Assembly (NCBI GenBank): GCA_947632005.1
Contig: CANRNU010000014.1
Span: 1-54,466, forward strand
Direction of reading: 5' to 3'
DNA: 54,466 nt
Source: an uncultured Oscillospiraceae bacterium
Lineage (GTDB): Bacteria; Bacillota; Clostridia; Oscillospirales; Oscillospiraceae
Under the pieces are notes generated by a model. The model was given only the letters and a program-made list of their open reading frames with translations. It was not told where the DNA came from and did no database searches. The position numbers were made by a program, and so were the translations under genes. Shown in pieces: positions 1 through 54,466 of this stretch. The first letter of the stretch is position 1, and every line of letters starts with the position of its first letter.

Positions 1-1525
1 TGGCGGGGGGTTTGGCGGTGATGTCGTAGACGATGCGGTTGATGCCGGGGACGGAGTTGACGATGCGGGTGGAGACCACATCCAGCACGTCATAGGGGAT
101 GCGGGTCCAGTCGGCGGTCATGAAGTCGTCCGTGGTCACACTGCGAAGGGCCAGGGTATAGTCGTATGTCCTGCCGTCGCCCATGACGCCCACGGAGCGC
201 ATGTTGGTCAGCACCGCGAAATACTGGTTCATAGTCCCCTCCAGGTGGGCCTTGGCGATCTCGTCCCGGAAGATGAAGTCCGCCTCCCGGAGCGTGTCCA
301 GCTTCTCCTTGGTGATGTTGCCGATGACCCGGATGGCGAGACCCGGCCCGGGGAAGGGCTGGCGCATGACCAGATAATCCGGCAGGCCAAGCTCCCGGCC
401 AAGCTGCCGGACCTCGTCCTTGAAGAGCAGCCGCAGCGGCTCGATGATCTCCTTGAAATCCACATAGTCGGGAAGACCGCCCACGTTGTGGTGGCTCTTG
501 ATGACGGCGGCGTCGCCGGTACCGGATTCCACCACGTCCGGATAGATGGTGCCCTGGACCAGATAGTCCACCGCGCCGATCTTCTTGGCCTCCTCCTCGA
601 AGACCCGGATGAATTCCTCCCCAATGATCTTCCGCTTCCGCTCCGGTTCGGTCACGCCGGCCAGCTTGTCCAGAAACCGCTTTTCGGCATTGACCCGGAC
701 AAAATGGATGGGCCAGGGGGCAAAGGCGCTCTGGACTTCGTCGCCCTCGTCCTTGCGCATGAGGCCGTGGTCCACGAACACGCAGGTGAGCTGGCTGCCC
801 ACCGCCTCTGCCAGCAGTGCCGCCGCCACGGAGGAGTCCACGCCTCCGGACAGGGCCAGCAGCACCTTGCCGTCCCCGACCTTCTTTCGGATATCGGCGA
901 TGGCGGTGTTTTTGTAATCGCCCATGGTCCAATCCCCGTGGGCGCCGCAGACCTCATAGAGGAAGTTGCGGAGCATTTCCCGGCCATACTGGGTGTGGTT
1001 CACCTCCGGGTGGTACTGTACGCCATAGAAGCCCCGGGCCTCATCGCAGATGGCCACATTGGGGCAGCCGTCGCTGTGGGCGGCGAGGGCGAAACCCTCC
1101 GGCACCCGGGCCATGTAATCCCCGTGGCTCATCCAGGTGACGCTCTCGGCGGGGATGCCCTTGAAGAGCCTGCAGGAGGTGTCGAAGTATGTGTGGGTCT
1201 TGCCGTACTCCCGGGCGGCGTCGTCCTGGGCAGGGGTGACCTGGCCGCCCAGAGCCTGTGCCATGAGCTGGCAGCCGTAGCAGATGCCCAGAATGGGCAC
1301 GCCCAGCTGGAATATGGCCGGGTCGATGTGAGGGGCTCTGTCGTCATAGACGCTGTTGGGCCCGCCGGTGAAGATGATGCCGATGGGGTCAAAGGCCCGG
1401 ATCTCCTCCAGGGAGATGGTGTAGCTTTTCAGCTCGCAGTACACATGGTGCTCCCGGACGCGCCGGGCGATGAGCTGGTTGTACTGGCCGCCGAAGTCGA
1501 TGATAAGGACTGCTTCACGTTTCAT
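1..1525 (-). CDS. guaA: GMP synthase (glutamine-hydrolysing), 3' end cut by window
   Basis: Converts XMP to GMP with ATP and glutamine, the last step of guanine nucleotide synthesis in the cytosol. The visible 508 codons hold the class I glutamine amidotransferase domain first ([18 protein letters not shown], catalytic GICYGCQ, and YHPEVNHT with the His-Glu pair). The ATP-pyrophosphatase domain follows ([16 protein letters not shown]), then the GMP synthase dimerisation domain ([11 protein letters not shown]). The last readable residues, ITAKPPA, fall about 5 residues before the usual C-terminus, so almost the whole gene is present. The start ATG has GAGGTG upstream. The gene follows the ANTAR regulator on the same strand, but the start region is duplicated 220 bp upstream (see the repeat). 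Confidence 0.97.
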
Positions 1526-1757
1526 ATAGGGCACCTCGCATTCATCTGACAGTAAGAGTGGGTGGAAAGGGGCGAAGCCCGGTCAGGGCGAGCCGCGCGG
1601 CATTCCCGCGCGTCAAGGTCAAAAGCCATAGGACGTTTGGCTTTTGACCTTCTGCGAGGGGGAATTCACTTTCCCCTCGCAGTTTCAAAATAAGCGGTCA
1701 AAAAACTTGTTTGTTGACAAGCGTAAGGACTGCTTCACGTTTCATATAGGGCACCTC
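1504..1757. repeat. 34-bp perfect direct repeat of the guaA start region
   Basis: The 34 bases at 1504-1537, covering the guaA ribosome site, ATG and first codons, recur exactly at 1724-1757. The upstream copy sits directly behind the ANTAR stop codon and, read leftward, opens a 15-codon dead-end frame beginning MKREAVLT. About 186 bp lie between the copies. The simplest reading is that an element inserted, or a segment duplicated, between two genes that were once about 9 bp apart, leaving guaA with a second copy of its start signals. Confidence 0.9.
1615..1681. repeat. Two adjacent hairpins in the inserted segment upstream of guaA
   Basis: AAGGTCAAAAGCC at 1615-1627 is the exact reverse complement of 1639-1651. 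Two bases on, TGCGAGGGG (1653-1661) pairs with 1673-1681. A GCGCGG...CCGCGC dyad lies just before. Neither hairpin is followed by a long T-run, so they look more like a dispersed intergenic hairpin element than a classical terminator. Confidence 0.75.
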
Positions 1758-2340
1758 ATATCTCATATGTTCTGATGATCTTCTCCGCCACGGCGCGGCG
1801 GGTGACGCACCGGTCCATGGCGTTTTTCTCGATGAAGCGGTGGGCCTGTTTTTCGGTCATCTTGAACTGCTGGATGAGCAGCAGCTTGGCCCGGTCCACG
1901 ATGCGCAGCTCATCCATCTTCCGCTGGAGCTTCTCCGCCCGGGACTCCAGGGCGTGGAGCCGCTGGGAGACGTTGGCCATCATCCCGAGGCTCTGCTTGA
2001 GCAGGGTGGGGTCCACGGGACTTTGCAGCGTCATGAAGCCATGGGCCTCGCCATAGGCGGCCGCGGCCTCAAACCGGTCCGCCTCCGCCAGGAGGAGCAC
2101 GCCGGCGGCGCCGCTCTCCACAGCCTTGGCGGCCAGGGCCGCGCCCGCGTCGGAGGGGACGGAGCCGTCGATGACCACCACGTCATAGACTGTCTCATCC
2201 AAGACGTATCCGGCCTCCCGGGCGGCGCACATGTTCAGTTCCGGGGCAAATCGGTCCTCCGGCAGGAAGGCGGCGAAATGGGCGGCTGTATCCCGGGAGT
2301 CGGTGATGAGCAGAAGGGAGGCATAGGGACGTGACTGCAC
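1756..2340 (-). CDS. ANTAR-domain RNA-binding antiterminator response regulator
   Basis: Predicted cytosolic regulator of about 194 residues. The N-terminal half is a REC-like fold (LLLITDSRD and VYDVVVIDGSVPSD, the latter with a possible acceptor Asp). A coiled linker (LESRAEKLQRKMDELRIVDR) leads into a C-terminal ANTAR domain (AKLLLIQQFKMTEKQAHRFI). ANTAR proteins bind paired RNA hairpins and prevent leader termination. It is divergent from a type III glutamine synthetase whose leader contains a terminator, a known association in clostridia. I place the start at GTG 2340, because AGGAGG lies 9 nt before it; the ATG at 2349 abuts the same AGGAGG with no spacing. guaA follows on the same strand. 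Confidence 0.88.
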   Translation of the reverse strand: MQSRPYASLLLITDSRDTAAHFAAFLPEDRFAPELNMCAAREAGYVLDETVYDVVVIDGSVPSDAGAALAAKAVESGAAGVLLLAEADRFEAAAAYGEAHGFMTLQSPVDPTLLKQSLGMMANVSQRLHALESRAEKLQRKMDELRIVDRAKLLLIQQFKMTEKQAHRFIEKNAMDRCVTRRAVAEKIIRTYEI

Positions 2341-2398
2341 CGTTTTCATCCTCCTCACATAGCATGGTCGTGCCGGTAAAACACTGGGATTTATGCTG

Positions 2399-2427
2399 AT
2401 TTTACCTATTCTAAACCTCTTTGTCAA
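2399..2427 (-). promoter_or_regulatory. Sigma-A promoter for the ANTAR gene
   Basis: Leftward TTGACA (2427-2422), 17-bp spacer, TAAAAT (2404-2399), about 60 bp before the GTG start. Confidence 0.75.
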
Positions 2428-2434
2428 TTTCCTG

Positions 2435-2467
2435 GAGAAGAATGGGGCATATGCCAATATACTTCTC
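2435..2467. promoter_or_regulatory. Inverted repeat between the divergent ANTAR and glnA promoters
   Basis: GAGAAG (2435-2440) and CTTCTC (2462-2467) flank a GGCATATGCC palindrome (2446-2455). It lies between the two divergent promoters and could bind a regulator. I do not recognise the motif. Confidence 0.4.
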
Positions 2468-2511
2468 GGGTCAGACGTCGTATTTTGTGTGTTTTGTCAA
2501 TGTGACGGGGG

Positions 2512-2541
2512 TTGACAATGGGGCGGCAGACAGTGTAAAAT
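2512..2541 (+). promoter_or_regulatory. Sigma-A promoter for glnA
   Basis: TTGACA (2512-2517), 18-bp spacer, TAAAAT preceded by TG (2536-2541). It is the nearest good promoter to the glutamine synthetase and gives a leader of about 95 nt. Confidence 0.75.
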
Positions 2542-2552
2542 CAAAACCGATG

Positions 2553-2606
2553 AAACGGCAAAGGCGTCGTGGAAAGTTTTCCCATGCCTGTGCCGTTTTT
2601 GTTTTT
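2553..2606 (+). terminator. Terminator hairpin inside the glnA leader (attenuator)
   Basis: AAACGGCA (2553-2560) pairs with TGCCGTTT (2591-2598), with inner pairing AGGC/GCCT and GGAAA/TTTCC, followed by a T-rich run interrupted by one G. It lies between promoter and start codon, so glnA expression should require readthrough. CCG-ATGAAA-CGG (2547-2558) is a six-base loop that uses part of the terminator's left arm and would compete with it. That fits ANTAR antitermination, although the full two-hexaloop ANTAR target could not be completed by eye. Confidence 0.7.
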
Positions 2607-2642
2607 TGCAGGCAAGACTGAGATTGTAAAGGAGAAGCAACA

Positions 2643-4733
<2,091 letters not shown>

Positions 4734-4826
4734 AAAGGCTTGACGCCTTTCCAACGAGAGGGATGCGGCTCACATACGCGCACTCGCTGTGCTCGCACAC
4801 TTCGTGAGCCGAGAAGAATGATCTCC
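4734..4826. other. glnA-asnA intergenic start with hairpins
   Basis: AAAGGC/GCCTTT (4734-4750) forms a short hairpin just after the glnA stop but lacks a T-run. GGCTCAC (4767-4773) pairs with GTGAGCC (4804-4810). No open frame of interest is present. Confidence 0.4.
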
Positions 4827-5039
4827 CAGGCGCATGTCCTGGGAGATCATATCCAATTTTCTTTGCGCCTGTGGGCGCAAACTCTGCGAGGCTTTTTCAG
4901 GCGCATGTCCTGGGAGATCATATCCCATTTTCTTTGCGCCTGTGGGCGCAAACTCTGCGAGGCTTTTTCAGGCGCATGTCCTGGGAGATCATATCCCATT
5001 TTCTTTGCGCCTGCGGGTGCAAACTCTGCGAGGCTTATT
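4818..5039 (+). repeat. Three tandem 71-bp hairpin repeats upstream of asnA
   Basis: Units begin at 4827, 4898 and 4969 and are nearly identical. Each holds a CGCATGT loop flanked by CAGG/CCTG, then TTTGCGCC-TGTG-GGCGCAAA, then GCGAGGC and a T-run (the third ends in TTATTT). The first unit keeps a longer left arm: ATGATCTCCCAGG (4818-4830) pairs over 13 bp with 4838-4850 around the CGCATGT loop. A diverged fourth copy follows asnA (6175-6252). The units would be part of the asnA leader if transcription enters from upstream, since no clear promoter lies between them and asnA. Confidence 0.9.
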
Positions 5040-5068
5040 TAAGAATATTACAATGGAGGTCACGAAGA

Positions 5069-6076
5069 ATGCTGACGATCCCTGAGGGATACAAGACAGT
5101 CCTGGATGTGTACGACACCCAGCAGTGCATCGAATTCATCAAGTCCCATTTTCAGAACAATCTCCGGGCGGCACTGAACTTAAAGCGCGTGTCCGCGCCG
5201 CTGTTCGTCCGGGCCGACACGGGTCTGAACGACGATTTGAACGGCGTGGAGCGTCCGGTGGGCTTCGACGTGCCCGCCGCCGGGAAGGGGGAGTATCAGA
5301 TCGTCCACTCCCTGGCCAAGTGGAAGCGCTGGGCCCTGCGGGAATATGACTTCCGGGTGGGCAACGGCCTATACACCGACATGAACGCCATCCGGCGGGA
5401 TGAGCCGGTGCTGGACAATCTCCACTCCGTCTATGTGGACCAGTGGGACTGGGAGAAGATCATCACCGCCGAGGACCGGAACGTCGATTACCTGAAGCAG
5501 GTGGTGCAGCGCATCGTGGACGCCATCTGCATGACCTGCGACGAGGTCCGCTGGGCCTTTCCCAAGATCAGCACGGAGATATCGAAGGACATCACCTATA
5601 TCACATCCCAGGAGCTGGAGGACCTGTACCCCCATCTGAGCCCCTCCGAGCGGGAGGATGAGTTCACCAAGACCCATGAGACGGTGTTCCTCATGCAGAT
5701 CGGCGGGAAGCTCCGCTCCGGCAAGCCCCACGACGGCCGCGCGCCGGACTACGACGACTGGGAACTCAACGGCGATATCATCTTCCGCAACCATGTGCTG
5801 GACCGGGCCTTCGAGATATCCTCCATGGGCATCCGGGTGGACCCGGAGAGCCTGGACCGGCAGCTGACCCTGGCCGGATGCGACTACCGGCGGGAAATGC
5901 CCTTCCACAAGGCGCTGCTGGCGGGCGAGCTGCCTCTGACCATCGGCGGCGGCATCGGTCAGTCCCGGCTGTGCATGCTGCTGATGGGCTGCGCCCATAT
6001 CGGCGAGGTCCAGTCCGGCGTCTGGGACGACGTGACCCGCGCCGCCTGCAAGGCTGCGGGCATCGACCTGCTGTAA
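5069..6076 (+). CDS. asnA: Aspartate-ammonia ligase (asparagine synthetase A)
   Basis: Makes asparagine from aspartate, ammonia and ATP through a class II aminoacyl-tRNA-synthetase-like fold. The 335-residue length is normal for AsnA. Motifs seen are IEFIKSHFQNNL near the N-terminus, ERPVGFDVP, VHSLAKWKRWALREY, GLYTDMNAIRRDE, SVYVDQWDWEK and the C-terminal GGGIGQSRLCMLLMG. The start is fixed by GGAGGT 8 nt upstream of ATG 5069. The frame stays open farther upstream through the tandem repeats, but that part is not protein-like. It sits with glnA as an ammonia-dependent amide-forming gene. Confidence 0.97.
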   Translation: MLTIPEGYKTVLDVYDTQQCIEFIKSHFQNNLRAALNLKRVSAPLFVRADTGLNDDLNGVERPVGFDVPAAGKGEYQIVHSLAKWKRWALREYDFRVGNGLYTDMNAIRRDEPVLDNLHSVYVDQWDWEKIITAEDRNVDYLKQVVQRIVDAICMTCDEVRWAFPKISTEISKDITYITSQELEDLYPHLSPSEREDEFTKTHETVFLMQIGGKLRSGKPHDGRAPDYDDWELNGDIIFRNHVLDRAFEISSMGIRVDPESLDRQLTLAGCDYRREMPFHKALLAGELPLTIGGGIGQSRLCMLLMGCAHIGEVQSGVWDDVTRAACKAAGIDLL

Positions 6077-6078
6077 GT

Positions 6079-6150
6079 CGTTTGAATGGCTATGCCATTC
6101 AAACGGGAAGACTGCAGCGCAAAGCGCCTCCGCCCTTTTGGGGCGGAGGC
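6079..6150 (+). terminator. Two strong hairpins after asnA
   Basis: CGTTTGAATGGC pairs across a TAT loop (6079-6105), and GCCTCCGCCC pairs around TTTT (6126-6150). Both are near-perfect. Neither has a clean T-run, so they may terminate transcription or simply protect the 3' end. Confidence 0.5.
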
Positions 6151-6174
6151 GTTCGCGTTTGCGGTCTGAGAGGG

Positions 6175-6252
6175 TTTTTCCGGGGCGCATGTCCCCCGGA
6201 AGACGATCCCATTGTCTTTGCGCCTGCAGGCGCAAACTCGCGAGGCTGCTTT
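6175..6252 (+). repeat. Diverged copy of the asnA-leader hairpin repeat
   Basis: It aligns with the 71-bp units: the same CGCATGT loop, ATCCCATT, CTTTGCGCC/GGCGCAAA hairpin and GCGAGGCT. The stem around CGCATGT has changed on both arms (TTCCGGGG and CCCCGGAA), so pairing is kept while sequence differs. This argues for selection on the folded form. Confidence 0.8.
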
Positions 6253-6262
6253 TCTTTTTCCC

Positions 6263-6291
6263 TTGTCAACGGCGGCGGGTTGGATTATAAT
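6263..6291 (+). promoter_or_regulatory. Sigma-A promoter for cdsA
   Basis: TTGTCA (6263-6268), 17-bp spacer, TATAAT (6286-6291), 25 bp before the cdsA start. Confidence 0.8.
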
Positions 6292-6316
6292 GTAAAAACA
6301 GGGGTGATACAGAATT

Positions 6317-7108
6317 ATGGACATCAGAAAGAGATTCCTGCCTGCGGTGCTCATCGTGGCCGTGACGCTGGGATGTATCCTGCTGGGCCGGTTCACCAGA
6401 GTGCTGTTTTTCCTGGCCCTGGCCGTGGTGTCGGCTTTTGAGGTGCAGAAGGTGCTGTTCGAGGCCGATATGCCCACGTCCAAATGCCTTCCGATCATCT
6501 ATATCACGCTCCAGGCCATCTTTTGCTGGGCCCACGCCTCGGCGGCGTGGATGACGGCGCTCTTCGCTCTGGCCGTTTTCGCGGTCATGTTCTGGACGAT
6601 ACTGAAGCCGGAGCGGGGCGGAAAGTTTGCCAGCGCCAACCTGTTCGTGCTGGTGTGGCCCTTTGGATTTTACGCCATCATCCTCCACGCGGCCGCGTCA
6701 GACGCCTGGTGCATGACCCTGATGCTGGGCGTGCTGGGCACCTGGGCCTGCGACTGCATGGCGCTGATCGGCGGCAAGTACCTGGGCGTACATAAGCTGG
6801 CCCCGGTGGTCAGTCCCCACAAGACCTGGGAGGGCGCCATCGTGGGCGGCCTGTCCGCCATGGTGGCCGGGATGCTCATCGCCTGGATCCTGGGCTGGAG
6901 ATTCGGCGTGTGCGTGATGGGCGCGTTCCTGGCCAGCTGCTTTGGCCAGGTGGGCGACCTGACCGCGTCGCTGTTCAAGCGTATGGCCGGCGTGAAGGAC
7001 TATGGACATCTGATGCCGGAACACGGCGGGATCATGGACAAGATGGACAGCATGCTGTTCGCCATCCCTGCCGCTTACTTCTACCTGTACCTGGTCGGCC
7101 TGGCCTGA
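6317..7108 (+). CDS. cdsA: Phosphatidate cytidylyltransferase
   Basis: Forms CDP-diacylglycerol from phosphatidate and CTP at the membrane, the branch point to phosphatidylglycerol and other phospholipids. The protein is 263 residues with about seven or eight hydrophobic segments. Its C-terminal CdsA signature is clear: SLFKRMAGVKDYGHLMPEHG followed by GIMDKMDSM, with the SPHKTWEG motif before it. The family usually has PGHGG; here it is PEHGG. It has its own promoter and is not in the usual uppS-cdsA-dxr-rseP cluster. A convergent dehydrogenase ends 5 bp downstream. Confidence 0.93.
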   Translation: MDIRKRFLPAVLIVAVTLGCILLGRFTRVLFFLALAVVSAFEVQKVLFEADMPTSKCLPIIYITLQAIFCWAHASAAWMTALFALAVFAVMFWTILKPERGGKFASANLFVLVWPFGFYAIILHAAASDAWCMTLMLGVLGTWACDCMALIGGKYLGVHKLAPVVSPHKTWEGAIVGGLSAMVAGMLIAWILGWRFGVCVMGAFLASCFGQVGDLTASLFKRMAGVKDYGHLMPEHGGIMDKMDSMLFAIPAAYFYLYLVGLA

Positions 7109-7113
7109 GGCCG

Positions 7114-7824
7114 TCACGGGCAGGGGAAACCGCCGTCACAGCCGATGACCTGCCCGGTGATGAAGCCGGCCTGCTCGGTGGCCAGAAAGGCGATGAGCTC
7201 CGCCACGTCCGCCGGCGTACCCAGCCGGCCCAGGGGCGTCTCGTCGATGAGGGCCTGCCGGTCGGCAAAGTCGAAGCGGGCCAGCATGTCGGTGTCGATG
7301 ACGCCGGGGGCCACGGCGTTGACCCGGATGCCGGAGGGGCCCAGCTCCTTGGCCAGAGCCTTCGTCAGGCCGATGAGCGCCGCCTTGGAGGCGGAATAGG
7401 CCGCCTCACAGCTGGCCCCGTATACCCCCCATACGGAGGAGATCAGGATGATATTTCCTGCCTTCTCCCGGACCATGTGGGGGATGGCGGCCCGGCAGCA
7501 GCGGTATGCCCCGTCCAGATTCACCGCCAGCAGCCGCCGCCAGGCGTCCTCGTCTGTGTCGGTGAGCAGGCCGTATTCCGCCGCGCCCGCGTTGCAGACC
7601 AGAAGGTCGACGGGGCCGGCGGCGGCAAACAGCGCCGATACCTGGGCCGGGTCGGCCACATCGGCCCGGATGGCCCGGACGCCCAGCTCTGCCGCCAGGG
7701 CAAGAGCGGCGGCTTCCGATTTGTTGTAATGAACGCTCACAGCCCACCCGTCGGCGGCCAGACGCCGGACGGCGGCTGCGCCGATGCCCCGGGACGAGCC
7801 GGTGACCAGGGCGTTTTTTCCCAT
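7114..7824 (-). CDS. Short-chain dehydrogenase/reductase, FabG-like
   Basis: NAD(P)-dependent oxidoreductase of 236 residues with a complete classical SDR set: TGSSRGIGAA cofactor loop, ADVADP, CNAG, catalytic Ser in ILISSVWG, YSASK with the Tyr/Lys pair, and VAPGVIDTDM. The C-terminal GQVIGCDGGF is typical of 3-oxoacyl-ACP reductase relatives. It stands alone rather than in a fab cluster, so the substrate is unknown. GGAGG lies 9 nt before ATG 7824. It is divergent from the acidic membrane protein at 7901, sharing a 76-bp AT-rich gap that must hold both promoters, though I could not pick clear boxes. Confidence 0.9.
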   Translation of the reverse strand: MGKNALVTGSSRGIGAAAVRRLAADGWAVSVHYNKSEAAALALAAELGVRAIRADVADPAQVSALFAAAGPVDLLVCNAGAAEYGLLTDTDEDAWRRLLAVNLDGAYRCCRAAIPHMVREKAGNIILISSVWGVYGASCEAAYSASKAALIGLTKALAKELGPSGIRVNAVAPGVIDTDMLARFDFADRQALIDETPLGRLGTPADVAELIAFLATEQAGFITGQVIGCDGGFPCP

Positions 7825-7900
7825 ACGAGAACCTCCGAGAACCATTTCACTTGCGTGTATAGGAAGTATAACACATCTGTCATAATAAAGGTAGGAGAAA

Positions 7901-9007
7901 ATGCGTTTGGATCGGGACAATCAAGATCGGACCTGGGAGCCGGAGGACGACGGCCAGTGGACGAAGGAGGAGGCGAAGCGGGACCCCCGCTTTGACTTCG
8001 CCGCGTTCCTGGGCCCGGAGAGTCTGGAGGACCAGATCACCGACGTTCTGGACGGAAAGGACCTGCTGGACGAGGAGGCGTATGGGGAGTTCGCCCCCGA
8101 CTATGTCCCCCGCCGGGGCGCGCCCGGCGAGCGGGGCCGCCATGAGGCCCCCGGACCGGAGCCGGAGGAAGAGGAAGAGACGCCGGACGACCAGGAGGAG
8201 ACCTTTGACGACGGCCTGGAGACCCGGCGGTTCACGGAGGATGAGATGGACTTTGACGAGGACGAGGAACAGGATTTCCAGGAGGACCTGCCTCAGCGGG
8301 CCGCCTTTGTGGATGAGCCTCCGCCCCGGCCAAAGGTAGTGGTGGCCCAGCCGGCCCATACGGTATATGTGGACCCCCAGTCGGAGTACGGGCCGGAGGA
8401 GCCCTCCGGCGGCGGGGGAGGCAGCGGCCTGAAATGGGTGATCGCGCTGCTGATCTCCGCGGCGGTGGTCGTGGGCGGACTGCTGTTCGCCACCATGATC
8501 CTGCCCGATCTGGGCGGGGACCCCAGCCAGACGGAGGAACCCGCTTCCACCAACTCCGGGCTCCTGAGCGGTCTGCTGCGTCCGCGGGCCACCCAGGCCC
8601 CGGCCTCTGAACCAACGCCGGTACAGCAGTCCGCGCCCCCCGCGGTCAAAACCTATACCATCACGGTCACCGCCGGCGCCGGCGGCAGCATCACCCCCAA
8701 CGGCCGCGTGACGGTGGAGGAGGGGAGCTCTGCTTCCTTTACCATCCTCCCCGACCAAGGGTATGAGCTGGCGCAGCTGCTCATCGACGGGTCCAATGTG
8801 TCGATCCAGGACAATTATACCTTCTCCGATGTTCGCCAGGACCACCAGATCTACGCGGTGTTCCAGGCGTCTCAGGTGATCACGGAGCCGCCTCCTCCCA
8901 CGGCGGCGCCTACCGATGAGCCCACGCCGGAACCGGTCCTGACGCCGGAGCCGCCTCCCGTGGTGGAGGGCGAGGTGGGCAACCTGGGCCCGGAAGCTAT
9001 GGAATAA
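7901..9007 (+). CDS. Acidic single-pass membrane protein with InlB-like repeat domain
   Basis: No named function. Residues 1-170 are very acidic and Pro-rich (EEEEETPDDQEE, FDEDEEQDF) and lack a signal peptide. A transmembrane helix spans about 178-200 after a Gly-rich linker. An outer Ser/Thr/Pro linker leads to one Listeria-Bacteroides/InlB B-repeat-like beta domain at 252-321 (YTITVTAGAGGSITPNGRV ... YAVF), and a Pro/Glu-rich tail ends the protein. The layout is cytoplasmic acidic tail, helix, extracellular beta module. It has its own terminator. The domain assignment is by pattern and the function is unknown. Confidence 0.8.
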   Translation: MRLDRDNQDRTWEPEDDGQWTKEEAKRDPRFDFAAFLGPESLEDQITDVLDGKDLLDEEAYGEFAPDYVPRRGAPGERGRHEAPGPEPEEEEETPDDQEETFDDGLETRRFTEDEMDFDEDEEQDFQEDLPQRAAFVDEPPPRPKVVVAQPAHTVYVDPQSEYGPEEPSGGGGGSGLKWVIALLISAAVVVGGLLFATMILPDLGGDPSQTEEPASTNSGLLSGLLRPRATQAPASEPTPVQQSAPPAVKTYTITVTAGAGGSITPNGRVTVEEGSSASFTILPDQGYELAQLLIDGSNVSIQDNYTFSDVRQDHQIYAVFQASQVITEPPPPTAAPTDEPTPEPVLTPEPPPVVEGEVGNLGPEAME

Positions 9008-9011
9008 CGGT

Positions 9012-9046
9012 ATCCCCGGACGGCGGCGCCGCCCGGGGATTTTTAT
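9012..9046 (+). terminator. Rho-independent terminator
   Basis: ATCCCCGG (9012-9019) pairs with CCGGGGAT (9033-9040) around a GC-rich loop, followed by TTTTTAT. It ends the 7901 gene. Confidence 0.85.
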
Positions 9047-9086
9047 GTGTGGCGAATAAAATTTATCGTAAAACATTAAAAATTTG

Positions 9087-9115
9087 TTGACAAACGCAAA
9101 ATGACCTGCTATGCT
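9087..9115 (+). promoter_or_regulatory. Sigma-A promoter for the DUF2975/XRE pair
   Basis: TTGACA (9087-9092), 17-bp spacer, TATGCT (9110-9115), 46 bp before the DUF2975 start. Confidence 0.8.
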
Positions 9116-9160
9116 GTACCCATCGGACCGGACCGAACTACGTTTTTTGGAGGTTTTGCG

Positions 9161-9709
9161 ATGAAGGGGAAGGCAAAGGCAGGGTATGTGCTGGCCCGGA
9201 TATCGGAGGTCATATTTTGGCTGGCTGCGGCGATACAGGCGGCGGCGTTTGCGGTGACAGCGGTCATACCGGAGAAGATGTCGTCGCTGTACGATGTGAG
9301 CGCTTCGGCGGACTGGGGCGTGATGGTCAAGAGCGTCAGCGGCGGCGTCGGTATCATGGCCTCGCGTGCATTCAACGTGGGATGGTATCTTTTGCAGACC
9401 GCGGCGGGCGCGGTGGAGATGGTGCTGGTGGCGCTGGTGTTCCGGCGGGTCTGGCAGATTATCCGATTGAGCTGGGATTCCACGCCCTTCCAAAAGCCGG
9501 TGGTGGCGAAGATCCGGCAGATCGGCTGGCTGGTCATTGCCGAGCCCCTGGTGACGCTGGCGGTGAATCTGGTGTCAGGGCTCATCTGGCGGGGATACTC
9601 TTATGTGGTGGACGTTACCGGCATCATCACCGGCGTGATCGTGCTGGCCCTGAGCCAGATTTTTGCCTACGGCGTGAAGCTGGAGGACGACGTGGAGGGA
9701 CTTTTGTAA
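9161..9709 (+). CDS. DUF2975 family membrane protein
   Basis: 182 residues with four predicted membrane segments (starting ISEVIFWLAAAIQAAAF, then GWYLLQTAAGAVEMVLVALV, IAEPLVTLAVNLVSGLI and GIITGVIVLALSQIFAY). Between segments 2 and 3 is the DSTPFQKPVVAKIRQIGWL stretch typical of DUF2975. These proteins are almost always paired with a small XRE regulator, as here, where the next ATG begins one base after the stop. GGAGG 6 nt upstream selects ATG 9161 over an in-frame start at 9101, which would overlap the promoter. The role is unknown; the pairing suggests a membrane sensor or regulatory partner. Confidence 0.85.
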   Translation: MKGKAKAGYVLARISEVIFWLAAAIQAAAFAVTAVIPEKMSSLYDVSASADWGVMVKSVSGGVGIMASRAFNVGWYLLQTAAGAVEMVLVALVFRRVWQIIRLSWDSTPFQKPVVAKIRQIGWLVIAEPLVTLAVNLVSGLIWRGYSYVVDVTGIITGVIVLALSQIFAYGVKLEDDVEGLL

Positions 9710-9710
9710 G

Positions 9711-9923
9711 ATGGGAAAGATCGTGCTGCGCCTGGACCGGGTGATGGCGGACCGGAAGATGAGCCTGAACGAGCTGGCGGAGCGGGTGGGCATCTCCAAT
9801 GTGAACCTCTCCAAGCTCAAGAACAACCGGGTCACGGCCATCCGCTTTTCCACCCTCCAGGCCATCTGTGAGGCGCTGGACTGCCAGCCGGGGGACATCC
9901 TGGAGTTTGAGAAGGACGAATAA
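9711..9923 (+). CDS. XRE/Cro-type helix-turn-helix regulator
   Basis: 70 residues that are essentially one HTH_26-type domain: LDRVMADRKMSLNELAERVG, ISNVNLSKLKNNRV as the recognition helix, then STLQAICEALDCQPGDILEF. It is translationally linked to the DUF2975 gene (1-bp gap). Such small regulators usually repress their own operon. The DNA target is not identifiable here. Confidence 0.92.
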   Translation: MGKIVLRLDRVMADRKMSLNELAERVGISNVNLSKLKNNRVTAIRFSTLQAICEALDCQPGDILEFEKDE

Positions 9924-9937
9924 AAAGACGCAAAAAA

Positions 9938-9962
9938 CTGCGGCCGGGAGACCCGGCCGCAG
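9938..9962. terminator. Bidirectional terminator between XRE gene and hppA
   Basis: An 11-bp perfect stem CTGCGGCCGGG around AGA. Read leftward it is followed by TTTTTT (strong, for hppA). Read rightward a weaker T-rich tract follows. Confidence 0.88.
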
Positions 9963-9982
9963 TATGTATTTTGCGAGTGTTC

Positions 9983-12118
9983 TCAGAAGAACTTGATCAG
10001 GTTGAAGGCCACGATCAGGCCGGAGAACATGATGGACACGGTGGAGCAGAGCTTGATCAGGATGTTCAGGCTGGGACCGGAGGTGTCCTTGAAGGGGTCG
10101 CCCACGGTGTCGCCCACCACAGCCGCCTTGTGCTGCTCGGAGCCCTTGCCGCCGTGGTTACCGCGCTCGATGTACTTCTTGGCGTTGTCCCAGGCACCGC
10201 CGGCGTTGGACATGAACACTGCCATGGCGAAGCCGGTGACAGACACGCCGCCCAGCAGGCCCACAACGCCGGTGGGTCCCAGGATGAGGCCCGTGGCGAT
10301 GGGCACGATCACGGCCAGGCAGGCGGGAATGACCATCTCATGCAGAGCACCCTTGGTGCACAGCTCCACGCAGCGGGAGTAGTCGGGGTCGGCCTTGAAT
10401 TCCATGATGCCCACGATCTCGTGGAACTGGCGGCGGACCTCCACCACGATGGACTGGGCGGCCTTCTGCACCGCGCTCATGGTGAAGGCGGAGAACACGA
10501 AGGTCAGCATAGCGCCCACGAACATGCCCACAAGGACGGTGGGGCTGGTGAGGGTGAAGTTCAGGACCTCGTCGGTCTTGGCCTGGACCATGTTGACGTA
10601 GTCCACCAGCAGGGCCAGAGCAGTCAGGGAAGCGGAGCCGATGGCGAAGCCCTTGCCGGTGGCGGCGGTGGTGTTGCCCAGGGAGTCCAGCGCGTCGGTG
10701 CGCTCGCGGACCTCTTCGGGCAGGCCGCTCATCTCGGCGATGCCGCCGGCGTTATCGGCCACGGGGCCGTAAGCGTCGGTAGCCAGGGTGATGCCCAGGG
10801 TGGACAGCATGCCCACGCCGGCGATGCCGATGCCGTACAGGCCCTGGTTGAAGGTCTGGGAGAAGGCGCCGGACGCATCCAGGATGGTGGTGGTGCCGCC
10901 GGCGGCGAAGTAGCTGATGAGCACAGCCGCGCCCACGATCAGGATGGAGGTCATGGTGCTCTTCAGGCCCAGGGAGATGCCGCCGATGATGATGGTGGCG
11001 GAGCCGGTCTCAGAGGCCGCGGCCAGTTCCTGGGTGGGCTTGTAGTTGTCGGAGGTGTAATACTCGGTGAAGTAGCCGATGGCGCAGCCGCCGATCAGGC
11101 CGGCCAGGATGGAGACATACACGCCCAGCCAGTGGTTGGCGGAGCCCAGGGCCCACATGCACAGGGGGGCGGCCACCACCGCGCTCAGGACGGCGGCGGT
11201 GTAGGTGCCGGTGCGCAGGCTCTTCAGCAGGCTCATCTGGGTGGCGTCTTCCTTGGTCTTGATGAGGAAGGAGCCGATCAGGGAGCAGAGGATGCCCACG
11301 ACCGCCAGGGCCAGGGGCAGGAACATGCCCGCGAAGCCGTAGCCGGCGGCGCCGGCCAGGGCGAAGGTAGCCACGATGGAGCCCACATAGCTCTCGAACA
11401 GGTCGGCGCCCATGCCGGCCACGTCGCCCACGTTGTCGCCCACGTTGTCGGCGATGGTGGCGGGGTTACGGGGGTCGTCCTCGGGGATACCGGCCTCGAC
11501 CTTGCCTACCAGGTCGGCGCCCACGTCGGCGGCCTTGGTGTAGATACCGCCGCCCACACGGGCGAACAGGGCCACGAAGGAAGCGCCCATGCCGTTCATG
11601 ACCATGATGTTGGCGATGTCATGGGGCTCGCTATAGCCCATGGCGTACTTCAGGACAAAGAACCAAATGGTGATGTCCAGCAGGCCCAGGCCAACCACCA
11701 CGAAGCCCATGACGGAGCCGGCGGAGAAGGCGATGTTCAGGCCCTTGTTCAGGCTCTCGCTGGCCGCGTTGGCGGTGCGGGCGTTGGCGTTGGTGGCGAT
11801 CTTCATGCCGATGAAGCCGGCCAGCACGGACCAGATACCGCCGGTCAGGTAGGCGATGGGGGTCACCTTGGGGAGCATCTTCCCGTTGGTGCCGAAGGCC
11901 ATGATCAGCAGGATCACGAACACGACACAGAAGACCTTCGCAACGGTGGTGTACTGTGCTTTCAGATAGGCGTTGGCGCCCTCGCGGATGGCGGATGCCA
12001 GCTTTACCATCTTCTCGTTGCCCTCGGAGGCCTTCATGACCTTGTTCCGCTGGAGCCAGGCGAAGATGAGTGCTATGGCAGCGCCTGCAAAGCCTATCCA
12101 GAACAGGTTTTCAAACAT
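9983..12118 (-). CDS. hppA: Membrane-bound ion-pumping pyrophosphatase
   Basis: Hydrolyses pyrophosphate and pumps H+ or Na+ across the cell membrane. The protein is 711 residues with about 16 hydrophobic helices. The catalytic loop with DDPRNPATIADNVGDNVGD and MGADLFESYVG is intact, as is the C-terminal GGAWDNAKKYIERG. GNTTAATGKG carries Ala where K+-independent enzymes have Lys, which predicts the K+-dependent subfamily. H+ versus Na+ specificity cannot be decided by eye. ATG 12118 has AAGGAG 12 nt upstream; an in-frame GTG at 12130 abuts that site and is unlikely. In anaerobes the enzyme recovers energy from biosynthetic pyrophosphate. Confidence 0.97.
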   Translation of the reverse strand: MFENLFWIGFAGAAIALIFAWLQRNKVMKASEGNEKMVKLASAIREGANAYLKAQYTTVAKVFCVVFVILLIMAFGTNGKMLPKVTPIAYLTGGIWSVLAGFIGMKIATNANARTANAASESLNKGLNIAFSAGSVMGFVVVGLGLLDITIWFFVLKYAMGYSEPHDIANIMVMNGMGASFVALFARVGGGIYTKAADVGADLVGKVEAGIPEDDPRNPATIADNVGDNVGDVAGMGADLFESYVGSIVATFALAGAAGYGFAGMFLPLALAVVGILCSLIGSFLIKTKEDATQMSLLKSLRTGTYTAAVLSAVVAAPLCMWALGSANHWLGVYVSILAGLIGGCAIGYFTEYYTSDNYKPTQELAAASETGSATIIIGGISLGLKSTMTSILIVGAAVLISYFAAGGTTTILDASGAFSQTFNQGLYGIGIAGVGMLSTLGITLATDAYGPVADNAGGIAEMSGLPEEVRERTDALDSLGNTTAATGKGFAIGSASLTALALLVDYVNMVQAKTDEVLNFTLTSPTVLVGMFVGAMLTFVFSAFTMSAVQKAAQSIVVEVRRQFHEIVGIMEFKADPDYSRCVELCTKGALHEMVIPACLAVIVPIATGLILGPTGVVGLLGGVSVTGFAMAVFMSNAGGAWDNAKKYIERGNHGGKGSEQHKAAVVGDTVGDPFKDTSGPSLNILIKLCSTVSIMFSGLIVAFNLIKFF

Positions 12119-12177
12119 TGCGTATATCACTCCTTAAAAATAAATTTTTTAAAAATATGTTACGGGTACCGTTCTAT

Positions 12178-12206
12178 ATAATATACTTTTTCGGGCGATT
12201 TTTCAA
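12178..12206 (-). promoter_or_regulatory. Sigma-A promoter for hppA
   Basis: Leftward TTGAAA (12206-12201), 17-bp spacer, TATTAT (12183-12178), followed by a 60-nt AT-rich leader. Confidence 0.75.
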
Positions 12207-12318
12207 ATAAAAGCTTTCAGTTTTTGGTGCTTTTCGGACGATTTGTCATTTGTGCCAATATTTGATGCTGGGCCGGGCCAAAACTGACAAAAAGCACAAC
12301 AGCGAATGCACCCGCCGC

Positions 12319-12347
12319 TTGACAAAAGAACAGGCCGGGCCTATAAT
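12319..12347 (+). promoter_or_regulatory. Consensus sigma-A promoter for the GtrA-like gene
   Basis: Perfect TTGACA (12319-12324), 17-bp spacer, perfect TATAAT (12342-12347), 45 bp before the start. Confidence 0.88.
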
Positions 12348-12392
12348 CATCCGACGAACAGAAAAAATGGGGACAGGAGGAGGGATGCAGGC

Positions 12393-12824
12393 ATGGCAAA
12401 GCTCTCAAAAAAGGAAAATGTGATACAGGCCGTGAAGTTCACGCTGTTCTCCATCTCTGCGGGCGTCATCCAGCTGTGCGCCTCGGCGCTGCTGCATGAG
12501 CTGACAGGCCTTCCGGACTGGGCCGACTATCTCATCGGACTGGTGCTGTCGGTGCTGTGGAACTTCACCCTGAACCGGGAGTTCACCTTCAAGTCCGCCG
12601 CCAACGTGCCGGTGGCCATGGCGAAGGTGTTCGGCTTCTACTGCGTGTTCACCCCCGTGTCCACCTGGCTGGTAGACGTTTTGACGCAGACGGCGGGGTG
12701 GCCCTACTATTTGGTCCAGGCCCTGGTCATGATCACCAATTTCGTGACGGAATTTCTGTTTGACCGGTTCGTGGTGTTCCGCAACAGCATCAACACCAAT
12801 GCCCGGGCCCAGGGCAAAAAGTGA
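12393..12824 (+). CDS. GtrA-like small membrane protein
   Basis: 143 residues with four membrane helices (VIQAVKFTLFSISAGVIQLC, WADYLIGLVLSVLWNFTLN, VFGFYCVFTPVSTWLVDVLT, YYLVQALVMITNFVTEFLF). The NREFTFKS motif after helix 2 and DRFVVF near the end are hallmarks of the GtrA family. GtrA-like proteins are thought to help move undecaprenyl-linked sugars across the membrane for wall or surface polysaccharide. GGAGGAGGG just upstream selects ATG 12393. A consensus promoter and a strong terminator make it a single-gene unit. Confidence 0.88.
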   Translation: MAKLSKKENVIQAVKFTLFSISAGVIQLCASALLHELTGLPDWADYLIGLVLSVLWNFTLNREFTFKSAANVPVAMAKVFGFYCVFTPVSTWLVDVLTQTAGWPYYLVQALVMITNFVTEFLFDRFVVFRNSINTNARAQGKK

Positions 12825-12840
12825 CCAAACCCATCCCTCG

Positions 12841-12880
12841 AACGCACAGGAATTTTGTCCTGTGCGTTTTGGCTTTTTTA
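12841..12880 (+). terminator. Rho-independent terminator
   Basis: AACGCACAGGA (12841-12851) pairs with TCCTGTGCGTT (12858-12868), followed by TTGGCTTTTTT. Confidence 0.92.
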
Positions 12881-12909
12881 TTGAAAAACGGAATTGGATA
12901 TATTATAAT
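12881..12909 (+). promoter_or_regulatory. Sigma-A promoter for the sirtuin-tagA operon
   Basis: TTGAAA (12881-12886), 17-bp spacer, TATAAT (12904-12909), 50 bp before the sirtuin ATG. Confidence 0.85.
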
Positions 12910-12959
12910 GGATTGGATTATGCTGGGAAAAGACCGATATTGCGGAAAGGAGAGCGGAT

Positions 12960-13676
12960 ATGAGCGCTGAGATCGAGACACTGCGCCGGTGGGTCGCGGA
13001 AAGCGATAACATCGTGTTCTTCGGCGGCGCGGGCGTGTCCACGGAGAGCGGCATCCCCGACTTCCGAAGCGTGGACGGGCTGTACAACCAAAAATGGGAC
13101 TATCCGCCGGAGACCATCCTGTCCCACTCCTTTTTTGAACGGGACCCGGCGGAGTTTTACCGGTTTTACCGGGAAAAGCTGGTCGTACACGGGGCGAAGC
13201 CCAACCCGGCCCACCTGTGGCTGGCCCGCATGGAGCGGGAGGGGAAGCTGAAGGCCGTCCTGACCCAGAACATCGACGGGCTCCACCAGGCCGCCGGGAG
13301 CCGCGAGGTGCTGGAGCTGCACGGTTCCACCCTGCGGTGCTACTGCGCCCGGTGCCGGAAGGCATATCCTCCCTCCTATATCAACGAGGGGACCGGCGTT
13401 CCCCGGTGTGACTGCGGCGGCATCGTCCGGCCGGATGTGGTACTGTACGAGGAGCCGCTGGACCAGGACGTCCTGCAAAAAAGCGTGATGTATATCCGCA
13501 ATGCCGACATGCTCATCATCGGCGGGACCAGCCTGAACGTCTATCCCGCGGCGGGCCTCATCAATTATTACCGGGGAAATAAGCTGGTGCTGGTCAACCG
13601 GGGCGTGACGCCCCGGGACAGCGAGGCGGATCTGATCGTCCGGGGCAACATCGGGGAGGTCTTCTCCCAGGTATGA
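12960..13676 (+). CDS. cobB: NAD-dependent protein deacylase, sirtuin family
   Basis: 238-residue SIR2 enzyme that removes acyl groups from lysine using NAD. NAD-binding GAGVSTESGIPDFRS (residues 24-38), QNIDGLHQAAGS (103-114) and the catalytic His in LELHGS (121) are present. Zinc ligands are C129, C132, C150 and C152. GTSLNVYPAAGL and NRGVTPRDSEADLIV complete the fold. The C-terminus overlaps the next gene by 4 bp (ATGA), so it is cotranslated with a wall glycosyltransferase. No functional link between the two is evident. Confidence 0.96.
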   Translation: MSAEIETLRRWVAESDNIVFFGGAGVSTESGIPDFRSVDGLYNQKWDYPPETILSHSFFERDPAEFYRFYREKLVVHGAKPNPAHLWLARMEREGKLKAVLTQNIDGLHQAAGSREVLELHGSTLRCYCARCRKAYPPSYINEGTGVPRCDCGGIVRPDVVLYEEPLDQDVLQKSVMYIRNADMLIIGGTSLNVYPAAGLINYYRGNKLVLVNRGVTPRDSEADLIVRGNIGEVFSQV

Positions 13677-14410
13677 CGGCGGAGGTCTTGGGGGTACGGT
13701 TCGACGCCGTCACCATGGATGAGGCCGTGGACCGGGCACTGGCGCTGATACAGGAGCGACGGAGCGCCTACGTGTGTACGCCGAATCCGGAGATCGTCTG
13801 GCTGTGCCGGAGTGATCCGGCGCTCTGCGCCGCCATCGGGGCGGGGGACATGACCCTGCCGGATGGGGTCGGCGTGGTCTGGGCCAGCCGGGTGCTGGGC
13901 TGTCCGGTGCCGGAGCGGGTGACGGGCTACGATTTCCTCCTGGCCCTGCTGGCCCGGTTCCGGGGCAGGCTCTTTCTGCTGGGCGGAAAGCCCGGCGTGG
14001 GAGAGGACGCCGCCGCCGCCATCGGGAGGATGTTCCCGGACCTGACGGTGTGCGGGTGCCGGAGCGGGTATTTCGACGACGGCGAGGCGGTCCTGGAGAC
14101 TGTCCGGCAGGCCGCGCCGGACCTGCTTTTGGTGTGCATGGGGTCGCCGAAACAGGAGCTTTGGATGCAGGCCAACCGGGACCGGCTCCAGGTGGGACTG
14201 ATGGCCGGGCTGGGCGGATGCCTGGATGTGCTCAGCGGTCGGATGAAGCGGGCGCCGGAGGTGTGGATACGGCTCAACCTGGAGTGGCTGTACCGCCTGT
14301 TCCAGCAGCCCAGACGCCTGATACGGCAGATGCGCCTGCCCCTGTTCGTGCTGGCGGTGCTGGCGGAGAGAATGAAAAAGACGGGGCTCAGACGAGCCCC
14401 GAGAGGATAA
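13673..14410 (+). CDS. tagA: WecG/TagA/CpsF family glycosyltransferase
   Basis: GT26 enzyme of 245 residues, likely transferring N-acetylmannosamine or a similar sugar to an undecaprenyl-linked acceptor for teichoic acid or polysaccharide. The family pattern is complete: CTPNPEIVWLC, LPDGVGVVWASR, ERVTGYDF, FLLGGKPGV, GYF, LLVCMGSPKQELWM, GLGGCLDVLSGRMKRAPEVW and LNLEWLYRLFQQPRR. It starts within the sirtuin stop codon. The C-terminal membrane-associating stretch (LPLFVLAVLAERM) is also typical. The exact sugar is inferred from the family only. Confidence 0.94.
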   Translation: MTAEVLGVRFDAVTMDEAVDRALALIQERRSAYVCTPNPEIVWLCRSDPALCAAIGAGDMTLPDGVGVVWASRVLGCPVPERVTGYDFLLALLARFRGRLFLLGGKPGVGEDAAAAIGRMFPDLTVCGCRSGYFDDGEAVLETVRQAAPDLLLVCMGSPKQELWMQANRDRLQVGLMAGLGGCLDVLSGRMKRAPEVWIRLNLEWLYRLFQQPRRLIRQMRLPLFVLAVLAERMKKTGLRRAPRG

Positions 14411-14439
14411 GGCGATCTCTTTTTCCGGCCTGAGAAAAC

Positions 14440-14574
14440 TCAGTTGCCGCAGCCGCAGCCACAGCCGCAGTTGTTGTTGTCGTTGCAGCCGCAGCCGCAG
14501 CCGCCGGCGACGGAGAACAGAAGGATCAGGATGATGATGAGCCAGAGCCAGCTATAAGAATTGTTGTAGAACAT
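14440..14574 (-). CDS. 44-residue Cys/Gly-rich membrane peptide (YjcZ-like)
   Basis: Too short for most gene finders but convincing. It has AAAGGG 7 nt before ATG 14574, a 7-residue polar start, one hydrophobic helix (WLWLIIILILLFSVAGG), then alternating Cys-Gly pairs: GCGCGC, an NDNNN spacer and CGCGCGCG, ending in N. It resembles the YjcZ/YnzH class of tiny sporulation or spore-coat-associated peptides only in layout; the Cys-Gly tail with eight cysteines could bind metal or form disulfides. It is divergent from mltG. The function is unknown. Confidence 0.72.
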   Translation of the reverse strand: MFYNNSYSWLWLIIILILLFSVAGGCGCGCNDNNNCGCGCGCGN

Positions 14575-14705
14575 TGTTTTACCCTTTCTCCGCGTTCATA
14601 AGTCCGTGGCAGCCGCCTGCGCGGGTGGGCGGACAGCGCGTTGTCATCCGAGTCATACTATGTAACTATGCCTTTTGGCGTGACGAGAATATAAGGAGCG
14701 TTTTC

Positions 14706-16175
14706 ATGGCGAGAAAGAACAAAAAGGGCAAATACGGCTATCCGGAAGACGCGGGGCTGGACCGGGGCGTTCCCGGCGGGGAGGACTATGCCCCGGACGC
14801 GGTCCCCGGTCCGGAGGAGGCTCTCACCGGCGGCGGACAGCTCACGGCGGAGCCGGAGAAGCAGATCGTTAACGTGAAGAAGCTCTCAAAAAAGGAGCGG
14901 AAGGCCCTGGAGGCCCTGCCGACAAAGGTCGTCCGGGAGGCCCCCACTGTGGGGCGGGACCTGAAGTCCGGCAGGATGCTGGTCTATGACTCCGAGCTGG
15001 ACGAGGTGGACTATAACGACCCCCGGGACCTGCCGGAGGTGCGGGATTATCTGCCCATCCGCTTCCGCCGGTACGGCCGGCTGGGCATTGGCGGCGGCGT
15101 GCTGTACGCGCTGTTTGTCATCAGCATCAGCATCGTGCTGGCCTGCTTTGTGTGGATGTGCGCGGTGGACGTGCTGGCCCTGAACAAGGAGGAGGCCAAC
15201 GCCATCGTCACCATCCTGCCCTATGAGCCCACCGGAGACATGCCCGTCACTGTCACCCGGGAGGATGAGGATGGCAATCCCGTGGAAATGCCGATCAAGG
15301 TGGACATCGACCAGGTGGCCGATGCGCTGAAAAACAGCGGTATCATCGAGTACAAGTGGCTGTTCAAGATCTTTTCCTCCTTCTCCCACGCCAACATCAA
15401 GATCGACCCGGGCACCTATGACCTGAACACCTCCTATGACTACCGCGCCCTGGTCACCAAGATGCAGTTTGGCTCCGACAGCCAGGAGATCACCCAGGTC
15501 ACCTTCCCGGAGGGCTTCAGCATGGAGCAGATCTTCACGCTGCTGGAACAGAACTACGTCTGCAAGAAGGACGAGCTGTACGAGGCGGCCGCCAATTACG
15601 ATTTTGAGTACGATTTCCTGGCGGACCTGCCCAAGGGAGACGCCTCCCGGCTGGAGGGGTTCCTGTTCCCGGACACCTATGAGTTCTATCAGGGCGAGGA
15701 CCCGGCCGTGGCCATCAGCCGGTTTTTGGACAACACCAAAAACAAGCTGACCCAGGACATCCTGGACGGCTTTGCCAAGCGCGGTCTGAGCATCCAGCAG
15801 GGCATGACCATGGCGTCCCTGATCGAGAAGGAGTCCGGCGCGGCGGAGGGCGAACGGGAGAACATGGCCTCCGTCATCTATAACCGTCTGGCCGCCAATA
15901 TGCCCCTGGGGCTGGACAGCACGATCAACTTCATCAAGGGCACCAGCACCTTCGACCTGACGACGGAGGACCTGGCCATCGACAATCCCTACAACACCTA
16001 CCTTTATCAGGGGCTGCCCCCCGGGCCCATCTGCAGCCCGGGCCTGGCCTCCATCCAGGCGGTGGTGAAGCCCGCCAGCACCAACTATTATTACTGGTAC
16101 TCCGTGGACGGCGTGTCCACCTTCTTCAACAGCCACGACGAGCAGCTGGCATTTGCCAGTGCGCATCCCTATTGA
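14706..16175 (+). CDS. mltG: Endolytic murein transglycosylase
   Basis: Cuts nascent glycan strands at the membrane and sets peptidoglycan chain length. 489 residues: a 128-residue charged cytoplasmic N-terminus, one transmembrane helix (about 129-155), then the LysM-like and YceG catalytic region. The catalytic Glu is in ASLIEKESG (E374), followed by MASVIYNRL, MPLGLDSTINF, YNTYLYQGLPPGPICSPG and IQAVVKPA. The long acidic N-terminal tail is larger than in E. coli. ATAAGGAG 7 nt before ATG 14706 sets the start; an in-frame ATG at 14574 has no support and runs opposite the Cys/Gly peptide. alaS follows by 53 bp. Confidence 0.96.
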   Translation: MARKNKKGKYGYPEDAGLDRGVPGGEDYAPDAVPGPEEALTGGGQLTAEPEKQIVNVKKLSKKERKALEALPTKVVREAPTVGRDLKSGRMLVYDSELDEVDYNDPRDLPEVRDYLPIRFRRYGRLGIGGGVLYALFVISISIVLACFVWMCAVDVLALNKEEANAIVTILPYEPTGDMPVTVTREDEDGNPVEMPIKVDIDQVADALKNSGIIEYKWLFKIFSSFSHANIKIDPGTYDLNTSYDYRALVTKMQFGSDSQEITQVTFPEGFSMEQIFTLLEQNYVCKKDELYEAAANYDFEYDFLADLPKGDASRLEGFLFPDTYEFYQGEDPAVAISRFLDNTKNKLTQDILDGFAKRGLSIQQGMTMASLIEKESGAAEGERENMASVIYNRLAANMPLGLDSTINFIKGTSTFDLTTEDLAIDNPYNTYLYQGLPPGPICSPGLASIQAVVKPASTNYYYWYSVDGVSTFFNSHDEQLAFASAHPY

Positions 16176-16228
16176 GACGCGGCGTCTCAGCATAGATCAG
16201 CAAATCAGCAAAGCAAGAGGTAGACAGA

Positions 16229-18898
<2,670 letters not shown>

Positions 18899-18914
18899 GA
18901 AAGGAGAGTCTGCC

Positions 18915-19244
18915 ATGCTGATCTCGTTCGACAATATGGAGGAGGCTGTCATCCCCCACGCCAGAGGCGGGGAGAAGGAGCTTTACCGCAAATGTTTGCA
19001 AACGCCGGACAACACCATCATGCTTGGCCGGCTGGAGCCGGGCGCGACGCTGGGCATCCACACCCATGAGGACGACTCGGAGACAGTCTACTACCTCTCC
19101 GGCACGGGCCGGATGTACTATGACGGCCGGTATGAGCCCGTGGCGCCGGGAAAGTGCCACCACTGCCCCAAGGGGCATGCCCACGGACTGGAAAATACCG
19201 GAAACGAGGACCTGGTGTTCTTTGCCGTCATCCCCAAGCAGTGA
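18915..19244 (+). CDS. Small cupin-domain protein
   Basis: 109 residues forming one cupin barrel. Metal-binding motif 1 is IHTHEDDSETVYYLSGTG and motif 2 is PKGHAHGLENTGNEDL, with the His/Glu ligands kept. Such single-domain cupins range from sugar isomerases to regulators; nothing here fixes the substrate. It lies 16 bp after alaS with GAAAGGAG before the ATG, and 15 bp before the HIT gene, so it belongs to the mltG-rnmV transcription unit. Confidence 0.88.
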   Translation: MLISFDNMEEAVIPHARGGEKELYRKCLQTPDNTIMLGRLEPGATLGIHTHEDDSETVYYLSGTGRMYYDGRYEPVAPGKCHHCPKGHAHGLENTGNEDLVFFAVIPKQ

Positions 19245-19259
19245 GGAGGAACTTAAGAT

Positions 19260-19625
19260 ATGAGCGATACCATCCATCGGGACCCGGACTGCCTGTTTTG
19301 CCGGATCATCGAGGGGGATATCCCCTCCCAAAAGGTCTATGAGGACGAGCTGTGCTACGCCTTCCGGGACATCAATCCCCAGGCGCCCACCCATATCCTG
19401 GTGGTGCCCAAGACCCATATCCCTTCCTGCGCCGCCGTGACGGCGGAGAATGCCGGTCTGGTGGGCCATATCTTCACCGTCATCGTCCGGATCGCCCGGG
19501 CAGAGGGCCTGGAGGAGGGCGGCTACCGGGTGGTGTCCAACGCCGGGCCCAACGCGGGCCAGACCGTGCCCCATCTGCACTTCCATATCCTGGGAGGCGA
19601 GCGCCTCTCGGACCGGATGAGCTGA
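19260..19625 (+). CDS. HIT-family purine nucleoside phosphoramidase (HinT-like)
   Basis: 121 residues. The HIT triad is in VPHLHFHIL (H105, H107, H109). The N-terminal CLFCRIIEGDIPSQKVYED, with a Cys pair, and DINPQAPTHILVVPK match the bacterial HinT/YcfF group, which hydrolyses AMP-lysine and aminoacyl-adenylate adducts. A location after an aminoacyl-tRNA synthetase fits this substrate class, though that is inference. GAGGA lies before the ATG. Confidence 0.94.
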   Translation: MSDTIHRDPDCLFCRIIEGDIPSQKVYEDELCYAFRDINPQAPTHILVVPKTHIPSCAAVTAENAGLVGHIFTVIVRIARAEGLEEGGYRVVSNAGPNAGQTVPHLHFHILGGERLSDRMS

Positions 19626-19634
19626 CAGGCGAAT

Positions 19635-21929
19635 ATGCGAAAGCTGGCGTGGGCGGCGCTGGGCTTCGCCGCGGCGGCGGCCCTGGCGGAGTACACGCTG
19701 CCTATGGAAGAGCTGCCGTTTTACGCGGCGGCTCTTGCCGTTTTATCCCTGGGCGGCCTGTTCGTCCGGGACCGGCGCCGCCGGGGGCGGGTGTTTATCT
19801 GCTGTCTGGCGGCAGCGCTGGGTTTCCTGGGCTGGTGGGGACACTATAGGCTCCATATCGCTCCTTCCGAGGCCGTGGTGGGGGAAGACGTCAATATCGA
19901 GGCCATTATACGGGACTATGTGGAGCGTCATGAGGAATACGAGCGGGTAGAGGTCCGGGTCCTTTCCGGGGCGCCGGAGGAGAAGGCGCTGCTGTATCTG
20001 TACGAGGGGACCCTGCCGGAACTGGAGCCGGGGGATATCGTCCGGGCGGACATCCGGGTGACCTCCGCCGTGACCCGGCAGGGGGAGCGGTCCAGGACCT
20101 ACACCTCCCAGGACCGGAACCTTTTGGGGTATATCCGGCAGGACACCCTGGCCGTGACAGGCCGGGCGGACCATGACTGGGTCTACTTTCCTCAGCGGCT
20201 GTGCCGCCGGGTGGAGACGCTGTGCGACAGGCTGTTCCCGCCGGACACGGCCCCCTTTGTGAAGGGACTGCTCACCGGCAATACCATCGACCTGCAGGAG
20301 GACGTGGAGGATTACACCGCCATGCGCACCGCGGGGGTGCTGCACATCGTGGCGGTGAGCGGGATGCATTTGTTCGTGCTGGTGGGCTTTTTGCAGCTGT
20401 TGCTGGGGAAGAGCCGCCGGACCAGTCTGCTGTGTCTGCCGCTGATCGTGCTGTTTGCGCTGATGGCGGGCGGAAAGCCCTCGGTGGTGCGGGCGGCGGT
20501 GATGCAGGCGCTGTATCTGCTGGCGCCGGTGCTGAAACGGGAGTCGGACGGGGCCACTTGCCTTGGGGCGGCGCTGCTGGTGCTGCTGGCGCCCAATCCC
20601 ATGGCCATCGGCGGCGTGGGGCTGCAGCTGAGCTTTGCCTGTATGGCGGGGCTGGTGTTCCTGCTGCCCAGGCTGCTGGGGTGGATGAACGCCCATCTGC
20701 CCATGCACCGGCGGGCGGTGGCCTATGCGGCCAACAACCTGGCCTGTACGGTGAGCGCCACGGCGTTCTCCGTGCCTCTGGCGGCGGTGTATTTCGGCCA
20801 GATGCCTCTTTTGTCCGTGGTGGCCAATCTGCTCACCCTGGGGGTGGTAGAGTTCGTCTTTGCCGCCAGCTATGTGGTCTGCGCGCTGGGGGCGGTATGC
20901 CCCGGGGCGGCAGAGACGCTTGCGGGCGTTCTGAGCTGGGCGGTGCGGGCCTGCCAGTGGGTCTACAGGACATTGGCGGCGTTTCCCGTCAGCAGCCTTG
21001 ATATGCGCAGCGCCCGGACCTGGATATGGCTGGGGGCGGTGTACGGGGCCTTCGGCCTGTGGTATCTCTGCCGGCGGAGGGGCCGGCGTATCCGGCTCCA
21101 GGGACCGGTATGCCTGGCCGTGCTGTCTCTGGCGGCGGTGTTGGTTTTGGGCAAACTCTCCGTTCGGGCAGGGGAGGGACAGGTGGCGGTGCTGGACGTG
21201 GGCCAGGGCGAGTGTGTGGTGCTGGCGGACAAGGACAGCACCGTGGTGGTGGACTGCGGCGGCAGCCGGCAGACCAGCGCCGGGGACATCGCGGCCAACT
21301 ACCTTCTGAGCATCGGCAGGACGAAGATCGACATGCTGGTGCTGACCCATCTGCACGCGGACCATGCCAACGGCGTGGAGACGCTCCTGTACCGGGCGAA
21401 TGTGGGGTGCCTTGTGCTGCCCTCGGACGGGGACGACAGCGATTGGCAGCGGGAGGATATCCTGGCCGCCGCGGAGCGGCAGGGCGTGACGGTGGAGCTG
21501 CTGGACCGGGAGACCCGGGCGGCGGCTGGAAATATCGAACTGGACATGCTCCTGCCGGAGGGCGAGAGCGGTACGAACGAGCGGGGCATCGTGGTCCTGG
21601 CGAAAATGGGGGATATGCGGACCCTCATCATGGGCGACGCGGGCCGGGAGGCGGAGACGGCGCTGCTGGAGAGCCGGGCGGTGCCGGATGTGGATATCCT
21701 GGTGGCGGGCCACCACGGGTCCCGGTCCGCCTCGGGGCCGGTGTTTCTCCGGGCGGCCCGGGCGGAGACCGCCGTGGTCAGCGTGGGGTACAACACCTAC
21801 GGCCACCCGGCGGAAGACGTGCTGGAGCGGCTGGCGTATTACTGCGACGAAGTCCTGCGGACAGATGAGCAGGGAAATGTGGTCATCAAGCTGGGAGGTG
21901 AGGACCTTGGCGAAGACAGCGGGGCCTAA
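19635..21929 (+). CDS. comEC: ComEC/Rec2 DNA-uptake channel protein
   Basis: 764-residue polytopic protein that forms the channel for single-stranded DNA entry in transformation. Order: an N-terminal DUF4131 region with two helices, the ComEC competence domain with many helices (VKGLLTGNTIDLQED, AVSGMHLFVLVGFLQLLL), and a C-terminal metallo-beta-lactamase domain (VAVLDVGQGECVVL, LTHLHADHANG, VAGHHGSRSASG). All metal-binding motifs are kept, so it looks intact. Other competence genes are not in the window. It overlaps holA by 23 bp at its 3' end. Confidence 0.95.
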   Translation: MRKLAWAALGFAAAAALAEYTLPMEELPFYAAALAVLSLGGLFVRDRRRRGRVFICCLAAALGFLGWWGHYRLHIAPSEAVVGEDVNIEAIIRDYVERHEEYERVEVRVLSGAPEEKALLYLYEGTLPELEPGDIVRADIRVTSAVTRQGERSRTYTSQDRNLLGYIRQDTLAVTGRADHDWVYFPQRLCRRVETLCDRLFPPDTAPFVKGLLTGNTIDLQEDVEDYTAMRTAGVLHIVAVSGMHLFVLVGFLQLLLGKSRRTSLLCLPLIVLFALMAGGKPSVVRAAVMQALYLLAPVLKRESDGATCLGAALLVLLAPNPMAIGGVGLQLSFACMAGLVFLLPRLLGWMNAHLPMHRRAVAYAANNLACTVSATAFSVPLAAVYFGQMPLLSVVANLLTLGVVEFVFAASYVVCALGAVCPGAAETLAGVLSWAVRACQWVYRTLAAFPVSSLDMRSARTWIWLGAVYGAFGLWYLCRRRGRRIRLQGPVCLAVLSLAAVLVLGKLSVRAGEGQVAVLDVGQGECVVLADKDSTVVVDCGGSRQTSAGDIAANYLLSIGRTKIDMLVLTHLHADHANGVETLLYRANVGCLVLPSDGDDSDWQREDILAAAERQGVTVELLDRETRAAAGNIELDMLLPEGESGTNERGIVVLAKMGDMRTLIMGDAGREAETALLESRAVPDVDILVAGHHGSRSASGPVFLRAARAETAVVSVGYNTYGHPAEDVLERLAYYCDEVLRTDEQGNVVIKLGGEDLGEDSGA

Positions 21930-22977
21930 AAGGAAAAGATGGGAAGAGCCGGCCATGGATTACGGCGCGGAGGTGAAGAAGCTGCGCCGGGATGGTCCTG
22001 ACCGGGTCTATATCCTCCGGGGAGAGGAGGATTATCTGCGGGACAGCTACCTGCAGGAGCTGAAAAATCTGTGCCTGGCCGAGGGGACGGAGGCGTTCAA
22101 CTACCACCGGTTCCAGGGGCCCGGGCTGGATGTGGGCAGGCTCCGGGAGAGCGCGGAGGCCATGCCGTTCATGGGAGAGCGGACGCTCATGGAGGTCCGG
22201 GACTTTGAGCCCAGCCGCACCTCCGGCTATGACCCGGAGGCGCTGAAGGCATTTTTGGAGGACGTGCCGGAGTGGGCCACGGCGGTCTTCGTGTTCTCCC
22301 CGGGCCGGGACCCGGACGGCAAATATGGGGCGGTAAAGACCATGCGGAAGGTCGGGACGGACCTGGAGTTCACCAGCCCCGGCGCCGGCGAGCTCGTCCG
22401 GTGGATCGCGCGCCGGGCGGAGAGCATGGACAAGACCATCGACCCGTCCACGGCCCAGTACCTTATGGAGGTCTGCGGAAGGCGGATGAACACCCTCATC
22501 CCGGAGCTGACGAAGGTGGCCGGCTACGCGAAGGGGAAGGCCATCACCCGCGCAGACATCGACGCGGTGGCCAAGAAGGCCCCGGAGGCCACGATACGGC
22601 AGATGCTGCTGGCCCTGGGGAGCGGCCGGTATGACGACGCGGCTGGGCTGCTGGCGGAGCTGCTGGCCGACAAGGATGAGCCGCCCCAGAAGCAGATCGC
22701 GGCGGTGAGCAATCAATTCCGGCAGCTGTATGTGACCCGGGTGGCCATGGACAGCGGCAAGGGGGACGAATTCATCGTTGCCTGCCTGCCGGAACTGAAG
22801 GGCTGGTGGGGAGATATCAGCAGGCTCAAGCAGACGGCGAGGGGGTATACCGCGGACCAGCTCGCCCAGGCGGTGCGGCTTTGCGTGCGGTGCGACTATG
22901 CCATGAAGGACACGGGGGGAGACGGCGCGGTCCTCATGAAGGAACTGCTGCTGCGCCTGGCCATGGACCGGTCATGA
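21907..22977 (+). CDS. holA: DNA polymerase III delta subunit
   Basis: Clamp-loader subunit that opens the sliding clamp. 356 residues with the usual delta layout: VYILRGEEDYLRDSY near the N-terminus, an AAA+-like middle (MGERTLMEVRDFE, AVFVFSPGRDPDGK) and the C-terminal collar (RQMLLALGSGRYDDAAGLLAELLADKDE split over two helices). I choose the TTG at 21907 because GGAGG lies 8 nt upstream and it yields MAKTAGPKRKRW before the conserved domain. ATG 21955 is in frame but has only a weak ribosome site. The start overlaps comEC and the stop overlaps rnmV (ATGA). Confidence 0.9.
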   Translation: MAKTAGPKRKRWEEPAMDYGAEVKKLRRDGPDRVYILRGEEDYLRDSYLQELKNLCLAEGTEAFNYHRFQGPGLDVGRLRESAEAMPFMGERTLMEVRDFEPSRTSGYDPEALKAFLEDVPEWATAVFVFSPGRDPDGKYGAVKTMRKVGTDLEFTSPGAGELVRWIARRAESMDKTIDPSTAQYLMEVCGRRMNTLIPELTKVAGYAKGKAITRADIDAVAKKAPEATIRQMLLALGSGRYDDAAGLLAELLADKDEPPQKQIAAVSNQFRQLYVTRVAMDSGKGDEFIVACLPELKGWWGDISRLKQTARGYTADQLAQAVRLCVRCDYAMKDTGGDGAVLMKELLLRLAMDRS

Positions 22978-23570
22978 TCCGCATACGGGAAGTGATCGTG
23001 GTGGAGGGCCGGTACGACAAGGCGGCCCTGGAGAATGCGGTGGACGCAGTGATCGTGGACACCGCCGGGTTCGGCATCTTTTCGGACCGGGAGAAGCTGG
23101 CCCTGCTGCGCCGCCTGGCCCGGGCACGGGGCATGGTGGTGCTGACGGACAGCGACAGCGGCGGTTTCCTGATCCGGAATTTTTTGAAGGGCGCCATCGA
23201 CAGCAGTCTGGTGAAGCACGCCTATATCCCGGATATCCCCGGCAAGGAACGGCGTAAAAAAAGCCCCTCCAAGGAGGGGAAGCTGGGGGTAGAGGGGATG
23301 CGCCCGGAGGTGCTGGAGCAGGCGCTCCGCCGGGCCGGCGCGACCATCGAAGGGGAGGCGCAGGAGGAAAGCGGCGGCCCCCGGCCCATGACGAAGGCGG
23401 ATCTTTACGCCCTGGGGCTCACCGGCCGGCCGGACAGCGCCAGAAAGCGGGAACTCGTCAAGAGGGCCCTGGACCTGCCGGAGCGGCTCACGGTCAATGG
23501 CCTTCTGGATGTGGTGAACGTGCTGTGTACCCGGGAGGAGCTGGAGGCCATCATCGGGGAGACTCCATGA
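22974..23570 (+). CDS. rnmV: Ribonuclease M5
   Basis: Matures 5S rRNA by cutting both sides of the precursor. The N-terminal TOPRIM domain has VVEGRYDKAAL with the catalytic Glu, and LTDSDSGGFLIRN with the DxD pair. The C-terminal region of the family (DLYALGLTGRPDSARKRELV) follows. 198 residues is the normal length. Its ATG lies inside the holA stop codon. In Gram-positives this gene is more often next to tatD or ksgA; here it follows holA. Confidence 0.95.
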   Translation: MIRIREVIVVEGRYDKAALENAVDAVIVDTAGFGIFSDREKLALLRRLARARGMVVLTDSDSGGFLIRNFLKGAIDSSLVKHAYIPDIPGKERRKKSPSKEGKLGVEGMRPEVLEQALRRAGATIEGEAQEESGGPRPMTKADLYALGLTGRPDSARKRELVKRALDLPERLTVNGLLDVVNVLCTREELEAIIGETP

Positions 23571-23790
23571 TGATGAGGGCGATACCGGCCAGGAGCAGCA
23601 CCCCCGCCGGGGTCTCCGCCAGGGCCTGGGCCAGCCGGTAGGTCCGGAAGTTGGCCACGCCGGGTTCCCCTGCGAAAAGGCACAGTACGAAGGCTCCGAA
23701 GACCATGGCGCAGCACCCGATGAGCGTGATCTTTACCGCCAGCAGTCCCGGGGCGGATATCTTTGAAAAGCTATGTAAAAACTTCTTCAT
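23551..23790 (-). CDS. Small two-helix membrane protein, unknown
   Basis: 79 residues: a basic start (MKKFLHSFSK), helix 1 (LLAVKITLIGCCAMVFGAFV), a polar loop (AGEPGVANFRTYRLAQALAE), helix 2 (AGVLLLAGIALIIM) and a short tail. It runs against rnmV and overlaps its 3' end by 20 bp. No good ribosome site is visible before ATG 23790. The amphipathic layout makes it plausible, but I do not recognise a family. Confidence 0.6.
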   Translation of the reverse strand: MKKFLHSFSKISAPGLLAVKITLIGCCAMVFGAFVLCLFAGEPGVANFRTYRLAQALAETPAGVLLLAGIALIIMESPR

Positions 23791-23945
23791 GGCCCCATTG
23801 TAACCCGGCAGAACGCCGGACGCAAGGAACACTTTCTTCCAGGCAGACGGCAGGCTCTCCCCGGAAGGACGGCGGGAAAACAGAGATATTATGTCTATTT
23901 AAATGCGAAAAAACGCAATTTGTAGTGGTAATTTGCGAAGGCATG

Positions 23946-23954
23946 TGCTATAAT
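23946..23954 (+). promoter_or_regulatory. Extended -10 promoter for nrdR
   Basis: TGCTATAAT with no good -35 box. An imperfect dyad, CGCAATTT (23915-23922) and AATTTGCG (23930-23937), lies just upstream and might be a regulator site; I cannot match it to a known NrdR box. Confidence 0.55.
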
Positions 23955-24001
23955 TATGTAAATTCCCGCGCCATGCGGAGATTTGCTTGGGAGGAAAAAC
24001 C

Positions 24002-24469
24002 ATGAAATGTCCCTATTGTGGCTATGCCGAGAGCAAGGTCATCGATTCCCGTCCTGCCGACGAGGGCAGCACCATCCGCCGCCGGAGAGAGTGCCTGATG
24101 TGCGGCAAGCGGTTCACCACCTATGAGAAGGTGGAGCGCATGCCCCTGGTGGTGGTGAAGCGGGACGGCAGCCGTCAGACCTTCGACAAGGTCAAGCTCA
24201 TCAACTCCATGGTCCGGGCCTGCGAGAAGCGGACGGTGCCCCTGGACAAGATCGAGTCCATCGCCGACGCCATCGAGACCGAGCTGCAGAGCGCCCTGGA
24301 GCGGGAGGTGTCCACCGCCGAGATCGGCGATATGGTGATGGAGCAGCTGAAAAACGTGGACGAGGTGTCCTATGTGCGCTTCGCCAGCGTCTACCGCCAG
24401 TTCAAGGACATCAACACCTTCATGGAAGAGCTCACCAAGCTCCTGGGGGACAAGACCAAGGAGGCTTAA
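24002..24469 (+). CDS. nrdR: Transcriptional repressor of ribonucleotide reductase genes
   Basis: 155-residue NrdR. The N-terminal zinc ribbon has C3, C6, C31 and C34 ([20 protein letters not shown] ... [15 protein letters not shown]). The ATP-cone follows ([20 protein letters not shown]) and senses ATP/dATP. It represses nrd operons by binding paired NrdR boxes. GGGAGG upstream sets the start at MKCPYC. The stop codon overlaps that of the convergent DUF421 gene within TTAA at 24466-24469. Confidence 0.97.
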
Positions 24470-25152
24470 CGCCTGCCCGGCTCTCTGGGGGACAGAAAGA
24501 CGCCCCCCGCCATGTCCACGGTCATCATGTATACCTGCTTGGGAGAGGACAGCTTCTGGCTGCGCAGGTATTTTTCCAGCCACTTTTCGTCCTTACCCAG
24601 GATCTTCAGGTTGTTTGTCAGTACGCGGCCTTCGTTGATGACGATCAGCGGATATCCGGCATCTTCTCCGGGGAACCCCATTTGACCGGCGGTCACCGGT
24701 CGGCTGGCGGGGGAGAGGATGACGTTCAGCTGGCCGTCCGTCTCCAAAATGGCATATTCTACCTCGTTCAGATCCAGTGCGCCTTGGTTTCGCAACGCCT
24801 CGGCCAATTCATCCGGGGTGAAGCGGTTGCGGCGCATCTGGGTCTGATCTATTCTGCCGTGGACGATGAGCAGCGCCGGTTTGCCTGCCAGCAGGCTGCG
24901 GAACTTTACGCTCCGGGCCATGAGCAGGCTCAGCAGCAGTTCCAGGGCGAAGAGCGCTGCCGCGGGAACGATGCCGTACCAGAGCGGCTTGTCCGGCGCG
25001 CCGATGGGCGTGGCGGACACCTCGGAGATGAGGATGGTCACGATGAGCTCCGAGGGCTCCAGCTCCCCCAGCTGCCGTTTGCCCATCAGGCGCATGAACA
25101 GGATGAGCACGGCATAAATGACGACAGAGTTGAATATTATCTTACTTAGCAT
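24466..25152 (-). CDS. DUF421 family membrane protein (YetF-like)
   Basis: 228 residues. Three N-terminal helices ([47 protein letters not shown]) are followed by a cytoplasmic domain with the family motifs [51 protein letters not shown] and [24 protein letters not shown] after helix 1 is diagnostic. The family's function is poorly known (YetF and relatives are linked to spore or envelope traits in Bacillus). ATG 25152 has no clear ribosome site. It is convergent with nrdR and divergent from glmM. Confidence 0.9.
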
Positions 25153-25219
25153 GATAATAGTATGCCGCTTTCCGGACAAAAGTATGAGCGGCGGAAAATA
25201 AGACAAGAGGAGAACAGTT

Positions 25220-26575
25220 ATGGGAAAGTATTTCGGCACGGACGGTTTCCGGGGCGAGGCCAATGTGGACCTGAATCCGGTCCATGCGTTCAAGATCGGC
25301 CGGTACCTGGGCTGGTACTACAGCCGGGAACGCAAAGCGAAGATCGTCATCGGCAAGGATACCCGCCGCAGCAGCTATATGTATGAGAACGCTCTGGCTG
25401 CGGGCATCGTGGCCTCCGGCGCGGACGCGTATCTGCTGCATGTGACCACCACTCCCTGTGTGGCCTATATCACCCGCAGCGAGGGCTTTGACTGCGGGGT
25501 GATGATCTCCGCCAGCCACAACCCCTTCTACGACAACGGCATCAAGCTTCTCAACGGCGAAGGGGAGAAGATGGATGACGCCCTCCAGGACGCCATCGAG
25601 CAGTACATAGACGGTCAGATCGGGGAGCTGCCCTACGCCACCCGGGACCAGATCGGCTGCACGGTGGACTTTTACTCCGGCCGGAACCGGTACATCGGCC
25701 GGCTGACTGCCATTGCCGACTGCCCCTTTGAAAACCGCACCATCGCCCTGGACTGCGCCAACGGTAGCACCTGGATGATCGCCCGGGCCGTGTTCAACGC
25801 CCTGGGCGCCAAGGTGCTGGTCATCAACGACCGGCCCGACGGCCTCAACATCAACCGGGGCTGCGGCTCCACCCACATCGGAGGGCTCCAGGAATTCGTC
25901 CGGGAGAGCCGGGCGGACTGCGGCTTTGCCTTCGACGGCGACGGCGACCGGTGCCTGGCCGTGGACGAGCGGGGCGAGGTGGTCAACGGCGACAAGATCA
26001 TGTATATCTGCGCCAAGAGCATGAAGCGGCGGGGCCACCTGCCCAGCAATACGGTGGTGACCACGGTCATGAGCAATCTGGGCCTGTACAAGGCGCTGGA
26101 TGAGGCCGGCATCGGCTACGAGAAGACCGCCGTGGGCGACCGGTATGTGTATGAGAACATGAAGGAGAACAACCACCTGATCGGCGGCGAGCAGTCCGGC
26201 CATATCATTTTCCGCAAGCACGCCCGGTCCGGGGACGGCCTCATCACCGCCATCATGGTCATGCGGGAGATGATCCAGACGAACCTGCCCCTGTCCACCC
26301 TGGCCGCGCCGGTGAAGATGTATCCCCAGGTGCTGAAGAACGTGGTGGTCACAGACAAGGAGCTGACCCTGGCCAATGAGCGGGTGCAGCGGGAAGTGGC
26401 CGCGGTGGAGGCGGACCTGGGCAGCGACGGCCGGGTGCTGCTGCGCAAGAGCGGCACGGAGCCGGTGCTGCGGGTCATGGCCGAGGCGTCCACACCCGCG
26501 CTGTGCGAGGAGAGCGTGGACCGCATCATCGCCGCCATGGAGGCGGAGGGCCTGTTGGTGGAGGTGCGCAGATGA
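25220..26575 (+). CDS. glmM: Phosphoglucosamine mutase
   Basis: Interconverts glucosamine-6-phosphate and glucosamine-1-phosphate for UDP-GlcNAc and cell wall synthesis. 451 residues with GKYFGTDGFRGEAN at the start, the phosphoserine loop GVMISASHNPFYDNGIK, the metal loop AFDGDGDRCLAVD, sugar-binding GGEQSGHI and phosphate-binding LLRKSGTEPVLRVM. AGAGGAGAA lies before ATG. It is ATGA-coupled to a hexapeptide protein that resembles the C-terminal half of GlmU, which uses the product of this enzyme. Confidence 0.96.
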   Translation: MGKYFGTDGFRGEANVDLNPVHAFKIGRYLGWYYSRERKAKIVIGKDTRRSSYMYENALAAGIVASGADAYLLHVTTTPCVAYITRSEGFDCGVMISASHNPFYDNGIKLLNGEGEKMDDALQDAIEQYIDGQIGELPYATRDQIGCTVDFYSGRNRYIGRLTAIADCPFENRTIALDCANGSTWMIARAVFNALGAKVLVINDRPDGLNINRGCGSTHIGGLQEFVRESRADCGFAFDGDGDRCLAVDERGEVVNGDKIMYICAKSMKRRGHLPSNTVVTTVMSNLGLYKALDEAGIGYEKTAVGDRYVYENMKENNHLIGGEQSGHIIFRKHARSGDGLITAIMVMREMIQTNLPLSTLAAPVKMYPQVLKNVVVTDKELTLANERVQREVAAVEADLGSDGRVLLRKSGTEPVLRVMAEASTPALCEESVDRIIAAMEAEGLLVEVRR

Positions 26576-27237
26576 TCAGGACGGCTGAACTGTATGATCT
26601 GTCCCACACCGCCGCCGCGTCCCTGCTGGAAAAGACCGAGTATCCCTGGCAGGCCCTGGCGGACATCGGCGATTTCATCCTGGAGATGGGCAGGACGCTT
26701 CCGGCGGAGGAGTATGACCATCCGGCGGAGGACGTGTGGATCGCCAAGGACGCCAAAATATACCCCAACAACTACATCACCGGTCCCTGCATCATCGGCC
26801 ATGGCACCGAGGTGCGGCCCGGGGCCTTCATCCGGGGCAATGCTCTGGTGGGGGAGCACTGCGTGGTGGGCAATTCCACTGAGCTGAAAAATGTCATTTT
26901 GTTCGATAACGTTCAGGTTCCTCATTATAACTATGTGGGCGACTCCATTCTGGGCTATAAGTCCCACATGGGCGCGGCCAGCCTGACCAGCAATGTGAAG
27001 AGCGACAAGAAGCTGGTGGTCATCCACAACGGAAAAGAACAGATCGAGACCGGTCGGAAGAAGGTGGGGGCCATGATCGGCGACGGCGTGGAGGTGGGCT
27101 GCGGCAGCGTGCTCAATCCGGGCACCGTGATTGGGCCGAACAGCAACATCTACCCCCTATCCTCCGTCCGGGGCGTGGTCCCGACCAACAGCATTTTCAA
27201 GGCACAGAACAACATCGTGCCGAAAAGCCTGGCGTAA
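26572..27237 (+). CDS. Left-handed beta-helix acyl/nucleotidyl transferase, GlmU C-terminal-like
   Basis: 221 residues, mostly hexapeptide repeats (YITGPCIIGHGTEVRPGAFI, GNALVGEHCVVGNSTELKN, and after an insert GAMIGDGVEVGCGSVLNPGT). The HYNYVGDSILGYKSHMGA segment matches the GlmU acetyltransferase active-site region, while the usual uridylyltransferase half is missing. Homologues are often labelled UDP-GlcNAc pyrophosphorylase-like. Coupling to glmM supports a role in amino-sugar acetylation or a related nucleotide-sugar step; whether a separate uridylyltransferase exists elsewhere is unknown. Confidence 0.85.
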   Translation: MIRTAELYDLSHTAAASLLEKTEYPWQALADIGDFILEMGRTLPAEEYDHPAEDVWIAKDAKIYPNNYITGPCIIGHGTEVRPGAFIRGNALVGEHCVVGNSTELKNVILFDNVQVPHYNYVGDSILGYKSHMGAASLTSNVKSDKKLVVIHNGKEQIETGRKKVGAMIGDGVEVGCGSVLNPGTVIGPNSNIYPLSSVRGVVPTNSIFKAQNNIVPKSLA

Positions 27238-27252
27238 AGAATAGGATACCAA

Positions 27253-27285
27253 GCTCCCGTCCGGGACAGGACGGGAGCAATTTTG
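27253..27285 (+). terminator. Rho-independent terminator after glmM operon
   Basis: GCTCCCGTCC (27253-27262) pairs with GGACGGGAGC (27269-27278), followed by AATTTTG. Confidence 0.82.
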
Positions 27286-27304
27286 AAGAGAAGAGAGAAA
27301 AAAG

Positions 27305-28390
27305 ATGGATAACAAGCGCGAGCGGAGTTCCGGCCTGGAGCTTCTGCGGATATTATGCATGATTATGATCATTACCCACCACTATTCCATTCACGGCGGG
27401 ATTCCTTCGGATGCTGTCATGTCCCAGCAGGGGGCGGGGATGATGGTACAGATGCTCAGAATGTTCGGCCGGCCTGCGTGTTCGATCTTTGCGCTGATGA
27501 GTGGATATTTTCTGGTACGGAGAGGGAAAAACTGTCCCCTTCGGCGCATCGTGCCGCTGCTGGCAGAGCAGTGGTTTTATTCTGTGGGGATCCTGGCGGT
27601 GGTCCTGTGTTTTCACCTGCGCAGCGTGTCGTTCTTTGACACGGTCCATGCACTGGTCCCGGTCATTTGGGGAAACTGGTATGTGGTGGGATATGTGGTG
27701 CTGTATGCGTTGCTGTCCTTCATCAACCCGTGGATTTTATCCATGGAGAAAAAGACATATAGACGCCTGCTGATGATCCTGCTGGTGTTCTGGTCGGTGA
27801 TACCGACTTTTGCCGAAGACAGTCAAAAATACGGCCCGCTGGACTTTTTCCTGGTCATGTATTTGACGGGGGGGTACATCAGCCTTCATGGGAGACAGGG
27901 AGAGTATCCCAACCGATGGAACCTGGCTGCCTCGCTGGTGTCTGCCGGAGCGATCCTTGGGTCAGTGGCGGCGATCAACACGGCGGGGCATCTATTGCAC
28001 AGCGAACTGATCGTCACGCTGGCATGCTGGTTTTACAATTATGATTCCGTATTAAGCGTGATATTTGCGATATCCACGTTTTTGTATTTCTCCCAGCTGA
28101 CGTTTTCCAGTCGATGGATCAACTATCTGGCCGGCTCTATGGTCGGCATATACCTCATCCACGACGACGACCTGGTCCGGAAGCTGCTGTGGGAGGGCTT
28201 GTCCCCCAATGCGGCTCATCTGGATAGCGTGTGGATCCATGCGCCTGTGAAGATCATGGCGGTATTCCTGGTATGCCTGGCCGTGGACCTGCTGCGGCGG
28301 GCCACAGTGGAACGGGTGTTTTTAAAGTGGTTCCATGCCAGGTGCGCTGCCTGGGACCAGAAGCATATTGCGGCGAGGAAAGATGCATAA
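27305..28390 (+). CDS. Acyltransferase 3 family membrane protein
   Basis: 361 residues with about ten membrane helices. SSGLELLRILCMIMIITHHY near the N-terminus carries the Arg and the catalytic-type His of the acyltransferase 3 (OafA/WecH) family. RPACSIFALMSGYFLV, FLVMYLTGGYISLH and the late GSMVGIYLIHDDDLVR also fit. It probably acetylates a surface sugar or exopolysaccharide. GC content is lower than in neighbours, which suggests transfer. It starts only 20 bp after a terminator and no clear promoter was seen. Confidence 0.88.
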   Translation: MDNKRERSSGLELLRILCMIMIITHHYSIHGGIPSDAVMSQQGAGMMVQMLRMFGRPACSIFALMSGYFLVRRGKNCPLRRIVPLLAEQWFYSVGILAVVLCFHLRSVSFFDTVHALVPVIWGNWYVVGYVVLYALLSFINPWILSMEKKTYRRLLMILLVFWSVIPTFAEDSQKYGPLDFFLVMYLTGGYISLHGRQGEYPNRWNLAASLVSAGAILGSVAAINTAGHLLHSELIVTLACWFYNYDSVLSVIFAISTFLYFSQLTFSSRWINYLAGSMVGIYLIHDDDLVRKLLWEGLSPNAAHLDSVWIHAPVKIMAVFLVCLAVDLLRRATVERVFLKWFHARCAAWDQKHIAARKDA

Positions 28391-28394
28391 GAAG

Positions 28395-28418
28395 CGGGCT
28401 GCCCGGAGGGGCAGCCCG
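28395..28418. terminator. Hairpin between acyltransferase and trp operon
   Basis: CGGGCTGCCC around GGAG, a 10-bp perfect stem with weak T-rich tracts on both sides (ATTCAG rightward, CTTCTTAT leftward). It probably serves both convergent units. A near-identical module lies at 51261-51283. Confidence 0.65.
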
Positions 28419-28424
28419 CATTCA

Positions 28425-28461
28425 GTTGCCGATGTGGGATCGGCGGCGGGGGACTGGGGGA
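28425..28461 (-). pseudogene. 3' end remnant related to the gene at 51288
   Basis: Read leftward, this stretch encodes VPQSPAADPTSAT, matching IPQSPAVNPNSGNN at the C-terminus of the gene at 51288-51995. The similarity continues through the hairpin into GCATAAGAAGCGGGCTGCC, which is identical at both places. The stop codon is lost and no upstream part of the gene remains before trpA. It looks like a leftover tail of a second copy. Confidence 0.65.
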
Positions 28462-28492
28462 CACTGCGTGTCAGAAGCCTGGTCCGCGGCGC

Positions 28493-29266
28493 TCAGTGGC
28501 CCAGCGCCTCCGTCATGGCCCGCACATACGCGCCCACATGCGCCGGCGCTTCCCTGCCGTATTGGGCCAGCAGCTTGATGATGGCCGAGCCCACGATGGC
28601 GCCGTCGGAGAGGGAGGCCATTTTGGATGCCTGTTCCGGCGTGGAGATGCCGAAGCCGATGGCGCAGGGGATGGGGGTATTGGCACGGACCACCTTCACG
28701 ATGGAGGCCAGGTCTGTGGTGATCTCGCTGCGGGTGCCGGTGACACCAAGGCTGGAAACGATGTAGAGAAAGCCCTCGGCCTCCCGGGCGATCATGGCGA
28801 TGCGGTCGGCGGAGGTGGGCGCCACCAGGGAGATCAGGTCCACGCCGTACTGCCGGCAGAGAGGGAGGAACTCCCCCTTTTCCTCGAAGGGCAGGTCGGG
28901 CAGGATGAGTCCGTCGATGCCGATCTGGCGGCAGGTGGAGATAAACCGCTCCGCGCCGTAGGAGAAGACCACATTGGCATAGGTCATGAACACCATGGGC
29001 ACAGTCACATCCCGGCGCAGGTCCCGGACCAGGTCGAAGATCTTGTCCGTGGTGACGCCGCCGGTCAGGGCCCGGAGATTGGCGCCCTGGATGACAGGTC
29101 CCTCGGCGGTGGGGTCGGAGAAGGGGATGCCCAGCTCGATGAGCCCGGCTCCGTTCGCCGCGCAGACCCGCACGCAGGCGGCGGTGGTCTCCAGGTCCGG
29201 GTCGCCGCAGGTGATGAACGGGATGAACGCCTTGCCGTGGGCAAAGGCCTTGGCGATGTTACTCAT
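28493..29266 (-). CDS. trpA: Tryptophan synthase alpha chain
   Basis: Splits indole-3-glycerol phosphate to indole for the beta subunit. 257-residue TIM barrel with [34 protein letters not shown] containing the catalytic Glu and Asp, [39 protein letters not shown] and [11 protein letters not shown]. It overlaps the trpB end by 8 bp and has GGAGG 6 nt before the ATG. It is the last gene of the trp operon. Confidence 0.97.
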
Positions 29267-30443
29267 GGATATCCTCCCCTCTGTACCGGGCGATGGCGGC
29301 GCAGTCCTTGTCCCCCCGGCCGGAAATGGTGATGACGACGATCTGGTCCTTTCCCATGGTCGGGGCCAGCTTTTGGGCGTAGGCCACGGCGTGGGCGGAC
29401 TCGATGGCGGGGATGATACCCTCGGTCCGGGCCAGGTACTCAAAGGCGTCCACCGCCTCGTCGTCGGTGATGGGGACGTATTCCGCCCGGCCGGTGTCGT
29501 GCAGCCAGGCGTGCTCCGGACCCACACCGGGGTAGTCCAGCCCCGCGGAGATGGAGTATACCGGGGCGATCTGGCCGTACGCATCCTGGCAGAAGTAGCT
29601 CTTCATGCCGTGGAAGATGCCCAGCCGCCCGGTGGCGATGGTGGCGGCGGTCTCGAAGGTGTCCACTCCCCGGCCGGCGGCCTCGCAGCCGATGAGCCGG
29701 ACGCTCTTGTCCGGGATAAAGTGGTAGAAGCTGCCGATGGCGTTGGAGCCGCCGCCCACGCAGGCGATCACCGCGTCGGGCAGCCGGCCCTCCTTCTCCT
29801 GGAGCTGGGATCTGATCTCCCGGGAGATCACCGATTGGAAATCCCGCACGATGGTGGGGAAGGGGTGGGGGCCCATGACGGAGCCGAGGCAATAGTGGGT
29901 GTCGTCGATGCGGCGGGTCCACTCCCGCATAGCCTCGGATACCGCGTCCTTCAGCGTGGCGGTGCCGGTGGTCACAGGCACCACCTCTGCCCCCAGCAGC
30001 CGCATCCGGTACACGTTCAGGGCCTGGCGCTTCGTGTCCTCCTCGCCCATGAACACCACACACTGCATCCCCATGAGGGCGGCGGCGGTGGCCGTGGCCA
30101 CGCCATGCTGGCCGGCGCCGGTCTCGGCGATGAGCCGGGTCTTGCCCATCTTTTTGGCCAGAAGGGCCTGGCCTAGGACGTTGTTGATCTTGTGGGCGCC
30201 GGTGTGGTTGAGGTCCTCCCGTTTGAGGTAGATCTTCGCGCCCCCCAGGTCGCGGGTCATCTTCTCGGCATAATACAGCCGGGAGGGGCGGCCGGCATAC
30301 TCGTTGAAAAGATAGGTCAGCTCCCGGTCAAAGTCCGGGTCATTTTTGAAGTGCTCGTAGGCAGCCTCCAGCTCGATGACCGCGTTCATCAGCGTCTCGG
30401 GGATGTACTGTCCGCCGTGGATGCCGAATCGTCCGTTGGACAT
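29259..30443 (-). CDS. trpB: Tryptophan synthase beta chain
   Basis: PLP enzyme that joins indole and serine. 394 residues, TrpB1 type: [22 protein letters not shown]-lysine region [43 protein letters not shown], phosphate loop [13 protein letters not shown] and [19 protein letters not shown] place the start at ATG 30443 with AAGGA 9 nt upstream. An ATG at 30452 overlaps the trpF stop but abuts that AAGGA. Confidence 0.97.
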
Positions 30444-30448
30444 GTCGT

Positions 30449-31054
30449 TCATTCCTTTCGCGCGGCGGCCACAGCCGCCTTGATCTTATCAAAGTCTTTC
30501 ATTTTGTCCGTCTCTACGCCGCTGGATATGTCCAGCCCGTAGGGGCGGAGCTGGCTTATGGCGCCGGGGATGTTCTCCGGGGTGAGCCCGCCGGCCAGGA
30601 TATACGGGCGGGTCACGCCCTGGGCCAGGGACCAGTCGAAGCTCTGGCCGGTGCCGTAGCCGTTGTCCAGCAGGACCATGTCGGCGGCGGAGGCGTTGGC
30701 GGCCGCCAGGTCGGCGGGGTCGCGGACCTTGAAGGCCTTCCAGATCGTGCAGCCGGGCGCCAGGGCCCGGAGCGCGGCCATATAGCTGTCGTCCTCGTGG
30801 CCGTGGAGCTGAGCCACGGCGATGGTACCGTCGTTCAAAAGCGCCGCCACATCCTCCACCGGGCTGTTCACAAACACGCCCACGGGAGTGATGCCGGGGG
30901 CCAGTCCGGCCCGCAGGGCCCGCACCCGGTCCGGGGTCAGGTCCCGGTGGCTTTTTGGGAAGTTGATGATGAAGCCGCACCAGTCCGGCCGGGCGGCGTT
31001 GACGTATTCTATGTCGCATGGCCGGTACAGGCCGCAGATCTTGATCTTTGTCAT
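30449..31054 (-). CDS. trpF: Phosphoribosylanthranilate isomerase
   Basis: Amadori isomerase of tryptophan synthesis. 201 residues with [17 protein letters not shown] holding the catalytic Cys, [54 protein letters not shown] with the catalytic Asp, and [21 protein letters not shown] replaces the usual DVSSGVE. The ATG overlaps the trpC stop. Confidence 0.96.
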
Positions 31055-31839
31055 CCGGCTGCCTCCCGCATGGCCGCGAGGAGAGCGGCCTTGTCCTGCG
31101 CCCGCATGAGAGCTTCCCCCACCAGGGCCGCGTCGGCCCCGAGCTTTTTCAGCGCCGCCGCGTCCTCCGGACCGGTCACACCGCTCTCCGCCACATACAC
31201 CGCCTCGGTCGGGATCAGGTCCCGCAGCCGGGCAGCGTTGGAGAAGTCCACGGAAAAGTCCTTCAGATTCCGGTTGTTCACGCCGATGATGGCCGCCCCG
31301 GCGCTGACGGCGGAGCGTATCTCCCCCTCGTCGTGGGCCTCCACCAGGGCTGCCAGTCCCAACTGGCCGCATATGTCCAGGTACCTGGCTATGGTGGCCG
31401 TGTCCAGCAGGGCACAGATGAGCAGCACCGCATTGGCGCCCATGACCTTGGCCTGGTAGAGCTGATACTCGTCCACGGTGAAGTCCTTGCGGAGCATGGG
31501 CAGAGAGACCGTCCGGCGGATATCCCGGAAGATATCATCTGAGCCGAGAAACCACTTGGGCTCCGTCAGGCAGGATACCGCGTCCGCTCCCGCGGCCTCG
31601 TAGGAACGGGCGATGTCCATGTAGGGAAAGTCCGGCGCGATAAGTCCCTTGGAGGGGGAGGCCCGTTTCACCTCGCAGATGAAGCGAAGGCCGGGCTTTT
31701 TCAGGGCCTGCAGGAATGCCTCCCCGTCCGCCGGACTGCCCTGGAGGGCCAGCTCCCGCATGGCGTCGGGGCTGAGCACTTCCTTGTCCGCCGCTACCCG
31801 TTCCCGGGCGTGGGCGGCCAGTTGGTCCAGAATGGTCAT
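31051..31839 (-). CDS. trpC: Indole-3-glycerol phosphate synthase
   Basis: Closes the indole ring from CdRP. 262-residue barrel with FICEVKRASPSKGLI holding the catalytic Glu and Lys, AVSCLTEPKWFLGS, LPMLRKDFTVDEYQ, ALVEAHDEGE, IGVNNRNLKDFSVD and YVAESGVTGPED. The start follows the trpD stop by one base. It is a separate gene from trpF, unlike the E. coli fusion. Confidence 0.97.
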   Translation of the reverse strand: MTILDQLAAHARERVAADKEVLSPDAMRELALQGSPADGEAFLQALKKPGLRFICEVKRASPSKGLIAPDFPYMDIARSYEAAGADAVSCLTEPKWFLGSDDIFRDIRRTVSLPMLRKDFTVDEYQLYQAKVMGANAVLLICALLDTATIARYLDICGQLGLAALVEAHDEGEIRSAVSAGAAIIGVNNRNLKDFSVDFSNAARLRDLIPTEAVYVAESGVTGPEDAAALKKLGADAALVGEALMRAQDKAALLAAMREAAG

Positions 31840-31840
31840 C

Positions 31841-32866
31841 TCACGCCTCCGGGCGGTTGGAGACCTCAATGAGCTTGGCAAGGGTCCCGGCGGCCTTGCC
31901 GCTGTCGATGAGCTCCGCCGCCAGGGCCACGCCGTCGGCCCAGGTCCCGGCCTTGCCCCCGATGTACAGGGCCGCGCCGGCGTTCATGAGCACCGCATCC
32001 CGCTTGGGACCCGGGACGCCGGCCAAGATGTCCCGGACGATCTGGGCATTCTCCGCCGGGGCGCCGCCCACGAGCTCGCTCTTCTCGCAGCGGGTCAGGC
32101 CAAAGTCCTCCGGCTTCACGGTGTAGGATTTGAACCATCCGTCCTTGAACTCGCACACGGCGGTGGGGGAGGACAGGGAGATCTCGTCCAGCTTGTCTCT
32201 GCCGTAGACCACCATGCCGCGCTCCACGCCCAGGCTGATGAGCACCTGGGCCAGCGGCTCCACCAGATACTCGTCATACACGCCCAGAAGCTGCATCTTG
32301 GGGCTGCCGGGGTTCGTGAGGGGTCCCAGGATGTTGAACACCGTGCGCACGCCCAGCTCCTTGCGGATGGCGCCCACATATTTCATGGAGGTATGGTACT
32401 TCTGGGCGAAGAAGAAGCACATGCCCACCTCGTCCAAAAGCTCCACGCACCGCTCCGGGCTCTGCTGGATGTTCACGCCCAGGGCCTCCAGGCAGTCCGC
32501 GGTGCCGCACTGGGAGGAGGCGGCCCGGTTGCCGTGCTTGGCGACCTTCATGCCGCCGGCGGCGGCCACCAGGGCGGAGGCGGTGGAAATGTTGAAGCTG
32601 TGGGCTCCGTCGCCGCCGGTGCCCACGATCTCAAAGACGGGGTAGGGGGCGTTCACTCTGATGGCGTGGTCCCGCATGGCGGCGGCGCAGCCGGCGATCT
32701 CGTCGCTGGTCTCGGCCTTGGCGCTCTTGGTGGACAGAGCCGCCAGAAAAGCGGCGTTCTGGGTCTGGGTGGTCTCGCCGGACATGATCTCGTTCATAAC
32801 GGCGTAGGCCTCGTCGTAGGTCAGGTCCTCCTTGGCGACGATCTTTACAATGGCTTCTTTTATCAT
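31841..32866 (-). CDS. trpD: Anthranilate phosphoribosyltransferase
   Basis: Adds phosphoribose to anthranilate. 341 residues with the PRPP-binding [55 protein letters not shown] and [19 protein letters not shown] has Ala where many homologues have Ser. The gap from trpG is 25 bp, the only visible spacing in an otherwise overlapping operon. Confidence 0.97.
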
Positions 32867-32891
32867 GACAAAAACTCCTTTTTGTTTTGAT

Positions 32892-33461
32892 TCAGATGAG
32901 ATAGAGGAAATTTCGGAGCATGGTCCCGCCGTCGGGGGTCATGATGGACTCCGGGTGGAACTGGACGCCGTAGATGGGGTATTGCCGGTGCCGGACGGCC
33001 ATCACCTCGCCGTCCAGGGTCCGGGCGGTGACGGCGAGACAGTCCGGTATGGTGTTCGGGTCTGCCGCCAGGGAGTGATATCGGGCCACGGGCGCGGTCT
33101 CCGGGCAGCCGGCGAACAGGGGACAGTCGGGGTCGAAGCGCACCGTGGACTGCTTGCCGTGCATGAGCCGCCTGGCGTAGGTGACCGTGGCGCCGTAGGC
33201 GGCGCAGATGGCCTGGTGGCCCAGGCAGACCCCCAGGATGGGGATGTCCCGGCCCAGCTCGCGGACCACATCCATGGTGACGCCGGCGTCCTCCGGTCTG
33301 CCGGGGCCGGGGGAGAGGATGATACGGTCCGGGCCCAGGGCCCCGATCTGGGCTGCGGTCAGCTCGTCGTTTCGGATGACCTTGATGTCCGGGTCCAGGG
33401 CCCCCACCAGCTGGTAGAGGTTATAGGAGAAGCTGTCGTAGTTGTCAATGAGCAGGATCAT
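32892..33461 (-). CDS. trpG: Anthranilate synthase glutamine amidotransferase component
   Basis: Supplies ammonia to TrpE. 189 residues with [27 protein letters not shown], the nucleophile in GVCLGHQAI, and the His/Glu pair in [13 protein letters not shown]. The ATG overlaps the trpE stop (ATGA). It is a stand-alone TrpG, not fused to TrpD. It may also serve aminodeoxychorismate synthase, since no pab genes are present here. Confidence 0.96.
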
Positions 33462-34924
33462 AGGTCTTCCTCCTGGGCCAGCTTCAGGGCGTTGACCACG
33501 GCCTGGGCCTTGTTGATGCACTCCTGGTACTCCTTTTCCGGCACGGAATCGGCCACGATGCCAGCCCCGGACCGGACGAATACCCGGCCATTCTTCTTGT
33601 AGGCGATGCGGATGGCGATGCAGGTGTCCATGTTGCCGGTGAAGTCGATGTAGCCGATGGCTCCCCCGTAGATGCCCCGTTTGTTGTTCTCCAGCTGGCC
33701 GATGAGCTGACAGGCGCGGATCTTTGGCGCGCCGGACAATGTGCCCGCCGGGAGCACCGCCGCGATGGCGTCCAGCGCGTCGAACTCCGGGCGGATCTCG
33801 CCCCGGACCGTGGAGCCGATGTGCATCACATGGGAATAGCGCTCGATGGAGTGGAGCTTTTCCACCTGGACAGACCCGAACCGGCTGATCTTGCCCAGGT
33901 CGTTGCGGCCAAGATCCACCAGCATGTTGTGCTCGGCCAGCTCCTTCTCGTCCGCCAGAAGCTCCGCCTCCAGGGCGGCGTCCTCCTCGTCGGTCCTGCC
34001 CCGGGGCCGGGTGCCTGCCAGGGGGAAGGTGTGCAGGACCCCGTCCTCCAGCTTTACCAGTGTCTCGGGCGAGGCACCGGCCACCTCCACGTCGGTGCCG
34101 GAGAAGTAGAACATGTAGGGGGAGGGGTTCATGGTCCGCAGGATGCGGTAGGTATTCAGCAGGCTGCCCTGGAAGGGGGCGCTGAGCCGGTTGGACAGCA
34201 CGATCTGGAAGATGTCTCCCTCCCGGATGTGGTGCTTGGCCCGCTCCACCATGGCGCAGTAATCGTCCCGTCCGAACAGGGGCGTCACCTCTCCGGTGAG
34301 CCGGCCGCCGGGCTCGTTCTTCTTCGCGCCGGTCCGCAGCAGGTCCCGCATATGGGCCAGGGCCAGGACCGCCTGGTTGTAGCCTGTCTCCGGGTCATCC
34401 AGGGACATGTTGGCGATGAGGATGATCTTCTGGGTGACATTGTCAAAGGCGATGACCCGGTCAAAGAGCATCAGGTCCACATCCTTGAACGCCTCGGTGT
34501 CCTCCGTTTTCACCCGGACGGCGGGCTCGCTGTAGCCCAGGTAGTCGTAGGAGAAATATCCCACCAGCCCGCCGGTGAAGGAGGGAAGGTAGCCGAAGCG
34601 GGGGCTGACGTGCTCCGCCAGGATCTGCCGCAGCTCCGCCGCCGGATCGTCCGTCCGGAAGGTCACGTCCCCCGCCTTCATCACCCCATCGGTGCAGGTG
34701 ATCTCCATCCGGGGATCGAAGCCCAAAAAGGTGTAGCGTCCCCACTTCTCCCGCTCGGCCACGGATTCCAGCATAAAGCAGTGGGTGGAGACATTTTTCA
34801 GGATCTTCATTGCCTCGATGGGTGTGCAGATGTCCGACAGCATCTCACAGCTCACCGGCAGGACCTTGTACCGGCCCTGGACGGCGATGGTCTTGACTTC
34901 CTCCAAACTGGGTCTGACGACCAT
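33458..34924 (-). CDS. trpE: Anthranilate synthase component I
   Basis: Commits chorismate to tryptophan. 488 residues. The N-terminal FMLESVAEREKWGRYTFLG has the LES feature of tryptophan feedback sites. The chorismate-binding C-terminus has EGDIFQIVLSNR, MNPSPYMFYF, GASPETLVKLED, FPLAGTRPRGRT, MLVDLGRNDLGKI, GTLSGAPKIRACQLI and RSGAGIVADSVPEKEY. ATG 34924 is set by GGAGG 8 nt upstream. First gene of trpEGDCFBA, behind a T-box leader. Confidence 0.97.
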   Translation of the reverse strand: MVVRPSLEEVKTIAVQGRYKVLPVSCEMLSDICTPIEAMKILKNVSTHCFMLESVAEREKWGRYTFLGFDPRMEITCTDGVMKAGDVTFRTDDPAAELRQILAEHVSPRFGYLPSFTGGLVGYFSYDYLGYSEPAVRVKTEDTEAFKDVDLMLFDRVIAFDNVTQKIILIANMSLDDPETGYNQAVLALAHMRDLLRTGAKKNEPGGRLTGEVTPLFGRDDYCAMVERAKHHIREGDIFQIVLSNRLSAPFQGSLLNTYRILRTMNPSPYMFYFSGTDVEVAGASPETLVKLEDGVLHTFPLAGTRPRGRTDEEDAALEAELLADEKELAEHNMLVDLGRNDLGKISRFGSVQVEKLHSIERYSHVMHIGSTVRGEIRPEFDALDAIAAVLPAGTLSGAPKIRACQLIGQLENNKRGIYGGAIGYIDFTGNMDTCIAIRIAYKKNGRVFVRSGAGIVADSVPEKEYQECINKAQAVVNALKLAQEEDL

Positions 34925-35060
34925 ATAATGGTCCTCCTTGTGTATCATGATTATCTGACGGCGAAACGCCGCAGGTGCTGCGCCGAGCCGCTTCGCGGCT
35001 GAAGCAAAACAGCCGTGCTGTTTTGCCGGACACTCATTCTGGATACTCTGCCGGGACATG
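34925..35060 (-). other. trpE leader between T-box terminator and start codon
   Basis: 136 bp containing stacked hairpins (GCAAAACAGC/GCTGTTTTGC and AGCCGC/GCGGCT). At 34945-34972 there is a 28-bp segment that recurs with one mismatch at 47279-47306 in front of the aconitase X gene. The stretch is open in the trpE frame but is not protein-like. Confidence 0.6.
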
Positions 35061-35330
35061 AAAAAACGCCCCCGACAGAAATCCTTTTCTGTCAAGGACG
35101 AATAAAAGCCTTATCCGCGGTGCCACCTTGATTCACGGCGGTGAAGCCGTGCGCTTGGCAGGATACCAACATATCCCCGGCAACTGACGTATGCCCACAC
35201 GTCGCGCATTACCGCGCCCTCAGCGGTCCATTTGACGGCTTGTTTCCCACCCCGATCTCAGCATAGGGGGCTCTCTGTGAGGGCATCACCGACGTTATCT
35301 CCGCGTCAACGGTTTAGTGTTTTAAATTGA
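35061..35330 (-). promoter_or_regulatory. Tryptophan T-box riboswitch leader
   Basis: Leftward leader with the T-box core AAGGTGGCACCGCGG (35129-35115) and then a terminator. CGTCCTTGACAGAAA pairs, with G-U pairs, across AGGA to 35075-35061, followed by TTTTTT. The candidate specifier codon is TGG (35230-35228) in AAATGGACC on the stem I side. The T-box bulge reads TGGC, whose last base pairs with discriminator G73 of tRNA-Trp. Uncharged tRNA-Trp should therefore block the terminator and switch on trpE onward. Confidence 0.93.
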
Positions 35331-35337
35331 TGGGACC

Positions 35338-35366
35338 ATTTTAGCACGCCCGGCCCTCTTTGTCAA
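35338..35366 (-). promoter_or_regulatory. Sigma-A promoter of the trp operon
   Basis: Leftward TTGACA (35366-35361), 17-bp spacer, TAAAAT (35343-35338). It lies only 32 bp after the hisK stop codon, with no intervening terminator visible. Confidence 0.85.
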
Positions 35367-35397
35367 AGTTTTTTTGTAAGATCTGTCTTTCGTCCGG

Positions 35398-36210
35398 TCA
35401 GAGCGGTCCCGGGACGAATCCGCGGCCATCGAAGCGCCACAGCTCCCGGAAGCCGATGGCCCGAAGCTGCGCCCGCGTTTCCGGGAAGGCATAGGTGAGA
35501 TGCTCGGGCCGGTGGGCGTCGGAGGAGATGGTGACCCGTCCTCCCAGGGCGTGAAGGCGGCGGAGAAGGGGCACGGAAGGATAGGGCTCCGTGCGATACC
35601 CCTTGGCCATGGCCCCGGTATTGACCTCAAAGATCTTGCCGGCGGATACCAGCGGCCCCATGGTCTCCGACGCCAGGTCCAGCAGCCAGGGAGCACGGCT
35701 GTCAAAAAGCCCCGCTGTCTCGGAATATTTGCAGATCAGATCAAAGTGCCCCACGATGTCCACCCGGGGGTCATCCGCCAAGGCGGCGTATTGGGCGAAG
35801 TACGCCCGGGCCATGGCCCGCTCGTCCCCGCCGAAGCGGTCTTCGAGCAGCGCTTTTGTCACGGCGGAGGACAGGTCCACGGAGGACGCCTCGCCCCCGG
35901 GGGCGAGAAAATGCACCGAACCGATCACATAGTCAAAGCCGTCCGGCGCCAGAGGCGAGCGGCTGTCCCACTCCAGTCCGTCATAGACGGCCAGCGTACC
36001 CCGGAACTGTGCCCGGACCTGGGCGATCTCCGCCCGATAGGCGGCCAGGCGGTCCGCAGGAATGGCCCAGTCGTTTCCCCAGGACAGCGGGCTGTGGACG
36101 GAAAAGCCCAGAGAGGTCAGCCCCGCGGCCACAGCGGCCCGGGCCATGTCCAGGGGCGATGCTGTGCCGTCGTCCCAGGCGGTGTGGGTGTGCAGGTTTT
36201 GGGCAAACAT
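35398..36210 (-). CDS. hisK: Histidinol-phosphatase, PHP family
   Basis: Dephosphorylates histidinol phosphate. 270 residues of the PHP/HisK type rather than HAD-type HisB: NLHTHTAWDDGTAS, GFSVHSPLSWGNDW, GLEWDSRS, YVIGSVHFLAPG, DIVGHFDLICKY, FEVNTGAMAKGYR and TISSDAHRPEHL give the metal ligands. The ATG shares one base with the hisIE stop. Last gene of the his operon. Confidence 0.95.
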   Translation of the reverse strand: MFAQNLHTHTAWDDGTASPLDMARAAVAAGLTSLGFSVHSPLSWGNDWAIPADRLAAYRAEIAQVRAQFRGTLAVYDGLEWDSRSPLAPDGFDYVIGSVHFLAPGGEASSVDLSSAVTKALLEDRFGGDERAMARAYFAQYAALADDPRVDIVGHFDLICKYSETAGLFDSRAPWLLDLASETMGPLVSAGKIFEVNTGAMAKGYRTEPYPSVPLLRRLHALGGRVTISSDAHRPEHLTYAFPETRAQLRAIGFRELWRFDGRGFVPGPL

Positions 36211-36857
36211 CAGCGCATCTTCTCCTGCTTGACCTTGTGGTCGATGACGTGGCGGGAGGCAAGCTCTGCCTTTACATCCTCCAGGCCGATGCCCATCTCC
36301 GTCATCAGCACCATGGCGTGATAGGCCAGGTCCGCCAACTCATAGACGGTGTTGGGCTTGTCGCCGTCCTTGGCGGCGATGATCACCTCCGTTGCCTCCT
36401 CGCCGATCTTCTTGAGGATCTTGTCCGTTCCCTTCTCAAAGAGGTAAGAGGTGTAGGAGCCCTCCCGGGGGCTGTCCTTCCGGCCCCGGAGCAGGTCCAT
36501 CAGTCCCTGATACTGGAAGGCGGGAGGGGTGTCTGCCTCATAGACCAGATCGTTGAAACAGCTGTCCGTGCCCAGGTGACAGGCCGGGCCGTCCTTTTGC
36601 ACCCGGACCACCAGGGCGTCCCGGTCGCAGTCGGCGGTGATGGACACGATATGCTGGTAATTGCCGCTGGTCTCTCCCTTGAGCCAGAGCTCCTGGCGGC
36701 TGCGGCTGAAAAAGCAGGTCAGCCCTTTTTCCATGGAGATCTGAAGGCTCTCCCGGCTCATGTATGCCAGGGTCAGCACCTTTCGGCTGGCGTCGTCCAC
36801 CACAATGGCGGGGATGAGGCCCTTTTCGTCGAATCTCAGACTGTCGATGTCAAGCAT
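36210..36857 (-). CDS. hisI: Bifunctional phosphoribosyl-AMP cyclohydrolase / phosphoribosyl-ATP pyrophosphatase
   Basis: HisIE fusion of 215 residues, steps 2 and 3 of histidine synthesis. N-terminal cyclohydrolase half: VLTLAYMSRESLQIS, FFSRSRQELWLKGETSG, the DCDRDAL metal site and GPACHLGTDSCF with Cys ligands. C-terminal pyrophosphatase half: GSYTSYLFEKGTDKILKKIG, EEATEVIIAAK and ELADLAYHAMVLM. It lies 5 bp downstream of hisF. Confidence 0.96.
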   Translation of the reverse strand: MLDIDSLRFDEKGLIPAIVVDDASRKVLTLAYMSRESLQISMEKGLTCFFSRSRQELWLKGETSGNYQHIVSITADCDRDALVVRVQKDGPACHLGTDSCFNDLVYEADTPPAFQYQGLMDLLRGRKDSPREGSYTSYLFEKGTDKILKKIGEEATEVIIAAKDGDKPNTVYELADLAYHAMVLMTEMGIGLEDVKAELASRHVIDHKVKQEKMR

Positions 36858-36862
36858 GGTCG

Positions 36863-37621
36863 TTATCTCCTTACGAGGATATGGTTTTCCGCCAGCGCGG
36901 CCTTCAGGTCCGGGATGGACACCTCCCCAAAGTGGAAGATGCCGGCGGCGATGCCCGCGTCCACCTTGGGCAGGGACTGAAAGAGGGTGATGAAATCACC
37001 GATGCACCCGGCGCCGCCGGAGGCGATCACCGGCACGTTCACCGCCCGGCACACCGCGTCCAGCATGGGGATGTCGAAACCGCCCCGGACCCCGTCGGTG
37101 TCGATGGAGTTCAGGACGATCTCCCCGGCGCCCATGTCCACCCCCCGGCGTATCCATTCGATGGCGTCCAGGCCCGTATCCTCCCGACCGCCCTTGGCGA
37201 AGACCCGGTAGCCGGTCCCCATGCGCTTGGCGTCCACGGACAGGACCACGCACTGGCTGCCGTAGCGCTTGGCGGCGTCGGCGATGAGCCCCGGCTCCGC
37301 CAGGGCCCCGGAATTGACGCTGACCTTGTCCGCGCCGCATTTGAGCACCCGGTCGAAGTCCGCCAGGGTGCGGATGCCGCCACCCACGGTCAGGGGGATG
37401 AAGACGGTGGAGGCCGTCTTCCGCAGGATGTCCGTGAAGATGTCCCGGCCCTCGGCAGAGGCGGTGATGTCATAGAAGACCAGCTCATCCGCGCCGCACC
37501 GGGAGTAGTATTCCGCCAGTGCCACCGGGTCCGACACGTCCGCCAGACCCTGAAAGTTGACCCCTTTGACCACCCGGCCGTCCTTCACGTCCAGACAGGG
37601 GATGATGCGTTTTGTGATCAT
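36863..37621 (-). CDS. hisF: Imidazole glycerol phosphate synthase cyclase subunit
   Basis: Works with HisH to make IGP and AICAR. 252-residue barrel with KRIIPCLDVKDGRVVKGVNF, LVFYDITASAEGR, PLTVGGGIRTLADF, KVSVNSGAL, GEIVLNSIDTDGVRGGFD and VIASGGAGCIGDF, including both catalytic Asp residues. The start overlaps the hisA stop by 4 bp. Confidence 0.97.
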   Translation of the reverse strand: MITKRIIPCLDVKDGRVVKGVNFQGLADVSDPVALAEYYSRCGADELVFYDITASAEGRDIFTDILRKTASTVFIPLTVGGGIRTLADFDRVLKCGADKVSVNSGALAEPGLIADAAKRYGSQCVVLSVDAKRMGTGYRVFAKGGREDTGLDAIEWIRRGVDMGAGEIVLNSIDTDGVRGGFDIPMLDAVCRAVNVPVIASGGAGCIGDFITLFQSLPKVDAGIAAGIFHFGEVSIPDLKAALAENHILVRR

Positions 37622-38331
37622 CTGGCCACCTCGATTGCCCGGGCCAGGTCAATGGCTCCGGTGTAGTAGGCCTTGCCCAAAATGGCCCCGGTCAGGCCCA
37701 TGTCCCGCAGAGCCGCTATGTCCTCCAGCGTGGACACGCCGCCGGAGGCCACGATGTCCATGTCCAGGGCGGCGGCCAGGGTCCGGTACAGGTCCCGGTT
37801 CGTGCCGGCCATGGCCCCGTCCCGGGAGATGTCCGTGCAGATGACGGCGCCCACCCCGGCGTCCTGGAGCTTCCGGCAGAAGTCCAGGCAGGGCAGGGCG
37901 CTGGTCTCCCGCCAGCCCTTGATGGCCACATAGCCGTCCCGGCAGTCCACCCCGGCGGCCAGCCGGGGGCCGTATTTGGCGGCCATGGCGGCGAAGAAGT
38001 CCCAGTCCGTGACGGCAGCGGTGCCCAGGATCACCCGGTCCACCCCTGCGTCCAGATACCGGCGTATCACGTCCTCGCTGCGGACGCCGCCGCCGATCTC
38101 CACCTTCAGACCGGTGCGCTGGGATACGGACGCCACGATATCAAAATTCGGCGTGGTCCCGTCCCGGGCCCCGGCCAGGTCCACCATGTGGATGTGTTCC
38201 GCTCCGGCGGCTGCGAAGTCCCGGGCCACGGCCAGGGGATCGTCGCTGTATACGGTCATCTGGTCATAGTCGCCCCGGAAGAGACGCACGGCTTTGCCGT
38301 CGTATAGATCGATCGCTGGATAGATGTACAT
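37618..38331 (-). CDS. hisA: ProFAR isomerase
   Basis: Isomerises ProFAR to PRFAR. 237-residue half-barrel repeat protein: YPAIDLYDGKAVRLFRGDY, HMVDLAGARDG, EIGGGVRSEDVI, VDRVILGTAAV, CTDISRDGAMAGTNRDLY with the second catalytic Asp, and IVASGGVSTLEDI. It could also act as a TrpF-like enzyme in lineages lacking trpF, but trpF is present here, so plain HisA is expected. Confidence 0.97.
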   Translation of the reverse strand: MYIYPAIDLYDGKAVRLFRGDYDQMTVYSDDPLAVARDFAAAGAEHIHMVDLAGARDGTTPNFDIVASVSQRTGLKVEIGGGVRSEDVIRRYLDAGVDRVILGTAAVTDWDFFAAMAAKYGPRLAAGVDCRDGYVAIKGWRETSALPCLDFCRKLQDAGVGAVICTDISRDGAMAGTNRDLYRTLAAALDMDIVASGGVSTLEDIAALRDMGLTGAILGKAYYTGAIDLARAIEVAR

Positions 38332-38340
38332 GCTCTCTCC

Positions 38341-38949
38341 TTATAGTTCGCAAAACGCCCTGAGGATGGCCAGCCCCACCGGGCCGCTCTTCTCCGGATG
38401 GAACTGGCAGCCCAGCACGTTGTCCCGGGCGGCTGCCGCGGTGAGGGCGGGGCCGTATTCCGCCGTGGCGATGACGGCCTTTCCGCACCGGTCGGCGTAG
38501 AAGCTGTGGACGAAATACACGCAGTCACCCTCTTTGACATAGCGGAACAGGGGGTGAGGACGGGTGAAGTGCAGGGCGTTCCAGCCAATGTGGGGGACCT
38601 TGTACCCGGCGGGCACCACCGGCGTCATGTCTACCACGTCCCCGGCGATCAGACCGAGGCCGGCGTGTTCGCCGAACTCAAAACTCCTGTCAAAGAGAAG
38701 CTGCATCCCCAGGCAGATGCCCAGGATGGTCTTGCCGGTCCGGGCCTGCTCCAGCAGGACCTGGTCCAGGCCCGCGGAGCGCAGCTTGTCTGCCGCGTCG
38801 CCAAAGGCGCCCACCCCGGGGAGGACGAGCCTGTCGGCCCGGGCGATGACCTTCTCGTCGGCGGTGACGGCCACCTCTGCCCCCACGGCTTCCAGAGAGC
38901 GCCGGAGGGAGAACAGGTTGCCTACGCCGTAGTCGATGACGGCGACCAT
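38341..38949 (-). CDS. hisH: Imidazole glycerol phosphate synthase glutaminase subunit
   Basis: Feeds ammonia to HisF. 202 residues with VIDYGVGNLFSLRRSLE, LVLPGVGAFGD, the nucleophile in LGICLGMQLLFD, KVPHIGWNAL, YFVHSFYAD and the His/Glu pair in GCQFHPEKSG. Its start shares one base with the hisB stop. Confidence 0.97.
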   Translation of the reverse strand: MVAVIDYGVGNLFSLRRSLEAVGAEVAVTADEKVIARADRLVLPGVGAFGDAADKLRSAGLDQVLLEQARTGKTILGICLGMQLLFDRSFEFGEHAGLGLIAGDVVDMTPVVPAGYKVPHIGWNALHFTRPHPLFRYVKEGDCVYFVHSFYADRCGKAVIATAEYGPALTAAAARDNVLGCQFHPEKSGPVGLAILRAFCEL

Positions 38950-39536
38950 CAGAGCACGCCTTTCGTGGAGGGCAGGTCGCCGGCGGCGTCCGGGTCGATG
39001 CTCACGGCCTGGGCCATGGCGCGTCCGAAGCCCTTGAAGGCAGCTTCCAGGATGTGATGGGTGTTGGTCCCGTCCAGCTGCCGCAGGTGCAGGGTGACGC
39101 CGGCGGCGCGGGTGAAGGCGGTGAAAAATTCCTCCGCCAGCTCCGTGTCGAAGTCTCCCACACGGGGGCTGGGCAGCTCAAACTGCCAGCGCAGACAGCT
39201 CCGGCCAGAGATGTCCGCGGCGCAGAGCACCAGCGCCTCGTCCATGGGAAGCATGATGTGCCCGTAGCGGCGGATGCCCCGTTTGTCGCCCAATGCCTGG
39301 GCGAAGGCGGCGCCCAGGGCGATGCCCACGTCCTCCGTGGTGTGGTGGCCGTCTACATAGGTGTCGCCCTGGCAGGACACGGTCAGATCAAACCGGCCAT
39401 GGGCGGCGAACAGGGTCAGCATGTGGTCCAAAAAGCCGATGCCCGTGTGGATCTCGGTTTCGCCCGCGCCGTCCAGGCACAGGCAAAGGCGGATGTCGGT
39501 CTCGGCGGTCTTGCGTTCTATGACAGCATTGCGCAT
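38949..39536 (-). CDS. hisB: Imidazoleglycerol-phosphate dehydratase
   Basis: Removes water from IGP to give imidazole acetol phosphate. 195 residues, the monofunctional form: GIGFLDHMLTLFAAHGRFDL, DGHHTTEDVGIALG, LPMDEALVLCAADISGRS, ELAEEFFTAF and GTNTHHILEAAFKGFGRAM hold the Mn-binding His and Glu. A separate PHP phosphatase (hisK) completes the function fused in E. coli HisB. Confidence 0.97.
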   Translation of the reverse strand: MRNAVIERKTAETDIRLCLCLDGAGETEIHTGIGFLDHMLTLFAAHGRFDLTVSCQGDTYVDGHHTTEDVGIALGAAFAQALGDKRGIRRYGHIMLPMDEALVLCAADISGRSCLRWQFELPSPRVGDFDTELAEEFFTAFTRAAGVTLHLRQLDGTNTHHILEAAFKGFGRAMAQAVSIDPDAAGDLPSTKGVL

Positions 39537-39538
39537 GG

Positions 39539-40609
39539 TCAGACACCTCTCTCGTCATGCAATATGGTTTTCAGTGCAGCCAGCAGCGCGTCCATCTGTT
39601 CCCGGCTGCCTACGGTGATGCGGAGCCAGTCCCGGATGCGGGGCTTGTCGAACCAGCGGACCAATACGCCCCGTTTTTTCAGGGAGCTGTACAGGGCCTG
39701 GCCCTCCGCAGCCGGATGGGCGGCAAAGAGGAAGTTGGCCTTGGAGGGGAGCACCCGGAAGCCCATCGCCTCCAGGGCTTTGGCGGTGTACGTCCGATTC
39801 TCCACGATCCGGCGGCAGTTTTCCAGGGTGTAGTCCTGGGAAGCGATGGCGGCCACGCCGGCGGCCTGGGTCATGCGGTTGACGTTGTAGGGATTGGTAG
39901 AGAACTTGACGGTGTTCAGTCCCGCGATGAGGGCGGGACTGCCCAGGGCGAAGCCCAGCCGGGCCCCCGCCAGGGAGCGGGACTTGGAAAAGGTCTGGAC
40001 CACCAGAAGGTTTTCGTATTTGCCGATGAGCGGCACACAGCTCTCGCCGCCGAAGTCTACATATGCCTCGTCCACGATGACCACGTTGTCCGGGTTGGAG
40101 CGCAGGATGCTCTCGATGTCCGCCGGGGCCAGGGCCAGACCGGTGGGGGCATTGGGGTTGGCCAGGACGATGTTCTCGTGCAGGCCGCAGTAATCGGCTG
40201 GGTCCAGGGTGAAGTCTTCCCGGAGAGGAACGATGTGCGCCGGCGTGCCGGTCATGGCGGCGAACACGGGATAGAACCCGTAGGTGATGTCCGCAAAGGC
40301 CATGGGGCGGGTGCTGTCGCAAAAGGCGGTGAAGGCGAAATACAGCGCCTCATCCGAGCCGTTGACCGGCAGGATGTTCTCCGGGGCAAGACCGTAAAGC
40401 GCCGCCGCCGCGGCCCGGAGCCGGGTACATTCCGGGTCGCAGTAGAGATTGAGCTTTCCCGCCTCCTCCGCCACGGCCTGAAGCACCGCCGGGGCCGGGG
40501 GGAAGGGGGACTCGTTGGTATTCAGCTTCACATACTGCATGTCCCGGGGCTGCTCGCCGGGGACATAGGGGTCCAGGGCGGCCAGCTTGCCGCTGAAAAA
40601 TCCGCTCAT
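39539..40609 (-). CDS. hisC: Histidinol-phosphate aminotransferase
   Basis: PLP fold type I aminotransferase of 356 residues: YVKLNTNESPFPPAPAV, PVNGSDEALYFAF, LANPNAPTGLAL, VIVDEAYVDFGGESC, QTFSKSRSLAGARLGFALG with the PLP Lys, and WLRITVGSREQM. The start overlaps the hisD stop (ATGA). Confidence 0.96.
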   Translation of the reverse strand: MSGFFSGKLAALDPYVPGEQPRDMQYVKLNTNESPFPPAPAVLQAVAEEAGKLNLYCDPECTRLRAAAAALYGLAPENILPVNGSDEALYFAFTAFCDSTRPMAFADITYGFYPVFAAMTGTPAHIVPLREDFTLDPADYCGLHENIVLANPNAPTGLALAPADIESILRSNPDNVVIVDEAYVDFGGESCVPLIGKYENLLVVQTFSKSRSLAGARLGFALGSPALIAGLNTVKFSTNPYNVNRMTQAAGVAAIASQDYTLENCRRIVENRTYTAKALEAMGFRVLPSKANFLFAAHPAAEGQALYSSLKKRGVLVRWFDKPRIRDWLRITVGSREQMDALLAALKTILHDERGV

Positions 40610-41889
40610 GATACGACCTCCTTGTCAAACCGCACCAGAGCGGAGCGGGCATGTCCCTCCAGGCCCTCCGCCCGGGCAAAGCGGGCAATGTCGTCGCTGA
40701 CGGCGGCGAGGGCTTCCCGGGTGAAGCGGGTATATTGCGTCCGCTTTACGAAATCCTCTACGCCCAGAGGGCTGGAGAACCTGGCCGCGCCGCAGGTGGG
40801 CAGGGTGTGGTTCGGCCCCGCCAGATAGTCCCCCAGGGCCTCAGGGGTATATTTGCCCAGGAACACCGAGCCGGCGTTGCGCACCAGGTCCAGCAAGGGC
40901 GCGGGATCATCCACGCACAGTTCCAGATGCTCCGGGGCCAGGGCGTTGGCGGCCTCCACCGCCGCGGCCAGGTCATCAGTGACGATGATCTTGCCGTTCG
41001 CCCCGATGGACGAGCGGGCGATGGCCTCCCGGGGCAGGAGGGCCAGCTGCCGGTCCACCTCGGCGCTGACGGCATGGGCCAGCGCCTCGCTGTCGGTAAC
41101 GAGCACAGCCGAAGCCAGCACATCGTGCTCCGCCTGGCTCAGGAGGTCCGCCGCCACCACAGCGGGGTCATTGGTGCCGTCCGCCACCACCAGGATCTCG
41201 CTGGGCCCGGCGATCATGTCGATGTCCACCCGACCGAACACCTGGCGCTTGGCCTCGGCCACATAGGCGCTGCCGGGCCCTACGATCTTGTCCAACCTGG
41301 GCACGCTCTCGGTGCCGTAAGCCAGGGCGGCCACGCCCTGGGCCCCGCCGGTACGGAACACCCGGTCCACCCCGGCGATCCTGGCCGCGGCCAGGATGGC
41401 GTCGGGCTGCTTCCCGTCCGGCCCGGGCGGGGAGATCATCACAAGCTCTCTGCATCCGGCGATCCTGGCCGGGATGGCGGTCATCAGCACGGTGGAGGGA
41501 TAGGCCGCCGTGCGGCCAGGCACGCACAGCCCCACCCGCTCGATGGCCGTGACCTTCACCCCCAGCACCGAGCCGTCCGGCCGGTCCAGCTGAAAGCCGT
41601 GGGGCATCCGGTGGACGTGAAATGCGCGGATGTTCTCCGCGGCCTGCTCCAGGACCCGGAGCAGGGCCGGGTCCACCCGGCTGTACGCCTGGTCGATCTC
41701 CTCCCGGGACACCTCCAGGGCCTGCAGCTCGGCCCCGTCGAACCGGCGGGCATAGTCCAGCAGCGCCGCGTCGCCCCGTTCAGCCACGTCCGCGATGATG
41801 GCCCGCACCGCCTCCGACACGCCGGAGGTCTCCACAGTGCGGATGAGAAGGTCCTGCAAGGGGACCTGTCCGTAGCGGTATATCTTCAT
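40606..41889 (-). CDS. hisD: Histidinol dehydrogenase
   Basis: Zinc enzyme that oxidises histidinol twice to histidine. 427 residues: GVKVTAIERVGLCVPGRTAA, STVLMTAIPARIAGC, VFRTGGAQGVAALAYGTESV, VGPGSAYVAEAKRQVFG, IAGPSEILVVADG, DLLSQAEHDVLASAVLV, APEHLELCVD and GPNHTLPTCGAARFSSPL. ATG 41889 overlaps the hisG stop. Confidence 0.97.
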   Translation of the reverse strand: MKIYRYGQVPLQDLLIRTVETSGVSEAVRAIIADVAERGDAALLDYARRFDGAELQALEVSREEIDQAYSRVDPALLRVLEQAAENIRAFHVHRMPHGFQLDRPDGSVLGVKVTAIERVGLCVPGRTAAYPSTVLMTAIPARIAGCRELVMISPPGPDGKQPDAILAAARIAGVDRVFRTGGAQGVAALAYGTESVPRLDKIVGPGSAYVAEAKRQVFGRVDIDMIAGPSEILVVADGTNDPAVVAADLLSQAEHDVLASAVLVTDSEALAHAVSAEVDRQLALLPREAIARSSIGANGKIIVTDDLAAAVEAANALAPEHLELCVDDPAPLLDLVRNAGSVFLGKYTPEALGDYLAGPNHTLPTCGAARFSSPLGVEDFVKRTQYTRFTREALAAVSDDIARFARAEGLEGHARSALVRFDKEVVS

Positions 41890-42527
41890 TTGCCGTACTC
41901 CTGTTCTCTGCGCGCCGCGATGCGCCGGCACAGGGTGTCGATGCGCTCGCCCACGAATTTTGACCGGGCCTTGTTGGCGATGAGCCTGGCGCTGATGGGG
42001 GCCACCTCCGCCAGGGGCGCCAGACCGTTTTCCAGCAGGGTCTTGCCTGTCTCCACGATGTCCACGATCACGTCTGAGAGCCCCACGATGGGGGCCAGCT
42101 CGATGGAGCCGTTCAGATGGATGACGTCGATGGGCCGGCTCTGGGCGGCGTAATAGCTCCGGGTGATGTTGGGAAATTTCGTGGCCACCCGCAGGGTGCG
42201 CCGGCCATCGTCCCGGAAGTCCCGGAAACCGGCCACGCACATGCGGCATTGGCCGAGGCCCAGGTCCAGAAGCTCGTACACATCGGGCTCATACTCCATC
42301 AGAATGTCCTTGCCGGCCACGCCGATGTCTGCCGAGCCCCGCTCTACATAGATGGCCACGTCCGAAGGCTTGGCCCAGAAGTACCGGACCGCGGCGGTCT
42401 CGTTTTCAAAGATCAGCTTCCGGTTGGGTTCCAGCAGCGCCGGACAGTCGTAGCCGGCGGCCTGGAACAGCGCATATACCTTTTCTCCCAGACGCCCCTT
42501 TGGCAGGGCGATGTTCAGCATTTCCAT
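41886..42527 (-). CDS. hisG: ATP phosphoribosyltransferase catalytic subunit, short form
   Basis: First committed step of histidine synthesis. 213 residues, the short HisG that lacks the C-terminal regulatory domain and needs HisZ, which is encoded just upstream. Motifs: NIALPKGRLGEKVY, ERGSADIGVAGKDILMEY, RVATKFPNITRSYYA, HLNGSIELAPIVGLSDVIVD and ETGKTLLENGL. GGAG lies 10 nt before ATG 42527, inside the hisZ end. Confidence 0.97.
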   Translation of the reverse strand: MEMLNIALPKGRLGEKVYALFQAAGYDCPALLEPNRKLIFENETAAVRYFWAKPSDVAIYVERGSADIGVAGKDILMEYEPDVYELLDLGLGQCRMCVAGFRDFRDDGRRTLRVATKFPNITRSYYAAQSRPIDVIHLNGSIELAPIVGLSDVIVDIVETGKTLLENGLAPLAEVAPISARLIANKARSKFVGERIDTLCRRIAARREQEYGK

Positions 42528-42528
42528 G

Positions 42529-43623
42529 TCACGTCATCTCCTTGCCGTCCGGACGGATGCACCGGCCATAGGTGACGGCGGTCTCTCCGGCCAGCTGGGC
42601 CCGCACGGTCCTGCCTTGGGCGGCCTCTGCCTGAACAGCGGCGATCACAGCAGCCGGATCATCGCCGGGACCGTATACCAGGAGCGTGTCCACGTCCCGG
42701 TCGGAAGGCTGGGTCAGGAACCGTTCCAGCTCGTTCAGATATACCGCGAAACCGATGGCGCCGCCCCGCTTGCCCATCCGGTGGATGAGACTGTCGTAGC
42801 GTCCGCCGGTCAGCACCGGAGCCGCCACGCCGTCCACATAGCCCCGGAGGAGCAGGCCGTTGTAGTAATCCGTGTCGTTGATGAGGGACAGATCGACGGT
42901 CGTGTTATACGATCCGAACAGCGTCAGCAGTCCGGTGAGCTGCTCCAGCTCCGTGGCTGCCTGTTTTGCGGCGGGAGGCAGAGGCAGGGAGAGCAGTTCT
43001 TCCACGGTCGGCTGGGCCGGGCCGGAAAGACGGCAGAGCCGGCCCAGAAGCGCAGCGCTGTTTTCAGGCACGCCGGCTCCGGCGCAGACGGCGGCGAGAC
43101 CCTGGACGTTTTTCGCGGCAAAGGCGGCGAGGATGCCCTCCGCGCCGCCGGCGGGCAGGTCGAGGCAGTCCAGGATGCCGGTCAGGATGCCCATGTGGGA
43201 CAGCTCCAGCACATATCGGGGACTGACTGCCTCCAGAGAACGGGCCGCCAGCATCAGCACCTCTCCCATGGCGTACAGGTCCACCGTCCCCAGCATCTCC
43301 AGGCCGGCCTGCATGATCTCCTGAAAACCGCTGCCCCCGCGGGGCACCCGGTACACGTTTTCCATGTACCAGACTTTCCGGGTCCGGTCGTCGTCCCGGG
43401 TGTTGTTGATGATGGACAGGGTGATGTCCGGCTTCAGAGCCATGAGACGGCCATTGGTGTCGCTGAATGTGAGGATGTGGGGGCTGGTGAGGAAGCGCTT
43501 GTTGCGGGCATACAGGTCATATTCCTCGAACTTGCTGACCCGGTACTGCTTGAACCCGTAGCGCTGGTAGAGCGCCCGCAGCTGGGCGGCCAGCCGCTCG
43601 GCAGGGGGAATGGCGTCGGTCAT
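42529..43623 (-). CDS. hisZ: ATP phosphoribosyltransferase regulatory subunit
   Basis: Catalytically dead histidyl-tRNA-synthetase-like partner that gives the short HisG activity and histidine feedback. 364 residues: YGFKQYRVSKFEEYDLYARN, MALKPDITLSIIN, RKVWYMENVYR, FQEIMQAGLEMLG and the late YDSLIHRMGKRGGAIGFAVY. It lacks the C-terminal anticodon-binding domain of a real HisRS. The start overlaps the upstream yerC stop by 4 bp. Confidence 0.94.
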   Translation of the reverse strand: MTDAIPPAERLAAQLRALYQRYGFKQYRVSKFEEYDLYARNKRFLTSPHILTFSDTNGRLMALKPDITLSIINNTRDDDRTRKVWYMENVYRVPRGGSGFQEIMQAGLEMLGTVDLYAMGEVLMLAARSLEAVSPRYVLELSHMGILTGILDCLDLPAGGAEGILAAFAAKNVQGLAAVCAGAGVPENSAALLGRLCRLSGPAQPTVEELLSLPLPPAAKQAATELEQLTGLLTLFGSYNTTVDLSLINDTDYYNGLLLRGYVDGVAAPVLTGGRYDSLIHRMGKRGGAIGFAVYLNELERFLTQPSDRDVDTLLVYGPGDDPAAVIAAVQAEAAQGRTVRAQLAGETAVTYGRCIRPDGKEMT

Positions 43624-43919
43624 GACAGTTCCTCCCTGCCGGCCAGCCGGTCCAGAATGAGCCCATAGCCGCCCGCACCGTAATCCAGACTGCGCTTGAC
43701 CCGGCTGATGGTGGCGGAGCTCGCCCCGGTGCCGGAGGCGGTATTCTGGTAGGACTGGCCGTTCGCCAGCATGCGGGCCACGGCGAGCCGCTGGGCGATG
43801 GACTGTATCTCCCGGACCGTGCACAGATCTTCAAAATACTGATAGCACTCGTCCACATCCCGCAGCATGAGAATGGAACGGAACAGCTGGTCGGTCTCCT
43901 CATTTCTTGGCAGCGCCAT
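43620..43919 (-). CDS. YerC/HisR, TrpR-superfamily regulator
   Basis: 99 residues matching the YerC/YecD branch of the TrpR fold: LMLRDVDECYQYFEDLCTV, REIQSIAQRLAVARMLANGQ, SYQNTASGTGASSATISRVK as the helix-turn-helix, then RSLDYGAGGYGLIL. In Firmicutes this family member has been assigned as HisR, a histidine-responsive repressor of histidine genes. Its place as the first gene of the his operon fits autoregulation. GGAGG lies 7 nt before the ATG, and the promoter carries an inverted repeat. Confidence 0.92.
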   Translation of the reverse strand: MALPRNEETDQLFRSILMLRDVDECYQYFEDLCTVREIQSIAQRLAVARMLANGQSYQNTASGTGASSATISRVKRSLDYGAGGYGLILDRLAGREELS

Positions 43920-43950
43920 AGCAAAACCTCCACATCACAGATGCTTCATT

Positions 43951-43979
43951 ATGCTATCACGCTAAAGCGATAAAGTCAA
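43951..43979 (-). promoter_or_regulatory. his operon promoter with CGCT-TT-AGCG inverted repeat
   Basis: Leftward TTGACT (43979-43974), 17-bp spacer, TAGCAT (43956-43951). The spacer contains CGCTTTAGCG (43969-43960), a perfect 4-bp-arm inverted repeat placed where a bound repressor would block polymerase. It is a candidate operator for the YerC/HisR protein encoded by the first gene. Confidence 0.65.
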
Positions 43980-44111
43980 TGGCTGTTTGCCGTTTCCGCT
44001 GCCAAAACCGGAGGACCAGTCCCCGCGGGTTTTGTGCATCTTGACAGCCGGGCTCGAGGCCAACGGACTTAAGTACGCCAAGTGGCGCTGCTGCCGTCCA
44101 ATGAGAACGAC

Positions 44112-44150
44112 AAAAAAAGCGGTCGGAGCGCTTACCGCGTTCCGGCCGCT
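44112..44150 (-). terminator. Rho-independent terminator of the M20/DUF5058 operon
   Basis: Leftward AGCGGCCGGA (44150-44141) pairs with TCCGACCGCT (44127-44118) with one G-U, then TTTTTTT. Confidence 0.85.
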
Positions 44151-44159
44151 GTTCTCTTC

Positions 44160-45599
44160 TCAGTTCTGGGCGCGAATTAGGTTGACATAAAACTGAACCG
44201 CCCCGGGCAGACAGTTCACCTCGATGCACTCGTCCAGCCCATGCATGCCCTTCATCTGCTCCGGGCCGAACACCACCGGGGAGAACCGGATGCAGTTTTT
44301 GCACACGTCCTGGTAAAAATACGCGTCCGTGGCGCCGGTCATCACATAGGGGCTCACGGGCAGACCGGGGAAGGTCTCGCCGATGACCCGCTCCACCAGC
44401 TTGAAGGCGTCGCCCCGGATGTCCACGGGGGAGGAGAAGTCGTTGCTGAGCAGCACCTCGGTTTCCAGACCGAACTTTGCCGCCCGGGCCTGGATGAGTG
44501 CCAGGCTCTCCTGCTCGCCCTGGTGGGGGATGAAGCGCATGTTGGCCCCCACGGACGCCTCCTGGGGCAGCACGTTGTACGCCTCGGACCCGGACAGCAC
44601 CGTGAACGCGGCTGTGGTCTGGAGCATGGCCCCGGCTTGGGCGCTGATGGAGGGGAGGATGGGCTTCAATATAGGGCCGAACAGCCACAGGTTGCCCAGC
44701 ACCAGCCGCAGTCCGAAGGGGGCGTAGGGGGCCAGGCGGCCAAACATGGCCGTGACCTCCGGCAGAAATTTTTTCCGGAAGGGCGGATGTTTCTGCATGC
44801 TGTGCACGAAGGCCGCCACCCGGTCCACCGGGGTGTTCTTGCCCGGGGCGCTGGCGTGGCCGCCGGCGCTGCGGGCCGTGAAGCGAACGTTGGCCTTTCC
44901 CTTTTCAAATACGCCCACCATGGCAAAGTTGCCGTGGATGCCGCCGATGGGCTCGGAGATGATGGCGCCGCCCTCGTCGCAGAGCATAAACAGTTCTACG
45001 CCCCGGCGCTTGAGCTCGGCCACCAGCTTGGGCGCGCCGTCTCCGCCCCATTCCTCCGTGCAGGAGCTGGCCAGATATACGTCGCAGGCGGGCTCGAAGC
45101 CCTCGGCAAGCAGCTGCTCCACGGCCTGGAAGAAGGCCATGAGAGAACACTTGGTGTCCGCCGTGCCCCGGCCCCAGAGCTTCCCGTCTGAAATTTCTCC
45201 GGCAAAGGGCTCATGGGTCCATGGCCCCTCCGCCGGGACCACGTCCTGGTGGCTCATGAGCAGGATGGGCTTTTCCCGGCTTTTACCCTTCCAATAAAAC
45301 AGAAGATTGCCGTCGATGACCGTCTTCTCCAGCCGCTGGTGGACCAGCGGGAACAGCTCTTCCAGGACCTTTTGCAGCTCCAGGAAAGAGGCCAGGTCCG
45401 TCTGCCCGGGATGGGAGACGGTCTGACAGCGGACCATTCTCGCCAGTTTTTCCGCCAGCGCCATGGCGTTTTCATCGGCGGGCGGGGCGGTATAGGCGGA
45501 CTTCTTGGCCGGGGTCAGCAGGGTGCGAACGACTGCGATGAGAACGAGGGCCGCCAACAGCCCCAGCAGGCAGCAGATAATGATGAGCAGCGTTTTCAT
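44160..45599 (-). CDS. Membrane-anchored M20 family metallopeptidase (carboxypeptidase S / PM20D1-like)
   Basis: 479-residue dizinc hydrolase of amide or peptide bonds. An N-terminal helix (LLIIICCLLGLLAALVLIAV) anchors it. The catalytic domain has ILLMSHQDVVPAEGP, GKLWGRGTADTKCSLMAFFQ, LASSCTEEWGGDGAP with the general-base Glu, and MLCDEGGAI as metal ligands. A dimerisation insert (FTARSAGGHASAPGKNTPVD) follows, and the final His is in GMHGLDECIEV. Its overall pattern is closer to carboxypeptidase S/PM20D1, which cleave and form N-acyl amino acids, than to DapE. It is ATGA-coupled to two membrane proteins, suggesting it processes what they carry. Confidence 0.93.
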   Translation of the reverse strand: MKTLLIIICCLLGLLAALVLIAVVRTLLTPAKKSAYTAPPADENAMALAEKLARMVRCQTVSHPGQTDLASFLELQKVLEELFPLVHQRLEKTVIDGNLLFYWKGKSREKPILLMSHQDVVPAEGPWTHEPFAGEISDGKLWGRGTADTKCSLMAFFQAVEQLLAEGFEPACDVYLASSCTEEWGGDGAPKLVAELKRRGVELFMLCDEGGAIISEPIGGIHGNFAMVGVFEKGKANVRFTARSAGGHASAPGKNTPVDRVAAFVHSMQKHPPFRKKFLPEVTAMFGRLAPYAPFGLRLVLGNLWLFGPILKPILPSISAQAGAMLQTTAAFTVLSGSEAYNVLPQEASVGANMRFIPHQGEQESLALIQARAAKFGLETEVLLSNDFSSPVDIRGDAFKLVERVIGETFPGLPVSPYVMTGATDAYFYQDVCKNCIRFSPVVFGPEQMKGMHGLDECIEVNCLPGAVQFYVNLIRAQN

Positions 45600-46273
45600 T
45601 CCGTTGCCCCCTTCCGGCCCTTCTTATAGAGCAGGTACGCGATGGCGATGGCGATGCCGCCGGAGGGGATGACCATGAAGCTGGTAGAACCGGTCAGAGA
45701 CGGGACGAAGATGAACAGCGCGCTCGTGAGCACCAGGGGCGTCAGGGCGATATCCATGTTTTTCCGGTAGTACCGGTAGGCCATGGCGCCGAACAGGGCG
45801 GGCACCACGTTGTCGAAGGCCGGGCGCAGCACCGGGCTCTGCAGCACCGGCTGCAGGGGCGCCAGCAGCAGTACCCCCAGGGCCAGCACCAGGATGGTCA
45901 CCAGGCTGGAGGTGGCGATGGACAGGGTGGATATGATCTCGTTCTCCGCCGTGCCGGTCTTCGCGCCCACCATGTCCCGGGCGTTGACAGCGCAGGGGAT
46001 CTTCATGTTGATCAGGTTGCCGGTGATGAACGCCAGGTACCCGCCGCCGGCCCCCAGCATGGGGGTGTATACCAGAAATTCCACCACGCTGCTCACCGTC
46101 CACACCAGCCCGACGGACAAGAAGGCCCGGGCCACCGCGCCCAGGTCCGGCATGGCCCCCAGTATGCCGCCGATGCAAAAGGGCGCGCCCAGCAGCATGA
46201 GGAGGGTGGCGACGGTGACGGCGCGGCCAATGACATGGGTCCTGCGGTTGTATCTTGCAAAAGTCTCGTTCAT
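45596..46273 (-). CDS. Polytopic membrane protein, partner of DUF5058 protein
   Basis: 225 residues with six or seven predicted helices (TVATLLMLLGAPFCIGGIL, AFLSVGLVWTVSSVVEFLVY, SLVTILVLALGVLLLAPL, LTPLVLTSALFIFVPS and IPSGGIAIAIAYLLYKKG). Conserved-looking loops include TPMLGAGGGYLAFITGNLIN and MKIPCAVNARDMVGAKTGT, rich in Gly, Asn and Thr as in substrate or ion pathways. I do not recognise a named family. GGAGG lies 8 nt before the ATG. It sits between the DUF5058 gene and the M20 peptidase, so the three likely work together as transporter and hydrolase. Confidence 0.8.
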   Translation of the reverse strand: MNETFARYNRRTHVIGRAVTVATLLMLLGAPFCIGGILGAMPDLGAVARAFLSVGLVWTVSSVVEFLVYTPMLGAGGGYLAFITGNLINMKIPCAVNARDMVGAKTGTAENEIISTLSIATSSLVTILVLALGVLLLAPLQPVLQSPVLRPAFDNVVPALFGAMAYRYYRKNMDIALTPLVLTSALFIFVPSLTGSTSFMVIPSGGIAIAIAYLLYKKGRKGATE

Positions 46274-46288
46274 GTTACGTGCCTCCTC

Positions 46289-47041
46289 TCACGCGGCTGC
46301 CCCGACGAGGACCGCCGCGGCCATGCCCACGATCATGCTCCCGGCGATGGAAAAGCTGTCCAGCCAGGCCATGTTTTTCTTCTCGCTCAGATATACGAAG
46401 CCGGCCATGGCCAGACACGCCGCAGCCACCACCACCAGCGGCGTCCAGTCCCCGCCAAAGCGGCCCAGACCGTCTCCGGAGACGAATCCGCCCACATAGC
46501 TGCCGATGTAGGCGCTGACCAGGCCGATGAACATGGCCGTCATGGCCAGGTCCCCGAAGCCGCCGCTCTTGCCCTCGCCGGAGCCCGACCCCAGCTTTTT
46601 CGTGTAGCGCTTATTGAAAAATACGCTCAGCACCATGCCCCACATGATGCACACGCTCATCAGCAGGGCGATGGTGGCAAAGGCGGAGGGCGTCATCTCG
46701 GAAGCGGAAAGGGTTGTCATGCCCACCTGCTCCGCGGCGGCCTGCGCGACCTGTGTCTCATAGTGCAGCGCGCCGATCACCGACAGCCGCAGCCAGGGCC
46801 AGGGCGTGCCCAGACTGCCGGACAGGGCGATGACCCCCAGCAATATGCCCACGCTGGGCAGTACGGAAAATGTGGCGCTGGCGGTGATGGCCCGCTTCAT
46901 CTTCGTTCTGTCCATGCCGATGGCGACCCCCGCCCGCCAGGCCCGGACCATGAACACCACGCACACCACCGCCACAAAGGCAACGATGCATCCGCAGATG
47001 AGATAGACCGGCGTACTGTTGAGTTGCTGTAAAATGCCCAT
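46289..47041 (-). CDS. DUF5058 family membrane protein
   Basis: 250 residues with six or more helices. VYLICGCIVAFVAVVCVVFM is near the N-terminus; then RTKMKRAITASATFSVLPSV, ILLGVIALSGSLGTPWPWLR and LSVIGALHYETQVAQAAAEQ, a re-entrant-looking polar stretch; then ALLMSVCIMWGMVLSVFFN and three late helices. I recall this pattern as DUF5058, of unknown function. GGAG lies 7 nt before ATG 47041. First gene of the leftward operon, divergent from aconitase X. Confidence 0.78.
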   Translation of the reverse strand: MGILQQLNSTPVYLICGCIVAFVAVVCVVFMVRAWRAGVAIGMDRTKMKRAITASATFSVLPSVGILLGVIALSGSLGTPWPWLRLSVIGALHYETQVAQAAAEQVGMTTLSASEMTPSAFATIALLMSVCIMWGMVLSVFFNKRYTKKLGSGSGEGKSGGFGDLAMTAMFIGLVSAYIGSYVGGFVSGDGLGRFGGDWTPLVVVAAACLAMAGFVYLSEKKNMAWLDSFSIAGSMIVGMAAAVLVGAAA

Positions 47042-47072
47042 ATGCCGTCTCCTTTGTTGTATTCTTATCCCC

Positions 47073-47101
47073 ATAATACCATACGGCAAGCGGACACTCA
47101 A
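47073..47101 (-). promoter_or_regulatory. Sigma-A promoter for the DUF5058-M20 operon
   Basis: Leftward TTGAGT (47101-47096), 17-bp spacer, TATTAT preceded by GG (47078-47073), 31 bp before the ATG. Confidence 0.72.
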
Positions 47102-47321
47102 CAAATTCCGAGGAATAAAGCGCAAGAAAACTGAGAAAAATTACATATTTGGCTGGACTATGGCCGCTTGCTCTTGTATAATTTAGATAGCTTGTTCAAT
47201 ACTGACCGCCGCATAGCGCCAACGGTTCAGGTCCATTGGCGCGGTATCCATTGGAATGTGTATATGGCAAAATGCCTCGCGGCGTTTCGCCATCAGATAA
47301 TCATGACAGAGAGGTGATCCC
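47102..47321 (+). promoter_or_regulatory. Divergent control region and leader of the aconitase X operon
   Basis: TATAAT preceded by TG (about 47176-47182) is a likely extended -10 for the rightward operon, with no good -35. The leader then contains GCGCCAA/TTGGCGC (about 47216-47242), a GGCGTTTCGCC hairpin, and a 28-bp segment (47279-47306) shared with the trpE leader. GAGAGGTGA precedes the ATG. Confidence 0.55.
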
Positions 47322-48602
47322 ATGAACCTGACAGACGAACAGCGGGCCCTTCTGGAGGGAGAGAAGGGCGAGGTGATGGCCAAGGTCGTCAAGACCCTGG
47401 TCATGTACGGCGAGACGTTTGGCGCCGGGCGCATGGTCCCGGTGACCAGCCAGTACGGCCACACAGTGATCAGCTTCGGCCTGGGGGTGATGAAGCCGAT
47501 CTACGATCTTTACGACACGCTCCTGGGCGGGGACCTGCCGAAAGGCCAGCAGTTCACCGCCGACCCCCGGCCCCTGGACGACAAGGTCCCGGCGTCGTTT
47601 TTGGAAAACCTGGTCTTTAAGAAATTCATGTACAACCAGCAGGCACGCTATGAGGCACAGCTGGAGAAGCTGGGCGTCACCGGCGACGACGGGTACACCT
47701 GCACCTGCTATATGCCGGAGGTGGGCAACACGCCCAAGCGGGGGGAGGTGCTGTCCTGGGCGGAGTCCTCGGCGGTGGTATATGCCAACTCCGTTCTGGG
47801 CGCCCGGTGCAACCGCAACTCGGGCATCATCGAACTCATGGGCTCCATCGCCGGGTTCGTGCCGGAGTTCGGGCTGCTCACCGACCAGGGGCGAAAGGCC
47901 ACCTGGGTCATCGACGTGCGGTGCAAAAATCGCCCCGAGCCCCAGCTGCTGGGCTCCGCCATCGGCATGAAGGTGATGGAGGACGTGCCCTATATCCGGG
48001 GCATGGAGAAGTGGCTGGGCACGGAGCTCACCGACGCAGCGAAGGATTATCTCAAGGACTTCGGCGCGGCCACGGCCTCCAACGGCGCGGTGGGGCTTTA
48101 TCACATCGAGCACCTGACGCCGGAGGCCGTGGACATGGGGGAGAGCCTCATCGCGGAGGGGGCGCAGACCTGGGTCATCGACGACGAGACGCTGGAAAAT
48201 GTCCGCAAAAACTACCCGGTCATCTGGAAGGACCCGGCGGCTGTGCCCAGGCTGTGCTTCGTGGGCTGCCCCCACATGTCCCTTACCCAGCTTCAGGACT
48301 GGACGGACGCGGTGGAGGCGGGCCTGGAGAAAAACGGCCGGCAGCAGGTGGCGGTGCCCACGGTGTTCACCGCGCCCACGGCGGTGATCCGGGAGTTTGA
48401 AAAGACCCCCTATGCCGCGCGGCTCTCTAAGACCGGGGTGGTGGTCAGCTACATCTGTCCGCTGATGTATATGAACAACCCCCTGTGCAAGAGCAAGGCG
48501 GTCATCACATCCTCCAACAAGCTGCGCACCTATACCAGCGCCAAGTATTATACCGAGGCGGACATTTTGGACATCATCACCGGGAAGGAGGGTGCCAGAT
48601 GA
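47322..48602 (+). CDS. Aconitase X catalytic (large) subunit
   Basis: 426-residue AcnX (DUF521) dehydratase subunit. Family motifs: CTCYMPEVGNTPKRGEVLSW, AESSAVVYANSVLGAR, GSIAGFVPEFGLL, GLYHIEHLTPEA, CFVGCPHMSL and the late PLMYMNNPL. Characterised AcnX enzymes dehydrate cis-3-hydroxy-L-proline or mevalonate 5-phosphate using an Fe-S cluster. Candidate ligands are C127/C129, C316 and C379. ARCNRNSG has Cys163 where I expect Thr, so substrate or cluster may differ. It is ATGA-coupled to the small subunit. Confidence 0.9.
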   Translation: MNLTDEQRALLEGEKGEVMAKVVKTLVMYGETFGAGRMVPVTSQYGHTVISFGLGVMKPIYDLYDTLLGGDLPKGQQFTADPRPLDDKVPASFLENLVFKKFMYNQQARYEAQLEKLGVTGDDGYTCTCYMPEVGNTPKRGEVLSWAESSAVVYANSVLGARCNRNSGIIELMGSIAGFVPEFGLLTDQGRKATWVIDVRCKNRPEPQLLGSAIGMKVMEDVPYIRGMEKWLGTELTDAAKDYLKDFGAATASNGAVGLYHIEHLTPEAVDMGESLIAEGAQTWVIDDETLENVRKNYPVIWKDPAAVPRLCFVGCPHMSLTQLQDWTDAVEAGLEKNGRQQVAVPTVFTAPTAVIREFEKTPYAARLSKTGVVVSYICPLMYMNNPLCKSKAVITSSNKLRTYTSAKYYTEADILDIITGKEGAR

Positions 48603-49039
48603 GAACGTTCCAGGGACGCGCCGTGGTGCCCGGCACATGCACAGCCGAGGCACTGGTGAGCCGGGAGGGCTTCAACACCCTGGCCAGCTACCAGATGGCG
48701 CTGATGTTTGGCGACAAGAAGGTCAAGTGCGGGGACCAGAACAACCCGGACCTCTACAAAAAGCCCATGGTGGGCAAGGCGCTGTGCCTGCCCATGACCA
48801 TCGGCTCCACCACCGGGGGCATGGTGCTGTACGCCGCCTGTGCCATGGGCCGGCAGCCGGCCTGTATGCTCTTTTCCAAACACATCGACTCCCTGGCGGC
48901 CTCCGGGGCCATCCTGGGAGATGTGTGGACGGATGTGAGCATGCCGGTGGTGGACCAGCTGGGGGACGAGTTTTTGCAGTATGTACAGACAGGTATGACC
49001 ATCACGGTGGCCGAGGACGGCACCGTGACGGTGGAATGA
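48599..49039 (+). CDS. Aconitase X swivel (small) subunit
   Basis: 146-residue DUF126 protein, the mobile domain that closes on the AcnX active site; here it is separate, as in the two-subunit type II enzymes. It begins FQGRAVVPGTCTAEALVSRE, has LCLPMTIGSTTGGMVLYAAC in place of the usual Ser-rich loop, then GAILGDVWTDVSMPVVDQLG and TVAEDGTVTVE. The start overlaps the large-subunit stop and the reductase ATG follows 11 bp later. Confidence 0.9.
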   Translation: MRTFQGRAVVPGTCTAEALVSREGFNTLASYQMALMFGDKKVKCGDQNNPDLYKKPMVGKALCLPMTIGSTTGGMVLYAACAMGRQPACMLFSKHIDSLAASGAILGDVWTDVSMPVVDQLGDEFLQYVQTGMTITVAEDGTVTVE

Positions 49040-49049
49040 GGGAGAGACT

Positions 49050-51110
49050 ATGATGGATGCAAAATACGAGCCGCTGTTTACCCCCTGGAAGATCGGGAAC
49101 GTGGAGATCAAAAACCGCATCGTCCAGTGCTCCATGGGCGGCACCAGCCTGTTTGGCTGGCTGGAGCCCTGCCACTTCGACAAGGAGGCCGCCCATCACA
49201 TCCTGAACCGGGCCCAGGAGAACGTGGGTCTGGTGCTGCCGGGGATGCAGTGCGTGCGGGATACCATGGGCCGCCGGTGGCTTTATAAAAACGAGAAGAT
49301 GTTCCGGGATCTGGAAAAATGGCTGCCGGACTTCCACAAGACCGGGGCCAAGCTGTTCGTCCAGCTGGCCGCGGGCTTTGGCCGGTCCATGGCCATCAAC
49401 GACCTGATGGTGAAGATGCTCCAGCACAAGGCCCTGGGCACGGTGGCAAAGCCGTTCCTGGACATCCAGTACGCCTGCGCCTCCGCCTCGGAGACGCCCA
49501 ACCGCTGGTACCCCGAGCTGAAGAGCCGACCGCTGACCGTGGAGGAGATCCAGGAGATGGTAGACGCCTTCGGCCGGACGGCGAAGCTGCTGCGCCAGGC
49601 CGGGGTGGACGGCGTGGAGATCCACGCGGTGCACGAGGGGTATCTCTTGGACCAGTTCACCATCGCCAACATGAATTACCGCACCGACGCCTACGGCGGC
49701 AGCTTTGAAAACCGCTACCGCTTCCCGGTGGAGATCGTCCAGTGCATCCACAGATACTGCGGCGACGACTTCCCCGTGGCGCTGCGGTATTCGGTGGTGA
49801 GCAAGACCAAGGGTTTCGGCCAGGGCGCCGTGCCGGGGGAGGAGTTCACCGAGTTCGGCCGGGACATGCCCGAGTCGGAGCGTGCCATCAAACATCTGCA
49901 GGACGCCGGCTACGCCATGTTCAACTGTGACAACGGCACCTATGACGCCTGGTACTGGCCTCACCCGCCCACCTATATGGCCAAAAACTGCAACCTGGCC
50001 GAGGTGGAGCACATCAAGCAGTTCACCGATATGCCCGTGGTGTGCGCCGGCAAGATGGACCCCGCCACCGCCGCGGCGGAGATCGCCGCCGGTCGTCTGG
50101 ACGCCATGGGTACCGCCCGCCAGAACCTGGTGGACCCGGCCTGGGTCACCAAGCTCATGGAGGGACGGGAGGAGGATATCAAGCCATGCATCGGCTGCCA
50201 CAACGGCTGCTTCAACTTCGCCAAGAGCGAGGGCACGGCCAATACCCAGAGCCTGCCCGACGCCCTGCACCTGGCCCGGTGCGCCCTGACCCCGCCCACC
50301 ATGCAAAGCAAAAAGTATAAGATCGTGCCGGCCAGGAGCCCCAGGAAGGTGGCCGTGGTGGGCGGCGGCATCGGCGGTATGGAATGTGCCTTGGTGCTGA
50401 AAAAGCGGGGCCACACGCCGGTGCTCTTTGAAAAGGGGGACAAGCTGGGAGGGCTCTACATCACCGCCGCAGCCATGAGCTTCAAGGACGCGGACAAGCG
50501 GCTGCTGGCCTGGTACGAGCGGGAGCTTTCCAAGGCCGGCGTGGAGGTACGCCTCAATGCCCCCGTGGAGGACCCAGCCGCGCTGGTGGGCGACTTTGAC
50601 GAGGTGATCGTGTGCACCGGGTCCAAGCCCAAGACCCTGCCCATCCCCGGCTTTGAAAAGACCATCACCTTCACCCAGCTGCTGCTGGGGGACGGCGCCG
50701 GGGATAGAGTGGTGTTCCTGGGCGGCGGCCAGTCCGCCTGCGAGGCGGCCTATGAGCTCTCCCTGCAGGGAAAGCACCCGGTGATCGTGGAGATGGCGGA
50801 CGACCTCATCACCGCGCCGGGCACATGTCTGGCCAACAGCTCCTTCCTGCGGGATGTACTGGCCTTCCGGAAGGTGCCGGTGTATCTGCAGTCCACCATC
50901 ACCGACATCCGGGACGGTGCCGTCACCGTCAAGGGCAAGGACGGCAGCACCTTTGACCTCGCCTGCGACAGCGTGGTCAACGCCGTGGGCTTCGATCCCG
51001 CGCCGCTGGGGGAGAAGGGCAGCCACATCCACCGGGTGGGCACCTGCGTGGCCTGGGGCAACCTCAGAAATGTCATCTGGAATGCCTGGGATGTGTGTAT
51101 GAAGATCTGA
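49050..51110 (+). CDS. Fe-S flavin enoate reductase (2,4-dienoyl-CoA reductase / BaiCD-like)
   Basis: 686 residues. The N-terminal old-yellow-enzyme FMN barrel (1-370) carries a probable proton-donor Tyr in HAVHEGYLLDQF (Y198) and DAYGGSFENRYRF. The [4Fe-4S] site is C380, C383 and C387, then C411 after a longer gap than the usual 11-12 residues. The C-terminal FAD/NAD half has VAVVGGGIGGMECALVL and VVFLGGGQSACEAAYELS. Such enzymes reduce activated C=C bonds with NAD(P)H; gut relatives act on bile acid and steroid enones. After aconitase X, an alkene-forming dehydratase, it may reduce that product. The substrate is unknown. Confidence 0.92.
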   Translation: MMDAKYEPLFTPWKIGNVEIKNRIVQCSMGGTSLFGWLEPCHFDKEAAHHILNRAQENVGLVLPGMQCVRDTMGRRWLYKNEKMFRDLEKWLPDFHKTGAKLFVQLAAGFGRSMAINDLMVKMLQHKALGTVAKPFLDIQYACASASETPNRWYPELKSRPLTVEEIQEMVDAFGRTAKLLRQAGVDGVEIHAVHEGYLLDQFTIANMNYRTDAYGGSFENRYRFPVEIVQCIHRYCGDDFPVALRYSVVSKTKGFGQGAVPGEEFTEFGRDMPESERAIKHLQDAGYAMFNCDNGTYDAWYWPHPPTYMAKNCNLAEVEHIKQFTDMPVVCAGKMDPATAAAEIAAGRLDAMGTARQNLVDPAWVTKLMEGREEDIKPCIGCHNGCFNFAKSEGTANTQSLPDALHLARCALTPPTMQSKKYKIVPARSPRKVAVVGGGIGGMECALVLKKRGHTPVLFEKGDKLGGLYITAAAMSFKDADKRLLAWYERELSKAGVEVRLNAPVEDPAALVGDFDEVIVCTGSKPKTLPIPGFEKTITFTQLLLGDGAGDRVVFLGGGQSACEAAYELSLQGKHPVIVEMADDLITAPGTCLANSSFLRDVLAFRKVPVYLQSTITDIRDGAVTVKGKDGSTFDLACDSVVNAVGFDPAPLGEKGSHIHRVGTCVAWGNLRNVIWNAWDVCMKI

Positions 51111-51260
51111 CATGGGGGCCTTTAAGCCGGGGCCTGCCACGGCGCCCGCCCAGAGCATGGCCTTGGTCCGGCTTTGGACTGGGCCGGACATCCGAGCCAA
51201 GGGGCCATGTTTCCTTCCGGGGCTGCTGCCGCCGGTATTCTTGGAAGACAGCATAAGAAG
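51111..51260. other. Intergenic stretch with large hairpin
   Basis: CATGGCC...TTGG near 51155 pairs with CCAAG...GGCCATG near 51199-51211, enclosing CCGGC/GCCGG. It may end the reductase transcript. No coding sequence is seen. Confidence 0.4.
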
Positions 51261-51288
51261 CGGGCTGCCGGAGAGGCAGCCCGTGTTT
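51261..51288. terminator. Hairpin terminator between reductase and broken gene
   Basis: CGGGCTGCC (51261-51269) pairs with GGCAGCCCG (51275-51283), then TGTTTTA rightward and CTTCTTATGC leftward. It is nearly the same module as at 28395-28418. Confidence 0.7.
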
Positions 51289-51995
51289 TAGTTGTTGCCG
51301 CTGTTGGGATTGACGGCGGGGGACTGGGGGATGTTCAGGTTCTGGATGGCGGAGCGGTAATCCTCCGCCGCGTCGATGCTGTCGGGCGGGAAGAATTCTT
51401 CCACGGGAAATCTGATCCGGCCAAAGAGCGTGCAGGGGTCGTCCTGGTCGCTGGATACACAGTCCTTGTCGGGCAGGCAGTAGTCATATACCGGCACCAC
51501 CAGCTGGCTGTCCCGCTCCAGGCGGACGATGGAAAACTGCCCCAGGGTGGTCAGCCAGATGCGGGCGCCGTCCGTCAGGACCAGGTCCTCGCCGAAGTGG
51601 GCCAGGATGGAGGCGGGAATGGCGGAGATGTCCGCCATGAGCCCGGTGGGGCAGGCGTCCGCCACCTTCATGTTCAGGGCAATGGGGTCCACGCACTCCA
51701 CCACGCCGATGGGCTGGGTGTAGCTGTCGGCAAAGGTGCCGTCGGAGCTGAAGACCTTGGCGGAGCCCTCGCTGCCGAAGAGCATGACCCGCTTGTTGAA
51801 CACGCACAGGCCGTTGACCGGGTTTTCCCCCGGGAAGGTGGTGCCGCTGACCTCATAGAAATAGGTCACGTCCACGGTGTAATAGCCCCGATTGAAGCTG
51901 ATCTCGTCCACGTCTACATCCGCAAACAGCAGTGTGGCCCCGGTGGGCCGGATGCTGAAGGCGCTCTCTATGTATGGCTGAGACGTGGCACATAG
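51288..51995 (-). pseudogene. 5'-truncated hypothetical protein gene
   Basis: The frame encodes about 235 residues, beginning abruptly with TSQPYIESAFSIRPTGATLL after an in-frame stop at 51998-51996 and with no usable upstream start. A GTG at 51911 (then DEISFNRGYYTVDVTYFY) lies inside what looks like conserved protein. The C-terminal half is rich in Cys, Asp and Pro (CLPDKDCVSSDQDDPC, FPVEEFFPPDS) and ends NPNSGNN. I do not know the family. The break coincides with the start of foreign-looking sequence, so the N-terminus was probably lost by insertion or deletion. Confidence 0.7.
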
Positions 51996-52062
51996 TTAAA
52001 GAGACAAATGGAAAACCTGCGCTTACATGACTTCCGTACAATATGATTTTGGAGGTTTCCCC

Positions 52063-52305
52063 ATGAAAAAGTTGGTTTCCTGTGAGTTTAATATGGACAG
52101 CGCGTGTGTGGAACTGGTGTATTCGGACAACAGCATGATCTCCATCGACTGCACCGCCGTGGAGAACGCAGTGGCCGATAACTTGTATCAGCGGTCGGAG
52201 TTGGATTATCTGATCTACAATGACCCACTGGCATACGCCGATTTGATCCTGAGCGGCGATCCGGAAAAATATTTGGGCGCTGTGACCGAGCGGCAAATTG
52301 AATGA
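52063..52305 (+). CDS. DUF6061 family small protein (mobile-element type)
   Basis: 80 residues: KKLVSCEFNMDSACVELVYS, SIDCTAVENAVADNLYQRSE, LDYLIYNDPLAYADLILSGD. I recognise this as the DUF6061 pattern common in Firmicutes integrative elements, usually next to small transposon-borne genes. GGAGG lies 8 nt before ATG 52063; an ATG at 52027 lacks support. The function is unknown. It marks the edge of an acquired segment beside a truncated resident gene. Confidence 0.8.
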   Translation: MKKLVSCEFNMDSACVELVYSDNSMISIDCTAVENAVADNLYQRSELDYLIYNDPLAYADLILSGDPEKYLGAVTERQIE

Positions 52306-52349
52306 ACAACAAGCCAACGCAAAGCATCCCCTGGATCATGTTCCTATGA
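52302..52349 (+). pseudogene. Start of a lost gene after DUF6061
   Basis: An ATG overlapping the DUF6061 stop (ATGA) opens MNNKPTQSIPWIMFL and stops. The overlap is typical of a coupled downstream gene, so this is probably the surviving start of a deleted mobile-element gene. Confidence 0.35.
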
Positions 52350-52617
52350 TTCGGGGGACTTTTTACATCCTGAACCAGATAAGCCAAGTTATTTTCGTTA
52401 TCAGGAGCACTTAAACTTTGGTATACTGCTGCATCGAGAACCCCCAAGGCTCTGGGTGCTGCGCTGATGTAAAGGAAGAAAAGGCTATGAAAGGAGCAGC
52501 AGAAGATTACTGTGCCAGTACAGAGGATTTGATTTCTCGATCCAGATTTGCTGGCTGGCCCGAAATGAGCCACATATAGTCTCATGTGAGGCTCGTACAT
52601 AAAATTTCAAAAAATAC
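52350..52617 (+). other. AT-richer decayed region
   Basis: No convincing gene. One small frame (52487-52579, 30 codons, starting MKGAAEDYCASTEDL and ending WPEMSHI) has a fair ribosome site (AAAGGAAG) but no recognisable homology. The rest looks like remnants of the mobile element. Confidence 0.4.
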
Positions 52618-52672
52618 TTGACATATAGGAAAAGTAGGAATATAATGCATATTGTTAGTTATAGCTAACTAA
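52618..52672 (+). promoter_or_regulatory. Consensus promoter with palindromic operator
   Basis: TTGACA (52618-52623), 17-bp spacer, TATAAT (52641-52646). Eight bases on lies TTAGTTATAGCTAACTAA (52655-52672), a perfect 7-bp-arm palindrome of the kind bound by MarR or TetR repressors. No gene follows for 300 bp. Confidence 0.8.
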
Positions 52673-52903
52673 AATACCGGTTCATTCGTCCAGCCATAGC
52701 GAATGGTCGGCTTACCTCCATCACCCGTGCGCTTACTTTGCAGGGCAAAGCCGTGGGACGCATCACCTCTGGCATGTTGAATCGGACGGTTTTCTCTCTC
52801 TTCTTCCGCCCGAACCCTGCAGAAATTCTTTGATCTCCTTTATGTACAGACACGACCGTACGCACGGGAAACAGCCGCCAGACGAAAGTTCTGGCGGCTG
52901 TTT
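52653..52903 (+). ncRNA. Possible short transcript between promoter and terminator
   Basis: A consensus promoter at 52618 and a strong terminator at 52869-52903 bracket about 250 bp without a convincing gene. It could be a small RNA, but it may equally be the ruin of a regulator gene. Frames on either strand (for example 52665-52865 leftward) show no known domain. Confidence 0.3.
52869..52903 (+). terminator. Strong hairpin terminator
   Basis: AAACAGCCGCCAGA (52869-52882) pairs over 14 bp with 52890-52903 around CGAAAGT; the right arm ends in TTT followed by ATC. Confidence 0.8.
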
Positions 52904-52910
52904 ATCATAC

Positions 52911-52965
52911 TTGCAATCAGAGTGAAATGGTGTTATATTGAGTTAGTTATTCCAAACTACCTAAA
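52911..52965 (+). promoter_or_regulatory. Promoter with second TTAGTTA operator
   Basis: TTGCAA (52911-52916), 17-bp spacer, TATATT (52934-52939). Directly after it lies TTAGTTA (52943-52949) with an imperfect mate ending in CTAA (52961-52964). The position relative to the -10 box and the half-site match the operator at 52655, so one repressor may control both. Confidence 0.65.
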
Positions 52966-52977
52966 GTGAGGTGCAAT

Positions 52978-53892
52978 ATGATGACTAGCGCGGAACGGGC
53001 GAAGGAACAGTTGACTTTGACGCCGAATGCGGAGTTTACCTTGGAAAATGATGGCTTTATCGGCGCACTGTATAGGCCGGAGAAAGACGAATACCAAGGA
53101 AAGGCCGTCATCATGTTTGGCGGCAGTGATGGCATCTATAACCTCACGAAGCTGGTTGCGGAACAGTATGTGAAGCGCGGCATGACGGTCCTGGCGCTGG
53201 CGTATTGGAATGAACCCGGTCTGCCGGACGGCTTTGAAAAAGTCACGGTGGAATCGGTAGAAAAAGCCGCGTTGTGGCTGCGCGGGCAAGGCTTTGAGAA
53301 AGTTGGCTTGTGGGGGATTTCCATGGGCGCGGAGTTGGCGCTTCTGGCCGGCAGCCTGATGCCGGGGCTGATCTCCTGCGTGACGGCTGTGTGCCCGACG
53401 AACATCTGTGGGCAGGGCTTCGTGAAGAAAAAAGGCATTCAGCAGCTGGAGTGCTCCGCCTTCAGCTGGCGGGGTGAGGAACTGCCCTGGGCAAGACTGA
53501 AGGCTTCCAAGTTCGCCATTCTCCGGGACAGCCTGCGGGAGCGGAGCGTCTGCCTGCGCTCCTGCTATGAGGACGCGGTACGGAACGCCCCGGAGGAGGC
53601 GCAGGTCAAGGTAGAGAATATCGGCGGTCCGATGCTGCTACTCTATCCGGAGCACGACGCCATGTGGCCCTCCGAGCTGTCGGCAGAGAGAATCAAGACG
53701 CGGCTGAAAGAGAAGAATTTTTCCCACCCCTTTAAGTGCGTCAGCTACCAATACGCCAGTCATATGCTGATTCCGCTGAAGTCCCGGTCCACGGTCATGT
53801 TCCGGGTAGAGAGGAAATACCCGGAACAGTGCTGGGAGAGCGACATGGACGCCTTTGAAAAGACGTTGGCGTTCTGGAAAGAGGCCTGGTGA
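52978..53892 (+). CDS. Acyl-CoA thioester hydrolase/BAAT C-terminal-type alpha/beta hydrolase
   Basis: 304-residue alpha/beta hydrolase of the BAAT/dienelactone-hydrolase type. The oxyanion region is AVIMFGGSDGIYN; the nucleophile is Ser115 in GISMG, with Asp227 in LYPEHDAMWPS and His262 in YASHMLIP. Human BAAT uses Cys at the nucleophile; the Ser form points to hydrolysis (thioester or ester) rather than amino-acid conjugation. GAGG lies 6 nt before the first of two ATGs. Codon use is less GC-rich than in the his/trp region, suggesting transfer. It is cotranscribed with a membrane protein. Confidence 0.88.
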   Translation: MMTSAERAKEQLTLTPNAEFTLENDGFIGALYRPEKDEYQGKAVIMFGGSDGIYNLTKLVAEQYVKRGMTVLALAYWNEPGLPDGFEKVTVESVEKAALWLRGQGFEKVGLWGISMGAELALLAGSLMPGLISCVTAVCPTNICGQGFVKKKGIQQLECSAFSWRGEELPWARLKASKFAILRDSLRERSVCLRSCYEDAVRNAPEEAQVKVENIGGPMLLLYPEHDAMWPSELSAERIKTRLKEKNFSHPFKCVSYQYASHMLIPLKSRSTVMFRVERKYPEQCWESDMDAFEKTLAFWKEAW

Positions 53893-53893
53893 G

Positions 53894-54391
53894 ATGAATT
53901 GGGCGAGGATCGTACTGGACGGATTTGCTATGTGCGTGGTGTTCAACGTGTCCACTGCGCTGCTGTGGACGATCAGGCCGACCGCTTTTTCCCGGATGAT
54001 GCCGAAGGAGATACGAAAGGCCGCCCCTAAGCAGACTCGGAGAGACTTCATCATACTGGCGGGCGTGCTGCATCCGATGCAGCTGCTGATCATCGTTTAT
54101 ATGGTCCTGAGCGCCGCAAATGCCGGCGTCAGCGGATTCTGGCCGCTGTTCTGGACGGCGTATATCGAGATGCTGTTTGTCAGCTTTGGCGACCTCATCG
54201 GGCTGGACGGCTTTTTCCGCGCCTATGTGTTAAAGCATGGACTTGTACCTCCGGGAACAGAGAAGTGCGAAGCGTGGGGACTGAAAAAGTGGATGCTCAT
54301 GCTGGCGCTGCCGGAGCATTTGCTCGGCTGGCCGCTGTTTATGTGCCCGATTGCCGGCCTTGTCGCGGCCGGCATTGGATGGCTGATCTGA
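53894..54391 (+). CDS. Four-helix membrane protein, unknown
   Basis: 165 residues, one base after the hydrolase stop, so translationally coupled. Helices: IVLDGFAMCVVFNVSTALLW, IILAGVLHPMQLLIIVYMVL, FWPLFWTAYIEMLFVSFGDL and LLGWPLFMCPIAGLVAAGIG. DLIGLDGFFRAY is a conserved-looking loop and the first loop is strongly basic (KEIRKAAPKQTRR). No family name comes to mind. With the hydrolase it forms a two-gene operon under a repressor-type operator. Confidence 0.75.
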   Translation: MNWARIVLDGFAMCVVFNVSTALLWTIRPTAFSRMMPKEIRKAAPKQTRRDFIILAGVLHPMQLLIIVYMVLSAANAGVSGFWPLFWTAYIEMLFVSFGDLIGLDGFFRAYVLKHGLVPPGTEKCEAWGLKKWMLMLALPEHLLGWPLFMCPIAGLVAAGIGWLI

Positions 54392-54466
54392 CAGGAGCGT
54401 TTCGCTGATGTCAAAACGGTTGAGGTAATAAGAATATTGGATGGGAGACTGTTCGATAAATTGAAA
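54392..54466. other. Window end, no feature
   Basis: 75 bp of AT-richer sequence after the last gene; nothing recognisable. Confidence 0.4.

Follow-up and report, generated by a model that had tools for sequence, protein, structure and literature searches.

Two divergent operons in an uncultured Oscillospiraceae bacterium raise the question of which conversion might bring together an aconitase X (AcnX), an Fe-S flavoenzyme of the old-yellow-enzyme (OYE) family, an amide hydrolase and two membrane proteins. The stretch of DNA analysed, here called the window, comprises 54,466 nt of contig CANRNU010000014.1 (GCA_947632005.1).

The locus and its dehydratase

The six ORFs at 44160-51110 are all open, and profile searches assigned a known family to five of them (Table 1). 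The genes for the AcnX subunits (AcnX-L and AcnX-S) overlap by 4 bases, as do those for the Pfam-less membrane protein and the M20 enzyme, and the reductase gene follows AcnX-S after a spacer of 10 bases. Judged by consensus matches only, the divergent gap of 280 bases holds two sigma-70-like sites, where shuffled sequence gave 0.6 on average, and one terminator-like site (0.4 on average). The ORFs and family matches thus confirm what an earlier note on this DNA had claimed, namely two divergent operons of this gene content with a common control region.

Table 1. Features of the divergent locus; positions refer to the window.
Feature	Position	Strand	Family evidence
M20 amide hydrolase, N-terminally anchored, 479 aa	44160..45599	-	PF01546 108 bits, PF07687 31 bits
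Membrane protein without Pfam match, DUF5058 partner, 225 aa	45596..46273	-	
DUF5058 membrane protein, 250 aa	46289..47041	-	PF16481 255 bits
Divergent control region	47042..47321	.	sigma-70-like site, one per strand
AcnX large subunit, 426 aa	47322..48602	+	PF04412 300 bits; matches 7cnr, 7cnp/7cnq/7d2r
AcnX small (swivel) subunit	48599..49039	+	PF01989 42 bits; matches 7cnr_B
OYE-A, OYE/Fe-S/pyridine-nucleotide reductase, 686 aa	49050..51110	+	PF00724, PF07992

Both AcnX subunits score above the Pfam cut-offs (300.2 against 31.5 bits for PF04412, 42 against 27 bits for PF01989), and the residues expected of the family are present. Cys127, Cys316, Cys379, Glu148, Ser149, Lys400 and Tyr404 of AcnX-L are invariant among 15 aligned orthologs, and Ser70-Thr71-Thr72 of AcnX-S, located at the general-base loop, among 14. 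Ser70 corresponds to the general base, and Glu148, Ser149, Lys400 and Tyr404 to the carboxylate/hydroxyl site. The three-cysteine ligand set of the 4Fe-4S cluster is that of type IIb: Cys127 and Cys316 align with Cys110 and Cys283 of TkAcnX, and Cys379 aligns with Cys508 of AtAcnX, the equivalent of TkAcnX Cys342, which itself lies outside the printed alignments.

According to PMC8184944, AcnX has two characterised functions, both 3-hydroxy acid dehydrations, and types IIc-IIf had no assigned function as of 2021. The window enzyme shares its two subunits, the two aligned cluster ligands and the Glu, Ser, Lys and Tyr residues with the archaeal type IIb mevalonate-5-phosphate dehydratase, but the phosphate contact Asn79 is replaced by Asp81, and the neighbouring gene encodes a reductase instead of a mevalonate-route decarboxylase. 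The second phosphate contact, Asn53, is not kept either (Gly53 in an ungapped alignment; a second alignment is gapped there). With the cis-3-hydroxyproline dehydratase route it has in common the AcnX fold, as judged by sequence, and the proposed dehydration of a free 3-hydroxy acid followed by CoA-free reduction. It differs in its type IIb cluster ligands, in its OYE-family Fe-S flavoenzyme partner and in the type I/IIa hydroxyproline contacts Asp203 and Trp35, for which it has His47 and Leu28 when mapped through TkAcnX Ala47 and Leu27 with the equivalences in PMC8184944. On the cis-3-hydroxyproline dehydratase model NF051439 of NCBIfam, a fused-type model, it scores 139.2 bits against a cut-off of 700. 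The window AcnX lacks the substrate landmarks of either known function.

Association with the flavoenzyme

OYE-A possesses the FMN barrel, the Pyr_redox domain, the four cluster cysteines and the His/His/Tyr set of the Fe-S OYE family; His192, His195, Tyr198, Cys380, Cys383, Cys387 and Cys411 are conserved in 68 of 68 near-full alignment rows (64 after removal of near-copies). Its His/His/Tyr set is that of alkene reductases. FMN barrel, Fe-S cysteines and FAD/NAD(P)H domain are shared with BaiCD, the long form of bilirubin reductase, 2-naphthoyl-CoA reductase and FadH, but OYE-A remains below the NCBIfam cut-offs for BaiCD (304.7 of 825 bits) and bilirubin reductase (256.5 of 750 bits), and it is partnered by AcnX. 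A second type, OYE-B, is 27-31% identical to the window reductase, in which the loop ahead of the fourth cluster cysteine is 12 residues longer.

The association of this AcnX clade with a reductase is far above chance. Across three genome samples, 59 of the 64 genomes with the clade contain OYE-A (43) or an OYE-B directly adjoining AcnX (16). The family sample of 200 genomes includes 21 with AcnX, 20 with OYE-A and 18 with both (Fisher p 1e-20); 12 of these 18 have AcnX and OYE-A on separate contigs and nonetheless keep both. Among 291 Clostridia genomes the numbers are 19, 18 and 11 (p 8e-11), and six of the eight AcnX-only genomes have an adjacent OYE-B. The Coriobacteriales sample (247 genomes; p 8e-18) has 25 with AcnX and 15 with OYE-A; OYE-A adjoins AcnX in all 15, with 22-503 bases between the matches, and OYE-B does so in the remaining 10, so that a reductase is adjacent in 25 of 25. 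Neither OYE-A nor a linked OYE-B was found in five of the 64 genomes (G051, G172, G062, G233, G412), three of which hold AcnX fragments only.

Of 108 distinct AcnX loci, 35 have OYE-A on the upstream side, 10 have it on the downstream side and six have OYE-B alongside; 37 have no nearby reductase of either type and 17 more are too short to judge. Of these 37 loci, 16 belong to genomes that were sampled, and 14 of those genomes carry OYE-A elsewhere. A single gene-order switch on the AcnX tree accounts for all OYE-A rows, so the two orders represent few events. The converse case, OYE-A without the AcnX clade, is found in two genomes of the family sample and seven of the class sample; the reductase may therefore serve other uses.

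The dehydratase-reductase pairing in this clade is real and strong. When examined for separation in related genomes, AcnX and reductase stay together, and the proposal that dehydration and alkene reduction form one unit is strongly supported by co-occurrence in three samples, by both gene orders and by the swap of reductase type.

Many of the AcnX-bearing bacteria come from animal guts, according to record titles, and they belong to two phyla. No transporter common to all AcnX loci was present among the neighbours scanned. Single cases are TRAP DctM (L100), CitMHS (L251), MFS (L078), a sodium/alanine symporter (L130), CLC (L127), MatE (L048) and an SNF (sodium:neurotransmitter-type) symporter (L071). 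Three genomes from a single genus (L238, L242, L246) have a patatin-like hydrolase next to OYE-A but without AcnX alongside, and at L064 a 3-hydroxyacyl-CoA dehydrogenase is encoded about 5 kb away on the opposite strand.

Amide hydrolases and the DUF5058 cassette

The M20 protein has both catalytic (PF01546) and dimerisation (PF07687) domains and one hydrophobic segment, N-terminal, at residues 1-32. Its best NCBIfam models are of the PRK08262 type, under the equivalog cut-off (268.5 of 503 bits). Both membrane proteins were predicted with low confidence by AlphaFold from three sequences each (pLDDT 44 for DUF5058, 40 for the partner), their PDB profile matches are weak (best E 0.067 and 0.054), and profile comparison detected no kinship between them.

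The cassette of DUF5058, membrane protein and M20 recurs in other genomes; of 16 further DUF5058 loci retrieved, 14 have the Pfam-less protein next to DUF5058 (mechanical gene calling). It is close to an even call, leaning slightly against, whether it represents an independent uptake/hydrolysis cassette that is a chance neighbour of the AcnX-reductase operon in this lineage. Fifteen of the 200 family genomes have DUF5058 (at least 62% identity), and seven of these also have AcnX; AcnX is present at none of the 16 retrieved loci; and L052, whose AcnX is 92% identical and whose sequence extends 10 kb upstream, has no such cassette beside AcnX. Against independence, DUF5058 and AcnX co-occur above chance (p 2e-4, kinship ignored), the cassette is again found beside AcnX at L071, in convergent orientation and with no adjacent reductase, and different M20 or other amide hydrolases adjoin the AcnX-reductase pair at seven loci (L064, L252, L254, L256, L047, L230, L262).

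The latter enzymes belong to two unrelated families, M20 and the choloylglycine-hydrolase type, and occur in two phyla at a minority of loci: 6 of 54 with an adjacent reductase (one of the six hydrolases is a fragment), and 4 of another 15 in Coriobacteriales. Eight amide hydrolases lie no more than 700 bases from the AcnX block, against 2.7 expected (p 0.001), and three lie further off, two of them at L051 and in the window; this is weak evidence because four of the eight near loci had supplied the queries. In searches without positive control, the window's own genome, which is 78% complete, gave no match to a choloylglycine-hydrolase-type enzyme, and the Coriobacteriales genome containing L064 gave none to DUF5058. 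Since the cassette mostly sits away from AcnX, and one very close relative has none next to its AcnX, a role of the window's own copy in the pathway is only putative. For the amide cleavage that the earlier note had proposed, the recurrence of such enzymes next to the pair in both phyla speaks in favour, but they occur at a minority of loci and the cassette of the window's M20 is usually elsewhere; the neighbourhood survey bore out the reductase and left DUF5058 mostly away from AcnX.

Proposed pathway and alternatives

Gene content, catalytic residues and genomic coupling are direct observations. We infer the reaction, its direction, the electron path, the electron-sink role and the substrate class from the enzyme families, for AcnX as described in PMC8184944. 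The pair probably converts a free 3-hydroxy acid to the 2-enoate and then to the saturated acid, without CoA. The AcnX heterodimer would accept a free acid hydroxylated on carbon 3; Ser70 would take the C2 proton while the Fe-S cluster draws the hydroxyl away. In OYE-A, electrons would pass from NAD(P)H through FAD, 4Fe-4S and FMN to the C=C bond, with Tyr198 as the putative proton donor. One electron pair would be disposed of per substrate molecule, without CoA, in hosts that are fermenting anaerobes. In some lineages, possibly including that of the window, an amide hydrolase may first cleave an N-acyl conjugate and so set the hydroxy acid free.

Anaerobes are known to perform such dehydration-reduction with CoA, as in carnitine reduction and the Stickland 2-hydroxyacyl-CoA route. 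There, too, water is removed and the C=C bond is then saturated as an electron sink, but CoA transferase, acyl-CoA dehydratase and ETF are absent among the chosen part of the neighbours that was scanned here. A CoA-free conversion of L-carnitine, a 3-hydroxy acid, through crotonobetaine to gamma-butyrobetaine would repeat this known chemistry, and Asp81, which replaces Asn79, could accommodate a cation. This reading is very unlikely: it leaves no role for the amide hydrolases, and no BCCT-type (betaine/carnitine) carrier occurs among the Pfam-scanned neighbours (chosen part), although the sodium:neurotransmitter-type symporter lies near AcnX at L071. The pair might also run in reverse to make or oxidise a 3-hydroxy acid, the flavoenzyme desaturating an acid and AcnX hydrating it, since some OYE-like proteins are dehydrogenases (histamine and trimethylamine dehydrogenases make up four of the 60 PDB matches listed). 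This is very unlikely in view of the alkene-reductase residues and the fermenting hosts, and the characterised AcnX enzymes dehydrate (PMC8184944). Formation of pyrroline-2-carboxylate from cis-3-hydroxyproline by AcnX, followed by reduction to proline, has in its favour that AcnX types I and IIa perform the first step (PMC8184944, PMC5144071) and that the Thr72 equivalent is kept. It is very unlikely because AcnX lacks the landmarks of known functions, with His47 and Leu28 at the contact positions and a low NCBIfam score; in addition, the D-proline reductase PrdA exceeds its cut-off in only one of 200 family genomes (G005, AcnX-positive). The hydroxyproline-like substrate suggested in the earlier note is accordingly disfavoured, and the link to proline reductase was dropped as the main reading. 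As a whole, that note is partly supported: the dehydration-reduction unit stands, hydroxyproline is disfavoured, amide cleavage holds in part, and import by DUF5058 and its partner is a candidate step.

A wider version of the CoA-free route is speculative and rather doubtful: an amide hydrolase would free the 3-hydroxy acid from 3-hydroxy N-acyl amides, bacterial lipids such as commendamide and related amides of the gut, a new AcnX type would dehydrate it and the Fe-S OYE would saturate the product. Oscillospiraceae and Coriobacteriales might then pass electrons to hydroxy-lipids of bacterial origin and alter the supply of these signalling amides in the host.

An AcnX clade without the known landmark residues hereby gains a firm partner enzyme and a short set of candidate substrates. 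The occurrence of the pair in gut bacteria of two phyla suggests an undescribed deoxygenation of hydroxy acids as electron sink. If true, this would give anaerobic metabolism a deoxygenation route that needs no CoA, and it may account for how gut and rumen lose hydroxy acids or the amides of such acids.

Gene layout and active site of the aconitase X enzyme

Gene calls and Pfam families at 44160-51110 of the window confirmed the two divergent operons claimed in the earlier note, with 280 bases between them (see table). An alpha/beta hydrolase with a Pfam match to the BAAT/acyl-CoA thioesterase C-terminal domain (52966-53892) is encoded on the reductase strand, 1.9 kb downstream of the reductase. 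HisZ-like (histidyl-tRNA-synthetase-type) and Trp-repressor-type proteins are encoded at 42529-43919; these genes probably belong to a histidine biosynthesis operon.

Genes of the two divergent operons in the window
Product	Position	Strand	Pfam	Remark
AcnX (aconitase X), large subunit	47322-48602	+	PF04412
AcnX, small subunit	48599-49039	+	PF01989	4-base overlap with AcnX large
OYE (old-yellow-enzyme)/Fe-S/pyridine-nucleotide reductase	49050-51110	+	PF00724 with PF07992	686 residues
DUF5058 protein	46289-47041	-	PF16481
Membrane protein	45596-46273	-	no match	225 residues
Anchored M20 hydrolase	44160-45599	-	PF01546 with PF07687

Cys127, Cys316 and Cys379 of the AcnX large subunit are invariant among 15 aligned orthologs; their counterparts are Cys110 and Cys283 in the Thermococcus enzyme and Cys508 in that of Agrobacterium. 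In the alignment, Glu148, Ser149, Lys400 and Tyr404, together with Ser70 of the small subunit, match known catalytic-site residues, which according to PMC8184944 hold the carboxylate and the 3-hydroxyl and abstract the C2 proton. The aligned specificity positions differ from those of both solved enzymes: His47 of the large subunit corresponds to Asp203 in Agrobacterium and Ala47 in Thermococcus, Asp81 to Asn233 and Asn79, Leu28 of the small subunit to Trp35 and Leu27, and Thr72 to Thr72 and Val64, respectively. All 14 aligned small-subunit rows keep Leu28 and Ser70-Thr71-Thr72. PMC8184944 describes AcnX types IIc-IIf as having no landmark residue, and the differing specificity positions of the window's enzyme are in keeping with this. 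The window-type reductase (OYE-A) retains His192, His195, Tyr198, Cys380, Cys383, Cys387 and Cys411 in 68/68 near-full rows (64 without near-copies).

Association of AcnX with OYE-type reductases

Among 200 genomes of the window's family, its own included, AcnX matched at E 0.001 in 41; the 21 at ≥64% identity were counted and the 20 at ≤38% left out (the AcnX of G185 and G062 are fragments, yet are in the count). Some OYE occurs in 196/200 of these genomes, so only the clade at ≥57% identity was counted as OYE-A. It is found in 20/200, including a contig-end fragment (G196) and a gene in two frames (G004); the next OYE group lies at 47-49%. AcnX and OYE-A occur together in 18 genomes, AcnX alone in 3 and OYE-A alone in 2 (Fisher p 1e-20, kinship uncorrected). 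Of these 18 genomes, 6 have the two genes side by side and 12 retain both on separate contigs. The broken OYE-A gene of G004, a draft genome, is at C26:14126-16137. A third set of OYEs, the one at 47-49% identity to the window's enzyme, occurs in G057, G144, G148, G002, G065, G011, G108, G178, G007, G063 and G129; 0/11 of these genomes have the close AcnX clade, and G002, G065, G108 and G148 have a distant AcnX.

The Clostridia sample (291 genomes, the window's own among them) gave 26 AcnX matches, 19 counted at ≥53% (fragments in G233 and G412 yet included) and 7 at ≤38% left out. For the reductase, 18 matches at ≥53% were counted out of 20 at E 1e-150 and 2 were left out; both genes occur in 11 genomes (p 8e-11, kinship uncorrected). 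For the 247 Coriobacteriales genomes, all 25 AcnX matches at E 1e-30 were counted, as were 15 of 21 reductase matches at E 1e-130 (≥55%; 6 at 41-45% left out). AcnX and OYE-A occur together in 15 (p 8e-18, kinship uncorrected) and are adjacent in 15/15, with 22 to 503 bases between matches; the gap includes the small-subunit gene in G489 and G569. The identity cut-offs for all three samples were set after gaps in identity were seen. According to database taxonomy, Coriobacteriales belong to the Actinomycetota and Oscillospiraceae to the Bacillota.

Where OYE-A is missing, another reductase type often takes its place beside AcnX: OYE-B, of ~753 residues and 27-31% identical to OYE-A. This enzyme directly adjoins AcnX in loci L233 to L236 and, by coordinates, adjoins it in G342 and G446; the same holds for 10/10 Coriobacteriales genomes that have AcnX without OYE-A, seven read as loci (L251-L257) and G591, G669 and G687 by coordinates. 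The HG-HEGY active-site motif is present in 11/11 aligned OYE-B rows, and the four cluster cysteines are complete in 10/11, L233 lacking the second. OYE-A or linked OYE-B thus accompanies AcnX in 18/21 family, 16/18 class (the window's own genome not counted twice) and 25/25 Coriobacteriales genomes, in total 59/64 (43 OYE-A, 16 linked OYE-B). A fumarate-reductase-type flavoprotein lies one gene from AcnX in L229, and an FAD oxidoreductase and a ferredoxin reductase lie upstream in L033 and L066.

The locus set, 80 of 585 confirmed loci from the matches listed plus fetched family and class loci, contained at least 115 near-full AcnX, or at least 108 once near-copies were removed. Among 108 such listed or fetched loci, OYE-A is upstream in 35 and downstream in 10, OYE-B is present in 6, the FAD type in 2 and the fumarate-reductase type in 1; 37 have no such reductase nearby and 17 end too early to tell. 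Sampled genomes contribute 16 of these 37, and 14/16 carry OYE-A elsewhere. In a quick tree built from these 108 AcnX sequences (37/105 inner branches at <80% support), OYE-A adjacency changes at least 7 times, and one order switch accounts for upstream versus downstream placement.

Genome G169 has three AcnX copies of the window's clade in three different settings (L031, L032, L033), which suggests more than one substrate. AcnX large matched as two pieces within one longer open frame in G559 (C1:237793-239391, 547 residues) and G588 (C72:3262-4590, 629 residues), as if these predicted proteins carried an insert or extension. Three genomes of one genus (L238, L242, L246) have an OYE-A gene flanked by a patatin-like hydrolase gene and FIST-domain genes, with no AcnX next to it.

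Amide hydrolases and the proposed pathway

Amide hydrolases of two unrelated families, M20 and choloylglycine-hydrolase-type, lie beside the pair in two phyla. The M20 gene is divergent from AcnX in the window and in L051. It immediately follows OYE-B-AcnX in L252, L254 and L256 (Pfam-scanned in L254), is upstream with a glyoxalase-type gene between in L064, and adjoins an AcnX having no adjacent reductase in L071. A choloylglycine-hydrolase-type enzyme (PF02275) is encoded immediately before OYE-A in L047, L230 and, by similarity, L262; in L050 it is present as a 25-residue end. Counting both families, with neighbours Pfam-scanned in part, only 6/54 loci with an adjacent reductase and 4/15 further Coriobacteriales loci have an amide hydrolase.

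The window's M20 is a member of a DUF5058-membrane protein-M20 cassette: among a further 16 fetched loci with DUF5058, 14 have the membrane protein alongside it and 12 have M20. The cassette is spread across the family (window 44160-47041; L207-L222), its membrane protein conserved around GGxYLxFxTGNLxNxKxPC; in L210, L218 and L219, DUF5058 and the membrane protein have no M20 called alongside. DUF5058 at ≥62% identity occurs in 15 family genomes, 7 of which also have AcnX (p 2e-4, kinship uncorrected), and L052, whose AcnX ranks second in identity among the matches listed, has no DUF5058 cassette within 10 kb upstream. The cassette may feed the pathway in the window.

The OYE-type neighbour comes from a family of alkene-reducing enzymes. 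AcnX has two characterised functions; according to PMC8184944, each of them dehydrates a 3-hydroxy acid and goes no further than the alkene or its tautomer. Taken together, these activities make a CoA-free dehydration and reduction, from 3-hydroxy acid through 2-enoate to saturated acid, the simplest joint reading and the most likely one. AcnX would form the 2-enoate and the neighbouring reductase would saturate it, spending reducing power; an amide hydrolase, where present, would set the acid free beforehand. In the titles and abstracts of the listed open-licence papers on AcnX (also under DUF521/UPF0107/DUF126), DUF5058 and enoate reductase, we found no link between AcnX and an alkene reductase. 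According to the abstract of PMC12803199, 3-hydroxy N-acyl amides (3 to 18 carbons) are widespread among the molecules of gut microbes; as candidate substrates these would fit all three steps.
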